Positions 1 to 64,000 of a DNA stretch of 64,000 nt are shown piece after piece. A program made the translations under genes and the position numbers. Each line of letters opens with the position of its first letter. Position 1 is the first letter of the stretch. A model generated the notes under the pieces. That model worked only from the letters and a program-made list of their open reading frames with translations. It was not told the DNA's origin and did not search any database. The stretch lies in assembly GCA_017642965.1 (NCBI GenBank), contig JAEPOJ010000002.1, forward strand, positions 62,001 to 126,000, given 5' to 3'. This DNA is from Phycisphaerales bacterium. Its GTDB lineage: Bacteria; Planctomycetota; Phycisphaerae; Phycisphaerales; UBA1924.

Positions 1-64
1 CAGGCCCCAGCGCCCCCGCTGAAACCACGCGTTTGTTGACGGCCTTTCGGCCGGCTGGTTCTTG

Positions 65-92
65 CTCCTCCCCCGTCCTGACGGGGTAGGAG
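65..92. repeat. CTCCTCCCCC-type hairpin downstream of the capsid gene
   Basis: An imperfect palindrome (CTCCTCCCCCGTC, a short loop, then CGGGGTAGGAG) lies just past the stop of the minus-strand capsid gene. It resembles the hairpins at 28561-28588 and near 45681-45717. No clear T-run follows on the minus strand, so it could be a terminator or a member of the dispersed hairpin family. Confidence 0.4.
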
Positions 93-98
93 AAGACC

Positions 99-1274
99 TC
101 ACACCGCCAGGCCGGAGATCACGCCGTGGGCGTTCTCGTTCTTGAACTCCAGGGTGTACTCGCCGAGCACCTGCCCGCTGATCGAGTCTCCTGTGGCCGC
201 GAGCGGCTTGTACTGGAAGCTGCGCCCCTGCATGGGCATGACGCTGATACGTGACGAATCGAGCAGCAGCACGCTGTCGGTGGGCACCCACCGGCTCATG
301 ATGACGCGGCAGACGCCGAAGTCGCTCTCGTAGACGCTGATCATGTCCGAGAAGACCTGGTCGTCGGGCAGGTACGCGCGGCTGCCGCTGGCGAACGAGT
401 TGATGCGTCGCTTCTGTGCGCCGCCGACGACGATGGTGTCGATGTTGCCGCTGCTCTGTTCCCAGATGGACTTGAGCGCGGCGTTGAGGACCGCCTCGTT
501 GAGCTGGTCGGTGCCCGCGCCGTCGCCGTCGGGGATGGCGTCCATGCCCGGCATGAACACGTTGGTCTGGATGGAGTGGAGGATGCCGTTCATCGAGCGG
601 CGGACCGTCGTCGAGCCCTGCCCATCGCTCGTCGGCGCGACGCCGTTGATGACGCAGTTCTCCAGGTCGCGCAGGAGCTCGCGCATGCGTTCCTGCTTCT
701 GGTAGTCCACCTCGTCAGCGACGCCGTAGGCCCGGCTGGCCTGCATCGAGCCCGAGACGTCGATGCCCGCGGTGAAGATCTGCGTGAAGTTGCTCCTGCG
801 GACGCGGCTGGTGAAACGTGCCTCTGGCGCGGCGTCGCCCTCGAGCGCCGCGTTTCCGATGATGGTGAGCTTCATGTCGTCGGTGAGTGTTGCCGCGGTG
901 GTTGCCCCGTATCCGCGGACCAGCGCGATCTGATCGGAGGCGCTGACGACGGCGACGACCATGGCGACCTCGCCGGACTCGCCGGGCCTGATGAGATCGC
1001 CCTCGCGGAAGATGCTCGCGTCGTCGACGGTGATGGTGCTCGCGGCCTGCGGGCTCGGGTTGAAGCTCGATTGGTTGATCTGCCCGCTGTTGGGCAGCAG
1101 GGCGTCCTCGATCCATTCGTGGACCGTGGACATCGCGGCGCGTTTCGCGTCTCCGATGTGATCGAGCAGCGGCGTCTCGTGCGGGCTGACGATCCCGATG
1201 ATGTCGCTGACGTCTTCGACCAGTTCGGGGAGCTGCGTCCCCGCCGAGTATGTTGCTTTTCCTGTGAATGCCAT
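99..1274 (-). CDS. Phage major capsid protein (SU10 / DUF5309-like)
   Basis: This 391-residue protein resembles the DUF5309/SU10-type major capsid family, which forms the HK97-fold shell of tailed phages. The N-terminus (KATYSAGTQLPELVEDVSD, then a segment about targets, stability and a Trp-Glu pair) and the middle part with RTSNFTQIF-like and YQKQERMRELLRDLE elements match that family as I know it. The start is supported by a GGGAGG ribosome site. It is the last gene of a minus-strand portal, scaffold, capsid set in the conventional phage order. Tail and head-closure genes would lie to the left, outside the window. Whether this belongs to a live prophage, a remnant or a gene-transfer-agent-like element cannot be decided here. 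Confidence 0.8.
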   Translation of the reverse strand: MAFTGKATYSAGTQLPELVEDVSDIIGIVSPHETPLLDHIGDAKRAAMSTVHEWIEDALLPNSGQINQSSFNPSPQAASTITVDDASIFREGDLIRPGESGEVAMVVAVVSASDQIALVRGYGATTAATLTDDMKLTIIGNAALEGDAAPEARFTSRVRRSNFTQIFTAGIDVSGSMQASRAYGVADEVDYQKQERMRELLRDLENCVINGVAPTSDGQGSTTVRRSMNGILHSIQTNVFMPGMDAIPDGDGAGTDQLNEAVLNAALKSIWEQSSGNIDTIVVGGAQKRRINSFASGSRAYLPDDQVFSDMISVYESDFGVCRVIMSRWVPTDSVLLLDSSRISVMPMQGRSFQYKPLAATGDSISGQVLGEYTLEFKNENAHGVISGLAV

Positions 1275-1349
1275 GTTGCCTCCCGTTTTTCGTTCCCTGT
1301 CTCAGTCCCTTGTTTCAAACCCATCCTGATCTGTTGCGTGTGTGCGCCT

Positions 1350-1862
1350 TTACCCACGCCGTGCACGCAGGTATCGAAGCAGCTCGCTGCGATCGCCCGT
1401 TGTGCGTGCGGTGTGCGCCATGTCGCCCAGCGGGTCCGCGGCGCCGCGCTGTGGCGCGGGCGACATCGAGACCCCGCCGGCGCTGCGCCGCGAGCACCCG
1501 AAGAGGAACGGCTTGCGATCGCACAGCTCGCGCACCGCCGCCGCCACGTCCGGCTCGTCCATCTCCGCGACGACCGCCTCTGTGAGGAGTCGCGCTGTCT
1601 CCAGGTCGACGGCTTTGGCGGCCGTGAGCTCGCGGTCGATCTCGCCGCGCCGCTCGGCGTGCACGAGTGATTCCCGCGCCTGGCTGAGCGCTGATTCCAG
1701 CTCGGAGATCTCGATGCGGAGCGCCTCGATCTGCTCCTCCGCCTCCTCCGCCCTTGCTTTCCAGATGACTTCCTCGTTCACCGCGGCGCTGTGCGTATTC
1801 GTGCTCGCGTCGCCCCCGCCGCCGTCCAGGTTGTCTGCGCCTCCCGCGCCCGATTTGCTCAT
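1350..1862 (-). CDS. Probable phage head scaffolding protein
   Basis: A 170-residue protein with a disordered Gly/Asp-rich N-terminus (about residues 1-25), then a strongly charged coiled-coil stretch (about 30-85, rich in Glu, Ala, Leu and Arg) and a basic tail. I do not recognise the family by sequence. The position between portal and major capsid genes, small size and coiled coil are what is expected of a capsid scaffolding protein. The AAAGGAG ribosome site just before the ATG supports the start. It is separated from the portal gene by 17 bases, so the set is likely one transcript. A different role, such as a decoration or protease fragment, is possible. Confidence 0.55.
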   Translation of the reverse strand: MSKSGAGGADNLDGGGGDASTNTHSAAVNEEVIWKARAEEAEEQIEALRIEISELESALSQARESLVHAERRGEIDRELTAAKAVDLETARLLTEAVVAEMDEPDVAAAVRELCDRKPFLFGCSRRSAGGVSMSPAPQRGAADPLGDMAHTARTTGDRSELLRYLRARRG

Positions 1863-1879
1863 TGTCGTTCTCCTTTGGT

Positions 1880-3391
1880 TTAGACCACGCCCGGGTCGTT
1901 CTCGTTGTATCCCAGCTCTTCGAGCACACGCTCCTCGTCCACGCCCAGCTCAAGCTTGGCCCGACCCGCGGCGATCACCGATTCCTCGTCGACCACCGGC
2001 ATGGGTCCCCACACCACGCGCACGCCTCGCTCGCCCGGGTCCGTCCTGAGGACGCCCGCGGCGTTGAGGTAGTCGAGCACGAGTGTGCTGGCCTGCTCGA
2101 TGCCGCGCCCGTAGGTCACGCGTTTGCGCATGGTTTTGGCGATGAGCCCCATGAGCGTGACCCGGAGTGCGTTGGCGCTGCTGAGGTTGCCGAGCTTGGC
2201 GCGCACCACGCCGCCCGCGACCGGGGGCACGCCGCTGATCTTGTCCATCGCCTCGCGGATCTCGCCGATGTGGGCGTCCTCGCTGGGGCTGCTGGCGTCG
2301 CCGCCGAAGCTGGTGATGGTGGCGTCGGGGTTGTCGGTGCTCCAGACCATGCCGGGGCTGACGCTGGTGCCGCGGAACCCGTCGATGCCCTTGGCGAGGT
2401 ACATCTTGAAGCTCTGCATGGTGACGCGGCTGGCTCGGTCGCTCAGGCGGGTGTTGAGCTCGTCCTGCAAGGCGACGAGCCCCTCGACCTCGCCGATGCC
2501 CTCGTAGACGAACGGCTGGCTCATGTTCTGTATGTGTACGACCGGCAGCGTGCCCGGGAGCAGCGACCACTCGTGCTTTTCCGTGATCTGCCCCTCCTCG
2601 ATGCGCATCCATCCGTCTGTGGTGAAGACCTCGCTTGTGCCGGCGTCGCTGGTCGCGGCGTGGTTCTTCGCGGCGCGTTTCTCGCTGCGGAGTCGGTCGA
2701 GCCATCCTCGGCGAGCGGCATCACGCGATGTGCTGGGCTCGGGTGTGTCTGCGCCGGCGATGTGGAGCGCGTAGAGCTCGATCTCGCGGTAGTCTGTTTC
2801 GCTGAGCACCGCGACGCCCCGTCGTGCGTCGATGGGCTCGATGGAGACCCAGCGGTCCGCGTCATCCGGGCGGGCGCCGGCCAGGCCCTGCTCGTCTATG
2901 CGAACGAGCAGATCGACGTGGCCGAACACGTGCCCGAGCGTGGCCAGGTCCTGGAGCATGGCGATGCCGCCGCTGCCCTCCCACACGCGTTCGAGCGTGT
3001 CTTCGATGGCTTGCTTTGTGGATTGATCCTCGGCGAGCGATTCGATGCGGATGGGCGAGCCGAACATGAAATCGACCATGGACGCGATGCGCCACCCGAT
3101 GTCGTTCTCGATGACGACCTCGCGTCGCCCGTGCTCGGTGCCGCTTGTTCCGTTGCCCACGATCCTGCTGGGGAGCCCGATCTCCTGTGCGGATCGGTAC
3201 CAGCCGCGGGCTGCGCCGTGGGGCGTGTGTGTCGTGCCCGATGCGCGGATCAGCTCAATCGGATTGCGGTAGTACGCCCAGAGTTTTTCGTAGCGAGGCT
3301 TCGAGCGGTACGCGTGCGTCCCGATCGCCTCCCTCGCCCTCAACCAGTCGTTGATTGCGTTCCCGTTGATCGTCATGAGCTGATCCGTCAT
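1880..3391 (-). CDS. Phage portal protein (SPP1 gp6-like)
   Basis: A 503-residue protein with the layout of SPP1 gp6-type portal proteins, the dodecameric ring through which DNA enters the head. Visible hallmarks are an N-terminal segment with a Tyr-Tyr-Arg-Asn motif (YYRNPIE, about residue 40), a central DLVRIDEQG-like strand region, the conserved TLPVVHIQN stretch near residue 285, and the helical SGVPP region near 390 followed by a helix rich in Ala and Leu. The start has a GAGGAGGAGG ribosome site. No terminase gene is found upstream in the next 14 kb, which is unusual since large terminase normally precedes portal. Two copies of a 14-bp palindrome lie 71 and 184 bases upstream and may be operators. 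Confidence 0.8.
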   Translation of the reverse strand: MTDQLMTINGNAINDWLRAREAIGTHAYRSKPRYEKLWAYYRNPIELIRASGTTHTPHGAARGWYRSAQEIGLPSRIVGNGTSGTEHGRREVVIENDIGWRIASMVDFMFGSPIRIESLAEDQSTKQAIEDTLERVWEGSGGIAMLQDLATLGHVFGHVDLLVRIDEQGLAGARPDDADRWVSIEPIDARRGVAVLSETDYREIELYALHIAGADTPEPSTSRDAARRGWLDRLRSEKRAAKNHAATSDAGTSEVFTTDGWMRIEEGQITEKHEWSLLPGTLPVVHIQNMSQPFVYEGIGEVEGLVALQDELNTRLSDRASRVTMQSFKMYLAKGIDGFRGTSVSPGMVWSTDNPDATITSFGGDASSPSEDAHIGEIREAMDKISGVPPVAGGVVRAKLGNLSSANALRVTLMGLIAKTMRKRVTYGRGIEQASTLVLDYLNAAGVLRTDPGERGVRVVWGPMPVVDEESVIAAGRAKLELGVDEERVLEELGYNENDPGVV

Positions 3392-3461
3392 CGAGCTTCC
3401 TCCTCCTCACCCGGCGTGCCCTGTGTGTCGCACGCCCTCACCCAATCAGGCCCTGACCCGG

Positions 3462-3475
3462 TTTGTGCGCACAAA
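3462..3475. promoter_or_regulatory. Palindrome TTTGTGCGCACAAA, copy 1 (candidate operator)
   Basis: A perfect 14-bp palindrome lies 71 bases upstream of the portal start. One base after it comes CGTGAGAT, which is also found after copy 2. The identity of the flanking octamer makes chance unlikely and suggests a protein-binding site for the phage module. Confidence 0.5.
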
Positions 3476-3574
3476 TCGTGAGATAGGGCACCCTGCGGGA
3501 ACGCGCAAGATGCTGGCTGGCAGCGGGATAAAAAAATGTTGCAGAATCTCCGACAGCGCGCGCGCCGCGACCGA

Positions 3575-3588
3575 TTTGTGCGCACAAA
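3575..3588. promoter_or_regulatory. Palindrome TTTGTGCGCACAAA, copy 2 (candidate operator)
   Basis: The second identical 14-bp palindrome is 113 bases from the first (about eleven helical turns) and is also followed by one base and CGTGAGAT. Both copies lie in the 266-base gap between the portal gene and the small gene at 3658-3912, so they could control either transcript. Confidence 0.5.
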
Positions 3589-3604
3589 ACGTGAGATGCG
3601 CGCA

Positions 3605-3633
3605 CGAAAAAACCCGGGCTCGGGGCCCGGGTT
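3605..3633 (-). terminator. Rho-independent terminator of the 3658-3912 gene
   Basis: A 9-bp GC-rich stem (AACCCGGGC at 3611-3619 with GCCCGGGTT at 3625-3633) is flanked on its left by an A-run, which reads as a T-run on the minus strand. It lies 25 bases past the stop of the minus-strand small gene. Confidence 0.8.
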
Positions 3634-3657
3634 GAGTGCTGGTTCGGTTTGGCTGGA

Positions 3658-3912
3658 TCAGTCGAGGCGTTCGACGGCCGTGCGCTGATCGAGGTTGATC
3701 ACGACGATCTCGCCGTCGTCTTTGCGGAGCTCGAGGCGGTCGAGCCAGAGCTTCTTGTCGCGTGAGTGGGCGTACCACGAGCCGGTCTTCTGCTGGCCCA
3801 TGCGGAGGATCTCGCCCTCAACGACGAACGCTGAGAGCGACTCGCCGTGTGAGAGGGCCTTGGTGACGCGGACCCTGGAACCGATCGTGTATGCCTGTGC
3901 CGCTTCGTTCAT
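3658..3912 (-). CDS. Small conserved-looking hypothetical protein, leaderless start
   Basis: An 84-residue cytoplasmic protein with no recognised family. The sequence has alternating hydrophobic strands (SRVRVTKAL, SAFVVEGEI, SWYAHSRDKKLWLDRLELRK, EIVVINLDQ), which suggests a small beta-barrel of SH3-like type; this is inference. An in-frame GTG lies two codons upstream (3918), but the ATG at 3912 is preferred because a perfect TATACT hexamer sits exactly six bases before it, placing the transcription start at the ATG. A clear terminator follows, so this is a self-contained single-gene unit, and the clean promoter and terminator make it very likely a real gene. Confidence 0.7.
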   Translation of the reverse strand: MNEAAQAYTIGSRVRVTKALSHGESLSAFVVEGEILRMGQQKTGSWYAHSRDKKLWLDRLELRKDDGEIVVINLDQRTAVERLD

Positions 3913-3918
3913 GCCCAC

Positions 3919-3924
3919 AGTATA
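3919..3924 (-). promoter_or_regulatory. -10 element TATACT six bases before the ATG (leaderless)
   Basis: Read on the minus strand, TATACT is followed by GTGGGC and then the ATG at 3912. With the usual 6-7 base distance from -10 to the transcription start, the mRNA would begin at the start codon. No convincing -35 box is seen. Confidence 0.5.
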
Positions 3925-3944
3925 GACCCCTCGCGAAGCCCCTT

Positions 3945-5465
3945 TTATGCCCCGATAGACGCGATCTGGGCGTCGATCAGGCTCGCGACGTCCTCGGCCT
4001 GCGCGGCGCTGGGCGCCTCGACGATGACGCGCATGATGGGCTCGGTGTTGCTCGCCCGCACGTGGGCCCAGACGCCCTTGGCGTCCCAGTCGATGCGGAT
4101 GCCGTCCTGCAGGTCGACGCGGCAGTCGCCTTGCTGGCTGTAGATGGCGTTGAGGTGCTGCACGACCGGGTCGGCGTCGGACTTGTTGGCGAGGGCGGAC
4201 TTCTTCTTGATGATGGTGTAGCCGCTTGTTTTCACCTCGTCGGTCGGGCCCATGGCGTTGATCATCTCGACGAGTTGGGAGACGGTCTTACCGGTGCGGG
4301 CCATGAGGGAGAGGACGAGTGCCATGCCCGAGAGTGAGTCGCGGACGTAGGTGACCTCGGGCCAGATGACGCCGCCGTTGCCCTCGCCGCCGAGCACGAC
4401 GTCGCGTCCTGAGGCCTTGAGCGACTTCATCGCCTCGACGACGTTGGCCTCACCCACGGCGGTGCGGACGACCTCGGCGTCGTAGTGCTTGGCGACATCG
4501 TCGATCATGCGGCTGGTCGAGAGGTTGACGACGAAAGCGGGCTTGTCGCTGGCTGATTCGTTGTCGGCTTGGCGCGCCTCCATGAGGGCCATGGCGCACA
4601 GCACGAGCGTGTACTCCTCGCCAATGTAGCTGCCTTGTTCGTCGACGATGGCGAGGCGGTCGGCGTCGGGGTCCTGCGCGAAGCCGACGTCGGCCTTGAG
4701 GCCCGGGACGGCGTCGCAGAGGCCGCCCTCGCCGGAGAGGTTTTCTTTGGTGGGTTCGGGGGTGTGTGGGAAGATGCCGGAGCCGTCGCCGTGGAGTTGA
4801 ACGACCTGATGTCGCTCACGCTTAGAAACAAGGGAGCTGGTGCTGAGATACTGCATTGCTGCATCAGCTCCTGATGTATTCACAGAATCCAGCACTACCT
4901 TAAACTGGCCAGACACCTGCTTTCCGAGCATTGCTCGACGCAGCTTGAATACATGCTGATAAACCGCATCAACTGTGCGCTTCTCATTCCCAAGCCACTT
5001 TGCGCTCGACCAGTTCTGCTGCCCTTGGTACCGCTCGATGATCTCAGCCGCTTCTGCGGCACTCGGCGCACGAGCGACAACTGATTTTCCGTCTATGTCT
5101 TCATCGTGTTTGAAGACCAAACCCTTTATCCCATTCCACTCCTGCGGATTGTGACTCGCGGTCACGATTAAAGCTCCCATGTAGCCGTTCTCATCTACGG
5201 CCACTCCGACCGTTGGAGTCATCGCAACCCCGATCGGAAGCACATCACACCCCACGCCCCGAAGACCAGCAATCACCGCGTGATAGATCACTTCACCACC
5301 AGCCCGGCCGTCACGAGCAACCACGACCCCACCCCATGATTCGAACTGGTCTTGGATCCACTGCCCAAACGCCCCCGCGTACCGCACCGCGACCTCTGGC
5401 GTGAGGTTCTCGCCCACGATCCCCCGCAGCCCGCTCACACCCAGAATCAACGGCGCATCACTCAT
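3945..5465 (-). CDS. Phosphohexomutase (phosphomannomutase/phosphoglucosamine mutase family)
   Basis: A 506-residue alpha-D-phosphohexomutase, which interconverts the 6- and 1-phosphates of a hexose or hexosamine for cell-envelope sugar synthesis. The four landmarks are present: the phosphoserine loop TASHNPQEWNG (about residue 90), the Mg loop DPDADR (about 270), the sugar-binding GEGNGG loop (about 355) and the phosphate-binding RASNTEP (about 470). GEGNGG, in place of the GGEQSGH of bacterial GlmM, resembles archaeal-type mutases, so glucosamine, mannose and glucose phosphates are all possible substrates. The ATG at 5465 is preferred over a GTG at 5474 because AAGGAG lies eight bases before it. 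Roughly residues 102-221 are encoded by DNA of about 52% GC, lower than the flanks, which suggests a recombinant segment. Confidence 0.88.
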   Translation of the reverse strand: MSDAPLILGVSGLRGIVGENLTPEVAVRYAGAFGQWIQDQFESWGGVVVARDGRAGGEVIYHAVIAGLRGVGCDVLPIGVAMTPTVGVAVDENGYMGALIVTASHNPQEWNGIKGLVFKHDEDIDGKSVVARAPSAAEAAEIIERYQGQQNWSSAKWLGNEKRTVDAVYQHVFKLRRAMLGKQVSGQFKVVLDSVNTSGADAAMQYLSTSSLVSKRERHQVVQLHGDGSGIFPHTPEPTKENLSGEGGLCDAVPGLKADVGFAQDPDADRLAIVDEQGSYIGEEYTLVLCAMALMEARQADNESASDKPAFVVNLSTSRMIDDVAKHYDAEVVRTAVGEANVVEAMKSLKASGRDVVLGGEGNGGVIWPEVTYVRDSLSGMALVLSLMARTGKTVSQLVEMINAMGPTDEVKTSGYTIIKKKSALANKSDADPVVQHLNAIYSQQGDCRVDLQDGIRIDWDAKGVWAHVRASNTEPIMRVIVEAPSAAQAEDVASLIDAQIASIGA

Positions 5466-5504
5466 CGCATCCACTCCTTATCCTTCTCCAACACTCTACC
5501 CCCC

Positions 5505-5510
5505 TACCCT
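5505..5510 (+). promoter_or_regulatory. -10-like TACCCT six bases before ATG
   Basis: TACCCT is followed by TCCCCC and the ATG at 5517. The leader is pyrimidine-only with no Shine-Dalgarno, which fits a leaderless transcript. Confidence 0.4.
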
Positions 5511-5516
5511 TCCCCC

Positions 5517-5807
5517 ATGCCGCAAAGCGTCCACGATTTCCTCTTCTCCTACTACGGGCTCGACTGGGCCGCGGCTGTCTTTATGTTCCTCTCGATGTAC
5601 CGCCTGGGAATCCACAAAAAGGATGGGTTCATCTTCGCGGCCCTCGCCTCGGTCTGCTGGATCGCGTTCAACCTCATCGCCCAATCGGCGGCCGGGGTGA
5701 TCGCGAACTTCATCATTGCCGTCATGGCGTTCCGCTCGCTCTCGCAATGGAACGCCCCCAGGGGCGAGACCAACGAGGTCACCCTCCCCGCTTCATCGGA
5801 GGATTAA
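5517..5807 (+). CDS. Small membrane protein of unknown function
   Basis: A 96-residue protein with about three hydrophobic segments (residues 12-27, 34-57 and 60-77) separated by short basic or polar turns, and a hydrophilic C-terminus. I do not recognise the family. The reading frame is open further upstream, but the ATG at 5517 is chosen because of the TACCCT hexamer six bases before it. The stop codon is three bases from the GTG start of the tetrahydropterin synthase gene, so the two are almost certainly co-transcribed; a role linked to pterins or folate transport is conceivable but not shown. Confidence 0.65.
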   Translation: MPQSVHDFLFSYYGLDWAAAVFMFLSMYRLGIHKKDGFIFAALASVCWIAFNLIAQSAAGVIANFIIAVMAFRSLSQWNAPRGETNEVTLPASSED

Positions 5808-5810
5808 GCC

Positions 5811-6188
5811 GTGTACACCATCACTGTCACGCATGAGTTCTGCGCCGCCCACACGCTCACCATCGCGGGCGCCCGGGAGCCGCTGCACGGGCACAACTTT
5901 GTGACCAAGGCGACGATCGCGGGCGACACGCTCGATGGGGACGGGCTGCTGTGCGACTTTCACACGGTGCACGATGTGCTGGTTGAGATCTGCAACCCGT
6001 TTACGAACCAGAACTTCAACGAGATCGCGCCGTTCGACACGACCAACCCCTCCGCCGAGCTGATCGCCAGGCACATTGGCGAGGAGCTGGCCGGGCGTCT
6101 CGATCACGCCCTGGCGCCCAATGCCCGGGTCCACAGCGTCTCGATCACCGAGGCGCCGGGGTGCGTCGCGACGTACACACGGCCTTGA
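5811..6188 (+). CDS. 6-pyruvoyl-tetrahydropterin synthase / QueD family protein, PTPS-III type
   Basis: A 125-residue member of the PTPS/6-carboxytetrahydropterin synthase fold, which acts on 7,8-dihydroneopterin triphosphate or dihydroneopterin. Three zinc-binding histidines are visible (His14, and His26 and His28 in HGHN), with the conserved NPSAE and TEAPG motifs further on. QueD enzymes have Cys-x3-HGH; here that Cys is an Arg and a Glu sits three residues before the HGH (Glu23-Pro-Leu-His). Glu-x2-HGH is the published hallmark of the PTPS-III subgroup, which replaces dihydroneopterin aldolase (FolB) in folate synthesis. A queuosine role is therefore less likely. The start is GTG, three bases after the membrane protein stop, without a clear ribosome site, consistent with coupling. 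Confidence 0.82.
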   Translation: MYTITVTHEFCAAHTLTIAGAREPLHGHNFVTKATIAGDTLDGDGLLCDFHTVHDVLVEICNPFTNQNFNEIAPFDTTNPSAELIARHIGEELAGRLDHALAPNARVHSVSITEAPGCVATYTRP

Positions 6189-6404
6189 TCTCATGGTGTT
6201 CAGCCGCACTGCGCGTCTGCGACGCGAGTACGGGCACCCAGATATCGCCCCGGAGCGCAATATCTGCCTCGCTCGCGGGCATGATCAGAATTTGGGCCTA
6301 TTCCCCCACCTCCACGAAACCCGCCTTGCGTCCCCGCCGATCCGTCAGGCGTGCATCGGCATGGGCCGACTACGCACCACGTGAGACACACACCAAAAGG
6401 ACGC

Positions 6405-6998
6405 ATGCGCATGTTCAACACCCCATTCAACGGCGGCAACTGGAACTGGAACAACGGCAACAGCTGGGGCGGCAACACCTTCCCCGGTTTCTCGGGTTTC
6501 GGTGGCGGCTTCGGCGGCTTCCCCTCCTTCAACAACTGGAACGGTTTCACCCCGTGGAACAACAGCGGCTGGGGCTTCAACGGCTTCGGCGGGAACGGTT
6601 TCGGTGGGAACAACGGCTGGAACGGCTTGAGCGGTTTCAACTCGTGGAACCCCGTGAACTGGTTCAACGGCTTCAACAACAGCTGGAACTGGAACAACCC
6701 CTTCGTTGGCTCCTGGAACAACGGGTTCGGGTTCAACGGCTTCGGCGGCAACCCGTTCTTCGCGTTCAACCCCTGGAACTGGAACAACAACAGCTGGGGC
6801 TTCAACGGCTTCGGCAACGGCTGGGGCTTCAACGGCGATGACGCCTGGTCCGAGCCCACCGAGTTCACCGGCGAGTCGTTCAACGGCGGGTACAACAACG
6901 GGTACGGCCCGTTCCCCGGCGGGTTCAACCCCGGCTTTAACGGTGGGTTTAATCCGAACTTCAACGGTGGCTTCAACGGCTTCAATCAGGCCGCCTGA
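6405..6998 (+). CDS. Asn/Gly/Phe/Trp-rich low-complexity protein
   Basis: A protein of about 197 residues made almost wholly of Asn, Gly, Phe, Trp, Ser and Pro in short irregular repeats such as NGFGG, WNWNN and GFNGG. After the start region there is no Lys, Arg, His, Cys or Ile, there are 17 Trp and at least seven Phe-Gly pairs, and the only acidic residues cluster near residues 140-160. No signal peptide or membrane segment is seen, so it may act in the cytoplasm unless exported by another route. The AAAAGG ribosome site precedes ATGs at 6405 and 6411; either could be used. A strong terminator follows. I know no family for it. The composition suggests a self-associating or phase-separating protein; this is inference. 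Confidence 0.7.
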   Translation: MRMFNTPFNGGNWNWNNGNSWGGNTFPGFSGFGGGFGGFPSFNNWNGFTPWNNSGWGFNGFGGNGFGGNNGWNGLSGFNSWNPVNWFNGFNNSWNWNNPFVGSWNNGFGFNGFGGNPFFAFNPWNWNNNSWGFNGFGNGWGFNGDDAWSEPTEFTGESFNGGYNNGYGPFPGGFNPGFNGGFNPNFNGGFNGFNQAA

Positions 6999-7025
6999 TT
7001 CGGGACGCACCAATCTGAGCACATC

Positions 7026-7054
7026 AACGCCCCCCAGCGGGGGCGTTTTCTTTG
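7026..7054 (+). terminator. Rho-independent terminator after the low-complexity gene
   Basis: A 9-bp stem (AACGCCCCC at 7026-7034, GGGGGCGTT at 7039-7047) with a four-base loop is followed by TTCTTTG. It lies 27 bases after the stop codon at 6998. Confidence 0.85.
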
Positions 7055-7154
7055 TACACGACACCTCTTGCGCTCGTTGCCCGCGGGGGTGGGTAACGAG
7101 CAAGTCCCCTCTTCCCTATTGCCTATTGCCCATTTCCTATTGCCCCTCCCTCCC

Positions 7155-7160
7155 TATCCT
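7155..7160 (+). promoter_or_regulatory. -10-like TATCCT five bases before ATG
   Basis: TATCCT is followed by TGCCC and the ATG at 7166. The upstream DNA (about 7108-7150) is a pyrimidine-rich run with three copies of CCTATTGCC-like units and no purine ribosome site, which fits a leaderless transcript. Confidence 0.4.
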
Positions 7161-7165
7161 TGCCC

Positions 7166-7978
7166 ATGCGTTTGCGATTCCTTGGCACCGGCACTTCCGC
7201 GGGCATCCCCGTCATCGCGTGCGACTGCGCCACGTGCACCTCCACGGACCCGCGCGACACCCGCTCGCGTTGCAGCGCCACGATCGAGTTCACGGATGAC
7301 AGCGGGCAGGAGCGTGTGATCCTGATCGATGCGTCGCCCGATTTTCGTGCGCAGGTGCTGCGTGAGCAGATCCCTCGCATCGATGCCATCCTCTTTACGC
7401 ATAATCACGTGGACCACACCTTCGGGCTCGATGAGGTGCGCCGGTTCAACGAGGTCATGCGCCAGCCGATCCCGATCTTCGCTGACGAGCACACGATGAA
7501 CGCGCTCGGGCGGGTGTATCAGCACATCTTCTCGCCGCACACGAATATCCAGTCCTCGTTCATCGCGTCGCTCGAGCCCACGATCATCTTCCCGAACGAG
7601 CCCTTCGAGCTCTTCGGGCTTCGCATCACCCCGATCACGCTGATGCACGGCAAGCTGCCGATCCTCGGCTACCGCTTCGATCATCCGGCCAGCCCCGGCC
7701 CGCTGCCGCTCGCGTACTGCACGGACACGTCCGAGATCCCGGAGGACACCTATCCGCAGCTCGATGGCGTGGAGACGCTGGTGCTCGATGCGCTGCGTCA
7801 CCGCCCGCACCGGACGCACTTCACGGTGGAGCAGGCGATCGAGGCCGCGGAGCGGATCGCGCCTTCTCGGACGTACCTGATCCACATGACGCACGACCTG
7901 CTTCATGCGAAAGAGGATTCCGTCCTCCCATCCGGCATCACCCTCGCGTACGACGGGCTCGTCGTTTCGGAATCCTGA
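7166..7978 (+). CDS. MBL-fold metallo-hydrolase, PhnP-like
   Basis: A 270-residue metallo-beta-lactamase-fold enzyme. It starts with the GTGTSAGIP loop and a CDCATC cysteine pair like that of PhnP-type phosphodiesterases, and has the HNHVDH metal motif at about residue 80, then further metal ligands at CTDTSE (about 190) and a C-terminal HMTHD. PhnP cleaves phosphoribosyl cyclic phosphate in phosphonate breakdown, but no phn genes are near, so the substrate is open; many such genes act on cyclic phosphodiesters or nucleic acids. An in-frame TTG at 7160 exists, but the ATG at 7166 is chosen because of the TATCCT hexamer five bases before it. Confidence 0.85.
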   Translation: MRLRFLGTGTSAGIPVIACDCATCTSTDPRDTRSRCSATIEFTDDSGQERVILIDASPDFRAQVLREQIPRIDAILFTHNHVDHTFGLDEVRRFNEVMRQPIPIFADEHTMNALGRVYQHIFSPHTNIQSSFIASLEPTIIFPNEPFELFGLRITPITLMHGKLPILGYRFDHPASPGPLPLAYCTDTSEIPEDTYPQLDGVETLVLDALRHRPHRTHFTVEQAIEAAERIAPSRTYLIHMTHDLLHAKEDSVLPSGITLAYDGLVVSES

Positions 7979-8070
7979 GAACTGGCTTGCCTTCGTGCTC
8001 GTATGTGTCACGTTGCTCTGTTGCCTTTTGGTTCAGGCGGCAGACACAACCGAGAGAGAGGAGTTCAGTG

Positions 8071-8244
8071 ATGGCCGAATCCGTCAACCCCAACAACCAG
8101 TCCCCGCGTGCCCCCCAGATCACTGCTCTTTCGACCGCGTTCCCGATGCACTTCGAGACCAACACGGTCCGCACCAACGAGGACCCGCGCCGTGCCCAAG
8201 TGCAAACGACCCGCACCCCCCACCGCCACGACGCGGGGGAGTGA
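8071..8244 (+). CDS. 57-residue hypothetical protein
   Basis: A 57-residue hydrophilic protein rich in Asn, Thr, Pro and Arg, with a basic His-containing C-terminus and no membrane segment. The ATG at 8071 has a strong GAGAGAGGAG ribosome site and a Rho-independent terminator follows within 36 bases of the stop, which together argue for a genuine small gene although I know no relatives. The frame is open upstream, but no other start has a ribosome site. Confidence 0.6.
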   Translation: MAESVNPNNQSPRAPQITALSTAFPMHFETNTVRTNEDPRRAQVQTTRTPHRHDAGE

Positions 8245-8279
8245 GGCACGGACACAAGGCGTCTGAATAATCTAGCGAG

Positions 8280-8311
8280 GGCCATGATTGAGATCATGGC
8301 CTTGTTTCTTT
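8280..8311 (+). terminator. Rho-independent terminator after the 57-residue gene
   Basis: GGCCATGAT, loop TGAG, ATCATGGCC, then TTGTTTCTTT: a perfect 9-bp stem with a T-rich tail. Confidence 0.85.
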
Positions 8312-8379
8312 ATTGCCACAGCTTGTGATCGGCGGGGTGCGGCGTGCTCGCTCGGGCATCCTGTGCTTGATCCATGCGG

Positions 8380-8438
8380 GCCCGGCTTCGTCGTGGCCGG
8401 GCATCGTCTTGAGTATCGAAGCCCTGCGGGGCTTTTTT
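8380..8438 (+). ncRNA. Two successive hairpins ending in a terminator; possible small RNA
   Basis: A 7-bp stem (8380-8386 with 8396-8402) is followed by a second hairpin (AAGCCC at 8419-8424, GGGCTT at 8429-8434) that runs into a six-T tail. No gene ends here: the preceding terminator is at 8280-8311 and the next gene starts at 8528. A terminator with nothing coding before it suggests a small RNA of roughly 100-130 bases, or a relic. Promoter not identified. Confidence 0.3.
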
Positions 8439-8527
8439 GTACATGCGCGGAATCGGCGCTCGGCCATTGGCACCCGCTGGGTTAAGCTGGCCTGATACAC
8501 ATTGAATGCAGCCATTGATATGGGGTG

Positions 8528-10576
8528 ATGACCATGCTTCCGTACCGATCAAGAATCGCTTGTCTGTATGCCACGATCTGCGCTGTGTGCCTGCTGCAGA
8601 CGGTGTGCCTCGCCGATGGCGCGCTGTGCCGAGGACATGCCTTCGCCGGGATGTACAACGAATCGATCAGGGCCGAGCAGCTCGAGATTGTTGGCGATAT
8701 CGCGTATGTGGCGGGCGTCCTCACCGGTGTTCATATCCTGGACATCTCGGACCCGACCAGCCCTACGCTCCTGAGCCGATCGCTGGTCGACATCAACGCG
8801 ATCCTGGATATCAAAGTCGTCGACAACACCGCCTACATCGCGGCGGGCTCGGCGGGGCTCATCGTCGTTGATGTTTCGGACCCAACCAACCCGGTCATCC
8901 TCGCCGAGGTCCCCACTGAGGGGTATACCTTCCGCATCGATGTCGAAGACGATGTTGCGTTCCTTGCCTCGAGCTTTTACTTCAACGGGATCTCGGCCTT
9001 CGATGTTTCAGACCCGGCCCACCCCCGCCTGCTGGGCACCGTTGAGGCGCAGCACCATCAGATGCACCTCGACGCCAGGGACGGGATCCTCTACTACACG
9101 AACGGCGACTCGACATTCATCGCCCTGGATGTCCAGGACCCGAGCAGCATGGCGTTCATCGGCGGGATCGCGATGAATCGCGCGATCAGGCACTTTGTCA
9201 TCGACGGCGATGTCGCCTGCTTCTTTGGGTACGAGTCCACTTCGCTCGTCGACATCTCAGACCCCCGGGGCATGAAGCCGCTCGGGGTGGAGCACGCGCC
9301 CGCATCCATGGGGGCGTATGACCACGCGACGCAGACGACGTATCTGCTCCAATCGGGCGAGCCGTTCAAGGTCTTCGATGTCTCCTCCGGCGACAACTGG
9401 GAGTGCCTCGGTTCGTTCGACACCTACGGCTCCCGCTACGACATCATCATCCATGATCACTATGCGTTGATCGCGGCGGGCGGAACCGGGCTGCAGATCC
9501 TGGACATCGCCGCCCCCCGTGCGGAACCGTTCATCACGCAGATGCAGCTGGATTCGCCGGGCAACGGCCTCGCGTTCCGCTCTCACTATGCGTACGTGGC
9601 CAGCGAGGACCACGGGCTTAAGGTGATCGATTTCGACGACCCGAGCTCGCCGGAGCTCGTCGCCCAGTACGAGACACCCGGCGAAACGACGGATATCCAG
9701 GAGCACGGCGGCTATGTCTACCTCCAGGATGATGCTGCTGGGGTGCTGATCTTCGACGCCCTGATCCCCGATCAGCCGCAGCTGGTGTCCACGATCGAGG
9801 TTTCTTCGATGCCCTTCTGGTTCTGCATCGACTCGGACAGGGCCTACATCGCCAATGCGGAAGACGGGCTCGTCATCTATGACATCTCCGACCCGAGCTT
9901 GCCGGTTCAGATGGGCTCGTACCAGACAAAGGACGGCACGAGCGGGATCGCGGTTGATGGCGACACGGCGTACTGCCTGACATCGGATCGCCGCGCGGTC
10001 CAGATCATCGATGTCACCAACCCCCAGCAACCCCTCCGCATATCCGACTTTGAGCCCGAAACATCGCTGCACGACTTCATCGCGCACGACGGGATCTTCT
10101 ACGCCATCCGATCGCAGGGGTACCTTGAGATCTACGATGTTGCCGATCCGCATGCCGTCACGCATCTCTCGTCATTCGAGCTCAGCTCCAACGTGTTCCT
10201 TCCCGATCTCCGTCTCATCGAGAACACCACGCTGCTCTCGCTCGTCGGATCCGCAACAACCATCGTGGATGTCGCGGACCCCACCCGCCCCAGACTCGCG
10301 GCACGACCCGACACGGGGACCACGCGGACCGCGGCTGTCTCTGGCTCGCTGCTGTTCACCGGGTACCCGCTCGGGATCAGGATCTTTGATCTGAGTGATT
10401 GCCCCCTCTGCCCAGCGGATCTCAACGGGGATCAGCAGCTCAACATGCACGACGTCTCGATCTTTCTGGATGCCTATCTGAGGCAGATCCACACCGCCGA
10501 CTACACCACCGATGGGGTGCTGGATTTCTTTGATGTTTCCGGTTTCCTCAACGCGTTCAACGCCGGCTGCCCCTAA
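8528..10576 (+). CDS. Secreted LVIVD-repeat beta-propeller with GC-type dockerin domain
   Basis: A protein of about 682 residues with an N-terminal signal peptide (hydrophobic run about residues 10-28), about a dozen LVIVD-type repeats (each with a VxxIxDVSDPxxP core) that should fold as a beta-propeller, and a C-terminal pair of calcium-binding dockerin-like repeats (ADLNGDQQLNMHDVS and TTDGVLDFFDVSGFL) ending in NAGCP. The GC-terminal signature is that of the dockerin class described in Phycisphaerae secreted proteins, thought to anchor or sort them at the cell surface. Function beyond a surface propeller is unknown. ATGs at 8528 and 8534 are both possible. A terminator follows. Confidence 0.8.
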   Translation: MTMLPYRSRIACLYATICAVCLLQTVCLADGALCRGHAFAGMYNESIRAEQLEIVGDIAYVAGVLTGVHILDISDPTSPTLLSRSLVDINAILDIKVVDNTAYIAAGSAGLIVVDVSDPTNPVILAEVPTEGYTFRIDVEDDVAFLASSFYFNGISAFDVSDPAHPRLLGTVEAQHHQMHLDARDGILYYTNGDSTFIALDVQDPSSMAFIGGIAMNRAIRHFVIDGDVACFFGYESTSLVDISDPRGMKPLGVEHAPASMGAYDHATQTTYLLQSGEPFKVFDVSSGDNWECLGSFDTYGSRYDIIIHDHYALIAAGGTGLQILDIAAPRAEPFITQMQLDSPGNGLAFRSHYAYVASEDHGLKVIDFDDPSSPELVAQYETPGETTDIQEHGGYVYLQDDAAGVLIFDALIPDQPQLVSTIEVSSMPFWFCIDSDRAYIANAEDGLVIYDISDPSLPVQMGSYQTKDGTSGIAVDGDTAYCLTSDRRAVQIIDVTNPQQPLRISDFEPETSLHDFIAHDGIFYAIRSQGYLEIYDVADPHAVTHLSSFELSSNVFLPDLRLIENTTLLSLVGSATTIVDVADPTRPRLAARPDTGTTRTAAVSGSLLFTGYPLGIRIFDLSDCPLCPADLNGDQQLNMHDVSIFLDAYLRQIHTADYTTDGVLDFFDVSGFLNAFNAGCP

Positions 10577-10605
10577 CCGCTCCCGGACCCCAAATTCCCA
10601 CAAAT

Positions 10606-10628
10606 GAGCCCCCCAAGGGGGCTCTTCT
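10606..10628 (+). terminator. Rho-independent terminator after the LVIVD gene
   Basis: An 8-bp stem (GAGCCCCC with GGGGGCTC) and a three-base loop is followed by TTCT. It separates the secreted protein gene from atpG. Confidence 0.75.
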
Positions 10629-10668
10629 CGTATGACCAAACGGCGATCCGGGCCTACGATCCCCTCCC

Positions 10669-11538
10669 ATGGGTAATACACGAGACATCAAGAAGCGCAT
10701 GAAAGCGGTCGGCAACATCAAGCGGATCACCCGCACGATGCAGATGATCGCGACCTCCAAGTTCGCCCGCGCCCAGCAGGCGTCCGTCGCATCGCGGCCC
10801 TACACCGAGTCGCTCTTCGGGCTCGTTGCCAAGCTCAGCGCGGCCGGCGTGGGCGAGGGCAACGCGCTGCTCTCGCAGCCCAACCCGGACGCGCCGGAGC
10901 TGACGCTTGTCATCTCCGCGGAGCGCGGCCTGTGCGGCCCGTACAACGGCTCGATCCTCCGGACCTCGCTCAGGCACCTCCGGGCCAACCCGGGCAGCAA
11001 GCTCGAGGTTGTTGGCAAGAAGGGCGCTACGGCTCTGCGGTTCAATGGGTTCAGCGACTTCAAGCACCACCCCGCGTTCGGCGACAAGCCAGCGTACGAG
11101 GACGTGGAGCGTCTCGCGAACGACTACATCACCCGCTTCACCAACGGCGAGATCTCGGCGGTTCGTGTGGTGTACATGAAGTACATCTCCGCGGGCAAGC
11201 AGGAGCCGACCGTGCTCCAGCTCCTCCCGTTCTCGACGCCCGAGGCCGCGGCGAGCGAAGCCGACACCTCCGGGTTCACTGATGTCTACGAGTTCTCCCC
11301 GGACGCCGAGTCACTGCTCGAGTACCTGCTGCCCGCGGCGGTCAAGGCGGTCCTGTTCCAGAGCTTCAACGACGCGATCGTCTCGGAGCACATCGCACGC
11401 ATGGTGGCGATGAAGGCCGCGACAGACAACGCGGGCAAGATGGGCAACTCGCTCAAGCGTCAGTTCAACCGCCTGCGTCAGGCGCAGATCACGACGGAGC
11501 TCACCGAGATCATCTCGGGTGCCGCGGCGCTCGAGTAA
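10669..11538 (+). CDS. atpG: F-type ATP synthase gamma subunit
   Basis: A 289-residue gamma subunit, the central stalk of the F1 motor of ATP synthase. The start (NTRDIKKRMKAVGNIKRITRTM) and the C-terminal helix (MAAMKAATDNAGKM and LKRQFNRLRQAQITTELTEI) are the classic conserved ends, and the length is normal. The ATG follows TACGAT and eight pyrimidines, with no ribosome site. No other ATP synthase gene is in the window, so this gene stands apart from its usual atpA/atpD partners, either because the operon is broken up in this lineage or because it is a second copy. Confidence 0.93.
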   Translation: MGNTRDIKKRMKAVGNIKRITRTMQMIATSKFARAQQASVASRPYTESLFGLVAKLSAAGVGEGNALLSQPNPDAPELTLVISAERGLCGPYNGSILRTSLRHLRANPGSKLEVVGKKGATALRFNGFSDFKHHPAFGDKPAYEDVERLANDYITRFTNGEISAVRVVYMKYISAGKQEPTVLQLLPFSTPEAAASEADTSGFTDVYEFSPDAESLLEYLLPAAVKAVLFQSFNDAIVSEHIARMVAMKAATDNAGKMGNSLKRQFNRLRQAQITTELTEIISGAAALE

Positions 11539-11610
11539 GAACTGCTCAGCATGCAACAACACCGAGAGCGGCCAGACTGGCCGCTCTTTTCATTGGAGAT
11601 GGCGCGCTGT

Positions 11611-14457
11611 TCAGCGTGCGGATGGCTTCACGTCGACGCGGAACCAGTCGGCCCGCGCGTTGGTCCAGCGGTACATCTCCGTGGCCTGCTGCGCCGTGAC
11701 CGAGGCGTACCCCTCGCGGATGCTCCAGAGGTCCTCGACGCTGCGCTGATGCACGCCGAGCGAGCTCAGGCGGGTGCTCCAGTAGCCGGCGCGGTGGAAG
11801 TATTTGTCGATAGAGGAGATGAGCTGATCCTGGGCTGCGCGGAGGCGTGCCTCATTGATGCCCCCTGACGCGAGGCGGTCCATGGCATTGCGGGCGGCTT
11901 CTTCGGCGAGGTCTGGGTCGTCGCCCCGGATGCGGATGACGAGCGCCCAGCGGTCGCGGAGCGCATCGCTCATGACGACCTGGGCGTCGATCTTCGTGTC
12001 TTGGAGCCCGACCGAATCGGCTTCCTCGCGGATGGAGTCGTTGAGCACGATGGACGCGAGGATGATCGCCCGGAGTGCTGGGAGGTCCTGGAGCGAGCCA
12101 CCCCGCACGCCGATCACGAGCTCGCGGGATCGCCCTTCGACGACGGCGTGCTGCTCGCGCGTGCCGGCGTGCTGGGGCGGGGATGCCGCGGTGATGCTCG
12201 CCTCGGGCAGGCGATCGTTGAGCATGCCGAACAGGGCGCCGGCCTGCTCAAGCGTGGGTGCCGGATCGAGGGCGCCGGCCATCGCGATGTCGATCGAGGC
12301 GTGGTGCACGATCCGCGTGAGCGCGCGCTGGGCATCGTCGATGGTGACCCGCACGCCTTCGCGGTTGAGCATCTCGGGGTTGTACATGCGGGCGAAGGCG
12401 CGGTCCAGCGGGTCCTCGTCGCCGAGGCGGAGCGGATCGCGCTTGGACCACTTCTCGAATGCGGATGCATCGATCATGGGGCGGTCGAGCAGCGCGTGCA
12501 TGAGGTCCATCGCGTGCTGGAGGTTCTCGCTGGGGCCCTCGATGCTCAGTCGGGCCCCGCCCACGACCCTGCGTGCCTGCACCTCGATGGCGTTCGATTC
12601 CTGGAAGACCGCGAGCCAGCCCGAGTCTCGCTCCTCGGTGCTCGGCTCTTGCCATGCGAGCAGTGCCGCATCGATCTCCGCTTCGCTCAGGGAGCCGTCC
12701 ATGAACATGGAGCCGTGCACGGTGGCGCAGAGCTCGATGCGCTGATCGGGCCCGACGTTGCGTGCCCAGACGCGGACGCCATTGGACAGTGTGCCGCCCC
12801 AGGTGCCCGATGGTGCGTGCTGGGTGATGTGCTCTACCTTGCCGTCTTTTCGTTGATCCGCGAGCAGTTCGCCACCGAGTGTCTGCATCCACTGCGGGTC
12901 GAGAGCCGCGTACTGCTCGGCGCGTGCCTGCTCGACGAATCGCTCGAGTTCCTGCTGCCCCTTCTCGGGCTCATCCGGCCCGTCGCCGGTGGAGACCAGC
13001 ACACGGGCCTGGTCCAGATCGAGCATGCCGCGGAGCTTCGCGTTGATCTCCGCATCGGAGATTGTGCTCATCATGCGGGTGGCGATGGTGTCCCAGCGGC
13101 GTGAGCCGATCATGGCCCGCTCGCTCTTGACCAGCCAGTAGAGATCCCGGGCCTTGTCCCTGGAGCTCATCGTGTCCCATGCCTCGGCATCGCGGTGCCA
13201 GGCGGCGAGCAGCGCGCCGCGTGCCTGGGTGATCTCTTCCCTGCCCGCCCCGTGCGTCGCGAGTCGTTCGCACTCGGCGAGCAGCACGCCCATGGACTCC
13301 TTCCAGGACTCGGCAGCGGCGCCCTCGCGCTGGATCACGCACTGCATGAGCTTCACGCGGTTGCCGAGCTCGAAGCGATCGACGCCGATCTCAACGTCCC
13401 GCCCCAATGCCGCGATGCCCAGGCGTTCCACGCGCCTGCTGAGCAGCTCGGTCGCGACCCGTTCGATGATGTATGTGCGGATCGATCGCTCGGCCGCCTG
13501 GTCTCCGCTGAGCTCCTCGCTCCACACGAGCACCGCCTGGTGCTGCGTCCACCCCGGTTCGTGCTCAAAGATCACCGCTTCGCCCACGAGTCCTTCGGTG
13601 ATGTCCGATCTCGCCCCGGGCTCGCGAGAATCGATCCGCCCGAGCGACTGCGCGATCAGGGCATCGATGTCGACCCCGGCGTGATCGCCGACGATGATGA
13701 GCTTGGAACGGCTGGCACGGTACACCCGCTCGCGGAACGAACGCAGGTCCTGCGGGGTGAGCGAATCGACCTCGTGGAGCTCTGGCAGGTCGAGGCGATT
13801 GGCCAGGGTGCCGTCGCCGAACATCCGCTTGAGCCATCGCTGGCGTGCGGACATCATCGGGCCCGCGACCCCGCCGATGCGCCCGCGGAGCCAGTCGCGG
13901 TGCTCCTCGAAGCGTTCATCGCTGATCGCATCGGGAGATGGGTCCAGCACGCTCGCGTAGTAGGACATGAGCAAGCGGATCGCCTCGGGGTCGCCGGACG
14001 ACGCTCGCCCGGTGAAGAGCGTGTGCTCGAAGAGGACCTGGACGCCGCGTGCTCGTGCATCTGGACCGTCGTGACGGCTGTCTCCCTCGAGCATCTCGCC
14101 GATGGCCGCGTCATCGAAGGGGCCGACGCCGTGGCGGAAGTACGCCGCGGCGACCTGCGCGATGCCGCGTTCGTGGTCCTGCTCTTCCGCGGTGCCGGCT
14201 CTGACCAGCAGCCAGAGCTGGATCTCACTCTGCGCATCGATGCTCGTCTTCATCTCGGGCGGGTTGGGATAGACCACCACCTCGAGCCCGTTTCGGAGCC
14301 CGTATCGGCGCACGCCCGGATCGTCCTCCATGCGCTCGCCCGCGGGTGCGAGGCACACGAACACGCCGAGGACCAGGATCAACAGATTCAGCACGCCTTT
14401 GTTCACGATTCGATCTACCGATGACTCCGTTGTGCGCTTCATCTGGGGCGGGTTCAT
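11611..14457 (-). CDS. M16 (insulinase)-family protein with lost zinc motif
   Basis: A 948-residue protein with a membrane-anchoring or signal segment (about residues 20-40) and two or more repeats of the M16 peptidase fold (RYGLRNGLEVVVYP and the YRASRSKLIIVGDH region mark the first half, VRVWARNVGPDQ and LVIGVRGGSLQDLP the second). In active M16 enzymes a HxxEH motif follows the first strand pair; here the equivalent helix reads GIAQVAAAYFRHG, so the zinc ligands are absent and the protein is probably inactive as a peptidase. It starts by ATGA overlap with the end of the helicase gene, so the two are translationally coupled. The substrate-binding role is unknown. Confidence 0.75.
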   Translation of the reverse strand: MNPPQMKRTTESSVDRIVNKGVLNLLILVLGVFVCLAPAGERMEDDPGVRRYGLRNGLEVVVYPNPPEMKTSIDAQSEIQLWLLVRAGTAEEQDHERGIAQVAAAYFRHGVGPFDDAAIGEMLEGDSRHDGPDARARGVQVLFEHTLFTGRASSGDPEAIRLLMSYYASVLDPSPDAISDERFEEHRDWLRGRIGGVAGPMMSARQRWLKRMFGDGTLANRLDLPELHEVDSLTPQDLRSFRERVYRASRSKLIIVGDHAGVDIDALIAQSLGRIDSREPGARSDITEGLVGEAVIFEHEPGWTQHQAVLVWSEELSGDQAAERSIRTYIIERVATELLSRRVERLGIAALGRDVEIGVDRFELGNRVKLMQCVIQREGAAAESWKESMGVLLAECERLATHGAGREEITQARGALLAAWHRDAEAWDTMSSRDKARDLYWLVKSERAMIGSRRWDTIATRMMSTISDAEINAKLRGMLDLDQARVLVSTGDGPDEPEKGQQELERFVEQARAEQYAALDPQWMQTLGGELLADQRKDGKVEHITQHAPSGTWGGTLSNGVRVWARNVGPDQRIELCATVHGSMFMDGSLSEAEIDAALLAWQEPSTEERDSGWLAVFQESNAIEVQARRVVGGARLSIEGPSENLQHAMDLMHALLDRPMIDASAFEKWSKRDPLRLGDEDPLDRAFARMYNPEMLNREGVRVTIDDAQRALTRIVHHASIDIAMAGALDPAPTLEQAGALFGMLNDRLPEASITAASPPQHAGTREQHAVVEGRSRELVIGVRGGSLQDLPALRAIILASIVLNDSIREEADSVGLQDTKIDAQVVMSDALRDRWALVIRIRGDDPDLAEEAARNAMDRLASGGINEARLRAAQDQLISSIDKYFHRAGYWSTRLSSLGVHQRSVEDLWSIREGYASVTAQQATEMYRWTNARADWFRVDVKPSAR

Positions 14458-17400
14458 GCGTCAGATTCGTCGGTTTTTGGGTGGATTTCGTCCGAAAAGT
14501 CCATCCCCGGCGCTTCGAGGATCATGCACGGGGCCTCGTGGCCCCGCTGGCTCACGCAGGCCCGTGATCTCGACCAATCGCCTTCGAGCATGCCTTTGAT
14601 CGCCTTGTCGATTGAGGCGCGGATCTTGTCCATGTCCAGGGCATCGAACCCGATGGTCCCGATCGATCCGTCTTGGAGGCACCAGTACTCGCACACGCTT
14701 CCGGGCCCGGGCTCTCCAAGGGCGTGGGTCAGGGCCATCGCGTAGATGCCCAGCTGCAGGTCCTTCTTGTCCGGGCTGGTGAGCTTCTTGCTGGGGTAGC
14801 CCGTCTTGTAGTCCACCACGCGCCAGCCGCTCCCGTTGGCATCGACTCGGTCGATCTTGGCCTTGAGCGTGTGCGTCACGCCGGCGCACTCGTAGGGCAT
14901 CTCGATCGCGCGCTCGATCTCCAATAGGTGCGCATCGTCCGCGTACATCCTGTTCCAGTACACATCGAGGACCGCGTCAAGCTGCTCGAGCTTCGAGGCG
15001 TCCATCTCCCGTTCACGCGGCCAGTGGTGCATGAACCTCGCCCGGGTCATCGATCGCAGCTCCGCGTAGCCCGGCCGCTCCTCGCCCTCCGCGTCTGCAC
15101 GCACCCACTGCTTGTAGAAGCGCTCGAGCCCCTCGTGCACCGCGGTTCCCAGGACCCGGTGGGCGGGGTCGTCGATGCTCAGGCGGAGCACCTGCTCGGT
15201 GAGGAAACAACGCGGGCAGTGGATGTAGCTGGAGATCTTCGAGAAGCTCAGCTTCAGCGGCGCGGCCAGCCCCGGGTGCAGCGGTGCCTGCGGGCCCGCC
15301 GCGTCCTGCTCCGTCAGGACGTCGAGGAGCTGCTGCGCGTAGGCGCGTGTCTGGGTGTCCTCGATCCACTCGGGCATCTGGCCCGTGCGGAGGACTTCGT
15401 GGACCGCCGCCGCGCGGTCTGCCGCGCCGTTGAGTCTCGTCATCATCTCGTCGCGGGTGATCTCGCCGAGCTCATGGGCGTCGATCGCCTCGGCCGCGTC
15501 GCGTCGGGCCCCGCGTTCCGCCTGATCGAAGGCGTCGCGCACGCGGGAGATCGCCTTGAACTCCGCGCTCAGGCGGCTCACCGCGTCGCCGGCGCGGTCC
15601 GGGTCGATGACCTCGTCCACGTCGTGCTCGATGAGACGCGGCCCCATCACGTTCTGCAGCTCCATCGCGTAGTTGTCGACGCTGGTGGACTTCGGGATCT
15701 TTGCGAACAGGATCGCCCGTCGCTCCGCGCGGGTCAGCGCCACAAAGAACACCCGGCGTTCCTCGTCCGCGGTGCGCGATTTCTCGTCGCGCTGGTCCTC
15801 GCTGCGATCCTCGACCCCCTCTGGGAGGGAGGCGGCGTCGCCCTTGCCCGATGGCGCGAAGCCGTGCTGACCGACGCGAGCGATGAACACCGTGTCAAAC
15901 TCGAGCCCCTTGGCCGCGTGGGCCGTGAGCATCGCCACCGCGCCGCGCTCCTGACCCAGGGCTGGTGCGTTGTGCTCGTAGGGCGACACGCGATCCTCCG
16001 GGAGCTCTCCGAGCCCCTGATCGCGGTCGTCGAGGTCGTCGAAGTAGGCGAGCATCGACGCGAGATCGCCCGGCGCATCGAACCGGTCGGCGCGCGAGCG
16101 TGCGAACTGCACGATCGAGGAGATGGCCGAGATCCGCCTCGCGCGTGTGCGTGCATCGCTCATATCCCGATGCACAACGCCCGTGCGTTTGATGATTTCC
16201 GTGATGGCCTCCGCCGCCCGCTGCTCGCCCGCGGCGTAGCCGAGCTCCGTGAGCAGGCGGTGCATCGACTCCACGCGGTCGCGCATCGCGCCCTCGCTGC
16301 GCCCGAGCACCCACCCGACGAGCGTGCCGGGATCGGTGGCTACCGCGTCCGGATCCTGCGATTCCTGCTCGTAGCGTGATCGCGCTGCGCGGTAGCTGGC
16401 GAAGAGCGCGTTGAGCTTCACCGGGTCGACCCTGTAGGGCGGGCGTGTGAGCACGCGTTGCAGGTTCGGGGCCGAGTCCGGGTCCACGATCAGGCGGGCC
16501 CACGCGAACACGTCCCGCGCCCCCTCGTCCTCCATCGGCGAGACCTTCTCGCGCATGTCGATGGGGATCCCCTCGAGCATCAGCGCCTGCGCGATCTGCT
16601 CAAGGAACGCGCCAGAACGCGCGATGACGGCGCAGGAGCTGAAGCTGAAATCGTCGCCGCCCTTGCTCGCCATGTCCAGCAGCATCGACGCGATTGCCTC
16701 GCCCGTGCGGTGATCGTCGTCCATCCTGACGAGCTCGAGCGAGGAGCCCTCGACATCGCCCCGGTGCGCGTCCGCCTCCTTGCCGGGCGCAAACCGCGAC
16801 TGGGCGCGCGTGATCGACGCGTTGCTCGCCTCGACGATCACGCTGGTGCTGCGGTAGTTGGTCGTGAGCTGCACGGTCTGCGCGTGCGTCCAGATCCCCG
16901 CGAAGTGCGCGAAGGCGCGATCGTCCGCACCGCGGAAGCCGTAGATGCTCTGGTCGTCGTCGCCCACCACGCACACGTCCGCCCGCTCGCTTGGCGGGCA
17001 GATCGCGCGGATCATCTCGATCTGTCCCAGGTTCACGTCCTGGAACTCATCCACGACCAGATGCTTGTAGTCGTGTTGCACGATCGACGCGACCATCGGG
17101 TTCTCGCGTATGAGCTTGGTGGGCAGCATGATCAGATCGTCGATCACGACCCATCCCTGCTCGCGGGTACGACGCTCGAAGTGTCCGTACACACCGACCG
17201 CGTCGGCGAAGCGGTCGAGCTCCGCCCGTCGAGCATCACGGTCGTCGGGCTCATACTGCTCGATGGAGCCTTGGGCCTGCTCGAGCCACGCGTGCGCGGC
17301 GTTGGCGTCCATGCCGAGGTGTCGCAGCGATTCCATGGTGCCGCGTGCGTGATCGATCGCGGCGCTGATGCCGGTGCTGAGCGATCCGCGGTACAGGCCC

Positions 17401-17843
17401 TCGTCGCGGATGATGTCGCGGATCAGGCGGTTGCGCTGCGCGGAATCCATGATCATCGGGTCGCCGGGCAGCCCGAGCAGGTCCGCGAACCGGCGCACGA
17501 TCCCGAGCCCCAGGCTGTGGAACGTCGACGCGTGGACTCGCGCGGCCTGCGTCTGCCCGACCAGCTTGCCCAGACGGTCGCGGAGTTCGCCAGCGGCCTT
17601 GTTGGTGAAGGTGACCGCCGCGATCCGGTCGGGCTCGACCCCACGCTCATGGATCATGTGCGCCACGCGCGCCGTGATCACCCGCGTTTTGCCCGTGCCC
17701 GGGCCAGCGAGGACGATCAGCGGCCCGTCCTCGTGCACCACCGCGCGGCGCTGGGCATCGCTCAGGCCCGCCATGACCGCCTCGTACTCGCTCTGGGATG
17801 CGGGCGGGGACTGCTCCTCGACCCCGGTGAACAGATCTTCCAT
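14454..17843 (-). CDS. UvrD/Rep-family helicase with C-terminal RecB-like nuclease domain
   Basis: A 1129-residue ATP-dependent 3'-5' DNA helicase of superfamily 1A. Residues 47-53 are the Walker A loop GPGTGKT, VVDEFQDVN (about residue 262) is motif II, and DDDQSIYGFRG is motif III; YRS near residue 328 is motif IV. Its C-terminal domain is a PD-(D/E)xK nuclease: SFSKISSYIHCPRC (about residue 870) and VVDYKTGY (about 1010). This helicase-nuclease fusion resembles AddA/RecB, so it probably acts in double-strand break repair; an AddB/RecC partner was not found nearby. TAGAAT lies exactly six bases upstream of the ATG with no ribosome site, so it seems leaderless. The next gene overlaps by ATGA. 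Confidence 0.88.
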   Translation of the reverse strand: MEDLFTGVEEQSPPASQSEYEAVMAGLSDAQRRAVVHEDGPLIVLAGPGTGKTRVITARVAHMIHERGVEPDRIAAVTFTNKAAGELRDRLGKLVGQTQAARVHASTFHSLGLGIVRRFADLLGLPGDPMIMDSAQRNRLIRDIIRDEGLYRGSLSTGISAAIDHARGTMESLRHLGMDANAAHAWLEQAQGSIEQYEPDDRDARRAELDRFADAVGVYGHFERRTREQGWVVIDDLIMLPTKLIRENPMVASIVQHDYKHLVVDEFQDVNLGQIEMIRAICPPSERADVCVVGDDDQSIYGFRGADDRAFAHFAGIWTHAQTVQLTTNYRSTSVIVEASNASITRAQSRFAPGKEADAHRGDVEGSSLELVRMDDDHRTGEAIASMLLDMASKGGDDFSFSSCAVIARSGAFLEQIAQALMLEGIPIDMREKVSPMEDEGARDVFAWARLIVDPDSAPNLQRVLTRPPYRVDPVKLNALFASYRAARSRYEQESQDPDAVATDPGTLVGWVLGRSEGAMRDRVESMHRLLTELGYAAGEQRAAEAITEIIKRTGVVHRDMSDARTRARRISAISSIVQFARSRADRFDAPGDLASMLAYFDDLDDRDQGLGELPEDRVSPYEHNAPALGQERGAVAMLTAHAAKGLEFDTVFIARVGQHGFAPSGKGDAASLPEGVEDRSEDQRDEKSRTADEERRVFFVALTRAERRAILFAKIPKSTSVDNYAMELQNVMGPRLIEHDVDEVIDPDRAGDAVSRLSAEFKAISRVRDAFDQAERGARRDAAEAIDAHELGEITRDEMMTRLNGAADRAAAVHEVLRTGQMPEWIEDTQTRAYAQQLLDVLTEQDAAGPQAPLHPGLAAPLKLSFSKISSYIHCPRCFLTEQVLRLSIDDPAHRVLGTAVHEGLERFYKQWVRADAEGEERPGYAELRSMTRARFMHHWPREREMDASKLEQLDAVLDVYWNRMYADDAHLLEIERAIEMPYECAGVTHTLKAKIDRVDANGSGWRVVDYKTGYPSKKLTSPDKKDLQLGIYAMALTHALGEPGPGSVCEYWCLQDGSIGTIGFDALDMDKIRASIDKAIKGMLEGDWSRSRACVSQRGHEAPCMILEAPGMDFSDEIHPKTDESDA

Positions 17844-17849
17844 AGGTCG

Positions 17850-17855
17850 ATTCTA
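17850..17855 (-). promoter_or_regulatory. -10-like TAGAAT six bases before ATG
   Basis: On the minus strand TAGAAT is followed by CGACCT and the helicase ATG at 17843. No Shine-Dalgarno is present. Confidence 0.45.
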
Positions 17856-17872
17856 CTCGATGAGGAGGTCGA

Positions 17873-18640
17873 TCAGGAGGCGTCCGGATCGCGCATGTAG
17901 AGGTGCAGCGCCATGCCGCCGTACTCGTGCGTCTCAGGGCCCAGTGCGCCGTTCATGCTCAGATCGATATCGATCGTCTGGAACTTGGGCTTGCTCGCTT
18001 CGCGCGCCAGGTCTTTCTCGAAGGCGTCCATCATGTCGTCGGCTTCCGGATCATTAAGATCGATCTCGATCATCTCCTCGCCGTCCACCATCTCGATGGG
18101 GGCGGGCGCCTTCTTCGTGTGGGACTGGACCTCTTCGGTCGTGTCCTTGTGGAACAGCGGCCACGGCGTGCGGAGGACCGCGTACCCCGTGTCGTCGAGC
18201 TGCTGGATCAGGCGCTCAAACTGGGTCCGGACGCGGACCCAGTCCTCCGGGTCCCACACCATCGCGTATGGTGGGTCGTAAAAGATGATGTGCACGGGCT
18301 TGGGGCAGCGGTGGATGGCCGTGGGACCGAGCGCGTCGCCCGTAACGACCTCGACGGTTTCCTCCGCGCCGAGCATCTCGATGTTCTGCTCGAGGACCCG
18401 TGTGACCCTGCGGTCTCGCTCGATGCACACGACCTGAGAAGCCCCGCGCGATGCGGCTTCGAGCCCGACTGTGCCGGTGCCTGAGAAGCAATCGAGGACC
18501 GCCTCGCCCTCGAAGTGGCCCCGGAGGAGATTGAACATCGCTTCCTTCACCATGTCCGGGAAGGGGCGTGTGATCGCGCCGTCGGGTGGTGAGAGGAGCT
18601 TGCGCCGTTTGTATTTTCCGCTGATGATTCGCATGCGCAT
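17873..18640 (-). CDS. rsmD: 16S rRNA (guanine966-N2)-methyltransferase
   Basis: A 255-residue member of the RsmD family, which methylates G966 of 16S rRNA in the assembled 30S subunit using S-adenosylmethionine. The start (MRIISGKYKRRKL), the SAM loop DCFSGTGTVGLEAASRGA (about residue 45) and the catalytic FYDPPY motif (about 125) are all present. RsmD is usually about 190-200 residues; here an acidic insertion and tail (about residues 165-255, with repeated Asp/Glu and Met-Glu runs) make it longer. ATGs at 18640 and 18634 both fit. Confidence 0.88.
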   Translation of the reverse strand: MRMRIISGKYKRRKLLSPPDGAITRPFPDMVKEAMFNLLRGHFEGEAVLDCFSGTGTVGLEAASRGASQVVCIERDRRVTRVLEQNIEMLGAEETVEVVTGDALGPTAIHRCPKPVHIIFYDPPYAMVWDPEDWVRVRTQFERLIQQLDDTGYAVLRTPWPLFHKDTTEEVQSHTKKAPAPIEMVDGEEMIEIDLNDPEADDMMDAFEKDLAREASKPKFQTIDIDLSMNGALGPETHEYGGMALHLYMRDPDAS

Positions 18641-18721
18641 GCACACAAGCACCCGCCAGGAACAAAGTCAAGCGGACACGTTTCGTGCATAACTTCTGTT
18701 TTGGGTTGAAATCGATCCAGA

Positions 18722-19366
18722 TCACTCAGCCATGAGTGCGTCGATCGAGCAGAGCATGGTCGAGGGGCGGTCGATCCCGCTGACGAGGGACCAGAAGGGC
18801 ACCCCGGGACCGTCCTCTTCCCAGCTCTGGAACCGGCTATCGGGCTCGCGGGCGTACTCCGCGAGCGATCGTCCGCCAAAGTACAGGCAGCGCTGGATCA
18901 GCATGGAGCCGTCGGCACTGAACTCAAGCTCAGCGCTGACGCCGGCGATGACCTCGGCAAGCTGGGCAAAGAGCGCGGGGTTATTGCGGAGCAGCACGTC
19001 CGCATCGTGCCAGAGGAAGTAGCGTTGGCGGATGGGTGTGGCGAGCACGCCCGCACCGTCCTGGCGGAGAATCGAGGCCACGCCTTCCGCACCGTCGACT
19101 GTTCTTGCGAGGCGTTCGGTGGGGATCAGGCGTTCGAGTTGTGCACAGAAACCCTCCAGATCGAGGATGCCACGCCCGTGGAGCACCAGCACCTCGGTCC
19201 CGGGCTGGGCATCGAGGAACTGCTTCATCCGCACACCGAACCGCGTTCGTTGGCTGGAATCAGGGCTCCAAGCCACGATGTGGTGCGATTCGAGCTTGGT
19301 GAGAAGCTCCGGCTCCCAGCTGATGGGCGCAAACACAAACCGAGATGACCCGAAGTGGATCGACAT
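18722..19366 (-). CDS. Hypothetical protein
   Basis: A 214-residue soluble protein with no signal peptide. I recognise no family. It is alpha/beta in character, with alternating hydrophobic strands (FVFAPISWE, EVLVLHGRGI, GAGVLATPI) and a conserved-looking FLWHDADVLLRNN segment near residue 125. The frame is open upstream; the ATG at 19366 with AAGGCGG nearby is preferred, and an ATG at 19384 is also possible. It reads alone, ending just before rsmD. Confidence 0.55.
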   Translation of the reverse strand: MSIHFGSSRFVFAPISWEPELLTKLESHHIVAWSPDSSQRTRFGVRMKQFLDAQPGTEVLVLHGRGILDLEGFCAQLERLIPTERLARTVDGAEGVASILRQDGAGVLATPIRQRYFLWHDADVLLRNNPALFAQLAEVIAGVSAELEFSADGSMLIQRCLYFGGRSLAEYAREPDSRFQSWEEDGPGVPFWSLVSGIDRPSTMLCSIDALMAE

Positions 19367-19644
19367 ACAACCGCCTTGCCGCATCACACGGTGATTCGGC
19401 TCGGCCTCCGCTCTGAACATCTGGGGGGGTGGTGGTGTCAGTGTCGCGTCGCCCCAGTACACACGCGATGCCTCCAATATGCCCCGGATTCTGCCATGAT
19501 CCACAGAATCCAGAGATTCTCGCTCGGATTTTCGTCTGCCGATTGGGTCGATTGGCCCATTCCTTGCTGAGAACGGGTCCTGTATTGCCGGAACGGCCCG
19601 TGCTGTATTTTATGACAAAACCACGAATGGTTAACTCAAACCTT

Positions 19645-19669
19645 GTGTGTGAAAGCCCGTTTCACACAC
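19645..19669. promoter_or_regulatory. Perfect inverted repeat, 10-bp arms, candidate operator
   Basis: GTGTGTGAAA (19645-19654), five-base spacer GCCCG, TTTCACACAC (19660-19669). The arms are exact. It lies 183 bases upstream of the LuxR-type gene, in the only long gap near it, and could bind a dimeric regulator, possibly the LuxR protein itself. No T-tail follows, so it is not a terminator. Confidence 0.5.
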
Positions 19670-19742
19670 GGGATTGGGGTAACCGTCCTGTTGAGCACAA
19701 CATCTGCTGAAGTATCGCTTTCTTTGTTGGGTGCAAATGTGT

Positions 19743-19748
19743 TATATT
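19743..19748 (+). promoter_or_regulatory. -10-like TATATT upstream of the LuxR-type gene
   Basis: A good -10 match in an AT-rich stretch about 104 bases before the start at 19852. No convincing -35 box at 17 bases. Confidence 0.3.
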
Positions 19749-19851
19749 CAGCATCGGGACGCGTACATGTTTGCGAATACCGAGCCGCAGCTGGATTTCG
19801 GGACGCAACCGAGCATGTCCACTGGGAGTAAGCGCTGACGGGGAGCGTTGT

Positions 19852-20736
19852 ATGAATCTTCAGCAGACGATCCGCACCGCGGTTCGAGTCACACACCTAA
19901 TCGATGAGCTCCCTGCGATACCAACGCAGGACTGGGTGACCCGCTGCGCGGGGGCGCTGAGCATCCTCTCTGAGCGTTCGGCGGCGATCTCGCTCGTGTG
20001 CTCGCTCAACCCGGATATGGACCGGATCGTGGTCTATTCATCGGGCGTGGAGGTCGCGCCGTGGACCGAGTCGCCGGACGAGGCGACGCGCGTTGGCATC
20101 TCGCTGCAGGACCGCTCCGAGCGCCTGAGCAAGCTCGGCTTCCGCTTCCCCGAGCACACGCGTGAGCGCGGGATCGTGGCGCCCCTGAGCGCCATCGCCC
20201 AGAACTGGACAGACTCCGCGATCGGACGCGCGCTCTCCAGCGCCCAGCTGACCGACCCGCTGATCCAGCTTGTGCCGGTCTCGACACAGGAGCATTCGCT
20301 CTGCCTGCTGAACATCATCGGGTTCACGAAGCGGATGGAAACGCCGCAGACCGCGGGCATCCTGCACATGCTCGTGGCCACGCACGCCCCGCTCCGCATG
20401 CGTGCGCAGGCGGCGCTTCAGAACGTGAACAACCCGCGCGCGTGGCTCACGGACCGCGAGCAGGGCGTGCTGGATCTGCTCATTGAGGGACACTCGGTGC
20501 GTGTAATCGCGGAGAAGCTCGGACGCAGCGCCCACACGATTCATGACCATGTGAAGAACCTGCACAAGAAGATCAACGCGTCATCGCGTGGCGAGCTGAT
20601 CGCGAAGGCGCTGGGGCACACCAGCGATGAGTCCGAGCCCGTGATTCCTCAGCCACTGACGATAGGCTCGGCGAGCGAGCCGCAGCTCACGGAGCTCAAG
20701 CCATCGCAGCTCACGGCGAAGCCGCTGCGGCGCTGA
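19852..20736 (+). CDS. LuxR-family transcriptional regulator
   Basis: A 294-residue protein with an N-terminal domain of about 190 residues that I cannot assign (it could be a GAF/PAS-like sensor fold) and a C-terminal LuxR helix-turn-helix at about residues 197-258 (LTDREQGVLDLLIEGHSV, then IAEKLGRSAHTIHDHVKNLHKKI). It is not a standard response regulator, since no receiver-domain Asp/Lys pattern is seen. The GGGGAG ribosome site supports the ATG at 19852. Its stop overlaps by 26 bases the 3' end of the convergent lipoprotein gene. An inverted repeat in its long leader may mediate its control. Confidence 0.8.
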   Translation: MNLQQTIRTAVRVTHLIDELPAIPTQDWVTRCAGALSILSERSAAISLVCSLNPDMDRIVVYSSGVEVAPWTESPDEATRVGISLQDRSERLSKLGFRFPEHTRERGIVAPLSAIAQNWTDSAIGRALSSAQLTDPLIQLVPVSTQEHSLCLLNIIGFTKRMETPQTAGILHMLVATHAPLRMRAQAALQNVNNPRAWLTDREQGVLDLLIEGHSVRVIAEKLGRSAHTIHDHVKNLHKKINASSRGELIAKALGHTSDESEPVIPQPLTIGSASEPQLTELKPSQLTAKPLRR

Positions 20737-21328
20737 GACGGGCGTCGATCTCTTCGACCAGACGCGCGGCCAGGCGGGTGTCCATACCGACCACCTCATC
20801 GAATGAAACGGGCTCAAGCTCGCCCTCGTCGTTGCGCGTCCGCGCGTGCGTCGACAGGCGGATGCTCTCGCTCTCCAGCCGCCAGCCCGGGCGGTGTGCG
20901 CGGACGAGCTCCACGCTGACCGAAAGCGAGCTGTAGTCGCTCGCGTCCGGCTCGCGATCGAACTCGACGCGGACGATGCGTCGCTGCTCATTGAGCAGGT
21001 CTTCCCATTCCTGATCCAGCCCGCTCTGCTCCCGGTCCCACGGCGACGCGAGCCCAACCGTCCGCTTGGGGCGTGTGGTGATCACGCCTCGGTACGCATC
21101 GACCCGATCGAGCGCGAAGCGGTACTCGACCAGCGTCTCCCGGACCGCATCAAAGACCGCTTCCGGTGGCGCACCGGATACGTCCAGGCGGGTGCTCTGC
21201 GCCTCGGTGGCGGCTTGCGCACCGCCATCGCGGGGCGTGTGCGAGGCGCAGCCACCGCACACGAGCAGGCTCATCAGCAGGATCATGGGGAGCAGGCACA
21301 GGGTTCGCGCGGGGTTCATGATGCTCAC
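20711..21328 (-). CDS. Putative lipoprotein
   Basis: A 205-residue protein with a typical lipoprotein signal: a hydrophobic segment and a lipobox LLVCGGC (Cys about residue 27). The rest is hydrophilic, with an alpha/beta C-terminal part, and no family I recognise. The GTG start overlaps the stop of the upstream decarboxylase by GTGA, and a GAGGTGG ribosome site sits just before it. The gene is therefore translationally coupled to the decarboxylase. Confidence 0.7.
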   Translation of the reverse strand: MSIMNPARTLCLLPMILLMSLLVCGGCASHTPRDGGAQAATEAQSTRLDVSGAPPEAVFDAVRETLVEYRFALDRVDAYRGVITTRPKRTVGLASPWDREQSGLDQEWEDLLNEQRRIVRVEFDREPDASDYSSLSVSVELVRAHRPGWRLESESIRLSTHARTRNDEGELEPVSFDEVVGMDTRLAARLVEEIDARLSAAAASP

Positions 21329-22845
21329 TGTACCACCTCATCGAGCGCGGAGCGGAGTTCCTCGATCAGGATCTCGATGTGTTTCGCTTCCACGCTGCTG
21401 GCCCCGATGGCCACACGCGCCACCCACCTGCTGACCCCCTCGACGGGCACCCTGGTCCGGGTGAGCAGGACCCGGCCGCGTGCGTTGATGCGATCGATGA
21501 GGTCCTTGGTGCGTTCGTCTTCCCCAACGACCGCGAAGCAGACGAGCGAGAGCGAGCGTTCGTGCGCGAGGCGAAGGCGCGGCTCCTCCCTGATGCATGC
21601 CTCGACCTGCTCGGCGAGGCGGACGTGGTGCTCGATGTGCGCTCGGAGCCCATCGGCGCCGAAGTATCGCAGGACCCACCACAGCTTCAGGGCCCGCATG
21701 CGCCGCCCTAGCGGAACGTGCCAGTCGCGGTAGTCGACGACCTCCCCCGCGTCGCTCTGGGGGTTGCGGAGATAATCTGGCGTGATGCTCATGGCGCCGG
21801 TCAGCGATGCGCGGTCCTTCACCCAGAACAGGTCGCAGTCGAAGTTGGTCATGAGCCACTTGTGCGGGTTGATGCACAGCGAATCCGCGTGCTCCACCCC
21901 TGCCAGCACGCCGCGGAACTGCCTGCACACCGCGGCCACGCCGGCCCACGCCGCATCAACGTGGAGCCAGGGTCGCTTGCTCGAGGGCATCATCGAGAGC
22001 ATCTCACCGATCTCTGGAAGCGGATCGAACGCGCCCGTTGAGGTGGTCCCCTGGGTTGTGCTTACCATGCAGGGCGTGAGGCCCGCGTCGAGATCGCGTT
22101 CGATCGCCTCACGCAGCGCGTGCGTGCTCATGGCGAGCCCGCCGTCGGTCTCGATCAGGCGGACGCGCGAGCGGTCGTCGGGCCCGTCCGCGAGCCCGGC
22201 GACCATGGCGGCCTTGATGATCGAGGAATGTGCTTGTGTGGATGTGTACACGCACATGCCCGAGCGTTCTCTGCCCGCGTCAACCTTGCGCTTGCGTGCG
22301 GCACACAACGAGGCGAGCGCCCCCTCGCTCGCGGTTCCCTGGATGCACCCGCCGCCGCTGGACCCGGCTGCGTCAAAGCGGAATGCCTCGGGCAAGCCGA
22401 AGAGCTCCGCGCACCAATCGAGCACGCGCATCTCGAGCTCGGTCGCGCTGGGCGATGTGGACCAGAGCATGCCGTTGACATTGAGCACGGCGCTGGCGAG
22501 CTCGCCCATCACGCCCGGCAGGGACGAACTGCAGGGGAAGTATGCGAAGAAGGCGGGCGACTGCCAGTGCATCAGGCCGGGCTCGATCGTGCTTCTCATC
22601 TCGTCGCCGACCCGGCCCCACATCGCCATGCCCTCCCCCTGCGCGGGCGGGTGCGGATCGAGCGACGCGAGCGTCTCGCCCGGGCCGCGCTGAGCCCCGG
22701 CGGGGCGATCCGGGAGGGATTCGAGATAGGTCCTCGCCCAGCGTTCGATGTGCCCGAGTGCCTCGGAGAACTGCTCGGGGCTGTACCCGCCGTGGTTGGC
22801 GGGTGCGGCATCAGCGGGCCTGGGAATGGATTGCTCTTCGCTCAT
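21325..22845 (-). CDS. Pyridoxal-phosphate-dependent decarboxylase, group II
   Basis: A 506-residue PLP enzyme of the aromatic/glutamate decarboxylase family. Visible features are a N-terminal HFxSPAFFAYFP-like region (residues about 75-85), the FYCTASEGA-type GTASEGALASLCAARKR stretch, HVDAAWAG (about 300) holding the PLP-binding Asp, and NPHKWL (about 325), whose Lys forms the Schiff base. Substrate is probably an aromatic amino acid or a related one; the exact substrate cannot be read from this sequence. The ATG at 22845 is chosen because sequence before it does not look coding. The coupled lipoprotein follows. Confidence 0.82.
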   Translation of the reverse strand: MSEEQSIPRPADAAPANHGGYSPEQFSEALGHIERWARTYLESLPDRPAGAQRGPGETLASLDPHPPAQGEGMAMWGRVGDEMRSTIEPGLMHWQSPAFFAYFPCSSSLPGVMGELASAVLNVNGMLWSTSPSATELEMRVLDWCAELFGLPEAFRFDAAGSSGGGCIQGTASEGALASLCAARKRKVDAGRERSGMCVYTSTQAHSSIIKAAMVAGLADGPDDRSRVRLIETDGGLAMSTHALREAIERDLDAGLTPCMVSTTQGTTSTGAFDPLPEIGEMLSMMPSSKRPWLHVDAAWAGVAAVCRQFRGVLAGVEHADSLCINPHKWLMTNFDCDLFWVKDRASLTGAMSITPDYLRNPQSDAGEVVDYRDWHVPLGRRMRALKLWWVLRYFGADGLRAHIEHHVRLAEQVEACIREEPRLRLAHERSLSLVCFAVVGEDERTKDLIDRINARGRVLLTRTRVPVEGVSRWVARVAIGASSVEAKHIEILIEELRSALDEVVQ

Positions 22846-23290
22846 GCTCAATTCCGGGTGTTTGTTCTTGCAGCGGCTGCACGAATCTGGTATACCTGAT
22901 GAGTTCCGTTCTCGAACACCGTGGGGGTATTTGAGAGCACGACATGATCTTGGCGATGTGTTCACCACTCGGATCGTTGATCCGTGTGGCTCACAGGGGT
23001 TTCTGCGTTTTGACCGAACGCGAGCACACCGTCATGGCATCATAGAGGGTCTCCCCGTTCCGGGTTGAGGCCTGCGCCGAGCCGGGCTCCCGGCTGTGAA
23101 GCGCCGTGCACACCCAAACCCACCGCTGTGTTGATCGGCCACGCATGCCCTGGCGGGCACGCCCGAAGCCGACCGTCCGATGACTCGTGTGGACCGGACG
23201 CGAGCACAAACCGATGTGTTGTTCTGCGCCCAAGCACACCCCGTGTGCGTTTGTCTGCGTGGATCTCCAGTTTCGTGTGGGGTCTATTTC
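22846..23290. other. 445-base intergenic region with a repeated 17-mer
   Basis: No gene seen between divergent decarboxylase and FG-GAP genes. It holds GACCGAACGCGAGCACA (23012-23028) and GACCGGACGCGAGCACA (23192-23208), a 16-of-17 direct repeat, and a TATACC hexamer on the minus strand about 40 bases before the decarboxylase ATG that could be its -10 element. Confidence 0.5.
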
Positions 23291-25087
23291 ATGAAACGCG
23301 ATGTTCCTTCTGAGCGAGTTCACGTTCCGCCGATCCGCTGCGCCGGTCTCTGCGCACTCGTCGGCTTGCTGAGCGCACCTGTCTGTGCCCAGTCACGCAT
23401 CACCTTTATCGAAGCGACCGACTCCGCAGGGCTCGGCGGCGCCGTCCGCTCGGTTGCGCCGGGGAGCCGATACTCCGCCATGCACGGCGGCGGCGTTGTT
23501 GGTGATTTCAACAACGACGGCTACCACGACATCTACGCCTTGGCCGGTGGCGGCGTGAGCGACTACCTCTACATCAACAACGGCGACGGCACGTTCGTCG
23601 ATCAGGCCGCGGCGTGGGGCGTCGACTTCGCCCAGCACACCTTCGGGGCGTCTGCCGCGGATTTCAATAACGACGGCTACCTGGACATCTTCGTGACCTC
23701 CTACGGCGACGCTTCGTTCGCGCCCGCGGCGGGCAAGATGCTGCTGCTCAAAAACAACGGCCCGGACCAGGACGGCAACTGGTCCTTTACGGACGTCGCG
23801 GTCGAATGCGGCGTCAACCAGCTGTTCGGACCGACGCGTGACGGGCTCGGATCGGGGTGGGGCGACTACGACCTCGACGGCGATCTCGACCTCATGGTGA
23901 GCGGCTACAACGAGCTCCGCGCGTGCAACCGCCTATTCCGTAACGACGGCCCGGATCAGCACGGAGACTACGTCTTCACCGATGTCACCGCGGAGGCGGG
24001 GCTCGAGCGGACGGGCATCCCCGGGTTTACGCCGCAGTTTGTCGATATGGACGCCGACCGCTACCCGGAGCTGATCCTCATCGCGGATACCGGCACCTCC
24101 CGCTATTACAAGAACGACCGGGACGGGACGTTCACGGACATGACCCACACGGTGCACGGCATCAACACCGCGAACGCGATGGGCATCGACGTGGGTGACA
24201 TCAACAACGACGGTCTGCTGGACATGTACATCTCGTCGATCACCTACACCACGACCGGTGGGCCGGGCAATGTCCTGCTGATCCAGAACCCGGACGGCAC
24301 GTTCGACAACACCGCCCGCGACAATGGCACCTACGACGGGTACTGGGGCTGGGGCGTGCTGATGCAGGACTTCGATCACGACCGCGATCTGGACCTGGCC
24401 GAGACGAATGGCTTCCTCGGGGCGTACGGCAGCAACCCGGCCGTGCTCTTCGAGAACCATGGCGACGGCGATACCTTCAGCGAGATCGCGCAGCAGTCGG
24501 GATTCCTGCACACCGGTCAGGGGCGGGGGATGTGCCGCATCGATATCGAGAACGACGGCGACCTCGACATCGTGATCTTCGAGAACGTCGGCCAGCTACG
24601 CCTATATGAGAACCTCCTGATCGACGGCGAGCAGACGCCGCCAGACCGCAACTGGGTCCGCGTCGTGCTCGACACCAGCGCCCGTGACACGCTCGCGCCC
24701 CAAGGGCTCGGGGCGATGGTCCGCGTGATCACCGACGAGCAGACGCGCATGCTGCCGATCCACTGCGGCACCAACCACGCGTGCTCATCGCCGATCGAGA
24801 CCCACGCCGGGCTGAATTCGGAGACGCAGATCAACGCGGTGCAGGTCGAGTGGAGCGACGGGACATTCACCACGCTGGGGGGCGTCGAAGCGAATCAGAT
24901 CCTGACGATCAGCGCCCCGGCGACGCCCGTCGATTACGCGCCCGACGGCATCACCGACATCAATGATGTCTTCGCGTTCCTTGACCTGTTCAATACGAAC
25001 GATCTTGGCGCGGACCACAACGGTGATCTTCGCATCAACTTCTTCGATGTCGCGGGATTCATCCGCGACTACCTCGAGTTTCGCTGA
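23291..25087 (+). CDS. Secreted FG-GAP/ASPIC protein with dockerin-like tail
   Basis: A protein of about 598 residues. It has a signal peptide (hydrophobic run about residues 17-33, ending VCAQ), then FG-GAP/VCBS calcium-binding repeats with GDFNNDGYHDIY and GDINNDGLLDMY cores spread over about 60-440, then an ASPIC/UnbV domain (GLGAMVRVITDEQTR, VQVEWSDGTFTTL), and a C-terminal dockerin-like pair (DINDVFAFLDLFN, NHGDLRINFFDVAGFIRDYL). It lacks the GCP ending of its relatives in this window. It is probably an extracellular beta-propeller. The ATG at 23291 is chosen; the frame is open upstream but there is no better start. Confidence 0.78.
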   Translation: MKRDVPSERVHVPPIRCAGLCALVGLLSAPVCAQSRITFIEATDSAGLGGAVRSVAPGSRYSAMHGGGVVGDFNNDGYHDIYALAGGGVSDYLYINNGDGTFVDQAAAWGVDFAQHTFGASAADFNNDGYLDIFVTSYGDASFAPAAGKMLLLKNNGPDQDGNWSFTDVAVECGVNQLFGPTRDGLGSGWGDYDLDGDLDLMVSGYNELRACNRLFRNDGPDQHGDYVFTDVTAEAGLERTGIPGFTPQFVDMDADRYPELILIADTGTSRYYKNDRDGTFTDMTHTVHGINTANAMGIDVGDINNDGLLDMYISSITYTTTGGPGNVLLIQNPDGTFDNTARDNGTYDGYWGWGVLMQDFDHDRDLDLAETNGFLGAYGSNPAVLFENHGDGDTFSEIAQQSGFLHTGQGRGMCRIDIENDGDLDIVIFENVGQLRLYENLLIDGEQTPPDRNWVRVVLDTSARDTLAPQGLGAMVRVITDEQTRMLPIHCGTNHACSSPIETHAGLNSETQINAVQVEWSDGTFTTLGGVEANQILTISAPATPVDYAPDGITDINDVFAFLDLFNTNDLGADHNGDLRINFFDVAGFIRDYLEFR

Positions 25088-25112
25088 TCCGAGCTGACAG
25101 CGCCCACACAAG

Positions 25113-25157
25113 CCGCGCGGCGCCGGTCCCGAAGAGGGGGCGGCGCACGCGGTTTTT
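25113..25157 (+). terminator. Probable terminator after the FG-GAP gene
   Basis: A GC-rich stem with CCGCG at 25113 and CGCGG at 25148, with a mismatched middle, is followed by GTTTTTCG. It lies 25 bases after the stop and between convergent genes. Confidence 0.5.
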
Positions 25158-25176
25158 CGTTGGCACAAGCATCAAC

Positions 25177-27150
25177 TCAGCCGCCGAAGTCCTCCTTAGG
25201 ACATCCTTGGGCATAGAGCTGCAGGAACACGCTGACATCGAAGAAGTTGAACACACCGTCGTACGCAAGGTCCGCCTGCCCGGACTGATCCGTGAACGCT
25301 GCGAGGAATGCGGATACATCGAAGAAGTTCAGCTCGCCGTACGGCTCGGCGTAGTCCACGGCGGTGCACGGGCTTCGCGGACCGCGCGCGAGCGTGGCGC
25401 CCACGGTGATCTGCACGCCAGGCGTATTAAGTGCGCCCGATTCCCACACCAGCGGGCCAGATAGCCCATCGGGTGTCTTTGGTGGTTCCAGTGGCAATCG
25501 GTAAACTGTCATCGAAGCACCATCGAACGAAGCGAACCCGCCATCATCGTTGATCTGATTCGCAATCTGATTCATCGCGAACTCCGCCGGCTCCCCGGGG
25601 ATGAGCGGGGCCGCGTAGATCACATCGATCGCGGTGTCGCCGAAGCCGTTGGCCGTGCTCACGCGAAGGATGCCGTCGATATCCGAGATCCCCTGCGCGG
25701 AAATGATCGGGCGGCGGATGACATCCGGGAACCAGCCCTTCACGGGTTTCACCACAATCTGTGCCGTCCAGTTGCTGAACGAGAAGCAGATCGCATCGAC
25801 ATTCCAGCCGCAATCGATGACGTCCTGATTGACGAAGCCGCAGACCTCACCGGAGATCCCTGGTCGCCCGACATTCACCGGCGGCACGTTCTTTGCGAGC
25901 CCCTTGAAGAGCGGCACCGCGTCGGGATCATCGCCCGGCTTATCGAACATCACGCTCTCGAACGCGTCCTTGATCAGCTGTGCTTTCACGTGCGGATCGG
26001 TGGAGGCCATACCCCGGACCTGACCGTCCTTGCAGATGCTCAGGGTGTTTCCGTTCGCGTCGCACATCTTGATCTCGATCTTCCAGTTCACCACGCTGGG
26101 CACGTCCGCGTCGCACACCTCGACCCAGAACGTCCCGATCGGTGCGCCACCGCCTCGGTATGGCGGGCAGTTGACCGGCTTCTCCGGCTCATCCCCCGGG
26201 TCCGGGAAACCCGGGATGTACATCGGGAACGGGTCCGCGGGGTCGGTCGAGCCGAGCTTGAGCGCATCGAGCACATCGCCCGCACCGAGGCGGATCCGAC
26301 GATCCGCCTCGTGGAGCAGCGTGTGCCCGCCCGCCAGCCCGCTCAGGTAGATGTCTCCGCCGTGATGCAGCGATGTCAGCGAGCGGTTTCGCACGTCGCT
26401 GCCAGGCACGCCAACGCTCGTCTCATCAACGCTGAAGTAGACCAGCGCTGAATCGTCCGGCACATCGAAGACGCCGTTGCCGTTCCCATCCATCCGGCCG
26501 AACAACGCAACCCCGTCGAGCTCATCCGCGGGGATCAAGCCCAGATCGTTCGCCCTCGCCGCACGACGGAGCGAGTTCGGGGCACCGATGACAACCGTGA
26601 GCAGATCCGCGCCCGACCAGGCATTCGCCAGGAGTGTCGGCGAGCCCTGCTGCAGGGAGAAGTACACCCGCTGGCCTGGGGCGACCATCGGATCGGTCAT
26701 GGCGTCGATCGACTCGATCGGAACGGTGCGCAGGCCGATGCCCGGCTCGTTGTACGCCTGGACATGTCCCGTCACGCCAGACTGAAGCGCGTAGATGTCC
26801 GCCGCGTTGAATGGTGCCTGTCCCCATACCGGGTAGGGCATCTCCCCGACCGCGCCGGGCTCAACAGAGAACAGGAAGGGGAACGCCGAAACTCCGGACT
26901 GCGTGCTGATCACATCGCCGCGATCGAACGCGTCGATGTTGTCGCCGGGTACAAGACCCATCGAGGCGAGGTTGGCGGTGAGGATGTTGTTGCCCGCCCC
27001 GTTGCCCGTAAACACCTCGCCAGCGTTCGGCGAGGCATTCACCGCTGTGCCGGGTGCGCCCGTGGTTCCGAAGTCGTGCGAGAAATCAACCTGCGCCTGC
27101 GAAACAGAAGCGGCGCACGACAGTACCGATGCGATCACGATGCGTGACAT
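25177..27150 (-). CDS. Secreted hypothetical protein with GC-type dockerin domain
   Basis: A protein of about 657 residues with a signal peptide (IVIASVLSCAASVSQA, residues about 4-20) and an excellent GGAGGGAACC ribosome site before the ATG at 27150. The body shows no family I recognise; it is rich in Gly, Asn, Asp and Pro, contains several Cys and a PPYRGGGAP-like segment, and seems extracellular. The C-terminus carries two dockerin-like repeats (ELNFFDVSAFLAAF, VFNFFDVSVFLQLY) and AQGCP, with eight residues after it. Predicted to be anchored or sorted by the GC-type dockerin route. Confidence 0.7.
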   Translation of the reverse strand: MSRIVIASVLSCAASVSQAQVDFSHDFGTTGAPGTAVNASPNAGEVFTGNGAGNNILTANLASMGLVPGDNIDAFDRGDVISTQSGVSAFPFLFSVEPGAVGEMPYPVWGQAPFNAADIYALQSGVTGHVQAYNEPGIGLRTVPIESIDAMTDPMVAPGQRVYFSLQQGSPTLLANAWSGADLLTVVIGAPNSLRRAARANDLGLIPADELDGVALFGRMDGNGNGVFDVPDDSALVYFSVDETSVGVPGSDVRNRSLTSLHHGGDIYLSGLAGGHTLLHEADRRIRLGAGDVLDALKLGSTDPADPFPMYIPGFPDPGDEPEKPVNCPPYRGGGAPIGTFWVEVCDADVPSVVNWKIEIKMCDANGNTLSICKDGQVRGMASTDPHVKAQLIKDAFESVMFDKPGDDPDAVPLFKGLAKNVPPVNVGRPGISGEVCGFVNQDVIDCGWNVDAICFSFSNWTAQIVVKPVKGWFPDVIRRPIISAQGISDIDGILRVSTANGFGDTAIDVIYAAPLIPGEPAEFAMNQIANQINDDGGFASFDGASMTVYRLPLEPPKTPDGLSGPLVWESGALNTPGVQITVGATLARGPRSPCTAVDYAEPYGELNFFDVSAFLAAFTDQSGQADLAYDGVFNFFDVSVFLQLYAQGCPKEDFGG

Positions 27151-27257
27151 GGTTCCCTCCGTGCGTGCAATGAGTTGTCGTGCGCAGTGTACCGCGCGCC
27201 CGTATGCGCACAAAGCACGAAAGCCGCTTGCATATTGACATTTGCTGTTCCTGCGAA

Positions 27258-28559
27258 TCAGGAATCGAGGTCATCGAGCTTCGGGCGGATCCGTTCGGAT
27301 ACGTCCTTGGGCTTGCCGCCGGTGCGCAGCTCCTCGAGCAGCCGCACGTAGGTGTCGTACCGCACCGCAGAAATCTCGCCACGCTCGACCGCGTCCTTGA
27401 CCGCACAGCCCGGCTCGTGTTCGTGCGAACAATCTGTGAACTTGCAGGAGTGCACGTAGGGCTCGAACTCCGGGAACAGCCAGCGCAGCTCCTCCGGGCT
27501 CACGTCCGCCAGGCCGAAGAACCGAACGCCCGGCGTATCGATCACGCGGATCTCGCCGCCCCCGAACTCGTCCGGGTTGTCGATGAAGTGCATCTCGCTG
27601 GCCGTGGTCGTATGTCGCCCGCGCTGATCGAGCCCACGGACCTTGCCGGTCTCGATGCCCAACCGCGGGTCCAGCGCGTTGGCCAGCGAGCTCTTGCCCA
27701 CGCCCGAGTGACCGACAAAGGCGCAGGTCTTTCCCGCGAGCAGGCGGCGCAGCTCATCGACCCGCGAGGACGAGTCATCGCCCGGTGCCGCGGCGCACAC
27801 CGCGATCGGGATCCCAGCATCGCGGTACGGATCGAGCTTCTTGAGCGTCTCTTCCAGTTCATCGGGTGGCAGCAGGTCCGCTTTGTTGACCGCGATGATC
27901 GCGTCACACTCGCCCCACTCCACCGCGACCAGATAGCGATCGATCAGTCGCGGGTGCAGAGGCGGCGACGCCACCGAGACCACGATCACCACGACATCAA
28001 CGTTGGCCGCGACGACGCGCTCCTGGCGCGTGTCGTGCGCATCGGGGCGGGCGAGCTTGCTGGTGCGGGGCAGCACGTTGACGACCTCGTCCTGCTCTTC
28101 CTCGCCGGGCAGATCGAGCGCCATGATGCTCACCCGATCGCCGACCGCGATGGCCGCCTGCTGACGCCCCGCCATCTCCGCGCTCAGGCGACACAGGATC
28201 GGCTCGTCTTCACCCTCGATCAGGACCGTCGCCCGCCGACGCGTCAACCCCACCACCAGCCCCTGCGTGAGCTCGGGTTCGGGCGCGTTGTCCTTGGTCT
28301 TCTTGTGCGCATACTCGCGATCAACAAGGCGGAGCACCCAATCGATCAGCGGATCCGGGCGGCGCTTGCCGCGCCCGACGCGCTCGCCGTCGATCGTCTC
28401 CCGGGCCTTGGTTCGGCGACGCTTCTGCGCATCGGACCGCGCCCGGCGTGCCTCTGCATACAGCCGATCCTTCTCGTCCTTGGGCAAAGACTCCAGAATC
28501 CCTTCCAGCTTGGCGCGTTGGTGCTTGTTCAAGACCCAATGGTATACGCCCCAATCCAC
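27258..28559 (-). CDS. rsgA: Ribosome small-subunit-dependent GTPase A
   Basis: A protein of about 433 residues, the circularly permuted GTPase that releases RbfA and checks late 30S assembly. The order of motifs is that of RsgA: the OB domain first (QGLVVGLTRRRATVLIEGE), then G4 AVNKADLL, then G1 GHSGVGKSSL and G3 DTPGVRF, then the C-terminal zinc domain with CKFTDCSHEHEPGC. It has an N-terminal extension of about 90 residues, basic and rich in Arg/Lys, not found in the E. coli protein. The start is uncertain: GTG at 28559 lies inside a palindromic element, and TTG at 28532 follows TATACC by eight bases. Confidence 0.9.
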   Translation of the reverse strand: MDWGVYHWVLNKHQRAKLEGILESLPKDEKDRLYAEARRARSDAQKRRRTKARETIDGERVGRGKRRPDPLIDWVLRLVDREYAHKKTKDNAPEPELTQGLVVGLTRRRATVLIEGEDEPILCRLSAEMAGRQQAAIAVGDRVSIMALDLPGEEEQDEVVNVLPRTSKLARPDAHDTRQERVVAANVDVVVIVVSVASPPLHPRLIDRYLVAVEWGECDAIIAVNKADLLPPDELEETLKKLDPYRDAGIPIAVCAAAPGDDSSSRVDELRRLLAGKTCAFVGHSGVGKSSLANALDPRLGIETGKVRGLDQRGRHTTTASEMHFIDNPDEFGGGEIRVIDTPGVRFFGLADVSPEELRWLFPEFEPYVHSCKFTDCSHEHEPGCAVKDAVERGEISAVRYDTYVRLLEELRTGGKPKDVSERIRPKLDDLDS

Positions 28560-28712
28560 TCTCCTCCCCCGGGCATCCGGGGGAGGAGCCGAACGAAGAG
28601 AGGCGGAGGGGGTCTCCGGTGAATCCAGCTCCGAAAAATGTTCAATCTAATCCCCAGACCCCCTCCGTCACGCTGCGCGTGTCACCTCCCCCACACGCAT
28701 GGGGGAGGAGAG
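28559..28712. repeat. Composite palindromic (REP/MITE-like) element
   Basis: A 154-base element has exact 12-bp terminal inverted repeats (CTCTCCTCCCCC at 28559-28570 with GGGGGAGGAGAG at 28701-28712), each end itself forming a hairpin (28561-28588 and 28685-28708). Inside, CGGAGGGGGTCT (28604-28615) and AGACCCCCTCCG (28656-28667) form a second inverted pair. It lies between rsgA and kbl. Hairpins of the same type occur at 65-92 and near 45681-45717. Confidence 0.6.
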
Positions 28713-28753
28713 TTTTGCTCCTACAATCCCGCACGCCAACGAGGAGAACCGAT

Positions 28754-29971
28754 ATGTCGACCGCCACCACCACGCCATTCGCCGTCCGCACCCGTGAAAC
28801 GCTCGAGATGCTCGAGTCATCCGGGCAGCTCAAGCACCTCCAGACGCTCGACTCGCCTATGGGCGCGACCGTCACCATGGTCGACGACGACGGCTCCAAG
28901 CACGAGCGGATCTGCATGTGCTCCAACAACTACCTCGGGCTCGCCAACCACCCCGATGTCGTCGAGTCCGGCATCGAGGCCCTCCGCCAGTACGGCGCGG
29001 GCACCGCGTCCGTCCGCTTCATCTGCGGCACATTCACCCCGCACCTCACCCTCGAGCAGACCATCGCCGAGTACATGGGCACCGAGGCCGCGTACACCTT
29101 CGTCTCCTGCTGGAACGCGACCGAGGCCCTCTTCCCCACCTGCTGCGAAGCGGGCGACATCATCATCTCCGACGAGCTCAACCACGCCTGCATCATCGAC
29201 TCCATCCGACTCACCCCCGTCATCAAAAAGGGCGTGAAGAAGGGCGTCTTCAAGCACTCCGACATGGACTCCGCGCGTGAAGCGCTTGAAAAAGCCAAGA
29301 ATGACCCGGACATCACCGGGCAGATCTGGGTCATCACCGACGGCGTGTTCTCGATGGAAGGCGACATCGCCGACCTCCCCGGGCTCCGCGCACTCTGCGA
29401 TGAGTACAACGCCCTGCTCGTCGTCGACGATTCCCACGGGCACGGCGTCATGGGCAAAACCGGACGCGGCACGCACGAGCACTACGACATGATCGGCAAG
29501 GTCGATGTCTTCACCGGCACCCTCGGCAAAGCGCTCGGCGGCGGCGCGGGCGGGTTTATCGCGGGTTCCAAGGACCTCGTCGAGCTCATCATCCAACGCG
29601 GACGCCCGACGCTCTTCTCCAACGCGCTGCCCGTGACGGTCGCGGCGAGCGCGAACACAGCGATCCGCACGCTGATGAACGAGCCGCAGCGGGTCCAGAA
29701 GCTGCGCGACGTCACTACATATGCGAGAAAGCAGCTCGCCGCCGCCGGCTTCGAGGTCCTCGAATCCCCCACCGCCATCTGCCCCATCATCGTCGGCGAC
29801 ACCGCCAAAGCCATCGCGATGTCCAAGAAGCTCCTCGAGCACGGCATCTTCGTGATCGGCTTCGGCTACCCGGTGGTGCCGGAGGGCACGGCACGTTTGC
29901 GTATCCAGATGTCGGCGGCTCATGAGAATGAGCATGTGGACCGGCTGGTTGAGGCGCTCAAGCAGCTATAA
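28754..29971 (+). CDS. kbl: Glycine C-acetyltransferase (2-amino-3-ketobutyrate CoA ligase)
   Basis: A 405-residue PLP enzyme of the alpha-oxoamine synthase family. Kbl condenses or splits glycine and acetyl-CoA with 2-amino-3-ketobutyrate in threonine breakdown. The PLP lysine lies in FTGTLGKALGGGAGG (about residue 255), with DDSHGHGV (about 215) for the PLP-binding Asp/His and a NNYLGLANHP entry loop near 55. A GAGGAGAA ribosome site precedes the ATG at 28754. Threonine dehydrogenase, its usual partner, is not nearby; a serine palmitoyltransferase or KBL-like role in lipid synthesis cannot be fully excluded. Confidence 0.85.
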   Translation: MSTATTTPFAVRTRETLEMLESSGQLKHLQTLDSPMGATVTMVDDDGSKHERICMCSNNYLGLANHPDVVESGIEALRQYGAGTASVRFICGTFTPHLTLEQTIAEYMGTEAAYTFVSCWNATEALFPTCCEAGDIIISDELNHACIIDSIRLTPVIKKGVKKGVFKHSDMDSAREALEKAKNDPDITGQIWVITDGVFSMEGDIADLPGLRALCDEYNALLVVDDSHGHGVMGKTGRGTHEHYDMIGKVDVFTGTLGKALGGGAGGFIAGSKDLVELIIQRGRPTLFSNALPVTVAASANTAIRTLMNEPQRVQKLRDVTTYARKQLAAAGFEVLESPTAICPIIVGDTAKAIAMSKKLLEHGIFVIGFGYPVVPEGTARLRIQMSAAHENEHVDRLVEALKQL

Positions 29972-29999
29972 AAAAAAGCCCGCCGATCGCTCGGCGGGC
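29971..29999 (-). terminator. Terminator hairpin shared by convergent kbl and FG-GAP genes
   Basis: GCCCGCCGA (29978-29986), loop TCGC, TCGGCGGGC (29991-29999). An A-run on the left becomes a T-run on the minus strand, so it terminates the minus-strand gene at 30012. It also abuts the kbl stop. Confidence 0.8.
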
Positions 30000-30011
30000 A
30001 TGATCTCAAAC

Positions 30012-33000
30012 TTAATCGCATACCTCTTCGGGATCGTCAAAGTTCAACCGGAGGTAGTCCTCATCATCGTCATCGACGATGCCGTCATTGTTCAGATCGG
30101 GTGCAGTGCCAACGCTTCTCTTCGCCTGGAATAAGGCCAAATCGGAGCAATCAATAGTATCATCATCGACGAGATGATCATTTGTCTCCTTCAGCAAGTT
30201 GCCACCGTAAAATATGTATACAGCCCCAGTGCGGTTTGGAGAAGTTGAAGTTCGGCCGGCCATGGGTACGCCTGCGTTGGGCGCACACACACCGAAGTCG
30301 TCGTAACCATCGCCGTTCATATCAAACCCACCAAACACCCATGTACCGAGACCCGGCTTCTTGCCGACGTGATTGTACTTATTCGATGCGTCATATGCAC
30401 CCAAGCCCCATTCGTCGGCCCAGAGTGTGTCACCATAGATCTTGGCACCGGGGAACGCACTGCTCGTCCCCAAGTCTTTCATCTGACGAATATTATCACT
30501 CTCTGTCGAGCCCGCGTCAAAGTGGTCACCGCCGTACACGAGATAAGCGGCACCACTTGTCGGTATTGCAGTAAGAACGTCCGCGGTGATCTCATCATCA
30601 TCGTGATCAAACATCTTGATTACGTCGGCCTCATTCGCGCCGATGATGAAGTCCGCGTACCCATCCAGATTCGTATCGCCGGCACAGAACACATGCCAGC
30701 CGAAGTTATCCCCGACATGCTCACCCTGGAGCAATACAGAGTGCGTTGGATCTCCGCCATGATCATCCATCGAACTGGTTGAGTAATCCACCAGATCATC
30801 GATCTCGAATATTCTGTCAGTTGTGATCGCAGTGATTGCCGAATCGGTCGGATCATATCCGAAAACCAAATACACTTTACCGGGACTATCGGGCTGAAGT
30901 TCACTACCACCACGCTCGTTGATGCCATTATCCTCTACAGAGTTGCCGACAATAAAATCTGGCGCCCCTATCAGCACATCAGTCTTGCCGTCGCCATTCA
31001 CATCACCGGCAGCCATCACAGCCCAGCCAAACTCTGACCCGGCCTCATCGGCAGAGACAATATCAGATACAGAATCAGTCGTTCCGCCATAGTCCCAATC
31101 AGCTGTCCAATCAAACTCGTCCTTGAAATCCGGATGATTACTTGAGTTTGGTGAGCTTATCGCTGTGGGATAGTCGCGTTGCTGGTTGATGGTACCAACC
31201 AGCTTGATCGCGACGGGATCCCCTGATCCATTATTCCTCGATGTGATTGTGGCGAGTTCGGCCGTTGTATACACACCCCCATTAGCAGTATCCTTAAAGG
31301 TAGCTCCGCTCGGATTTGTAAAATACTCACCTTGCGGCGCATCGGATCCAGGATAGCCAAACAGAATATAAGCAGCACCGGTGTTTGATCTGCCATGAAC
31401 GCTTGTGCCTGTAGAACCAATACCGACATGGCCGTAGTCCTCATGGGGAGAACCAATAAGCACATCAGCATAACCGTTCCCATCAAAGTCGCCAGCAAAG
31501 CCACTGTATCCAAGATAGGCAAAGTTTGTGTTTCCATATATCACGGCACCGCCGTTCGGGAAGAAGCTCTGCGGAGATGGATTTCCAGAGCCAACTTTCT
31601 GCAGATCGTACGGCAACTCATATTGAGAATCCCACCCTGAGCGTGGCCCGCCATAGATAATAAAACACGCTCCAACTCCAGAGTTCTTCCGTCTCGGATC
31701 GAGGCTTGCCGTGGATGTAATCACACCTGTGCATTCCTCCTCATCGATGCCTGTTGTCGAAGGGTCATCTGCAACAAAGTGCCGATGATTCCCCGGGTCC
31801 CATGACTGAGCCCCGATGACAAAGTCTGCATAGATGTCGCCGTTCATGTCCATTCCACTTACTCGAGAGTCGAGAATATCATCCTCGTCTGTATCTTCGA
31901 GCACCAGATCGATCGACGCGTTGCGAACATCCTGTCCGACTTTTGTGTGCAGCGAATCACCCTTAAAAACTACCCCCTGTACCTCATAGCCGGATCCCAA
32001 CCCGATCTGGTCAACACTGAAACGAGCGTCTGACTGTGAATCAAGATCATCGCCGAAGATAAGGAACGCGGCCCCGAATGCATTCTGAGAGAAATGCACC
32101 TCCTTGCCTTCGCCGTCCTCATAAAAGTATTGACGGAACAGTTCGTCATGATTCGTGAGTGAAGCCGCTCGATCACTCTCTCGATTAAAGTTCGGAGCCC
32201 CGATGAGCAAGTCCTCTTTACCGTCTGCATCTACGTCGCCAACAAAGCAGATAGAGTATCCAAATGCGTCGCCACTCGTCTTTGACTCGGTACCCGTTCC
32301 GTCTTGGATAAAGTTCCACGTCCCGCTCGATCCTGAACCGGTAGGCTGATCCGCCGCCTGCGCATCCCACGCGTAATACTCTGCGGAGGTTTCACCCGTA
32401 CGGGTAAACTTTGCATTATTTCCATTTATGATAATGTTGTCGTCAGGATCGAGGTTGTAGGACTGCGTATTGAGCACCTGAGCACCGGCTTCTGAATAGA
32501 TAATCGCCGACCGGATCTCTGTTATCCCTGAATGAGAATCCAATGAATCGTTGTACCCCAGGTTATCCGCCCAGAATAAGTTGACCCACCCATCGTCTTC
32601 AGGATGACCTGAGGACACCTCGGGGGGATAAGTCGCATCATCGTCTAGCATCGATCCTCCTGATCGGTGCCAGTCATCCATCGGACCATAGAGGATGCAC
32701 ACTGCACCCGCGCCTGCCGCGGAACGTGGAAGGCCAAAGCCGCCATCATTGTGTGGATTTGTATGCGAAAGATCTCTCGCGAACTGGATCCCGATCGCGA
32801 GATCCATTTCACCATCTCCATCAAAGTCACCCATGCTCGCAGATGAGCCGAAGCTAAATCCCTGATAAGTGGAATACTTGTCCGAGATATGATCGTAGAT
32901 AATCCCCCAAACAGGATCAAAGTGATCATACTGCACATACGGATCCATCTGAAATGTGCCGTTGAGCGGATACTCCTGCAACACCGGCCCGACGGGCTGC

Positions 33001-33062
33001 TCTTGCGCACCGCAGCTCGCTGTGACACATCCGCAGAGTAGTACACCTGTATACCTCTTCAT
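30012..33062 (-). CDS. Large secreted FG-GAP (integrin-alpha-like) protein
   Basis: A 1016-residue exported protein with a short hydrophobic N-terminus (YTGVLLCGCVTASCG) that may be a signal peptide. It has about eight FG-GAP repeats with MGDFDGDGEMDLAIG, GDVDADGKEDLLIG, GDFDGNGYADVLIG, GDVNGDGKTDVLIG and DMNGDGYDDFGVC cores, giving a likely extracellular beta-propeller with calcium sites, and a dockerin-like C-terminal pair (DCSDLALFQ and DLNNDGIVDDDDEDYL) with no GCP ending. AGGAGCAAGGA precedes the ATG. Its DNA is visibly less GC-rich (low 50s by eye) than its neighbours, which suggests recent acquisition. Confidence 0.78.
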   Translation of the reverse strand: MKRYTGVLLCGCVTASCGAQEQPVGPVLQEYPLNGTFQMDPYVQYDHFDPVWGIIYDHISDKYSTYQGFSFGSSASMGDFDGDGEMDLAIGIQFARDLSHTNPHNDGGFGLPRSAAGAGAVCILYGPMDDWHRSGGSMLDDDATYPPEVSSGHPEDDGWVNLFWADNLGYNDSLDSHSGITEIRSAIIYSEAGAQVLNTQSYNLDPDDNIIINGNNAKFTRTGETSAEYYAWDAQAADQPTGSGSSGTWNFIQDGTGTESKTSGDAFGYSICFVGDVDADGKEDLLIGAPNFNRESDRAASLTNHDELFRQYFYEDGEGKEVHFSQNAFGAAFLIFGDDLDSQSDARFSVDQIGLGSGYEVQGVVFKGDSLHTKVGQDVRNASIDLVLEDTDEDDILDSRVSGMDMNGDIYADFVIGAQSWDPGNHRHFVADDPSTTGIDEEECTGVITSTASLDPRRKNSGVGACFIIYGGPRSGWDSQYELPYDLQKVGSGNPSPQSFFPNGGAVIYGNTNFAYLGYSGFAGDFDGNGYADVLIGSPHEDYGHVGIGSTGTSVHGRSNTGAAYILFGYPGSDAPQGEYFTNPSGATFKDTANGGVYTTAELATITSRNNGSGDPVAIKLVGTINQQRDYPTAISSPNSSNHPDFKDEFDWTADWDYGGTTDSVSDIVSADEAGSEFGWAVMAAGDVNGDGKTDVLIGAPDFIVGNSVEDNGINERGGSELQPDSPGKVYLVFGYDPTDSAITAITTDRIFEIDDLVDYSTSSMDDHGGDPTHSVLLQGEHVGDNFGWHVFCAGDTNLDGYADFIIGANEADVIKMFDHDDDEITADVLTAIPTSGAAYLVYGGDHFDAGSTESDNIRQMKDLGTSSAFPGAKIYGDTLWADEWGLGAYDASNKYNHVGKKPGLGTWVFGGFDMNGDGYDDFGVCAPNAGVPMAGRTSTSPNRTGAVYIFYGGNLLKETNDHLVDDDTIDCSDLALFQAKRSVGTAPDLNNDGIVDDDDEDYLRLNFDDPEEVCD

Positions 33063-33625
33063 TCCTTGCTCCTATGTATCATGATTCCTCGATTTCGATT
33101 TCACCCTACATGAACTGGTCGCACTGTCAATATCAACTGGCCTGAGTTTCACACATTTACAATCTCATGCGTAATTCCTGCGCATCATTGCCTACCTCAT
33201 CGAGACGAGCCACCTTAACGAGACACTTGCTCTGTCCGCTGCACGCGCGTGTTCTTACTCATCCATCATTTCCCAGTGGGCGTCTACAACGCGACATGCA
33301 GCGTTCCTCTCTCGATGTGGACTTGACTCCATACCAGCCGTCACTCATGAGGCCCTCATGCACATTTACATAGGACGAGTCAGACGGCCACAACAGTTTC
33401 CTGCCCCGTTTGGGTGTGCGCGCAACACAAATTCTCGTCATCTTCATCCGCCTCTCTGAATTGTGTTGGCACCCACCGGGTTTGTCGCATACTTGAGATT
33501 CTCGACGACCCCGCTGCTTGTGCTCCGGGACCGATCTGTGAGGGGAATGCGCTCCGGCGTCGGCCGCTGACCACACCCACTCGGTCGCCGACGTGTTCAC
33601 GAACCCCACACACAAGGAGCAACCA
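33063..33625. other. 563-base intergenic region
   Basis: No convincing gene. The part next to the FG-GAP gene is AT-rich, with TTGACA on the minus strand at 33127-33132 as a possible -35 box; no good -10 partner is seen. Divergent promoters are expected here. Confidence 0.5.
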
Positions 33626-34282
33626 ATGAGGGGAACGCACAGATTCATCACGATCGGTGCCGCGCTTTCGTGTACCGCGGCAATCACGCAGGCAGGGACC
33701 TTCGCACTCGGGTATGGCGGGGGCATCTCGTTCACGTCCACCCACACCGAGAGCGTCCCGGGCTCGGGCATCTTCGACATCGGTGTTGACGACACCTTCT
33801 ACTTCGAGCCCGGCGCCGGCGGCTGGGAGAAGGTCCTCCTCCCGCCGAGCCAGGGGTTCATCCCCGGGCAGATCTACTGCGTCAACGAGTGGTTCACGTT
33901 CTGCCCGCCACCGACCGGCGGGCCGTCGCAGCCGCTGGAAGACTGGCACGAGATCATCTCGGTCGGGCCGGACGGCAACCCGTGGGACATCTGGGTGACC
34001 GATCTGGGCGACCCGGTGATCAGCTTCGACCCAGACTCACGCGAGCCCGTGCCGGGGCTGCAGTTCATGATCAGCACCGACGGCACCGGCCTGTGGTTCG
34101 ATTTCGATCCGATCGACATCGGGCCGGGCGGGATCACCCTGCACATCACCAAGTACTTCAGGTACACCGGCTCGACCGTTTCGTTCAATCCGGTCACCAT
34201 CACCCAGTACCCGACCCCAACCCCGAGCTCGATTGCGCTGCTCGGGATCGCCGGGCTCATCACGTGCAGGCGTAAGCGTTGA
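33626..34282 (+). CDS. PEP-CTERM-like secreted protein
   Basis: A 218-residue exported protein with a signal peptide (residues about 8-28, ending TQAG) and a C-terminal sorting-like tail: PTPTPSS, then the hydrophobic stretch IALLGIAGLITC and a basic RRKR end. This pattern is typical of PEP-CTERM proteins that are anchored and cleaved in the inner membrane. The middle part is rich in Gly, Pro, Asp and Trp, with no known domain. AAGGAG precedes the ATG at 33626, and a terminator follows. The exosortase partner was not found in the window. Confidence 0.75.
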   Translation: MRGTHRFITIGAALSCTAAITQAGTFALGYGGGISFTSTHTESVPGSGIFDIGVDDTFYFEPGAGGWEKVLLPPSQGFIPGQIYCVNEWFTFCPPPTGGPSQPLEDWHEIISVGPDGNPWDIWVTDLGDPVISFDPDSREPVPGLQFMISTDGTGLWFDFDPIDIGPGGITLHITKYFRYTGSTVSFNPVTITQYPTPTPSSIALLGIAGLITCRRKR

Positions 34283-34326
34283 TTACGACGCGCTTCGTGC
34301 GTCTGCCATCACACCGCATTCGGGAG

Positions 34327-34355
34327 CGCCCCGCGAGATCGCGGGGCGTTTCTCT
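34327..34355 (+). terminator. Rho-independent terminator after the PEP-CTERM gene
   Basis: A GC-rich stem (CGCCCCGCGA with CGCGGGGCG) with a short loop is followed by TTTCTCTC, 45 bases after the stop codon. Confidence 0.75.
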
Positions 34356-34389
34356 CTGCAGGACGCGAAGGCATCCCGCAGGTGGACCA

Positions 34390-34755
34390 TCACCGATACC
34401 CGCACTCCGAGCATCGCCCGTTCTCGTCGAGGGTCTCGTAGGAGCAGCGGGCGCAACCCAATCCGGGCGCTCGCACGATCCACCCCGCCAGGCGGGCGCT
34501 GAAGAAGCCGAGCAGTATACCCACGCCGGTGAGCGGCACGCCGAGGAAGATGCCGTGCCATGTGCCGACGCCCATCCAGTTGCTCCAGCCCTGCGCGATG
34601 TTCCCCGTGCCCCACAATCCAAACAGGATGCGGTTGGCCACCATCACCAGCCCCACAACGATCATGATGAGTGCGCAGCTTCGCAGCACCCCCAGCACGA
34701 TCGCCCTTGACCGATGTATCTTCGAATGGCGTTCAGATGTGTGTGCTCCCCGCAT
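34390..34755 (-). CDS. Small membrane protein with C-terminal zinc ribbon
   Basis: A 121-residue protein with two hydrophobic segments (about residues 22-42 and 67-90) and a C-terminal zinc-ribbon pair CARC...CSECGYR (about 101-121). This arrangement, a membrane helix pair plus a zinc ribbon, recurs in Planctomycetes, but I cannot name a function. TATGGT lies five bases before the ATG with no ribosome site, so it appears leaderless. It is the downstream neighbour of the SulP gene and is read from the same strand. Confidence 0.65.
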   Translation of the reverse strand: MRGAHTSERHSKIHRSRAIVLGVLRSCALIMIVVGLVMVANRILFGLWGTGNIAQGWSNWMGVGTWHGIFLGVPLTGVGILLGFFSARLAGWIVRAPGLGCARCSYETLDENGRCSECGYR

Positions 34756-34760
34756 GGGTC

Positions 34761-34766
34761 ACCATA
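34761..34766 (-). promoter_or_regulatory. -10-like TATGGT five bases before ATG
   Basis: On the minus strand TATGGT is followed by GACCC and the ATG at 34755. Confidence 0.4.
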
Positions 34767-34797
34767 CGGGCGGTCAGACCCGACGGATCCGAGCGGA

Positions 34798-36363
34798 TCA
34801 CGCCAGCTCGTCGTCGGCCACGTGGTAGCGTGGATCCTCGAGCACGTTGACCTCGACCATGTCGCCCGCCTTGTGCAGCAGCTTGGAGCACTCCAGGCTC
34901 AGGTGGCGCAGGTGCAGGGTCTTGCCGGCCTTGCGGTACTTCTCCGCGAGGTTGTCGATCGCCTCGATCGCCGAGTGGTCCATCACGCGTGAGTTCGCGA
35001 ACTCGATGACCACATCATCCGGGTCCTGCTTGGGGTCGAACATCTCCATGAAGTACTTCACCGAACCGAAGAACAGCGGCCCATTGAGCTCGTAGGTGCG
35101 CGAGCCGTCCGGGTCGTCACGCATGACGATATTGATGTGGCTCGCGTGCTCCCACGCGAAGATCAGCACCGACACGATCACGCCCACGATCACCGCCAGC
35201 GCGAGGTCGGTCATCACCGTCACGGCGGAGACCAGCACCAGCACGAACGCGTCCTTGACCGGAATCTTGCGCATAATGCGGAAGCTGGACCACTCGAACG
35301 TCCCGATCACGACCATGAACATCACGCCGACCAGCGCGGCCATGGGGATGCGTTCGATCAGGCCCGAGCCGAACAGGATGAACGCGAGCAGGAACAGGGC
35401 CGCGCTGATGCCCGAGAGGCGTCCGCGCCCGCCGGACTTGATGTTGATGACGCTCTGCCCGATCATGGCGCACCCGCCCATGCCGCCGAAGAACCCGGTG
35501 GCGGTGTTGGCGATGCCCTGGCCCACGCACTCGCGGTTGCCGCGCCCGCGGGTCTCGGTCATCTCGTCGATGAGCGTCAGCGTCAGCAAAGACTCGATCA
35601 GCCCCACGCCCGCGAGGATGAACGCGTAGGGCGCGATGATCTTGAGCGTTTCCATGTTCAGCGGCACATCAGGGATCGCGAAGCTCGGGAAGCCGCCCTT
35701 GATCGATGCCAGGTCGCCCACCGTCTTGGTGTTCAGCCCGGCGAAGATCACGATCAGCGACACAGCCAGGATCGCGACCAGCGAGCTGGGGACCTTCTTG
35801 GTGAGTTTGGGCAGGTAATGGATGATGCCCATCGTCAGCGCGATCAGCCCACAGAAGAGCGCAAGCGTCGAGCCGGTCATCCAGGCGTGCGTCTCGACGC
35901 CGTCCACGACGGACTTGGTCTGGAACTGCTCAAGCTGGGACAGGAAGATCACGATCGCCAGACCGTTGACGAACCCCAGCATCACCGGGTGGGGCACAAT
36001 TCGGATGTACTTGCCCAGACGCAGCAGCCCCACCGTGATCTGGATCACACCCGTGAGCACGACCGCCGCGAAGAGGTACTGCACGCCGTGGGCCGCGACC
36101 AGTGAGACCATGACCACCGCCATCGCCCCGGTCGCGCCGGAGATCATCCCGGGCCGTCCGCCGAAGATCGAAGCCAGCAGCCCGACCATGAACGCCGCGT
36201 ACAGCCCGACCAGCGGGTCGACCCCCGCCACGAACGCGAAGGCCACCGCCTCGGGCACCAGCGCGAGCGCCACCGTCAGACCCGACATCAGCTCGCGCTG
36301 AATGTTGTGACCATAACCCGTGCTCGCCTCATCGCGAACACTCGTTGCGAGTGTGCTCATCAT
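34798..36363 (-). CDS. SulP-family inorganic anion transporter with STAS domain
   Basis: A 521-residue inner-membrane transporter of the SulP/SLC26 family. The N-terminal region holds about twelve membrane segments, with the family signatures [20 protein letters not shown] (residues about 25-45) and the Gly-rich [10 protein letters not shown]. The last 100 residues form a cytoplasmic STAS domain ([36 protein letters not shown]). Substrates of the family are sulfate, bicarbonate or C4-dicarboxylates; this one cannot be read. ATGs at 36363 and 36360 are the likely starts; the frame runs on upstream without coding character. Confidence 0.88.
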
Positions 36364-36538
36364 CGTGAATCTGCCCTTGTGCCCGGTGGATGATCGAACG
36401 CATCGCGATTCGATCCGAGTCAGGATGATTGGCGCACGATCCGCTCGATCAACCAGCACGCACGGAATGGGTGAAACTTCCCTTGGAATCATGCAAACCC
36501 AACGCCGACCGCCTGTTATCGGCTGAGTCCCAATCCTG

Positions 36539-36544
36539 TATACT
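36539..36544 (+). promoter_or_regulatory. -10 TATACT before the TolB-like lipoprotein gene
   Basis: TATACT lies 34 bases before the ATG at 36578, leaving a short leader that includes an AGGAG ribosome site. TTATCG at 36516-36521 could be a weak -35. Confidence 0.45.
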
Positions 36545-36577
36545 CGGGCTGGATCGATCCACGCAGGAGCACCGCCG

Positions 36578-37516
36578 ATGAAGACCCCTCGCCCAATCGC
36601 CGCGATCATGCCCTTGGCCTTGCTGCTGCTTGCCACTGGCTGTACAACCGCCGAACGCGCGACTGGCGTGGCAGAGCCCGATCTCGGCGAGGTGCTCTAC
36701 CTCTCCAACCGGGACGGCGATTATGAGATTTACCTGCACGATCTCACCGGCGGCACATCCACGAAGCTCACCGACAACGACATCACCGACTATGGGCTCG
36801 CCTGGTCGCCGGACGGGTCCGCGATCGCGTTCGGTCGATGGATCGATGGCAGACGCGACATTTATACGATGAACGCCGATGGGTCGGGCGTCAACCGCCT
36901 GACCGATCACGAGGCCCACGACACCGCGCCGTGCTGGTCGCCGGACGGCTCGCGGATCGTGTTTGTTTCCCGACGCGACTCGGATCGCGGTGAGATTTAC
37001 ACGATGAACGCGGACGGCTCGGACATCACCCGCCTGACAACGAATGACCGCTACGAGGAAGTCCCGGCCTGGTCGCCCGACGGGAACCTCATCGCCTTTG
37101 GGGCGCTCGCCGGAGACACGAAGGATGACGCATACCTGCAGATCTTTGTGCTCGACCTGCGGACCGGAGAAGAGCGACAGATCACGCAGCTCCCGGGGCA
37201 CAACTCCGCGCCGAGGTGGTCGCCAGACGCCAGACGGATCGCGTTTTATGGCAACGTCGGCGCGGGCTTTGCCGGCGCGGACATCTTTGTCGTCTCACCT
37301 GATGGCTCCGGAATGATCAACCTCACCAACGACCCGGAGCCGGACTGGCAGCCGGATTGGTCGCCAGACGGCAGCCATATCGTCTGGGCACGAGGCCCCG
37401 GCGAACCGCTCGATCTCTGGATCATGCGAGCCGACGGCTCAGAGCGACGCCCGATCGTGGAAGCGCAGGGGCGGGATGAGCAGCCCCACTGGCGGCCCGT
37501 ACCTTCTATAGACTAA
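36578..37516 (+). CDS. TolB-like beta-propeller lipoprotein
   Basis: A 312-residue exported protein with a lipoprotein signal ([10 protein letters not shown], Cys about residue 22) and six or so PD40/WD40-like repeats of the TolB type, each containing AWSPDGSxIAF (residues about 35-305). Such propellers bind partner proteins or peptidoglycan-linked complexes; no Tol-Pal genes are nearby, so an orphan periplasmic scaffold is the safest call. GCAGGAGC precedes the ATG and TATACT lies 34 bases upstream. The gene faces the PIN-domain gene. Confidence 0.85.
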
Positions 37517-37565
37517 TTCCGTGGCGCGTAAAAACAGCGGGCTGCCGCTCGTATGCGGGGAGCGC

Positions 37566-38885
37566 TTATCGACGCGGATTTCGGGGGGTGCCCTTCATCC
37601 CGCCGCCACCGGGGCGGTTCACGATGCGGGGGCCGCTGATCGAGGCCGGCTTCGTCGGGTGGATCCCCGTGCCGTCGTTGTCGTCCCCGTCGTCATCACC
37701 ATCGTCCTCGCCGTATCCGTCGCTGAAGCCGCGGCTTTCCGTGTCCTCATCCTGCGAATCGTGCTTGCTCGGGGGCCGATGCTCCTGGATCGCGTGCTCG
37801 CGATCCGTCGTCTCCATCTCGGCCATATCGACGCGCGCGAACAGCAGGCGGCCCGCGGCGGTCTGCATCGAACTGGTGATGACCAGCTCCTTGGTCTGCC
37901 CGATGTGCGGGTAGCCGTCCTCCGCGACGACCATGGTGCCGTCCTCGAGGTAGCCGACCGCCTGCCCGTGCTGCTCGCCGGGCTTGATCAGCTCGACGGT
38001 GATCATCTTGCCAGGGATCACGACCGGCTTGAGGGCGTTGGCGAGGTCGTTGATGTTGAGCACGCGGATCTTCTGGATCGTCGCGATGCGCACCAACGCC
38101 ACGTCGAGCGAAACCAGCATCGCCGGCATCCGGGAGCAGAGCTCGACGAGGGCCAGATCGACACCCTTCTTCTGGGTCTGGGTGTTGTCGAGAACGACGT
38201 CCACACCGCTCATCTTCTGGAGCTTGTTGGCGATATCCAGCCCACGACGCCCCTTGTTCCGCTTCATCCGATCGCGGGCATCCGCGAGCACCTGCAGCTC
38301 TTCGAGCACAAACTCGGGGATGACGATCGACTGCTGAATCAGCCCGGACGCGGCGATATCCGCGATGCGGGCATCGATCAGGGCCGAGGTATCAAGCACC
38401 AGCGGCATCGGACCACGCATCTCCTTGGCAAACTCGACGTAGGGGATCACCAGGCGGAACTCGTCCTGGGTCTGCAGCACCATGGTGATGCCTAGGTACG
38501 ACAGCGAAACGCCCATCAGCACCTTGATCGCGGTGGTGAACGCCCCGATGGTTTCCTGTAGGTCCCACGTCTGGACCACGAGATCGATCACGGTGGAGAA
38601 GACCCACGCGGTCATCAGCCCGGCCATGAGCCCGAAGACCACGCCCGAGATCAGTGAGATCTTCTTGCGGGGGGTGAGCATATCGATCGCGAGAAAGATC
38701 CCCGCGAGCACCAAGGCCGTCGTAACCGGGATCCACCACTTCTGGGCGAACCCGATCTCCACCTCGTCGGCGTTGCGGTTGATGCTCAGCACGTACAGCA
38801 GCACCACAATCAGCATCAACGCGACGAAGCCGATGCGGATAAATCGCAGAAGCATTCTTTTATTCAGATCTTCATGATCGCGCAT
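37566..38885 (-). CDS. PIN/TRAM-domain membrane protein (YacL-like)
   Basis: A 439-residue protein. Four hydrophobic segments occupy about residues 10-140, followed by a PIN domain (LVLDTSALIDARI at about 160, ending near 300 with the acidic DVALVRIA) and a TRAM-like OB domain (about 315-370, GKMITVELIKPGEQHGQAVGYLEDGTMV). The C-terminal 60 residues are Pro/Asp/Gly-rich and disordered. This is the layout of YacL-type proteins; PIN domains are metal-dependent RNases, and the conserved acidic residues look intact, so an RNA-processing role at the membrane is plausible but untested. Confidence 0.8.
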   Translation of the reverse strand: MRDHEDLNKRMLLRFIRIGFVALMLIVVLLYVLSINRNADEVEIGFAQKWWIPVTTALVLAGIFLAIDMLTPRKKISLISGVVFGLMAGLMTAWVFSTVIDLVVQTWDLQETIGAFTTAIKVLMGVSLSYLGITMVLQTQDEFRLVIPYVEFAKEMRGPMPLVLDTSALIDARIADIAASGLIQQSIVIPEFVLEELQVLADARDRMKRNKGRRGLDIANKLQKMSGVDVVLDNTQTQKKGVDLALVELCSRMPAMLVSLDVALVRIATIQKIRVLNINDLANALKPVVIPGKMITVELIKPGEQHGQAVGYLEDGTMVVAEDGYPHIGQTKELVITSSMQTAAGRLLFARVDMAEMETTDREHAIQEHRPPSKHDSQDEDTESRGFSDGYGEDDGDDDGDDNDGTGIHPTKPASISGPRIVNRPGGGGMKGTPRNPRR

Positions 38886-39060
38886 AGTGACAATCCAAGC
38901 GAGTTCAGGCACAGAGCACATGACACAACATCGGCCCTCTGAACCCAGTATCTTCCTTCGTTGCGTCCCACGCCCAGTCTAGCAGATATGATTCTGAGAT
39001 TCGCCAAAAACTGGATGGATTCCAGATATCAAGATCACCTTTCAGCCCAAAGACGGACCC

Positions 39061-41235
39061 GTGACGCCCGATACCCACGATTCGAGTCAGAACGCCTTCA
39101 TCAACCGGGATATGTCCTGGCTTGAGTTCAACCGGCGGGTCCTCGCTCAGGCGTTCGACGACGACACCCCACTTTTGGAGCGTCTGAAGTTCGTCGCCAT
39201 ATTCGCATCGAACCTGGACGAGTTCTTCATGAAACGGATCGGCCTGCTCAAGTCGCGGGTCCGCCAGCAGATCGCCCACTCCCCGAACCGCCCGGACGAG
39301 CTGCCGCCGCTCCAGACCCTCCACGCCTGCTACGAGATGATCCGCGAGATGGAGGACAAGCTCGCCGCCGAGCTGGGTGCCGAGATCATCCCCGCCCTCA
39401 AAGCGCAGGGCATCGAGATCGTTGAATACGAGGAGCTGGGCAAAAAGAACCGCAAGGCCGTGGATGACTGGTTCAACACCGCCGTCTTCCCGATCCTCAC
39501 GCCGCTGGCCGTCGACCCCGGGCACCGCTTCCCGTTCATCTCCAACCTCTCGACCAATCTGGGGCTGATCGTCGAGCCGATCGAGACCAACCCCCATTCG
39601 GGCGACGAGCCGCGTTTCGCGCGGATCAAGATCCCCGCCGTCCTCCCGGCCTACATCCGGGTTGACGCCCTGCGATCGGGCGATGATGAGCCCGACGAGC
39701 CCACGCCCAACGCGCCGGCCCGGTTCGTGCCCCTGAGCCAGATCATCATCAACAACCTCGACGACCTGTTCCCCGGCATGCGGGTGATCGAGGTGCTGCC
39801 CTTCCGACTCACGCGCAGCGCCGCGGTCGAGCTCGACGACGAGGACGTCGAAGATCTGCTCGAGCACGTCGAGGAAGAGCTCCGCATGCGCCGGTTCGCC
39901 AACGCGGTTCGGATCCAGACGCCGCCCAACCCGTCGCAGCGCATCCTCGATTTCCTTACCGGCGAGCTTGGGCTCTCCAAGGACGACCACTTCTCTCGCC
40001 CGGGCCCGCTCGCGTGCATCGACCTTTTTGAGATCGCCGGCATCGACCGCCCGGACCTGCAGACCACGCCTTGGAAGCCGGTCCGCCCCGCGGCACTCTC
40101 CGATCCGGAGGCGGATATCTTTGCGAAGATCCGCGAGCGCGACATCCTCGTGCATCACCCCTACGAGTCGTTCTCGGATTCCGTGGAGCGTTTCATCGCC
40201 AGCGCCGCCAAGGACCCGGACGTGCTCGCGATCAAGCTGACCCTCTACCGCACCAGCCAGGACTCCCCGTTCGTGGACTCACTCATCCGAGCCGCCGAGG
40301 AGGGCAAGCAGGTCGCCTGCCTCGTGGAACTGCGTGCACGATTCGATGAGGAAAAGAACGTGACCTTCGCCCGCAAGCTCGAGGCCGCGGGCGTGCACGT
40401 CGCGTACGGCGTGCTCGGTCTCAAGACCCACTCAAAGTGCTCGCTGGTCGTGCGGCGCGAGAAGATCCAGGGCAGCTGGGGGCTGCGGACCTACGCGCAC
40501 CTGGGCACAGGCAACTATCACCCCAAGACCGCCCAGCTCTACACCGACCTCGGGCTGCTGACCGCCGACGAGCAGATCACCTCCGACGTGGTCCGCCTGT
40601 TCAACATGATCACCGGGCTGAGCACCGGGCAGCACTACAACCAGCTCGTTGTCGCGCCGGACCATATGCGCAACCGATTCATGGACCTGATCGACAACGA
40701 GATCGCCAACGCGAAGGCCGGCAAGCCCGCGCACATCTACGCCAAGATGAACTCGATGGAAGACCGCATGATCACCGAGAAGCTCTACGAGGCTTCCAAT
40801 GCGGGTGTGCAGATCGATCTGGTCGTGCGCGGCTTCTGCTGCCTCAAGCCAGGCGTGCCCGGGCTATCAGAAAACATCCGCGTCCGCTCAATCATCGGAC
40901 GCTTCCTTGAGCACTCGCGGATCTATGTCTTCGCGAACGGAAGCGATGACCCGCAAAGCCACCTGTACTTCATCAGCAGCGCCGACTGGATGTACCGCAA
41001 CCTGTCGAACCGGGTCGAGGCCGCCTGCCCCATCCACGATACGGACGCCAAGCTCCGCCTCTGGGAGATCATCGAGGTGGCCCTTCGCGACCACCGCAAG
41101 AGCTGGCTGATGCAACCCGACGGCTCCTACACCAGACTCGAAGCCCCGAAGGGCGCGGACAGCGATTCGCCCGAGCGCCTGGGCACGTTCGAGACGCTGA
41201 TGCGATCCACACGCAGCAGCCGTTCGATCATCTAA
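39061..41235 (+). CDS. ppk: Polyphosphate kinase 1
   Basis: A 724-residue PPK1, which makes inorganic polyphosphate from ATP. The start (NRDMSWLEFNRRVLAQAFDD), the phosphohistidine region GLKTHSKCSLVVRRE (His about residue 457) and YAHLGTGNYHPKTAQLYTD, and the second key His in RSIIGRFLEHSRIYVF (about 618) are all present. Length is normal. The start is GTG at 39061, with only a weak ribosome site. It is divergent from the PIN-TRAM gene. A phosphate-starvation role is likely, but no phosphate-box is seen in the gap. Confidence 0.95.
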   Translation: MTPDTHDSSQNAFINRDMSWLEFNRRVLAQAFDDDTPLLERLKFVAIFASNLDEFFMKRIGLLKSRVRQQIAHSPNRPDELPPLQTLHACYEMIREMEDKLAAELGAEIIPALKAQGIEIVEYEELGKKNRKAVDDWFNTAVFPILTPLAVDPGHRFPFISNLSTNLGLIVEPIETNPHSGDEPRFARIKIPAVLPAYIRVDALRSGDDEPDEPTPNAPARFVPLSQIIINNLDDLFPGMRVIEVLPFRLTRSAAVELDDEDVEDLLEHVEEELRMRRFANAVRIQTPPNPSQRILDFLTGELGLSKDDHFSRPGPLACIDLFEIAGIDRPDLQTTPWKPVRPAALSDPEADIFAKIRERDILVHHPYESFSDSVERFIASAAKDPDVLAIKLTLYRTSQDSPFVDSLIRAAEEGKQVACLVELRARFDEEKNVTFARKLEAAGVHVAYGVLGLKTHSKCSLVVRREKIQGSWGLRTYAHLGTGNYHPKTAQLYTDLGLLTADEQITSDVVRLFNMITGLSTGQHYNQLVVAPDHMRNRFMDLIDNEIANAKAGKPAHIYAKMNSMEDRMITEKLYEASNAGVQIDLVVRGFCCLKPGVPGLSENIRVRSIIGRFLEHSRIYVFANGSDDPQSHLYFISSADWMYRNLSNRVEAACPIHDTDAKLRLWEIIEVALRDHRKSWLMQPDGSYTRLEAPKGADSDSPERLGTFETLMRSTRSSRSII

Positions 41236-41268
41236 CCCAATTCAGGGAACGCGTGGCGGGCACACGCG

Positions 41269-41274
41269 TACCAT
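41269..41274 (+). promoter_or_regulatory. -10-like TACCAT six bases before ATG
   Basis: TACCAT is followed by AGAGGC and the ATG at 41281. AGAGG could alternatively act as a weak ribosome site. Confidence 0.35.
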
Positions 41275-41280
41275 AGAGGC

Positions 41281-42609
41281 ATGCGCGCTCACTCAGTCAT
41301 CACCGGGCTCGGACCCGTCTCATCCCTCGGGCTCGGGGCAGACACGTTCTGGGATATGCTCAACGAGGGCACCACCGCGATCGCTCCGATCGAGTCCTTC
41401 GATCCGAGCGGCTTCCGTGTACAGATCGCCGGCCAGGTTCAGGGCGCAAACATCCGTGAGTACGTCCCCAAGTCCTACCGCAAGGCGACCAAGGTCATGG
41501 CCCGCGACACCGAGCTCGCGGTCATCGCCGCCAAGCTCGCCGCCGACGACGCCGGCCTCAAGACGCGCGGCTCTGAAGAGGGCGACGAGGGCCACCCGAT
41601 CGTGCCCGCTCGCGTGGGTTGTCAGATCGGGGCGGGCCTGATCGCCGCGGAGACGGAGGAGCTGGCGCGAGCCGTCGCGACCGCCAAGGACGATGAGGGC
41701 GTGTTCTCCATGAAAAAGTGGGGAACAGAAGGCGAGGGCGAATCGGGGATGAACAACCTCCCCCCGCTCTGGCTGCTCAAATACCTTCCCAACATGCTCG
41801 CGTGCCACGTCACCATCATCCACGGGCTCGAGGGACCATCAAACACCATCATGGGTGCCGAGGCCAGCGCGCTGCTCTCGATCGGCGAGAGCGCTCGCGT
41901 GATCGAGCGTGGAAGCGCCGACATCTGCTTCACCGGCGGGGCCGAATCGCGGATCAACCCGCTGGGGCTCGTCCGCTGGGATTACGCGGGGCGTCTCGTC
42001 CACGCGCAGGCCGACACGAACCCGTCCGAGATCTGCAAGCCCTTCGACCCCGGCTCCACCAACGGGCTCCTCGGGGAAGCGGGCGGGATGCTCGTCATCG
42101 AGCGCGAGTCGCACGCGAACGAGCGGGGCGCCACGCCCTACGCCCGGATCACCGGCTTCGGCGCCGCCCAGACACCCCGCCCCTACATCCCCGCCGCCAA
42201 GGACATCCGGGGGCACGACGAGACCGAGCGCGGGCTCAGCGCCAGCATCTCGCTCGCCCTGAAGGAATCGGGGCGCGCCCCGGAAGATGTGGACGCGGTC
42301 TTCACGCTGGGGATCGGCAACCCGGTGCTCGACGCGATGGAACTCGGCGCGATCCGGGAATCGCTCAGCGATGACCACGGGGACACCCCGCCAATCGTCT
42401 CGATCGCTCACAAATGCGGCAACACGATGGCCGCCCACGCCGGGCTGCTCAGCGCCGCCGCCGCCCTGTGCCTGAAACACGCCCATATACCCCAGTCATC
42501 GATCGTTTACGGGCAGGCACGCAGCGACCGCACCCCCAGAGTTGTGGTTGTGTGCTCTTCTTCATTGGGCGGACAAGCGGGAGCGCTCGTGCTTGAATCT
42601 TGCGCATAA
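41281..42609 (+). CDS. Beta-ketoacyl synthase homologue lacking all catalytic residues (chain-length-factor-like)
   Basis: A 442-residue protein of the KAS/FabF fold. In the active partner at 43233 the nucleophile is Cys192, the first His lies in ISAHGTGT, and Lys and second His lie in SSIKSMMGH. Aligned by eye, this protein has Glu194 (IMGAEASALLSIGE) for the Cys, Gly for the first His (FTLGIGNP), Ala for the Lys and Asn for the second His (SIAHKCGNTMAAH). It therefore cannot condense acyl chains alone, and resembles the KS-beta chain-length factor of type II polyketide synthases (which has Gln at that site). It probably pairs with the active synthase. No acyl carrier protein was found nearby. 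Confidence 0.78.
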   Translation: MRAHSVITGLGPVSSLGLGADTFWDMLNEGTTAIAPIESFDPSGFRVQIAGQVQGANIREYVPKSYRKATKVMARDTELAVIAAKLAADDAGLKTRGSEEGDEGHPIVPARVGCQIGAGLIAAETEELARAVATAKDDEGVFSMKKWGTEGEGESGMNNLPPLWLLKYLPNMLACHVTIIHGLEGPSNTIMGAEASALLSIGESARVIERGSADICFTGGAESRINPLGLVRWDYAGRLVHAQADTNPSEICKPFDPGSTNGLLGEAGGMLVIERESHANERGATPYARITGFGAAQTPRPYIPAAKDIRGHDETERGLSASISLALKESGRAPEDVDAVFTLGIGNPVLDAMELGAIRESLSDDHGDTPPIVSIAHKCGNTMAAHAGLLSAAAALCLKHAHIPQSSIVYGQARSDRTPRVVVVCSSSLGGQAGALVLESCA

Positions 42610-42717
42610 ACCGCAGATTATTGGTTTTATTGAGGATCTGGCGATGCGGCTTTGCGCACTCCATATACTTGAGACCATCATGTTTGATTGATATAAATCC
42701 ATGCAGGAGTCATGTAG

Positions 42718-43227
42718 ATGCAGGAAAACAGAAATCATCAGCGAGGGCGACGGCCGACTCCACTCTCCGACCTTGACCCCGCGCTCACGGAAATCAGCCG
42801 CAGGGTCATTGGGTGTGCCATTGAAACCCATAAGGAACTCGGCCCGGGTTATCCCATTGAGATTTATAGAAAAGCACTCGCTCATGAACTCAAGCACGAA
42901 GAGATCCCGTTTGAGTTCGAGAAATCCTTCGATGTCGAGTTCGACGGCGAGAACATCGGGACCGTCACCGCGGATATGTATGTTGGTGATCGCTTCCTCC
43001 TGAAGATCCTCGCGGACAGCGACGAGGTCTCCGGCGGCGCACGCTCCGAGCTGCGAGCCGTCCTCCGTGCCGCCGAGCTCGAGCTCGGGCTGATCATCAA
43101 CTTTGGGCAGCGCCGCCTGAAAGACGGGCTGGTGCGCGTGCTCAACCCCGATGCCCTCCGCGCGGACGACGAGGAGGACTACGATGAAGAGGAAGAATCC
43201 GACTACGCCCACTCGACAGAGGAGTAA
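42718..43227 (+). CDS. GxxExxY-family protein (PD-(D/E)xK nuclease superfamily)
   Basis: A 169-residue protein with the fold signature of the PDDEXK_3/GxxExxY family: an N-terminal helix (RRVIGCAIETHKELGPGY), then strands and an acidic residue pattern (SFDVEFDGENIGTVTADMYV), followed by LKILADSDEV and IINFGQRRLKDGLVRVLNP. In the family the motif is GxxExxY; here it reads G-Y-P-I-E-I-Y, with the Glu one place later, so the nuclease-like site may be altered. The C-terminus is an acidic tail. AGGAG precedes the ATG. It lies five bases upstream of the active ketosynthase gene and may be co-transcribed with it; no functional link is known. Confidence 0.72.
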   Translation: MQENRNHQRGRRPTPLSDLDPALTEISRRVIGCAIETHKELGPGYPIEIYRKALAHELKHEEIPFEFEKSFDVEFDGENIGTVTADMYVGDRFLLKILADSDEVSGGARSELRAVLRAAELELGLIINFGQRRLKDGLVRVLNPDALRADDEEDYDEEEESDYAHSTEE

Positions 43228-43232
43228 CCTAC

Positions 43233-44600
43233 ATGCCCATCGGCGACGCTCATGGTGACCAACCCGCCCCCAAGCACCGCGTCGTCATCACAGGGATGGG
43301 CTGGGTTACGCCGCTGGGTCAGGGCCTCGATGAGGCATGGGACAAGCTCCTCAGCGCCAAGAGCGCGGTCGGCCCCGTCACCCGCTTCGACGCCTCAACC
43401 TGCTCAACCAACTTCGCCGCCGAGGTGAAAGACTTCGACCTGCGTGACCGCCTCGGCGATCGGGCCGCCGCGCACGCGGACGCGGGCATCTCCACCCAGT
43501 TCGCGCTCGCCGCAACAAGGGACGCGTGGGACATGGCGGGCATGGACGACAACCCACCGGATCTCGCACGCGTCGGGATCTACCTGGGCGCAGGCGAGGG
43601 CGTGCTCGATTACGAGCCCTACATGGCCGCCAACATCAGCGGCTACGACCCCGATTCGCGATCGCTCGACAACACCGCCTGGGCCCAGATCGCCTACAGC
43701 GGGATGCGCCCAGAACGTGAGGTCGAACAGGAACCCCAGCTCACCTCGACCCACATCGCGTACGAGTTCGGCACCATGGGCCCAACCCTTAACTGCATGA
43801 CCGCGTGCGCCGCGTCCACCCAGGCCATCGGCGAGGCCTTCGAGATCATCCGGCGCGGCGACGCTGATGCCATGATCGCCGGCGGCTGCCACTCCATGAT
43901 CCACCCGCTGGGCATGACCGGCTTCATGCGCCTCACCGCCATGTCCACGCGGCGCGATGACCCGCAGCACGCCTCACGCCCGTTCGACAAGTCCCGCGAG
44001 GGCTTCGTGATGGGTGAGGGGGCCGGCGTGCTGATCCTCGAATCGCTCGAATCCGCGCAGCGGCGCGGCGCCAACATCCTCTGCGAGGTCGTCGGCTTCG
44101 GCTCCACCGCCGACGCCTACCGCATCACCGATATCCACCCCGACGGCAAGGGCGGCGCCGGGGCCATGTCCGCGGCACTCGAGCAGGCCGGGATCGACCC
44201 GCACGCCACCGACGATGCCGGACGCCCGCTGGTCCACTACATCTCCGCTCACGGCACCGGCACCCAGGAGAACGACAAAACCGAATCCGCGGGTGTCAAA
44301 TCCGTGTTCGGTGAACTCGCCACCCAGGTGCCCTTCTCCTCCATCAAGTCCATGATGGGGCACCTGATCCAGGCCGCGGGCGCGGTCGAACTCATGACCT
44401 GCATCCAGGCCATCCAAACCGGGGTCATCCCACCCACCGGCAACCTCCACGAGGTGGACCCGGTCTGCGGGCTCGACCACGTTCCGCTCGAACCACGCGA
44501 TGAGAACCACCGCGGCGGGGTCGACGTCTGCCTGTCCAACTCCTTCGGGTTCGGCGGGCAGAACGACACGATCTGTGTCCGTAAGTACACCGGGGCGTAA
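43233..44600 (+). CDS. Beta-ketoacyl-ACP synthase II-like condensing enzyme
   Basis: A 455-residue KAS II (FabF)-type condensing enzyme that extends acyl chains on acyl carrier protein. All residues of the triad are in place: Cys192 in MTACAAS, His in ISAHGTGT (about residue 335), and Lys and His in SSIKSMMGHL (about 370). The N-terminal start has GAGGAGTAACC as ribosome site. It is five bases after the GxxExxY gene and 620 bases after the inactive homologue. Together they make a KS-alpha/KS-beta-like pair, so this may serve a dedicated lipid or polyketide pathway and not general fatty acid synthesis. Confidence 0.85.
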   Translation: MPIGDAHGDQPAPKHRVVITGMGWVTPLGQGLDEAWDKLLSAKSAVGPVTRFDASTCSTNFAAEVKDFDLRDRLGDRAAAHADAGISTQFALAATRDAWDMAGMDDNPPDLARVGIYLGAGEGVLDYEPYMAANISGYDPDSRSLDNTAWAQIAYSGMRPEREVEQEPQLTSTHIAYEFGTMGPTLNCMTACAASTQAIGEAFEIIRRGDADAMIAGGCHSMIHPLGMTGFMRLTAMSTRRDDPQHASRPFDKSREGFVMGEGAGVLILESLESAQRRGANILCEVVGFGSTADAYRITDIHPDGKGGAGAMSAALEQAGIDPHATDDAGRPLVHYISAHGTGTQENDKTESAGVKSVFGELATQVPFSSIKSMMGHLIQAAGAVELMTCIQAIQTGVIPPTGNLHEVDPVCGLDHVPLEPRDENHRGGVDVCLSNSFGFGGQNDTICVRKYTGA

Positions 44601-44601
44601 C

Positions 44602-45675
44602 TCAGCCACCATTCAAAACGGACTCGAGCTCTTCGGCTTGCGCGTCCCGCCCCGCCGCCCGCAGTGCGTGCATGAAACGATGCAACCGCTCGGGCGCATC
44701 ACGCCGCTCCTTTTCGATCACACGGGCCGGTGCGCCGTCGTGCACCGGATGCCCTACCTCGATGCCCTGCGCCCGCGCGACCCAGCGCCCCCAGATCGCG
44801 GGGCTGAGGATCTGCCCTGCCTCTTCGACCAGGCCGCGCTCCATCAGGCGATCAACGACCAGCTCATGCACCGAGAGCATCGCCTGACCATCGGCTTGCA
44901 TGAGCATCCGATCGGTCCACGCATCGATGTTCTCGATCTCCCCGAGCGCCAGCGAGAGCACGAGCCAGTCTTGGACCAGGCGATCATCCGCGTGCACGCC
45001 GGGCCCATCGCTCGGCAGTGAGCGGCGGAGTTGCTCGATCTCTTCGCGCCCCGCATCCGACTGCGCTACCCGCCGCAGCATCGAGGGATACCGCGACCAA
45101 CGGAGCCAGCGGAGCGTGTCGGTCATGTCGTCGGCATGGGCGGAGCGCACCCAGAAGATGCTCATGAACGCTGCCGCCTCTCCCCACCGCTCCTCGAGCA
45201 GCAGATCAATCGCGCGGTCGTGCACCTCGCCGACTGGCAGCAAGCGCGGATCGCCCGGGTCCGTCTTTGATGCGGGGTCGTCAAGCCATTCGAGCACACG
45301 CTCGGGTTCCCAGTACCCACGCAGACGCCCGGCCTCGATCCCGTCCTCGAAGAGGATCAGCTCGGGGTAGCCGACCACATCGAACCGGGCGCGATACGCC
45401 GTCAGGAACTCCTGACTCGGGCGCAGGCACGCATCCAGCATTTCGGCTTTCCGAACGACCGACGGATCACGCCACACAAGCTCATCCATCCGCAGGCATC
45501 CCATGCACCACGGGACCGAGAACGACACGAGCACGCGTCCGTTTTCAGCCAGCACCCGCTCCAACTCGGCCGGCTCACCGATCTCTCGGAACACGGGCGG
45601 CGTTTGCGACCACGCAAGCGTCGGGCTCGACAGCGTGACCACGATCAACAGACACCGAAGCAGATTCCTCAACAA
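44602..45675 (-). CDS. Exported thioredoxin-like protein
   Basis: A protein of about 357 residues with a signal peptide (LLRCLLIVVTLSSPTLAW) and a thioredoxin fold in which the redox pair is Cys57-Met-Gly-Cys60 (SVPWCMGCLR). The remaining 250 residues are helical and rich in Arg, Glu and Leu, without a known domain; a cytochrome-biogenesis or periplasmic reductase role is possible. The TTG at 45675 is chosen because GGGGGGAGGAG lies seven bases before it; a GTG at 45699 is upstream. The ribosome site lies in the right arm of a hairpin. Its stop is one base from that of the convergent ketosynthase gene. Confidence 0.68.
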   Translation of the reverse strand: MLRNLLRCLLIVVTLSSPTLAWSQTPPVFREIGEPAELERVLAENGRVLVSFSVPWCMGCLRMDELVWRDPSVVRKAEMLDACLRPSQEFLTAYRARFDVVGYPELILFEDGIEAGRLRGYWEPERVLEWLDDPASKTDPGDPRLLPVGEVHDRAIDLLLEERWGEAAAFMSIFWVRSAHADDMTDTLRWLRWSRYPSMLRRVAQSDAGREEIEQLRRSLPSDGPGVHADDRLVQDWLVLSLALGEIENIDAWTDRMLMQADGQAMLSVHELVVDRLMERGLVEEAGQILSPAIWGRWVARAQGIEVGHPVHDGAPARVIEKERRDAPERLHRFMHALRAAGRDAQAEELESVLNGG

Positions 45676-45680
45676 AGCCG

Positions 45681-45717
45681 ATCTCCTCCCCCCGGGCACA
45701 CACGAGGATGCCCGGAG
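45681..45717. repeat. Hairpin overlapping the thioredoxin-like ribosome site
   Basis: On the minus strand CCCTCCGGGCA pairs with TGCCCGGGGGG, enclosing a loop of about ten bases; the right arm runs into the ribosome site of the gene starting at 45675. The same CTCCTCCCCC-type sequence is found at 28559-28712. Confidence 0.45.
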
Positions 45718-45761
45718 GGAAGAAACCAGTCAGGTAAATTATCAATTATGACTGAATCGAA

Positions 45762-47468
45762 TCATCCCGCGGCCGAACGCACGCTGGCTTCCGCCTCCTG
45801 CTGGTGCACATCGCCCACGCCGCGCCCGGAGATGTCGCCGACCATCGACGCCCATCGCGGATCCCAGGCGATGGCCTCGGGCGTGCAGCACGCGACGCTC
45901 CGCCCGTCCCCAAGCGTGTGCAGCGGGCTCTGCCCGCTCGCCTTGGCGTGGACGAACCGCTCCAGAAACAGCTCGCGCATCCAGTACATCTCCTTGTTGG
46001 CGGGGGTGCGGACCGGGTGGCGGCGGGCCGCGTGGGCCATCATCTCATCGCTGACGAGTACCTCGGCCATATCACGCAGCGCGTCGACCCACCCGTACCC
46101 GACGCCGTCGCTGAACTGCTCCTTCTGGCGGTAGAGGATCGAATCGGGCAGCCAGTCGCCCTCGCGGAACGCCTCGCGCAGGATGGCCTTCTCCACGCCA
46201 GCCCAGACGCCGCCCCACGCATCGCGCCCGGGGATCATCCGGTGGACCGGATCGATGCTCATGCAGTGATCGACGAAGTCCTTGTCGAGCAGCGGGAAGC
46301 GCAGCTCGAGCCCCGATGCCATGGGCGCCTTGTTGGCCCGCATGACATCGAACTGATGCAGGCGGGTCACCTTGCGGACGGTCTCCGCGTGGAACTCCTC
46401 GGCGCTGGGGGCCTTGTGGAAGTAGAGGTACCCGCCGAAGATCTCGTCGGCCCCCTCGCCCGAGAGGACCATCTTGAACCCGGCCTCACGCACACGCTGT
46501 CCGAGCAGATAAGTCGGCACGCCCGTGCGGACCTGCTGATCGCTCTCGATGTGCTCGAGCGTCTTGGGCAGCGCCGCCATTGCCTCCTCGATGGTGAAGC
46601 GGAACTCGTGATGGATCGACCCGATGTGGCGTGCGACCTCACGCGCCTTGATCAGGTCGGGCGAGTCGTCGAGACCGATCGAGAAGGTATGGATCGGATC
46701 GCCCGTGCGCTGGCGGTGCAGGCGCGATGCGATCGACGCGACCAATGACGAATCCAAACCACCCGAGAGCAGCACGCCCCAGGGCGCATCGCTGCGGATC
46801 CGCTTGGCGACCGCGGTGATCAGGCGCGCCTGGACCAGTCTCGGGTTGGTGCTGCCACCCGAGACCGGCCCGTGCGCCCACGCGGGTCGGTACCACCGCA
46901 CGAGTCGCATCCCTCCCTCGTCGTAGACCCAGGCCGTCCCGGGCTCAACGAGTGCGACCCGCGCGCAGTCCTCGACCAGCGCCTTCATCTCCGACGCGAA
47001 CCATACCGTCCCGTTCTCGTGCCAGCCGATGTACATGGGGCAGATGCCCATGTGGTCGCGGCCCGCGATCCAGTACCCCGTGCGCGGGTCGACGTGCACG
47101 ATCGCAAACTGCCCGTCGAGCTTCGCGAAGCCCTCAGCGCCGTGACGCTGCAGCACCGGGCCGATCGCCTTGGAGTCCGCGGCACACGCGGGGGTGACCC
47201 CGAGCTCGTCGATCAGCTCGTCCGCGTTGTAGATCTCGGAGTTGCTGACCCAGACCCCGCGCCCGTCGTCGATCGGTTGGAGCCCGTCCTCGGGGGCCAT
47301 AATCGCGAGGCGCCGGTGCCCGAGCCACCCGCCCTTGCCGCGCCAGATCCCGCGCTGGTCCGGGCCGCGGTGCTCAAGCAGGTCCAGCAGCTCGCTGCCC
47401 CGCACGCTCAGCGACGCCGACGCGCCGCCCGATTGTTGTGTATCCAGGATGGTCAGAAAACCGCACAT
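45762..47468 (-). CDS. asnB: Asparagine synthetase, glutamine-hydrolysing
   Basis: A 568-residue class II glutamine amidotransferase plus synthetase. The N-terminus MCGFLTIL carries the catalytic Cys2, with RGPDQRGIW (about residue 35) and LGHRRLAI typical of the glutaminase domain. The synthetase domain has the ATP loop LLSGGLDSS (about 250), then GEGADEIFGGY. The ATG at 47468 follows GGAGCGAGC, and the upstream extension is not coding. Asparagine is made for protein synthesis or as a nitrogen store. The gene lies 93 bases downstream of the terminator of a small upstream gene. Confidence 0.92.
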   Translation of the reverse strand: MCGFLTILDTQQSGGASASLSVRGSELLDLLEHRGPDQRGIWRGKGGWLGHRRLAIMAPEDGLQPIDDGRGVWVSNSEIYNADELIDELGVTPACAADSKAIGPVLQRHGAEGFAKLDGQFAIVHVDPRTGYWIAGRDHMGICPMYIGWHENGTVWFASEMKALVEDCARVALVEPGTAWVYDEGGMRLVRWYRPAWAHGPVSGGSTNPRLVQARLITAVAKRIRSDAPWGVLLSGGLDSSLVASIASRLHRQRTGDPIHTFSIGLDDSPDLIKAREVARHIGSIHHEFRFTIEEAMAALPKTLEHIESDQQVRTGVPTYLLGQRVREAGFKMVLSGEGADEIFGGYLYFHKAPSAEEFHAETVRKVTRLHQFDVMRANKAPMASGLELRFPLLDKDFVDHCMSIDPVHRMIPGRDAWGGVWAGVEKAILREAFREGDWLPDSILYRQKEQFSDGVGYGWVDALRDMAEVLVSDEMMAHAARRHPVRTPANKEMYWMRELFLERFVHAKASGQSPLHTLGDGRSVACCTPEAIAWDPRWASMVGDISGRGVGDVHQQEAEASVRSAAG

Positions 47469-47530
47469 TGCTCGCTCCACGCTCGTTTCCGGAGGGTCGC
47501 GTCGCGGAGGAGGCCCGGTTTGCACAAACC

Positions 47531-47559
47531 AAAGAAAAGGCCTCGTCCGAGACGAGGCC
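47531..47559 (-). terminator. Terminator of the 35-residue small gene
   Basis: GGCCTCGTC (47539-47547) pairs with GACGAGGCC (47551-47559); on the minus strand the stem is followed by TTTTCTTTGG. It lies 26 bases after the small ORF stop. Confidence 0.75.
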
Positions 47560-47585
47560 CTTTGGGTTCTTGTGTTGTTCGCCGC

Positions 47586-47693
47586 TCACGCCCAACGCAG
47601 ACCAAATGCCTCGCCCAACCCGTTATTGACGGGATTGGCTTTGCAAATGCAGTTGGTCATCTGATTGGTAGAGAACTGGCTCATGGCAAGCAT
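47586..47693 (-). CDS. 35-residue small protein
   Basis: This small ORF encodes a peptide that begins MLAMSQFSTNQMTN and ends GLGEAFGLRWA. It has an internal Cys-Ile-Cys pair and no membrane segment. On the minus strand, GAAGGGA sits about seven bases before the ATG, and a perfect terminator hairpin follows the stop, which strongly suggests a real transcript. It lies upstream of asnB and reads in the same direction. It could be a leader peptide of an asnB attenuator or an independent small protein; both are guesses. I recognise no relatives. Confidence 0.5.
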   Translation of the reverse strand: MLAMSQFSTNQMTNCICKANPVNNGLGEAFGLRWA

Positions 47694-47837
47694 GGTACAT
47701 CCCTTCGCACCGAACTCAACCCCGGTTTCGCAGATTTCAGGCACATTCATCCGACCGCAACACAGTTTACAGTTATCGGCACTAGCCCAAAACGCCCAGA
47801 TTCACGCCGAATCCGCCCGTCGGCCGATGTATCACCC

Positions 47838-48491
47838 ATGTCCAAGCTCGCCATGATTCAAGGCACCATCACCGCCATCGCGGTCGTCGGCGCGACCGCC
47901 GTCGTCGGGATGGTCGGGCTGCGCTTCGCCAAAGCCGACGCGGCCAACAGCGTGTACAAGTCACGCCTGCAGGACCTCTCGTCCGAGTACGAGTCGCTCC
48001 GCACCCATTACAACACGGCGGTGCGCCAGACCGCGGTCACCGAGCTCGTCGTCCGCGATCGCACAGTCACGGTCCAGGTCCGCACGATCGAGGGTACCGT
48101 CGAGACGATCCAGACCGACGCCAACGCGGACAAAGAGATCTACGTCGATTTTGCCCTCATCGAGGGTCGCCTGTGGATCCGTCGCGTCTTCGACGCCGAC
48201 ACTCCCCCGGCACGGGCCACGCTGATCAATCCCAAGCTCGCGAAGGTCGATTGGAACAAGGACAACGCGCTCGTCGGGCAGGCCGTCTACCGCCAGCTCG
48301 GCGAGGGGCGGTGGGTCGTGAACACCTCGGGCGACGGTGCGCTCGCGCTGACCAAGGTCCCTGAGGACCAGATCGTCAATCTCTCGCCCCCGCCTGAGAT
48401 CGGAAGCTTCGACGAGATCCAGTCCGAGGTCAACGATCAGATCGATAAGGTCTCGTGGCGTGATGTGGTTGCCGCCGTGCTCGGCGACTGA
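47838..48491 (+). CDS. Membrane-anchored hypothetical protein with coiled coil
   Basis: A 217-residue protein with one N-terminal membrane segment (about residues 8-28) and a coiled-coil stretch just after it (KSRLQDLSSEYESLRTHYN, about 42-60), then a beta-rich periplasmic domain (about 65-200). The ATG at 47838 is chosen because the frame before it does not look coding. No function is recognised. It diverges from the small 35-residue gene and converges with the DUF1223-like gene, whose stop lies five bases away. Confidence 0.62.
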   Translation: MSKLAMIQGTITAIAVVGATAVVGMVGLRFAKADAANSVYKSRLQDLSSEYESLRTHYNTAVRQTAVTELVVRDRTVTVQVRTIEGTVETIQTDANADKEIYVDFALIEGRLWIRRVFDADTPPARATLINPKLAKVDWNKDNALVGQAVYRQLGEGRWVVNTSGDGALALTKVPEDQIVNLSPPPEIGSFDEIQSEVNDQIDKVSWRDVVAAVLGD

Positions 48492-48496
48492 TCCGC

Positions 48497-49255
48497 TCAC
48501 TCGTTGCTGGCCATCTCGACCTGCGTGACGCCCAGGATCTTGCGTGTACGCGTGTCCTGCACGTACACGATGATCGATGACTGCTCGCGATCCACCTCGC
48601 TCGGCACATCGATCTCGATGGTCACATCGTCGCCCACGAGCGCCTCCACCCTGAACGCACGCACCACGTTGTCGTGCGCGAGTGAGCGCCCTTTGTTCTC
48701 ACCCCGATCGGGTGTCTGCGAGAGCCCTCGCTCCACCACCGCCGCGACGACGTCCCAGTCGCGGTGGATCAGCTCGACCTCCATCTCCACGCGGGCGTCG
48801 ATGCGAAGCGCGTCCGAGCCGCTCGCGCGGGCCTCGGCGACGACCTCGACGGGCGCGGGGCGCTCGAGCGCCCGCTCGATCTCCTGCTCGGCCCGATCCC
48901 TGTTCGAGCCGACAAAGCCCACCGCGCCGTTCACAATCATCTGCGGCGTGTACACCCGCTGATCACGCAGCGACTTGGCGTATGCCCGCTGTCGCTCGCT
49001 CGCGGCCTTGCTCGCGTATGGGTCCTTCCACCCGAGGCGATCCCAGTAATCCACGTGGAAGCTGAGCACGAACACGTTCCGCGTGTCCGATTCGTCCACG
49101 AGTTCGCTCGCCAGGCGGTCCGCGGGTGGGCAGCTCGAGCAGCCCTCGCTCGTGAAGAGCTCGATGAGCGCGAACGGCTCTGCGGCGTGCGTGGTCATGC
49201 AGATCGCCATCGGCACCATGGCCGCCAGAAGCTTTGTCTTGATTCGCATACCCAT
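48497..49255 (-). CDS. DUF1223-like exported thioredoxin-fold protein
   Basis: A 252-residue exported protein with a signal peptide (KLLAAMVPMAICMTTHA) and the DUF1223 signature IELFTSEGCSSCPPAD (about residue 30), which forms a thioredoxin-like redox site with CSSC. Then comes a helical and beta segment ending in a beta-sandwich-like tail. The family is widespread, but its role is not established. GAGGTGG lies five bases before the ATG at 49255; an alternative ATG is at 49249. It follows the DinB-like gene by 23 bases, so the two are likely co-transcribed. Confidence 0.78.
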   Translation of the reverse strand: MGMRIKTKLLAAMVPMAICMTTHAAEPFALIELFTSEGCSSCPPADRLASELVDESDTRNVFVLSFHVDYWDRLGWKDPYASKAASERQRAYAKSLRDQRVYTPQMIVNGAVGFVGSNRDRAEQEIERALERPAPVEVVAEARASGSDALRIDARVEMEVELIHRDWDVVAAVVERGLSQTPDRGENKGRSLAHDNVVRAFRVEALVGDDVTIEIDVPSEVDREQSSIIVYVQDTRTRKILGVTQVEMASNE

Positions 49256-49278
49256 CACAACCACCTCAACCCCGCGCC

Positions 49279-49725
49279 TTATTCCACATCCCGCTCGCCC
49301 TTCCACAGGCACCAGTAGTGCACCGCGGCCGCGTGCCACACGATGTGACGGTGCATCACGCCCATCATCAGCTCGAACGACAGGTCCTCGCCGTGGTGCA
49401 CATCGCCCACGCGATCAGGATTCGCCCGGCACCACGCAGCGAACCGCCCGGCGTCCGCTTTGAGCATCTCCACCTGATCCGCGAGCCCGCTGGGCATGCT
49501 CGGCCACGACGCGATCTCGTCCTTGCCCATGAACGCGCGTGCATGGATGCGGAACACCTCGCACACGTGCGCAAGATGCCACGCCCCCGAACCCTCCTGA
49601 TTCGGGTCGCCCATACGCTCGAACGGGTGCTTCTCGATCGTCATCCGCAGCGATTCGTACGGCTCGTCAATCGTCATCAGCACCTGCTCAACCAGCGCCT
49701 CCACCCGTGTCGCGTGCTCATTCAT
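49279..49725 (-). CDS. DinB-like four-helix protein
   Basis: A 148-residue protein with the shape of DinB/YfiT proteins: four helices and spaced His residues (AWHLAHVCEVFRIHARAF at about 48, and HRHIVWHAAAVHYW at about 125) that would bind a metal. Such proteins often act as thiol-dependent transferases; the substrate is unknown. TAAACT lies exactly six bases before the ATG with no ribosome site, so the mRNA probably starts at the ATG although the AbgT gene ends only 17 bases away. Confidence 0.7.
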   Translation of the reverse strand: MNEHATRVEALVEQVLMTIDEPYESLRMTIEKHPFERMGDPNQEGSGAWHLAHVCEVFRIHARAFMGKDEIASWPSMPSGLADQVEMLKADAGRFAAWCRANPDRVGDVHHGEDLSFELMMGVMHRHIVWHAAAVHYWCLWKGERDVE

Positions 49726-49731
49726 GCGCCG

Positions 49732-49737
49732 AGTTTA
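49732..49737 (-). promoter_or_regulatory. -10-like TAAACT six bases before ATG
   Basis: On the minus strand TAAACT is followed by CGGCGC and the ATG at 49725. It fits in a gap of only 17 bases between the upstream stop and this start, so any -35 box must lie inside the abgT-like gene. Confidence 0.45.
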
Positions 49738-49742
49738 CCACA

Positions 49743-51620
49743 TCATGGTGCGACCACGCCGTAGCCTTCGCTGAAGACATCGACCGGATCGCCGACACCC
49801 AGCGGGATGCCCGACGCGTTCCAGACCACGATCATCACCATCCACACGAGCGTGAACGCGATGGTGTACGGCAGCATCATGGCGATCAGCGTCCCGATCC
49901 CCGCCTTGGGTGCGTACTTCTGGACATACATCAGGATGATCACCATGTACGGGTTGAGCGGCGTGATGATGTTCGTCGTCGAGTCGCCGATGCGGTAGGC
50001 CGTCTGCGTCATCTCCGGGCGGATCCCGATGAGCATGAACATGGGCACAAAGATCGGCGCAAATAGCGCGTACTTGGCGCTCATCGACCCCACGAACAGG
50101 TTGAACACCATCGTGACCAAGATGAAAGCGATGAGCAGCCCACCCGCGCCGAACTGCTGATTGAACAGCCACTCGCCGCCCGAGAACGCGAGCATCCGCC
50201 CGAGCCCGGACTCCTCGAACGCGGCGACGAACTGACCCGCGAAGAACGCGAGCACGATGATCGGCGCCATCGCGGCCATCGATTCGACCATCGTCTGGGC
50301 CGCGTCCTTCGTCGATTTGATGTTGCCCACGACCGCCCCGTACACACACGCGGGCAGGATGGTCAGCACGAACATCAGCGGCACGATCACCGCCACCCAG
50401 CGGGGGAACGGGCCGTCGGTGCCGTGCAGCGGCGAGCCCTCCCAGAACACGAGCAGCGCGGTGAACGCGAGCCCGAGCCCGAACGTCACACCCGCCCAGA
50501 TGAGTCCCTTTGCCTCCTCGGGATTGAGCGTTCCGTGCCCATCGAGTGTGGACGCGTGAGCCGGGTCCGGCCCGCCATCTTCCACGGATTTCCCGGACAG
50601 TCGCTTCTCGACGAACATCGCGGTCACCGCCCAGCCGACGAACGTCAGCACGATCGTCGACGCGGCCATGAAGTACCACGCCGCGGTTGCCGCGACCGCG
50701 CGATCCGCGTCGATCGTCTGGGCCGCATCCTGCGACAGGTTGCTCATCAGCGGCTCAAGGCTCGTGATCAGCAGGTTCGCGTTGAACCCGGCCGCAACCC
50801 CCGCAAACACCGCCGCGATCCCCGCGAGCGGCGAGCGCCCCACAGCGAGGTACGCCAGTGCCGCGAGCGGCGGGAGCACCACGTACCCCGCGTCCGAGCC
50901 GAGCGAGCTCATGATCCCGAGGAAGATCATCGCCGGGGTGAGTAGCGTGCCGGGCACGCGCGAGAGGGCCGCACGCAGCAGCGCCGAGATCAGCCCCACA
51001 CGCTCCATCGGCCCGATCCCGAGCATCCCGAGCAGGACCACGCCCAGCGGCGCGAACCCGAGGAAGTTGGCTTCCATGCTCGAGAGCAGCCAGTACCACC
51101 CCTCACTCGTAATCAGCGAACGCGCAAACATGACCTCGCCATTGGTGACCAGCTCCGGGGGTGTCTCCGGGTCGCCGTCCGTATCCACCGGGACCTTCTC
51201 AAAGACGGCCCACCCGTGGTCCGCGACGTTGACCGCCTCTCCGTCGGGCCCCACGACGACCTCGCCGGTCGCATCGATGACAAGCCTCGCCTTCAGGTCA
51301 TTGGGGTCGGCGTCCTCAACAACGATGCTGGCCGGCTCGAAGACCTCGCCCTCATCCGTGACACTCACCCGCCCGATCACCCCGCGTTGCTGATCGACAC
51401 CGCCATCACGCGTCGGATCATCGACCCAGCGCACCTCGAACCCGCTCGGCAGGTCCGGCGATGCGAAGTGGCTCAGGCCAAGGACGATGAACAGCCCGAT
51501 CAGGAACAGGAAGGCCGGGTCGGGCAGCTTGTTGCCCAGCCACTCAACGCCGTTGAGGGCCTTGCCCAGGATGCCCACCTTGGGCGTGTCAGATGGGTTC
51601 GATACGTTTTCATTCGACAT
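49743..51620 (-). CDS. AbgT-family transporter
   Basis: A 625-residue inner-membrane transporter of the AbgT family, whose members import p-aminobenzoyl-glutamate or export sulfonamides using a cation gradient. About eleven membrane segments are visible, starting PDPAFLFLIGLFIVLGLSHF (about residue 30). A hydrophilic insert of about 120 residues follows the first segment. The family motifs AGVAAGFNANLLIT (about 300) and FAPIFVPMFMLIGI (about 555) are present. The ATG at 51620 is chosen because the frame upstream is not coding. Folate salvage is suggested by family, not by neighbours. Confidence 0.85.
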   Translation of the reverse strand: MSNENVSNPSDTPKVGILGKALNGVEWLGNKLPDPAFLFLIGLFIVLGLSHFASPDLPSGFEVRWVDDPTRDGGVDQQRGVIGRVSVTDEGEVFEPASIVVEDADPNDLKARLVIDATGEVVVGPDGEAVNVADHGWAVFEKVPVDTDGDPETPPELVTNGEVMFARSLITSEGWYWLLSSMEANFLGFAPLGVVLLGMLGIGPMERVGLISALLRAALSRVPGTLLTPAMIFLGIMSSLGSDAGYVVLPPLAALAYLAVGRSPLAGIAAVFAGVAAGFNANLLITSLEPLMSNLSQDAAQTIDADRAVAATAAWYFMAASTIVLTFVGWAVTAMFVEKRLSGKSVEDGGPDPAHASTLDGHGTLNPEEAKGLIWAGVTFGLGLAFTALLVFWEGSPLHGTDGPFPRWVAVIVPLMFVLTILPACVYGAVVGNIKSTKDAAQTMVESMAAMAPIIVLAFFAGQFVAAFEESGLGRMLAFSGGEWLFNQQFGAGGLLIAFILVTMVFNLFVGSMSAKYALFAPIFVPMFMLIGIRPEMTQTAYRIGDSTTNIITPLNPYMVIILMYVQKYAPKAGIGTLIAMMLPYTIAFTLVWMVMIVVWNASGIPLGVGDPVDVFSEGYGVVAP

Positions 51621-51753
51621 GCCGCCCAGTGTCGCCGATCTCACGCTCACCCGCAACCCGACTACCGCTCGATCGCTTCTTCCCCTGATGCCCGATCCCT
51701 GATCCCTGATGCCTTCCCCCCTACACTTGCCTTCAACCCAAAGGGAACAGGAA

Positions 51754-53490
51754 ATGAGTGCAAACGCCGAGCAAACCGAATCTTCCGTCAAGTCCATGGA
51801 CGACATCATGTCGCTGTGCAAACGCCGCGGGTTCATCTACCCCGCCTCCGAGATCTACGGCGGCGTCAACGGCTTCTGGGACTACGGCCCGCTCGGCGCG
51901 CAGCTCAAGAAAAACCTCCGCGACGCGTGGTGGACGGACGTGGTCATGAAGGGCTGCGACGGCAAGCTCGGACCCAACGGCAAGCCCGTCGAGATCGTCC
52001 CCGTGGACACCTCCATCATCCAGAACCCCAAGGTCTGGGAGGCCTCCGGGCACGTCGGCGGCTTCAACGACCCGATGGTGGATGACAAGGAAACGAAGCA
52101 GCGGTTTCGTGCGGATCATCTGTTTGCGGTCTACTTGCTTGAGCCCGTAAATGAGATGAAGACCGATGAGCATTATTTCATTGGCGGTGCAATTGAGCGA
52201 GCTATACCAGATCGCACGGCTGTCGGCAACACACCAACGGAAGCGCTTAAAGCAATCTGTAATGAATCCACACTTCGCAAAGCTAATGGAATCAAGAAGC
52301 TAATCTCTGGTATTTTTTCTGGGCAAGATCATCGCGTAGGGTCATTCGCAACCGCCTGGGTCAGCACTTCCAATGGTGAGCGATACATTGCATGTGTTCC
52401 TCTGAGTGACGGCATTCTCGAGAGGCGAGCGAATGAAGTTCCGTCACCTTTTACAGGTAAAGCTGGTCATCTCACTCCCCCGCGCGCCTTCAACCTGATG
52501 TTCAAGACTGTTTTGGGTGCGACGGGCAACATGGAAGACAACGCCGCGTACCTGCGCCCCGAAACGGCGCAGGGCATCTTCATCAACTTCAAGAACGTCG
52601 TGGACACCACCCGCGTCGCGGTGCCCTTCGGGATCGCCCAGACGGGCAAGGCCTTCCGCAACGAGGTCACCCCGCGTAACTTCACCTTCCGCAGCCGCGA
52701 GTTCGAGCAGATGGAGATCGAGTTCTTCTGCCATCCGGACGAGGCCGCGGGCTGGTACGCGTTCTGGCGTGATTGGCGCATGGAGTGGTGGCAGTCGCTG
52801 GGGCTCGAGGGCGACAACCTCATCCTGCGTGAGCACGACTCCGACGAGCTGGCCCACTACGCCAAGGAAGGCGCCGGCACCTCGGACATCGAGTACCGCT
52901 TCCCCTTCACCGCGCCGGGGTTCGGCGAGCTCGAGGGCATCGCGGACCGGACTAACTTCGACCTCAAGCAGCACGCCGAGCACGCGGGCGCCAAGCTCGA
53001 GTACTTCGACAACACCCGGGGCGAGCTCGCGAAAAATGGCCAGCCCAAGGGCGAGCGTTACCTCCCCCACGTCATCGAGCCCTCCGCGGGCCTCGATCGC
53101 GGCGTGCTCGCGCTGCTCTGCGAGGCCTACACCCCCGACCCCGAGCGGGCCTCGGGCGTGTACATGAAGTTCCACCCGCGCCTGGCGCCCATCAAGGCCG
53201 CCGTCTTCCCGCTCGTCAAGAAGGACGGCATGCCGGAGGTCGCCGCGCCGCTCGCCGCTGCCCTGCGCAAGCGATTCGGGCACCTGGGCACCATCGAGTA
53301 CGACGAGAAGCAGTCCATCGGCAAGCGCTACGCCCGCATGGACGAAGCCGGCTGCCCGTTCTGCTTCACGATCGACGGCGACACCCTGACGGACAACACC
53401 GTCACCGTCCGCCACCGCGACACGCTCGATCAGGAACGCATCGCGATCGACTCGGTTCCCGATTACCTCGCGGAGAAGTTGGGGCTCTGA
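51754..53490 (+). CDS. glyS: Glycyl-tRNA synthetase, alpha2-type
   Basis: A 578-residue class II synthetase of the alpha2 (eukaryote/archaeal/Gram-positive) type that charges tRNA-Gly. It has YGGVNGFWDYGPLG (about residue 30), FRADHL (about 115), then TPPRAFNLMFKT and YLRPETAQGIFINFKNV (about 265), FEQMEIEFF, and the C-terminal anticodon-binding domain (about 470-578). Residues about 112-245 are encoded by DNA of about 49% GC, clearly below the flanks, and lack a CxxC zinc pair often present here. AAGGGAACAGGAA precedes the ATG. Confidence 0.9.
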   Translation: MSANAEQTESSVKSMDDIMSLCKRRGFIYPASEIYGGVNGFWDYGPLGAQLKKNLRDAWWTDVVMKGCDGKLGPNGKPVEIVPVDTSIIQNPKVWEASGHVGGFNDPMVDDKETKQRFRADHLFAVYLLEPVNEMKTDEHYFIGGAIERAIPDRTAVGNTPTEALKAICNESTLRKANGIKKLISGIFSGQDHRVGSFATAWVSTSNGERYIACVPLSDGILERRANEVPSPFTGKAGHLTPPRAFNLMFKTVLGATGNMEDNAAYLRPETAQGIFINFKNVVDTTRVAVPFGIAQTGKAFRNEVTPRNFTFRSREFEQMEIEFFCHPDEAAGWYAFWRDWRMEWWQSLGLEGDNLILREHDSDELAHYAKEGAGTSDIEYRFPFTAPGFGELEGIADRTNFDLKQHAEHAGAKLEYFDNTRGELAKNGQPKGERYLPHVIEPSAGLDRGVLALLCEAYTPDPERASGVYMKFHPRLAPIKAAVFPLVKKDGMPEVAAPLAAALRKRFGHLGTIEYDEKQSIGKRYARMDEAGCPFCFTIDGDTLTDNTVTVRHRDTLDQERIAIDSVPDYLAEKLGL

Positions 53491-53646
53491 TCGTGTGCGT
53501 CTGGTCCACTGGCCATATTTTGGACAGAATGGACCCGATTCCTGAATAGACACCCCGTTTCCCGAAACTCACCCGCCGCATTCCCATAAAACTACCCGCC
53601 GCTCCGTCTGGAGCGGGTCCTCGACGCGCTTGAAGGGGTTACGGAT

Positions 53647-55047
53647 ATGGGAATCGGGAAAGCACTGGTGGCCACCGCCATCGGCATCGGCGTTTTGGGT
53701 GGGATCGGCTTCGTTGTCTACAAGTCCCCGATCGGGCAACAGCTCGTCAATCGCGGGAATCAGGATGAGGCCGGCATCCCCGTGATCATGGAGCCGATCA
53801 CGTTCGGCGATCTCGAACGCACGGTCTCGGCCCCCGGCTCGATCGAGCCCAAACGCCTCATCAACATCTCGTCGCAGGTCTCCGCCAAGGTCCTCGCGCT
53901 CCCCTTCGAGGAGGGCGAGCAGGTCAAGAAGGGCGACGTGGTCATCCGCCTCGATCCTCAGGACCTCGTGGCCGCGCTCGATGCTGCCAAGGCCGGGCTC
54001 GCCGGTCAGGAGGCATCGCTGGGCGGCGCCGAGGCCGCGCTCATCAATGCACGACTCAGCTATGAGCGCCTCCAGCAGCTCAACGAGACCGGAGACGCGA
54101 CCAAAGCCGAGCTCGACGCCGCGGAGGCGTCCTTCCTCCAGGCCCAGTCCAATAAGCAGGTCCTCATCCACCAGATCGAGCAGGCCAAGGCCCAGATCGA
54201 GCGCGCCCAGAAGGACCTCGACAACACCACCATCACCTCGCCGATCGATGGCGTCATCACCTCGCTCAACGCGGAAGAGGGCGAGACCGTCATCGTCGGC
54301 ACGACCAACAACCCGGGCTCCGTCATCATGGAGATCGCCGACCTCTCGCAGATGCTCCTCAAGGCGCAGGTCGACGAGGCCAACATCGCCCCGGTCGAGG
54401 TCGGGCAGGACGCGAAGATCTTCATCAACGCCTATAGCGACCGCGAGTACGACGGCAAGGTGCAGAAGATCGCCCTCAAACGCCAGGTCGCCGCGGACGG
54501 CACCGGCACCTTCGAGGTCGAGATCCTGATGGACCTGACCGAGGGCGAGACGCTCTATTCGGGGCTCAGCGCCTCGACGGACATCGTGGTCGAGCACTTC
54601 TACGACGCGATGATCGTGCCCTCGCAGGCCGTCGTCGATCGGCGGATCGAGGAGCTCCCGGAAGAGATCAAGACCGGCAACGAGCTGATCGATCTCAACA
54701 AGACATTCACCCGCGTGGTCTACCGCGTAGTAGACGGCAAGACCGTCGCTACACCGGTCACTGTTGGCCCCTCCGACCTCACGCAGACCGTGATCACCGA
54801 GGGGCTCAGCCGCGACGACGTGATCGTCACCGGCCCGTTCCGCGTGCTCGTGGACCTCAAGCACGACCGTGCGGTCCGTGACGAGAAGGAAAAACCGAAT
54901 CCGGCCGCCCAATCCGATGAGGATGCGTCTGACGGGTCGACCGGAGACGAACCCGCAGCGGATGATGCATCCGCCGGCGAGAACGCCACGCCCGAGGAGC
55001 GCGAGGAGCTAACCACGAACGAGGCAACCAGCGAGGAGCAGCCCTGA
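53647..55047 (+). CDS. MacA/HlyD-type periplasmic adaptor
   Basis: A 466-residue membrane-fusion protein of a tripartite pump. It has an N-terminal membrane anchor (about residues 5-27), a lipoyl half-motif (AKVLALPFEEGEQVKKGDVVIRLD at about 75), a long coiled-coil hairpin (about 115-195), a second lipoyl half and beta-barrel domain (about 200-330), and an acidic disordered C-terminus (about 420-466). AAGGGG is the ribosome site. It starts a four-gene set with ATPase, permease and outer-membrane protein genes. Confidence 0.85.
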   Translation: MGIGKALVATAIGIGVLGGIGFVVYKSPIGQQLVNRGNQDEAGIPVIMEPITFGDLERTVSAPGSIEPKRLINISSQVSAKVLALPFEEGEQVKKGDVVIRLDPQDLVAALDAAKAGLAGQEASLGGAEAALINARLSYERLQQLNETGDATKAELDAAEASFLQAQSNKQVLIHQIEQAKAQIERAQKDLDNTTITSPIDGVITSLNAEEGETVIVGTTNNPGSVIMEIADLSQMLLKAQVDEANIAPVEVGQDAKIFINAYSDREYDGKVQKIALKRQVAADGTGTFEVEILMDLTEGETLYSGLSASTDIVVEHFYDAMIVPSQAVVDRRIEELPEEIKTGNELIDLNKTFTRVVYRVVDGKTVATPVTVGPSDLTQTVITEGLSRDDVIVTGPFRVLVDLKHDRAVRDEKEKPNPAAQSDEDASDGSTGDEPAADDASAGENATPEEREELTTNEATSEEQP

Positions 55048-55049
55048 GC

Positions 55050-55958
55050 ATGGCGGGTGATCGCAGCACCAACCCGACGATCCGCATCCGCGGGCTCAAG
55101 AAGATCTTCCGCGTGGGCGACGAGCGCGTCCGCGCGCTCGACGGCGTCGATCTGGACATCTACCCCAACGAGTTCGTCGCCATCATGGGCGCCTCGGGCT
55201 CGGGCAAGTCCACGCTGATGAACATCCTCGGGTGCCTCGATAAGCCCACCAGCGGGCAGTACATCCTCAGCGGCCACCCCACGCACAAGATGGGCATGGG
55301 CAAGCTGGCCCAGGTCCGCAACCAGGAGATCGGGTTCATTTTCCAGAGCTACGAGCTGCTCTCCCGCTCGACCGCATTGCGGAATGTCATGCTCCCGATG
55401 CTGTACTCCAAGCAGCACCTCTTCAGCGCCCGCAAGCGTGCGAAGGACGCGCTTCGGCTCGTCGGACTCGACGATCGCATGACCCACCGCCCGAACCAGC
55501 TCTCGGGCGGGCAGCGCCAGCGCGTCGCGATCGCGCGGGCGCTGGTAAACCAGCCATCGATGATCCTCGCGGACGAGCCCACGGGCAACCTGGACTCCAA
55601 GACCACCGTCGAGATCATCGACCTGTTCAAGAAGCTCCATGAATCCGGGCAGACCATCGTGATCGTGACCCATGAAGAAGACGTGGCCGGGCACGCCGGG
55701 CGGATCGTCCGTCTGCGTGACGGGCGTATCATCTCCGATCACCCATCGCACGAGGACCCGATCCACCTGGACTGGGTCAAGCGGATGAGCGAGGGCCGGG
55801 CTTCGATCACGGAGGCCGAGCTCAAGATTAATGCGAAGGCCGACGAAGAGCGCAAGCGCCGCCTCGAAGAGGAAGAGAAGAACAAACGCTCCTTCTTCTC
55901 GCTGCGCAAGTCCGAGTCCGAGCCGATCGCGAGCAACGCCGAGGAGGACAAATCATGA
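55050..55958 (+). CDS. MacB-like ABC transporter ATPase
   Basis: A 302-residue ATP-binding subunit. Walker A is GASGSGKST (about residue 42), the Q-loop FIFQSYELL (about 92), the signature LSGGQRQRVAIARAL (about 150) and Walker B ILADEPTGNLDS (about 170), followed by the H-loop VTHEED. This is the LolD/MacB type. A C-terminal extension of about 65 charged residues (after about 240) is unusual. It starts two bases after the adaptor stop and overlaps the permease by four bases, ATGA. Confidence 0.9.
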   Translation: MAGDRSTNPTIRIRGLKKIFRVGDERVRALDGVDLDIYPNEFVAIMGASGSGKSTLMNILGCLDKPTSGQYILSGHPTHKMGMGKLAQVRNQEIGFIFQSYELLSRSTALRNVMLPMLYSKQHLFSARKRAKDALRLVGLDDRMTHRPNQLSGGQRQRVAIARALVNQPSMILADEPTGNLDSKTTVEIIDLFKKLHESGQTIVIVTHEEDVAGHAGRIVRLRDGRIISDHPSHEDPIHLDWVKRMSEGRASITEAELKINAKADEERKRRLEEEEKNKRSFFSLRKSESEPIASNAEEDKS

Positions 55959-57217
55959 GGGTGCTGCTCTCCCCGGTCTTCTTCGTGATCCGCCTGCTCT
56001 GGCAGACGGTGTTCCTCGCGCTCGGGCAGGTCTGGGCGAACAAAATCCGCGCCATGCTGACCGCGCTGGGCATCATCATCGGCGTGATGGGCGTCACCGG
56101 CGTCGGGACGCTGCTCAACGCGATGGAAGACTACGTGCTCGAGCAGTTCGAGGGCATCGGCGCGAAGAAGATGTGGGTCTGGGGGCAGGTGCCCGAATCC
56201 AAACGCTCCGTCATGAGCTGGACGGATGCGAAGCTCACAACCTACGAGGCCAACCTGATCCTTGAGCACGCGACCCAGATCGAAACGCTGACGCCCGGCT
56301 GCCGAGCAAGCTGGGAGGTCGCGAATGGGAAGAAGGTCCTCCAGAGCGTCCGCGTCACCGGGATCTGGCCGACGTGGCACGAGATCGAGGACCGCCAGGT
56401 GCTCTTCGGGCGGCCGTTCTCACGCATCGACGACGCGGAGAACCGTCAGGTCTGCCTCATCAACGAGCACGGCATCGAGGAACTCAACCTCGACACGGAC
56501 CCGGTGGGCGATTACATCCTCGTTGATGGGCGCCGTTTCCTGATCATCGGGATCATCGAGACCAAGGAAGTCAGCCCCATGATGGGCGGCGGCGAGGCCC
56601 GCACCGAGCTCTACATTCCCTTTTCCACACACAAGATGATGAACCCCTACACCTGGACGGACTTCACCCTCCAGATGGTGGACTCGGAGAAATCAGAAGA
56701 TGCAAAAGCAGAGATCCGCTTCATCCTCCGCAATCACCGCGGGCTCGACCCAGATGACGAGGACACGTTCGATATGTTCGTCATCCAGAGCGCGATCGAG
56801 GACTTCAACACCATGTCCAGCTACATCACGGTGGTGCTGGCGTTCGTGGTGGGCATCTCGCTCGTGGTCGGCGGCGTGGGGATCATGAACATCATGCTCG
56901 TCTCCGTTTCAGAGCGAACACGCGAGATCGGTCTCCGCAAGGCCATGGGCGCCAAGCCGCCCGTCGTCCTCACGCAGTTCCTTGTCGAAGCGGTCGTGCT
57001 CTGCCTCACCGGTGGCCTCATCGGGATCGCGGTCGTGCAGATGCTCGTCGCCATCGTGCCGCTGATCCCCAACTCGCCCATCGAATCGCTCAGCATCCCC
57101 GCGTGGGCGATCATTGTGTCGCTGGTGTTCTCCAGCGCCGTCGGCATCATCTTCGGCATGTTCCCCGCCATCAAAGCATCCATGCTCAACCCCATCAACG
57201 CGCTCCGACACGAATGA
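55955..57217 (+). CDS. MacB-like ABC transporter permease
   Basis: A 420-residue permease of the MacB/FtsX type: an N-terminal membrane segment (about residues 25-55), a periplasmic MacB_PCD-like domain (about 60-285), and three C-terminal membrane segments (about 290-310, 345-365 and 385-405). It works with the ATPase upstream in the inner membrane. Its start overlaps the ATPase stop. The export cargo (macrolide-like drug, lipoprotein or peptide) cannot be deduced. Confidence 0.88.
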   Translation: MRVLLSPVFFVIRLLWQTVFLALGQVWANKIRAMLTALGIIIGVMGVTGVGTLLNAMEDYVLEQFEGIGAKKMWVWGQVPESKRSVMSWTDAKLTTYEANLILEHATQIETLTPGCRASWEVANGKKVLQSVRVTGIWPTWHEIEDRQVLFGRPFSRIDDAENRQVCLINEHGIEELNLDTDPVGDYILVDGRRFLIIGIIETKEVSPMMGGGEARTELYIPFSTHKMMNPYTWTDFTLQMVDSEKSEDAKAEIRFILRNHRGLDPDDEDTFDMFVIQSAIEDFNTMSSYITVVLAFVVGISLVVGGVGIMNIMLVSVSERTREIGLRKAMGAKPPVVLTQFLVEAVVLCLTGGLIGIAVVQMLVAIVPLIPNSPIESLSIPAWAIIVSLVFSSAVGIIFGMFPAIKASMLNPINALRHE

Positions 57218-57250
57218 ACCCACTCACGTGACCCGCAGCACCACACGCAC

Positions 57251-58978
57251 ATGACACACACACGCACCCGCGCCGCCGTTGCACTCGCCTCGCTCCTCCC
57301 GCTGCTCCCCGGGGGCTGCACATCCAATCCCTTCGGCAAGGACCCGCTCGATAAGCACACCATCGCGGGCCCCGAGCGTCTCCGCTCGATCAACGCGTTG
57401 ATCCTCGAGCAGCGCGAGTACGCGCCGGAACAACAACCCACCGCTGAAGAATCGCTCCAGAATGCGCGGGACCGCTTCGCAGGCGTGGAGCGGGTCGAGC
57501 TCTCGCTCGACAACGCACGCATCGCCGCGATCGCCAACAACCTCAACCTCAGCGCAACCCTGATCTCGCCCACCATCGCCGCCGAGCAGGTCTCCGAGGA
57601 AGAAGCACGCTTCGAGTCGGTCTTCACGCTGAGCGCCAGCGTCCGCGACAACGACGACGCCGTCGCCTCCGCGCTCGACAGCTCGCAGTCCACATCTCGC
57701 TCGATCACCCCGGGCATCCGCGTCCCGCTGCGAACCGGCGGCGAGCTGAGCATCAACCTCCCGATCTCGCGCTTCGAGACGGACAACTCATTCTCACTCC
57801 TGAACCCCGCGTACACATCGGACCTGAACTTCTCGCTCTCGCAGAACCTGCTCCGCGGCGCTGGCCGCCGGGCCGCGACGCACTCGATCCGTCTTGCCGA
57901 GTACAACCGCCAGATCTCCGAGGCCCAGACCAAGCTCGAAGTCATCCGCACGCTCGCTGAGGTTGATCGCGCCTACTGGCGTTTGTACGCCGCCATCCGG
58001 GCCCTCGAGGTGGTCGAACAGCAGTACAAGGTCGCCCAGGCCCAGTTCGACCGCGCCGGACGCAAAGAGCGAGCCGGGACCGGCACCGAGGTCGATATCG
58101 TCCGTGCCCAGTCCGGGCTCGCGGACCGCGCCGAGCAGATCATCCGCGCTCAGAACGATGTCTCGCTGCAGGAACGCGCCCTCAAGGCACTCCTGAACAT
58201 CGATGGGCTCGACGTCGATTCCGCGACCCACCTTGAGCCCGCCTCACCCCCCGATCCGGTGGAATACGCGTTCGATGCCCCCCACCTCGTCCGGGCGGCC
58301 CTCGACAACCGCATGGAACTGCTCGAGCTCGAGCTCAACCTCGCCCGCGACGCCGCCAACATCGCCTTCGCCGAGAACCAGGCCCTCCCGCTCGTGGCCC
58401 TCCAGTACACCTACGGCATCAACGGGCTCGGCGGCACGCTCGACAACTCGATCGACACGCTGGGGCGCAATAACTTCGAGTCCTGGTCGATCGGGCTCAA
58501 CGCCGAGATCCCCATCGGCAACGAGCAACGAAAGTCCTCGCTGGCCCAGTCGATCCTGACCCGCCTCCAGACCCTCGCCACCCGCGATGCGCGTGAGCAG
58601 GCGATCACCCGCGAGGTCTACGACGCGATCGATCAGCTCAACAGCACCTGGAACCGCATTATCGCCGCCCAGCAGGCCGTCGAGCTCAACGCCCGCGTGC
58701 TCGAGGCCGAGCAGCGCCAGTTCGACGTCGGGCGTTCCACCACCACCGACGTGCTGGACGCGGACGTGAACCTCGCGAACGCCCGCCTGAGTGAGATCCA
58801 GGCGATCGTGGAGTACCAGGTCGCCCAGATCGATCTCGCGTTCGCAACGGGCACGCTCCTCGGGCAGACCAAGGTTGATTGGGTCCCGCGCGACCCGCGC
58901 GGCGGCGATGGCGAGGCACGCGCCCGCGAGGGCGTCACGCCCTACCGGCCCGCGTCGGGCATCCTCGTGTCGCCCTGA
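57251..58978 (+). CDS. TolC-like outer-membrane efflux protein
   Basis: A 575-residue outer-membrane factor with a lipoprotein-type start (LLPLLPGGCTSN, Cys about residue 24) and two OEP halves with long coiled-coil helices (TLAEVDRAYWRLYAAIRALEVV at about 235, VYDAIDQLNSTWNRIIAAQQAVELNARVLEAEQRQFD at about 455). It closes the tripartite pump formed with the three genes upstream. The gap to the permease stop is 33 bases, so it is likely in the same transcript. Confidence 0.86.
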   Translation: MTHTRTRAAVALASLLPLLPGGCTSNPFGKDPLDKHTIAGPERLRSINALILEQREYAPEQQPTAEESLQNARDRFAGVERVELSLDNARIAAIANNLNLSATLISPTIAAEQVSEEEARFESVFTLSASVRDNDDAVASALDSSQSTSRSITPGIRVPLRTGGELSINLPISRFETDNSFSLLNPAYTSDLNFSLSQNLLRGAGRRAATHSIRLAEYNRQISEAQTKLEVIRTLAEVDRAYWRLYAAIRALEVVEQQYKVAQAQFDRAGRKERAGTGTEVDIVRAQSGLADRAEQIIRAQNDVSLQERALKALLNIDGLDVDSATHLEPASPPDPVEYAFDAPHLVRAALDNRMELLELELNLARDAANIAFAENQALPLVALQYTYGINGLGGTLDNSIDTLGRNNFESWSIGLNAEIPIGNEQRKSSLAQSILTRLQTLATRDAREQAITREVYDAIDQLNSTWNRIIAAQQAVELNARVLEAEQRQFDVGRSTTTDVLDADVNLANARLSEIQAIVEYQVAQIDLAFATGTLLGQTKVDWVPRDPRGGDGEARAREGVTPYRPASGILVSP

Positions 58979-59028
58979 CTTCTGGCGCGCAAAAATCCGA
59001 ACGATTTGAACGCGCACAAGCCCACGCG

Positions 59029-59238
59029 ATGAAGTCATTCATCGTGCGCGCCGATGTGGTACCAGTCATGGATCACGACACGAAGCAAACGACAGCAGAC
59101 CCCGCCGGGGAGCCCAAGCACGACGCCGAGCAGATCGCCGTCAGCGCTGAGGAGCTCATGGAGCTTATCCGCTCCGGGCAGGGCAGCGATGTCAACGAGC
59201 TCGTGAAACGAACGCTCCTCGACCGCCACGCGGCGTAA
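59029..59238 (+). CDS. Small hypothetical protein
   Basis: A 69-residue hydrophilic acidic protein with a predicted helical stretch (AEQIAVSAEELMELIRSGQG, about residues 33-52). Starts at 59029 or at 59068 are possible; neither has a clear ribosome site. It lies after the efflux operon and is followed by a hairpin that may terminate transcription. I recognise no family; support is moderate. Confidence 0.4.
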   Translation: MKSFIVRADVVPVMDHDTKQTTADPAGEPKHDAEQIAVSAEELMELIRSGQGSDVNELVKRTLLDRHAA

Positions 59239-59273
59239 ACACCAACCAAGCTTTCAGTTCTCCAACTGAACAA

Positions 59274-59303
59274 CAGCCGCGGGTGTTGAGCGCCCCGCGG
59301 CTG
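59274..59303. terminator. Possible bidirectional terminator
   Basis: CAGCCGCGGG (59274-59283) pairs with CCCGCGGCTG (59294-59303), a 10-bp perfect stem between convergent genes; T-tails are weak on both sides. A smaller hairpin TTCAGTT/AACTGAA precedes it. Confidence 0.4.
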
Positions 59304-59333
59304 GTGTTCATTTCGTCATGTGCCGACCGTCGA

Positions 59334-61085
59334 TTACGGGCAGCCGCTCTGGAACGCGACGAGGAACGCGGAGACATCGAAGAAGTTGAAGTCGCCGTCG
59401 CCGTTGAAATCCGCCTGCGGGTGCTGGGCCTGATACATCGTCAGGAACGCGGAGACATCGAAGAAGTTGAGGTCGCCGTCACCGTTGAGGTCGCCCGGGC
59501 AGATCAACGCGAAGATGGTGTATCGTCCCGGGGGCACATCGTTGAGGAAGGTCTCATCCCCATTGGCCCACTTGATGATGATCTCATCGGCCACGGGATC
59601 CGCCCCGATGCCGAAGTGGATGCTCAGCTCGCTCTGGCTGAGGTAGTTGCTGCCGCCGTCCATGTAGCGGAGCTGGTCGCCGCTCGCGCTGCTCAGCTCG
59701 ACACGGGTGCCGAAGCCGTTGGGCGCCAGGCCCGCGACCGCGCTGGTATCGAGATCGAGTGTGATCGAGTTGATGCCCTCACCGCTCAGGTCGTTGCGGT
59801 AGTAGCGGTGCTTCTCACGCGCCTGGATGAGCACGATCTCCTGATCGCCGTCGCCATCAAAGTCGCCGTGCACCACGCCGCGCCCCTGGCCCATGTCGTT
59901 CATGCCGCAGGTGCTGGCGATATCGACGAAGTTCGCCATGCCGTCGTTCTGGTACATGCGCGAAGGGGTCATGTCCAGGCCTGAGTTGTTCATGCCGTTG
60001 GTCGCGAAGATGTCGAGATCGCCGTCGTGGTCGATGTCCAGCGAGATCGCCCCCCAGCCCCAGTACCCGAAGTTCACGCCGCGCGCCATGGATTCCTCCA
60101 CGAACACGTGCGGCGTCGCGGTGCCCATGTACAGCATGTTGCCCGTCCCGCTGGGGGTCGGGACGCCATCGGCACCGATGCGGCTCGTGACGTACCAGTC
60201 GAAGGTCCCGTCGTTGTTGTAATCGCCGAACGAGTTGCCCATGCCGTTGGTGTCCAGACCGGTGCCGTTGGCGGGTGTCAGGTTCGTGAAGGTCCCGTCG
60301 CCGTCGTTCTGGAAATACTTGGAGGTCTCGAAGTCCGCGACGAACAGCAGCTCGGGGTAGCGATCGCCGTCCATATCAACGAAACGCGGCGCGTACCCGC
60401 GCAGGCCGGACACTCCCGTGATGTCGATATCAAGCGCGGTGAGCGTGGCATCCGTGAACGTCCCGTCGCCGTTGTTGCGGTAGAGCGAGCTGCCGCCGTA
60501 CCAGCCGGCCACCGCGAGATCGAGGTCGCCGTCGAGGTCATAGTCACCGAACGCCGGGCTCATGGCGTCCGCGAGGAACCGGTTGTTCCCCTCGCCCACG
60601 CCCGCCGTGGCCGTCACGTCGGTAAACGTGCCGTCGCCGTTGTTGCGGTAGAGCACGCTCCAGTCGTACTCGTAGCTGTCGGCGGGGCCGAGCGAGGTCA
60701 CCATCAGATCGAGCCAGCCGTCGCTGTTGTAGTCGCCGACCGCGACGCCCGAGCCCTTGTGCACGCGATCAACACCCCAGGCGGCTGCCTGATCCGTGAA
60801 GTTGCCCGAGCCGTCGTTGATATACAGATGGTCCGTCGACCCCGAGCCACCGATGATGAACAGATCCAGATCACCGTCGTTGTCGAAGTCGCCCGCGGCA
60901 CCGCCCGGCGTGAAGAACTCCACGTTGAAGTCCGTTTCCAGACTCATGTGAGGCATCCCGAGCCCGACGGCGTCCGTCTGGTCCGAAACCAGCGGATCGC
61001 CCGCGAACGCGGGACCAGCAGCGAAAACCATCGCACACATCACGCCAGACGCATACAACCGCCCGGCTCGTACATCATTGAACAT
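59334..61085 (-). CDS. Secreted FG-GAP/ASPIC protein with GC-type dockerin domain (paralogue A)
   Basis: A 583-residue exported protein with a signal peptide (about residues 10-28, ending AFAG), FG-GAP repeats with AAGDFDNDGDLDLFIIGG and GDYNSDGWLDLMVTS type cores (about 55-410), an ASPIC/UnbV domain (GFGTRVELSSASGDQ ... YLSQSELSIHFGIG, about 455-530), and two dockerin-like repeats ending in QSGCP. GGGAGAGATC precedes the ATG. The next gene upstream is a near-equal paralogue with the same layout, so the pair arose by tandem duplication. Confidence 0.82.
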   Translation of the reverse strand: MFNDVRAGRLYASGVMCAMVFAAGPAFAGDPLVSDQTDAVGLGMPHMSLETDFNVEFFTPGGAAGDFDNDGDLDLFIIGGSGSTDHLYINDGSGNFTDQAAAWGVDRVHKGSGVAVGDYNSDGWLDLMVTSLGPADSYEYDWSVLYRNNGDGTFTDVTATAGVGEGNNRFLADAMSPAFGDYDLDGDLDLAVAGWYGGSSLYRNNGDGTFTDATLTALDIDITGVSGLRGYAPRFVDMDGDRYPELLFVADFETSKYFQNDGDGTFTNLTPANGTGLDTNGMGNSFGDYNNDGTFDWYVTSRIGADGVPTPSGTGNMLYMGTATPHVFVEESMARGVNFGYWGWGAISLDIDHDGDLDIFATNGMNNSGLDMTPSRMYQNDGMANFVDIASTCGMNDMGQGRGVVHGDFDGDGDQEIVLIQAREKHRYYRNDLSGEGINSITLDLDTSAVAGLAPNGFGTRVELSSASGDQLRYMDGGSNYLSQSELSIHFGIGADPVADEIIIKWANGDETFLNDVPPGRYTIFALICPGDLNGDGDLNFFDVSAFLTMYQAQHPQADFNGDGDFNFFDVSAFLVAFQSGCP

Positions 61086-61251
61086 ATCGATCTCTCCCGA
61101 ACTCTCTAGAGACGCTCCTCCGGTATCGGCAGGAAACCCGCACCGATACCGCCCCTCTATATAGACTCCCAAAGGGTACCCGATGCAGAACGCCATTCAC
61201 AGCACAAAGTGTGCAGATGGCCCCCACGCCGTCAAAGTTATCGGGCCAGGA

Positions 61252-62973
61252 TCACGGGCACCCGCCCTGATACCCGGTCAGGAACGCGGAGACATCGAAA
61301 AAGTTGAACAGGCCGTCCCCGTTGACGTCGCCCTGCGGGTGCTGCTGCTGATAGAGGGTCAGGAACGCGCTGACATCGAAGAAGTTGAGCATCCCGTCAC
61401 CGCTGAGGTCCGCGGGGCACCCGAGTGACCGGATCGTGTACCGGCCGGGTTGCACGCCGACCAGATCGGTTCGGTCGCCGTTGGCCCAGAGGATGCTGAT
61501 ATCTGCGGACTGATCGGTCCCGATCCCGAAATGCACGCTCAGCTCACTCTGACTGAGGTAGTTGCTCCCGCCGTCCATGTATCGCTTCTGGATGCCAGAA
61601 TCGCTCGTCAGCTCAACCAGCGTCCCGAAGCCGTTGGGCGCCAGCCCGCTCACCGCGCTCGTATCGAACTCAAGCGTGATCGCGTTCGCGTCTGGCAGGC
61701 CGGCGATCTCATTGCGGTAGTACACCATTTGCTGGCGTGCGTTGAACATCACGATGTCCTGGTCGCCGTCGCGATCGAAGTCCGCGTTCAGCAGCCCACG
61801 CCCGGCGCTGCGCACGTCCATGCCGCACAGCGGCGCATGATCAGTGAAGACACCATTGCCGGTGTTGAGATACAGGATGGCGGGGTCATCCGTGAACGAA
61901 CCGTCGAACCCGTTGGTCTCATAGATATCCAGGAACCCGTCGTGGTTGATGTCGATCGAAATCACGCCCCAGCCCCAGTACCCGAAGTTGCAGCCGCTGG
62001 CGACCGAATCCTCAACGAACACGTGCGGCGTGGCCGTTGCGACGTAGAGCATGTTTCCTGAGCCGTTGGTCTGCGCGTGATTGATCCGAGAGCTGACGTA
62101 CCAATCGAAGATGCCATCGCCGTTGTAGTCACCGAACGTGTTGCCCATCCCGTTCGAGTCCAGGCCGGTGCCGTTGCCCGGCGTGTGCGATGAAAACGTG
62201 CCGTCGCCGTTGTTCACGAAGTAATGCGAGGTGTAGAAATCGGCGACCCAGAGCAGCTCGGGGTAGCGATCGCCGTCCATATCCACGAACCGCGGCGCAA
62301 AGCCCCGGTTCGCGGACAGATTCGTGTCCAGCGCCGTGGACGTCACATTGCTGAACGTCCCGTCACCGTTGTTCCGGAACAGGCGGCTCCCGCCGAGCCA
62401 CCCGGCCACCGCGAGATCGAGATCGCCGTCGAGGTCGTAATCACCGAATGCGCTGCTGAACGTATCGCCCTGAAACGCGTCCGCGATGCTGACCCCTGCG
62501 ACCGCGGTCACATCGCTGAACGTCCCGTTCCCGTTGTTGCGATACAGCACGTTGTGCCCTGATTCACGCACGCCGGGGCGCCCTAGCGAGGTAACGTACA
62601 GATCCAGATCGCCGTCGTTGTCATAATCGCCGACAGCCGCACCGGTGCCCTGGTGTGTGCGGTTGATGCCCCACGCGACGCCCTGCTCGCTGAAATGGCC
62701 CGCGCCGTCGTTGATGTACAGGCGATCAACGCCAGCGGACCCGCCGACGACGAACAGGTCTTGATCCCCATCGTTGTCAAAGTCACCGGCTGCGCCGCCG
62801 GCACCCATGAACTCGACATCGGGCCCCTGGTAGACCGTCGCGTGGATCCCATCGAGACCCACGCTGAGCGCCCGTTCTGTCACCACCGGAGGTGAAGCCC
62901 ACCCCCACGAAACGATGCCCGCGCACACGATGCCCACACACACGGCTGCACGGGCCGAATGTGCATCACACAT
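61252..62973 (-). CDS. Secreted FG-GAP/ASPIC protein with GC-type dockerin domain (paralogue B)
   Basis: A 573-residue exported paralogue of the gene at 59334, with a signal peptide (about residues 8-27, ending WAS), the same FG-GAP layout (AAGDFDNDGDQDLFVVGG at about 55), the ASPIC domain (NGFGTLVELTSDSG at about 450) and the double dockerin repeat ending in QGGCP. Identity is high in the last 150 residues and in the repeats by eye. CGAGGTC precedes the ATG at 62973. The intergenic gap to paralogue A is 166 bases, so they may have separate promoters. Confidence 0.82.
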   Translation of the reverse strand: MCDAHSARAAVCVGIVCAGIVSWGWASPPVVTERALSVGLDGIHATVYQGPDVEFMGAGGAAGDFDNDGDQDLFVVGGSAGVDRLYINDGAGHFSEQGVAWGINRTHQGTGAAVGDYDNDGDLDLYVTSLGRPGVRESGHNVLYRNNGNGTFSDVTAVAGVSIADAFQGDTFSSAFGDYDLDGDLDLAVAGWLGGSRLFRNNGDGTFSNVTSTALDTNLSANRGFAPRFVDMDGDRYPELLWVADFYTSHYFVNNGDGTFSSHTPGNGTGLDSNGMGNTFGDYNGDGIFDWYVSSRINHAQTNGSGNMLYVATATPHVFVEDSVASGCNFGYWGWGVISIDINHDGFLDIYETNGFDGSFTDDPAILYLNTGNGVFTDHAPLCGMDVRSAGRGLLNADFDRDGDQDIVMFNARQQMVYYRNEIAGLPDANAITLEFDTSAVSGLAPNGFGTLVELTSDSGIQKRYMDGGSNYLSQSELSVHFGIGTDQSADISILWANGDRTDLVGVQPGRYTIRSLGCPADLSGDGMLNFFDVSAFLTLYQQQHPQGDVNGDGLFNFFDVSAFLTGYQGGCP

Positions 62974-63140
62974 CACGACCTCGCCACGCAATATATAGGT
63001 TCGATCGTGACCCCCACGATCCCCCACCGGCGTTTCCACCGGCAGACTTAATGTAGCGGATTGTGAGCCGCGATGGAAGTTCTATTCTGATGCGAAGTGT
63101 GTGAATCTTGGTGTGGGCCGGCCTCGGCTGAGAACCGGCC

Positions 63141-64000
63141 TCAGGCCGCCAGATCGCCGCTGTTGGTCACGCTCCAGCGGACCGCGAGGCGCAGCAGCTT
63201 GTCTCGATCGATCGGCTTGGTCGCGTAGTCGTTGCATCCGACAGCCAGGCAGCGGTCCCGGTCGCCACTCATGGCGTGGGCCGTCAACGCGATGATCGGG
63301 GTTCGGACCCCGATGTGCCGCAGCTCCTGCGTCGCCGTGTAACCATCCATGACCGGCATCTGCATGTCCATGATGATCAGATCGAAGGGCCCGCTGTTCT
63401 GCTCGACGCTGATGCCCTCACGACCGTTCTGTGCGATAACCACTTCCGCGCCGGCCTTGCGAAGGTAGTACGAGATGAGCCGCTGATTGTCGGGCCCATC
63501 CTCGACCAGCAGCACCCTCTTGCCGGCAAGATCATGCCTGGCCGCCCTTGGCGCATGCTCCAGGACACAAGTCTCCGCCCGTGCCGATGGCCGCTCCATG
63601 GCCACGCCCTCGATGTTCCCGGTCTGCACCCGGAGGACGAACTCGCTGCCCTGATGGAGCACGGACGTGAAGGTGATATTGCCACCGAGCATCTCCGCCA
63701 GCCGCCTGCTGATCTGCAGCCCGAGCCCGGTGCCGCCGTAGCGCCTCGTGGTCGAGACGTCCGCCTGCACAAAGTTCTTGAAAAGACGCTCGCCGTCCTC
63801 CTTGCTCATGCCAATACCACTATCCGATACACGCACGACGAGCATCGGCGCATCACCTGATCGCTCGAACCCCGCACGAACGACCACACCGCCGATCTCG
63901 GTGAACTTGACGGCGTTGCCCACGAGGTTCATCAGGATCTGACGCAGACGAACCGGGTCGCTCTGGATCTCGGACGGGATCTCACCCTCATACTGAACGT
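63141..64000 (-). CDS. Hybrid sensor histidine kinase, C-terminal part (cut by window end)
   Basis: The visible part (286 codons) is the end of a hybrid histidine kinase, with the ATP-binding domain first: the N-box LMNLVGNAVKFT, then DSGIGMSKEDGERLF and GGTGLGLQISRRL. It is followed by a receiver domain (VLLVEDGPDNQ with the acidic pair, IIMDMQMPVMDGYTA with the phospho-Asp, ALTAHAM and the conserved Lys in ATKPID). The 5' part lies beyond the window end. The reading frame stays open to 64000 and reads SDPVRLRQIL just before. The kinase input domain and partner regulator are not visible. Confidence 0.88.
   Translation of the reverse strand, partial: VQYEGEIPSEIQSDPVRLRQILMNLVGNAVKFTEIGGVVVRAGFERSGDAPMLVVRVSDSGIGMSKEDGERLFKNFVQADVSTTRRYGGTGLGLQISRRLAEMLGGNITFTSVLHQGSEFVLRVQTGNIEGVAMERPSARAETCVLEHAPRAARHDLAGKRVLLVEDGPDNQRLISYYLRKAGAEVVIAQNGREGISVEQNSGPFDLIIMDMQMPVMDGYTATQELRHIGVRTPIIALTAHAMSGDRDRCLAVGCNDYATKPIDRDKLLRLAVRWSVTNSGDLAA

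Follow-up and report, generated by a model that had tools for sequence, protein, structure and literature searches.

A genus-wide conserved Asn/Gly/Phe/Trp protein of Phycisphaerales, nearly devoid of charge and evenly patterned with aromatic residues

The 64 kb window analyzed here (the whole stretch of 64,000 nucleotides of a Phycisphaerales genome) contains, at 6411..6998 of the plus strand, a gene for a 195-aa protein running from MFNTPF to NQAA and made almost entirely of uncharged polar and aromatic residues. The gene is real and under purifying selection, and its composition, aromatic patterning, termini and cis-elements are conserved genus-wide. It defines a new family, so far found in a single genus, that is kin in kind to low-complexity aromatic polymers. 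We propose, with middling confidence, that its product is a small, fully disordered sticker-and-spacer protein that would self-associate into a condensed or gel-like phase in the cell.

The first-pass annotation had read the locus as a 197-residue frame with 17 Trp and no Lys, Arg or His past the start. Translation of 6405-6998 (plus strand) from its first ATG agrees, the sole charged residue near the N-terminus of this longer version being R2. The likelier start is the second ATG at 6411, because the Shine-Dalgarno sequence AAGGA (6397..6401, plus strand) is located 9 nt before it and only 3 nt before the alternative start at 6405, and because the second ATG alone is present in relatives beyond the nearest four. 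The resulting 195-aa protein carries 17 Trp, 34 Phe, no Lys, Arg or His, and five Asp or Glu, all of them in one patch. It is the only stretch of at least 80 residues free of Lys, Arg and His in the six frames of the whole window, so that the frame is not a product of chance. Open frames also overlap the gene on both strands, probably as by-products of its codon make-up. The converse, that the frame itself is the by-product and the conserved entity is an RNA or a protein of the opposite strand, would be in keeping with these long open frames and with the structured leader RNA, but it can be dismissed almost entirely: dN/dS in the frame is 0.15-0.53 over seven orthologue pairs, below 1 in all of them, and therefore selection acts on the protein; start and stop are conserved in all members; a Shine-Dalgarno sequence and a terminator are found in most of them; and the search of Rfam gave no match above threshold. 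A sub-threshold Rfam match to isrJ was judged to be chance. Codon usage, taken as a gauge of high expression, resembles that of EF-Tu in genome G000, a resemblance that most relatives do not show. Among the coding sequences of the orthologues (L041-L049), those from the less GC-rich genomes encode Pro nearly always by CCA, whereas neighbouring genes prefer CCC, as in G004, where CCA accounts for 13 of 14 Pro codons in this gene and 1 of 7 in neighbouring genes.

Orthologues are present in 16/16 genomes of the genus with readable flanking genes, in which they adjoin queD and/or a metallo-beta-lactamase (MBL)-fold gene; the five remaining genomes of this 21-genome genus, whose completeness is 56-84%, contain neither flanking gene. 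Ordinary searches gave a different picture. A BLAST-type protein search of 61 genomes found the gene in four, i.e. three besides the present one (4/21 of the genus), and a profile built from these four rows detected nothing beyond the same four genomes. The three relatives shared the conserved ends MFNTPF and WSEPTEFTGE...QAA, queD being upstream in all three and the MBL gene downstream in two of them. The patchy distribution suggested by these counts was ruled out as a failure of sensitivity, since inspection of syntenic intergenic regions and a DNA pattern for MFNTPF raised the number of carriers to 14. Among 163 genomes of the taxonomic family this pattern matched in 10, all belonging to the genus, and each match was the start of the gene. 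In genomes G010 and G020, the site after queD is empty; absence of the gene was rejected when the MBL flanks, scanned for composition, revealed it upstream of the MBL gene in both, bringing the total to 16. Named members include the Phycisphaerales bacteria UBA1910 and UBA3190. In a tree of the MBL neighbour, which also included 17 further members of the taxonomic family, the 16 carriers form one clade with support 100/100, and the distribution thus fits a single origin on the stem of the genus. Outside the genus, no relative was revealed by the MFNTPF pattern in the 142 other family genomes or by a profile search of two samples, one of 400 genomes from the order and one of 392 from the phylum. 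The MBL flanks of 21 outgroup genomes, scanned with looser composition criteria, likewise gave no relative, nor did viral contigs. As the same profile also missed G010 and G020, restriction to one genus is likely rather than proven.

Composition is shared to a high degree by the 16 members, which range from 149 to 207 aa. In 2856 pooled residues, Asn (629, 22%), Phe (448), Gly (448), Pro (278), Ser (239) and Trp (237, 8.3%) prevail, whilst Arg and Ile never occur, Lys occurs once, Leu twice and His four times. Aromatic residues amount to ~25%, Asn, Gly, Gln and Ser together to 50%, and Lys, Arg, Asp and Glu together to 2%. The net charge of members is -1 to -5 and stems mostly from the C-terminal patch. 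The mean gap between aromatic residues is 3.8 residues, 83% of gaps being of 2-5, and the spacing is more even than in shuffled sequences in 16/16 members (P 0.023 in G003 and <=0.0015 elsewhere). Particular words are enriched over expectation: G-F (188 vs 71), W-N (171 vs 53) and N-T-P-F/W (40 vs 0.7). Orthologue alignments reveal a core with fast turnover through indels and repeat changes, its composition being held, and the two ends are the parts best conserved by position. MFNTPF opens most members. An acidic patch (6837..6875, plus strand), DDAWSEPTEFTGE in this species, has an E/D-containing counterpart similarly placed in all relatives according to alignments and D/E positions. The C-terminal tail (6909..6995, plus strand; PFPGGFNPGF...NQAA) is also conserved, and QAA ends 16/16 members. 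The first-pass annotation had made its reading depend on conservation of composition and synteny in relatives, and both are conserved.

The gene is framed by its own putative expression signals. The ribosome site and terminator proposed by the first-pass annotation were recovered as the AAGGA at 6397..6401 and as an intrinsic terminator, a stem-loop with a T tail, at 7026..7047 (plus strand); a script search detected a terminator-like hairpin followed by a T tail in 14/16 members. Upstream, a candidate promoter AAAC-N17-CGAT (6317..6341, plus strand) is conserved in relatives. Its 17-nt spacing is identical in 15/15 genomes, G013 being left out of the count as its contig ends before the block, and the first half reads AAAC or AAAG in 13 genomes and CAAG in two. 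The shape recalls ECF-sigma promoters, and no sigma-70-like site was found. A genus-wide scan with the promoter-like block returned too many matches to delineate a clear regulon. Between the block and the gene, a leader hairpin (6349..6375, plus strand; core TCGGC-ATGG-GCCGA at 6356-6369) varies in sequence among relatives but its pairing is kept. In an alignment of the 11 members whose stem fits one ungapped frame, an alignment picked by eye that thus leans towards structure, 95.5% of cells are paired, with 19 double-sided changes compared to 7.9 in shuffles and a covariation of 0.855 compared to 0.415 in shuffles and to at most 0.20 when slid. Single-sequence folding of the leader was only modestly better than that of shuffles in most members. 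Since the promoter-like block, the leader hairpin and the terminator flank the gene, it most likely forms a monocistronic unit with its own promoter and structured leader. Further upstream, alignment and a pattern scan identified an inverted-repeat element, GCGCA-N5-TGC(GC), at 6255..6268 (plus strand), which reads GCGCAatatcTGCC in this species and GCGCAGATAACGCGCCGGAC in other clades. In a genus-wide scan, every exact copy lay at this gene, the relocated loci of G010 and G020 included, and a regulon sharing this element was rejected on these grounds.

The flanking genes, assigned by Pfam and synteny, encode a 6-pyruvoyl tetrahydropterin synthase/QueD family protein upstream (5811..6188, plus strand; PF01242, E 1.3e-26) and an MBL-fold hydrolase downstream (7166..7978, plus strand; PF12706, E 4.5e-38). 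As queD adjoins the gene in 13 genomes and Asn makes up 22% of the residues, one may imagine a queuosine-linked translation sensor, in which decoding of the Asn-rich chain would depend on Q-modified tRNA-Asn. We regard this as highly improbable: two genomes, G010 and G020, have the gene next to the MBL gene and apart from queD, and in most genomes the genes around it share its preference for AAC. The proximity of queD is probably passive, because in these two genomes the gene parts from queD and stays with the MBL gene. At these relocated sites (L018 in G010 and L025 in G020), the gene and its GCGCAGATAACGCGCCGGAC element stand beside the MBL gene, behind an apparent gpsA, and the gene that comes after queD is 2-amino-3-ketobutyrate-CoA-ligase-like. 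Other genes of the region were also recorded. The MBL gene is followed at 8071-8244 (plus strand) by the gene of another small conserved protein, of ~57 aa (MAESVNPNNQSPRAPQITALSTAFPMHFET...HRHDAGE), and this order recurs in two relatives (L002, L003). At 8525-10576 (plus strand) lies the gene of a large LVIVD-repeat beta-propeller protein with a dockerin-like C-terminus (ADLNGDQQLNMHDVSIFLDAYLRQ), an arrangement typical of exported Phycisphaerae proteins. On the minus strand, phage structural genes at 99-3391, encoding an SU10-type major capsid protein and an SPP1-type portal, lie 0.5 kb from a gene of the phosphoglucomutase/phosphomannomutase family (3945-5474) and 3 kb from the Asn/Gly/Phe/Trp protein gene; they probably represent the margin of a prophage carried by this genome.

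Database comparisons agree with the first-pass annotation that the protein belongs to no named family: Pfam, NCBIfam, PHROG, PDB and Rfam offered no match. In the members scanned, neither Pfam nor PHROGs gave a hit, and the NCBIfam search yielded no family match, only one of E 0.4 in 1/14 members. PDB sequences showed no relation; one match of E 0.64, to a viral glycoprotein, was judged to be chance. No description of the protein was found in the open literature. AlphaFold2, run on a 14-row alignment, predicted no secondary structure, with a mean pLDDT of 45, a value that would suit a disordered chain but is weak proof of disorder when obtained from a low-complexity alignment of this depth.

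The resemblance to prion-like or phase-separating sequences put forward by the first-pass annotation is strengthened by the even spacing of aromatic residues in 16/16 members, the depletion of charge and the lack of a predicted fold, and condensation is plausible; the comparison with FG-nucleoporins is weak. Aromatic density is about twice that of prion-like domains of the hnRNPA1/FUS type. With these domains the protein shares a low-complexity, polar, uncharged sequence rich in Asn, Gln, Gly and Ser, in which aromatic stickers separated by uncharged polar spacers are more evenly distributed than by chance across homologues (PMC10491635). It differs from them in using Trp and Phe instead of Tyr, in having virtually no Arg or Lys, and in being a bacterial, stand-alone protein without a folded RNA-binding domain. 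Among bacterial proteins, phase separation involving disordered segments is described for McdB, CsgF and the anammox S-layer protein Brosi_A1236, to which no sequence relation was found; none of the three is known to be built wholly of Asn/Gly/Phe/Trp low-complexity sequence.

The FG-nucleoporin comparison could be extended to a bacterial permeability phase serving the internal compartments of planctomycetes, which we consider very improbable. It draws on real likenesses to Nup98-type FG domains (PMC9918544): the near-total depletion of positive charge, low complexity, uncharged Asn/Gly/Ser/Thr/Gln spacers and a Phe-based sequence. In Nup98 FG domains, charged residues, negative ones above all, are depleted (PMC9918544), and Trp, Tyr, His, Cys, Val and Ile are selected against; Tyr, His, Cys, Val and Ile are rare in the pooled members as well. 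Trp, in contrast, is abundant (237/2856, 8%). The F-G dipeptide is barely enriched, with 86 seen and 72 expected in the 16 proteins (z 2.0) and only two in five members, and with Leu at 2/2856 GLFG cannot prevail; the conserved words are G-F, W-N and T-P-F/W rather than FG or GLFG. Aromatic residues recur every ~3.8 residues compared to one FG per 12, and the members are short (149-207 aa vs 500-700), net negative and so far found in one genus only. Because of this confinement, the protein has no bearing on how nuclear pores arose.

In the sticker-and-spacer polymer that we favour, Phe and Trp, one every 3-4 residues, would be the stickers, and Asn, Gly, Ser, Thr, Pro and Gln the uncharged spacers. 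The chain would self-associate, giving rise to a condensed or gel-like intracellular phase, and the conserved ends (MFNTPF at one; the acidic patch, the P-F-x-G tail and QAA at the other) would be short motifs that anchor the chain, dock or bind partners, or govern turnover, with the promoter-like block, the leader hairpin and the terminator setting the dose. That the gene is expressed, that the chain is disordered, condenses and stays in the cytoplasm, and that its termini act in this way are all inferred. Strong cohesion is expected because about 25% of residues are aromatic and almost none are charged. Uniform aromatic stickers across homologues are a reported hallmark of phase-separating prion-like domains (PMC10491635), and low charge is among the key parameters in the assembly of Nup98 FG phases, in whose repeats moderate negative charge already abolishes phase separation (PMC9918544). 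The net charge of -1 to -5 would accordingly count against condensation, though it is mostly confined to one C-terminal patch. An aromatic content of ~25% is also far above that of studied condensate proteins, and with such a content the protein might simply aggregate or be exported.

A cytoplasmic location is suggested by the lack of a recognisable signal sequence, as judged by eye: the MFNTPFNGG... N-terminus has neither a positive residue nor a hydrophobic core, and no membrane segment is apparent. The same features, and the lack of an adjoining secretion gene, make it unlikely, though worth serious consideration, that the protein leaves the cell by an unrecognised export route and forms an extracellular or envelope adhesive, gel or amyloid-like matrix for biofilm or particle attachment. 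Such matrices do suit chains rich in Asn, Gln, Gly and aromatic residues, and a planctomycete (anammox) surface protein phase-separates via a disordered region (PMC7482068). The ends allow for another role, which we judge improbable: instead of a scaffold, the protein would be a short-lived client, regulatory or decoy, in which they would be degrons or docking peptides and the core would only set solubility. QAA-COOH closes 16/16 members, and the C-terminal -AA (cf. ClpX substrates) is a plausible protease signal because the tmRNA (ssrA) tag of the genus, AEPQYALAA (AKPQYALAA in G020; loci L161-L172), ends in ALAA; the promoter-like block and hairpin leader would also suit such a client. The residue before -AA is, however, Gln here and Leu in the ssrA tag, and a degron needs no even aromatic pattern.

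Returning to the self-associating polymer, its strongest form, in which we place limited belief, would be a dedicated single-protein scaffold of an undescribed cytoplasmic body: a cation-free Trp/Phe polymer that, together with a promoter, leader hairpin and terminator of its own, may have arisen a single time on the stem of the genus. Ordinary homology searches miss such a gene, found at first in 4/21 genomes of the genus and yet present in every one of the 16 that allow a judgement. The gene would represent a genus-restricted case in which selection preserves composition rather than fold. Should the protein condense, nature would have supplied an experiment in condensate grammar, with evenly spaced Phe and Trp, uncharged spacers and no Arg or Lys as auxiliary stickers, and its 16 divergent orthologues would constitute ready-made variants.
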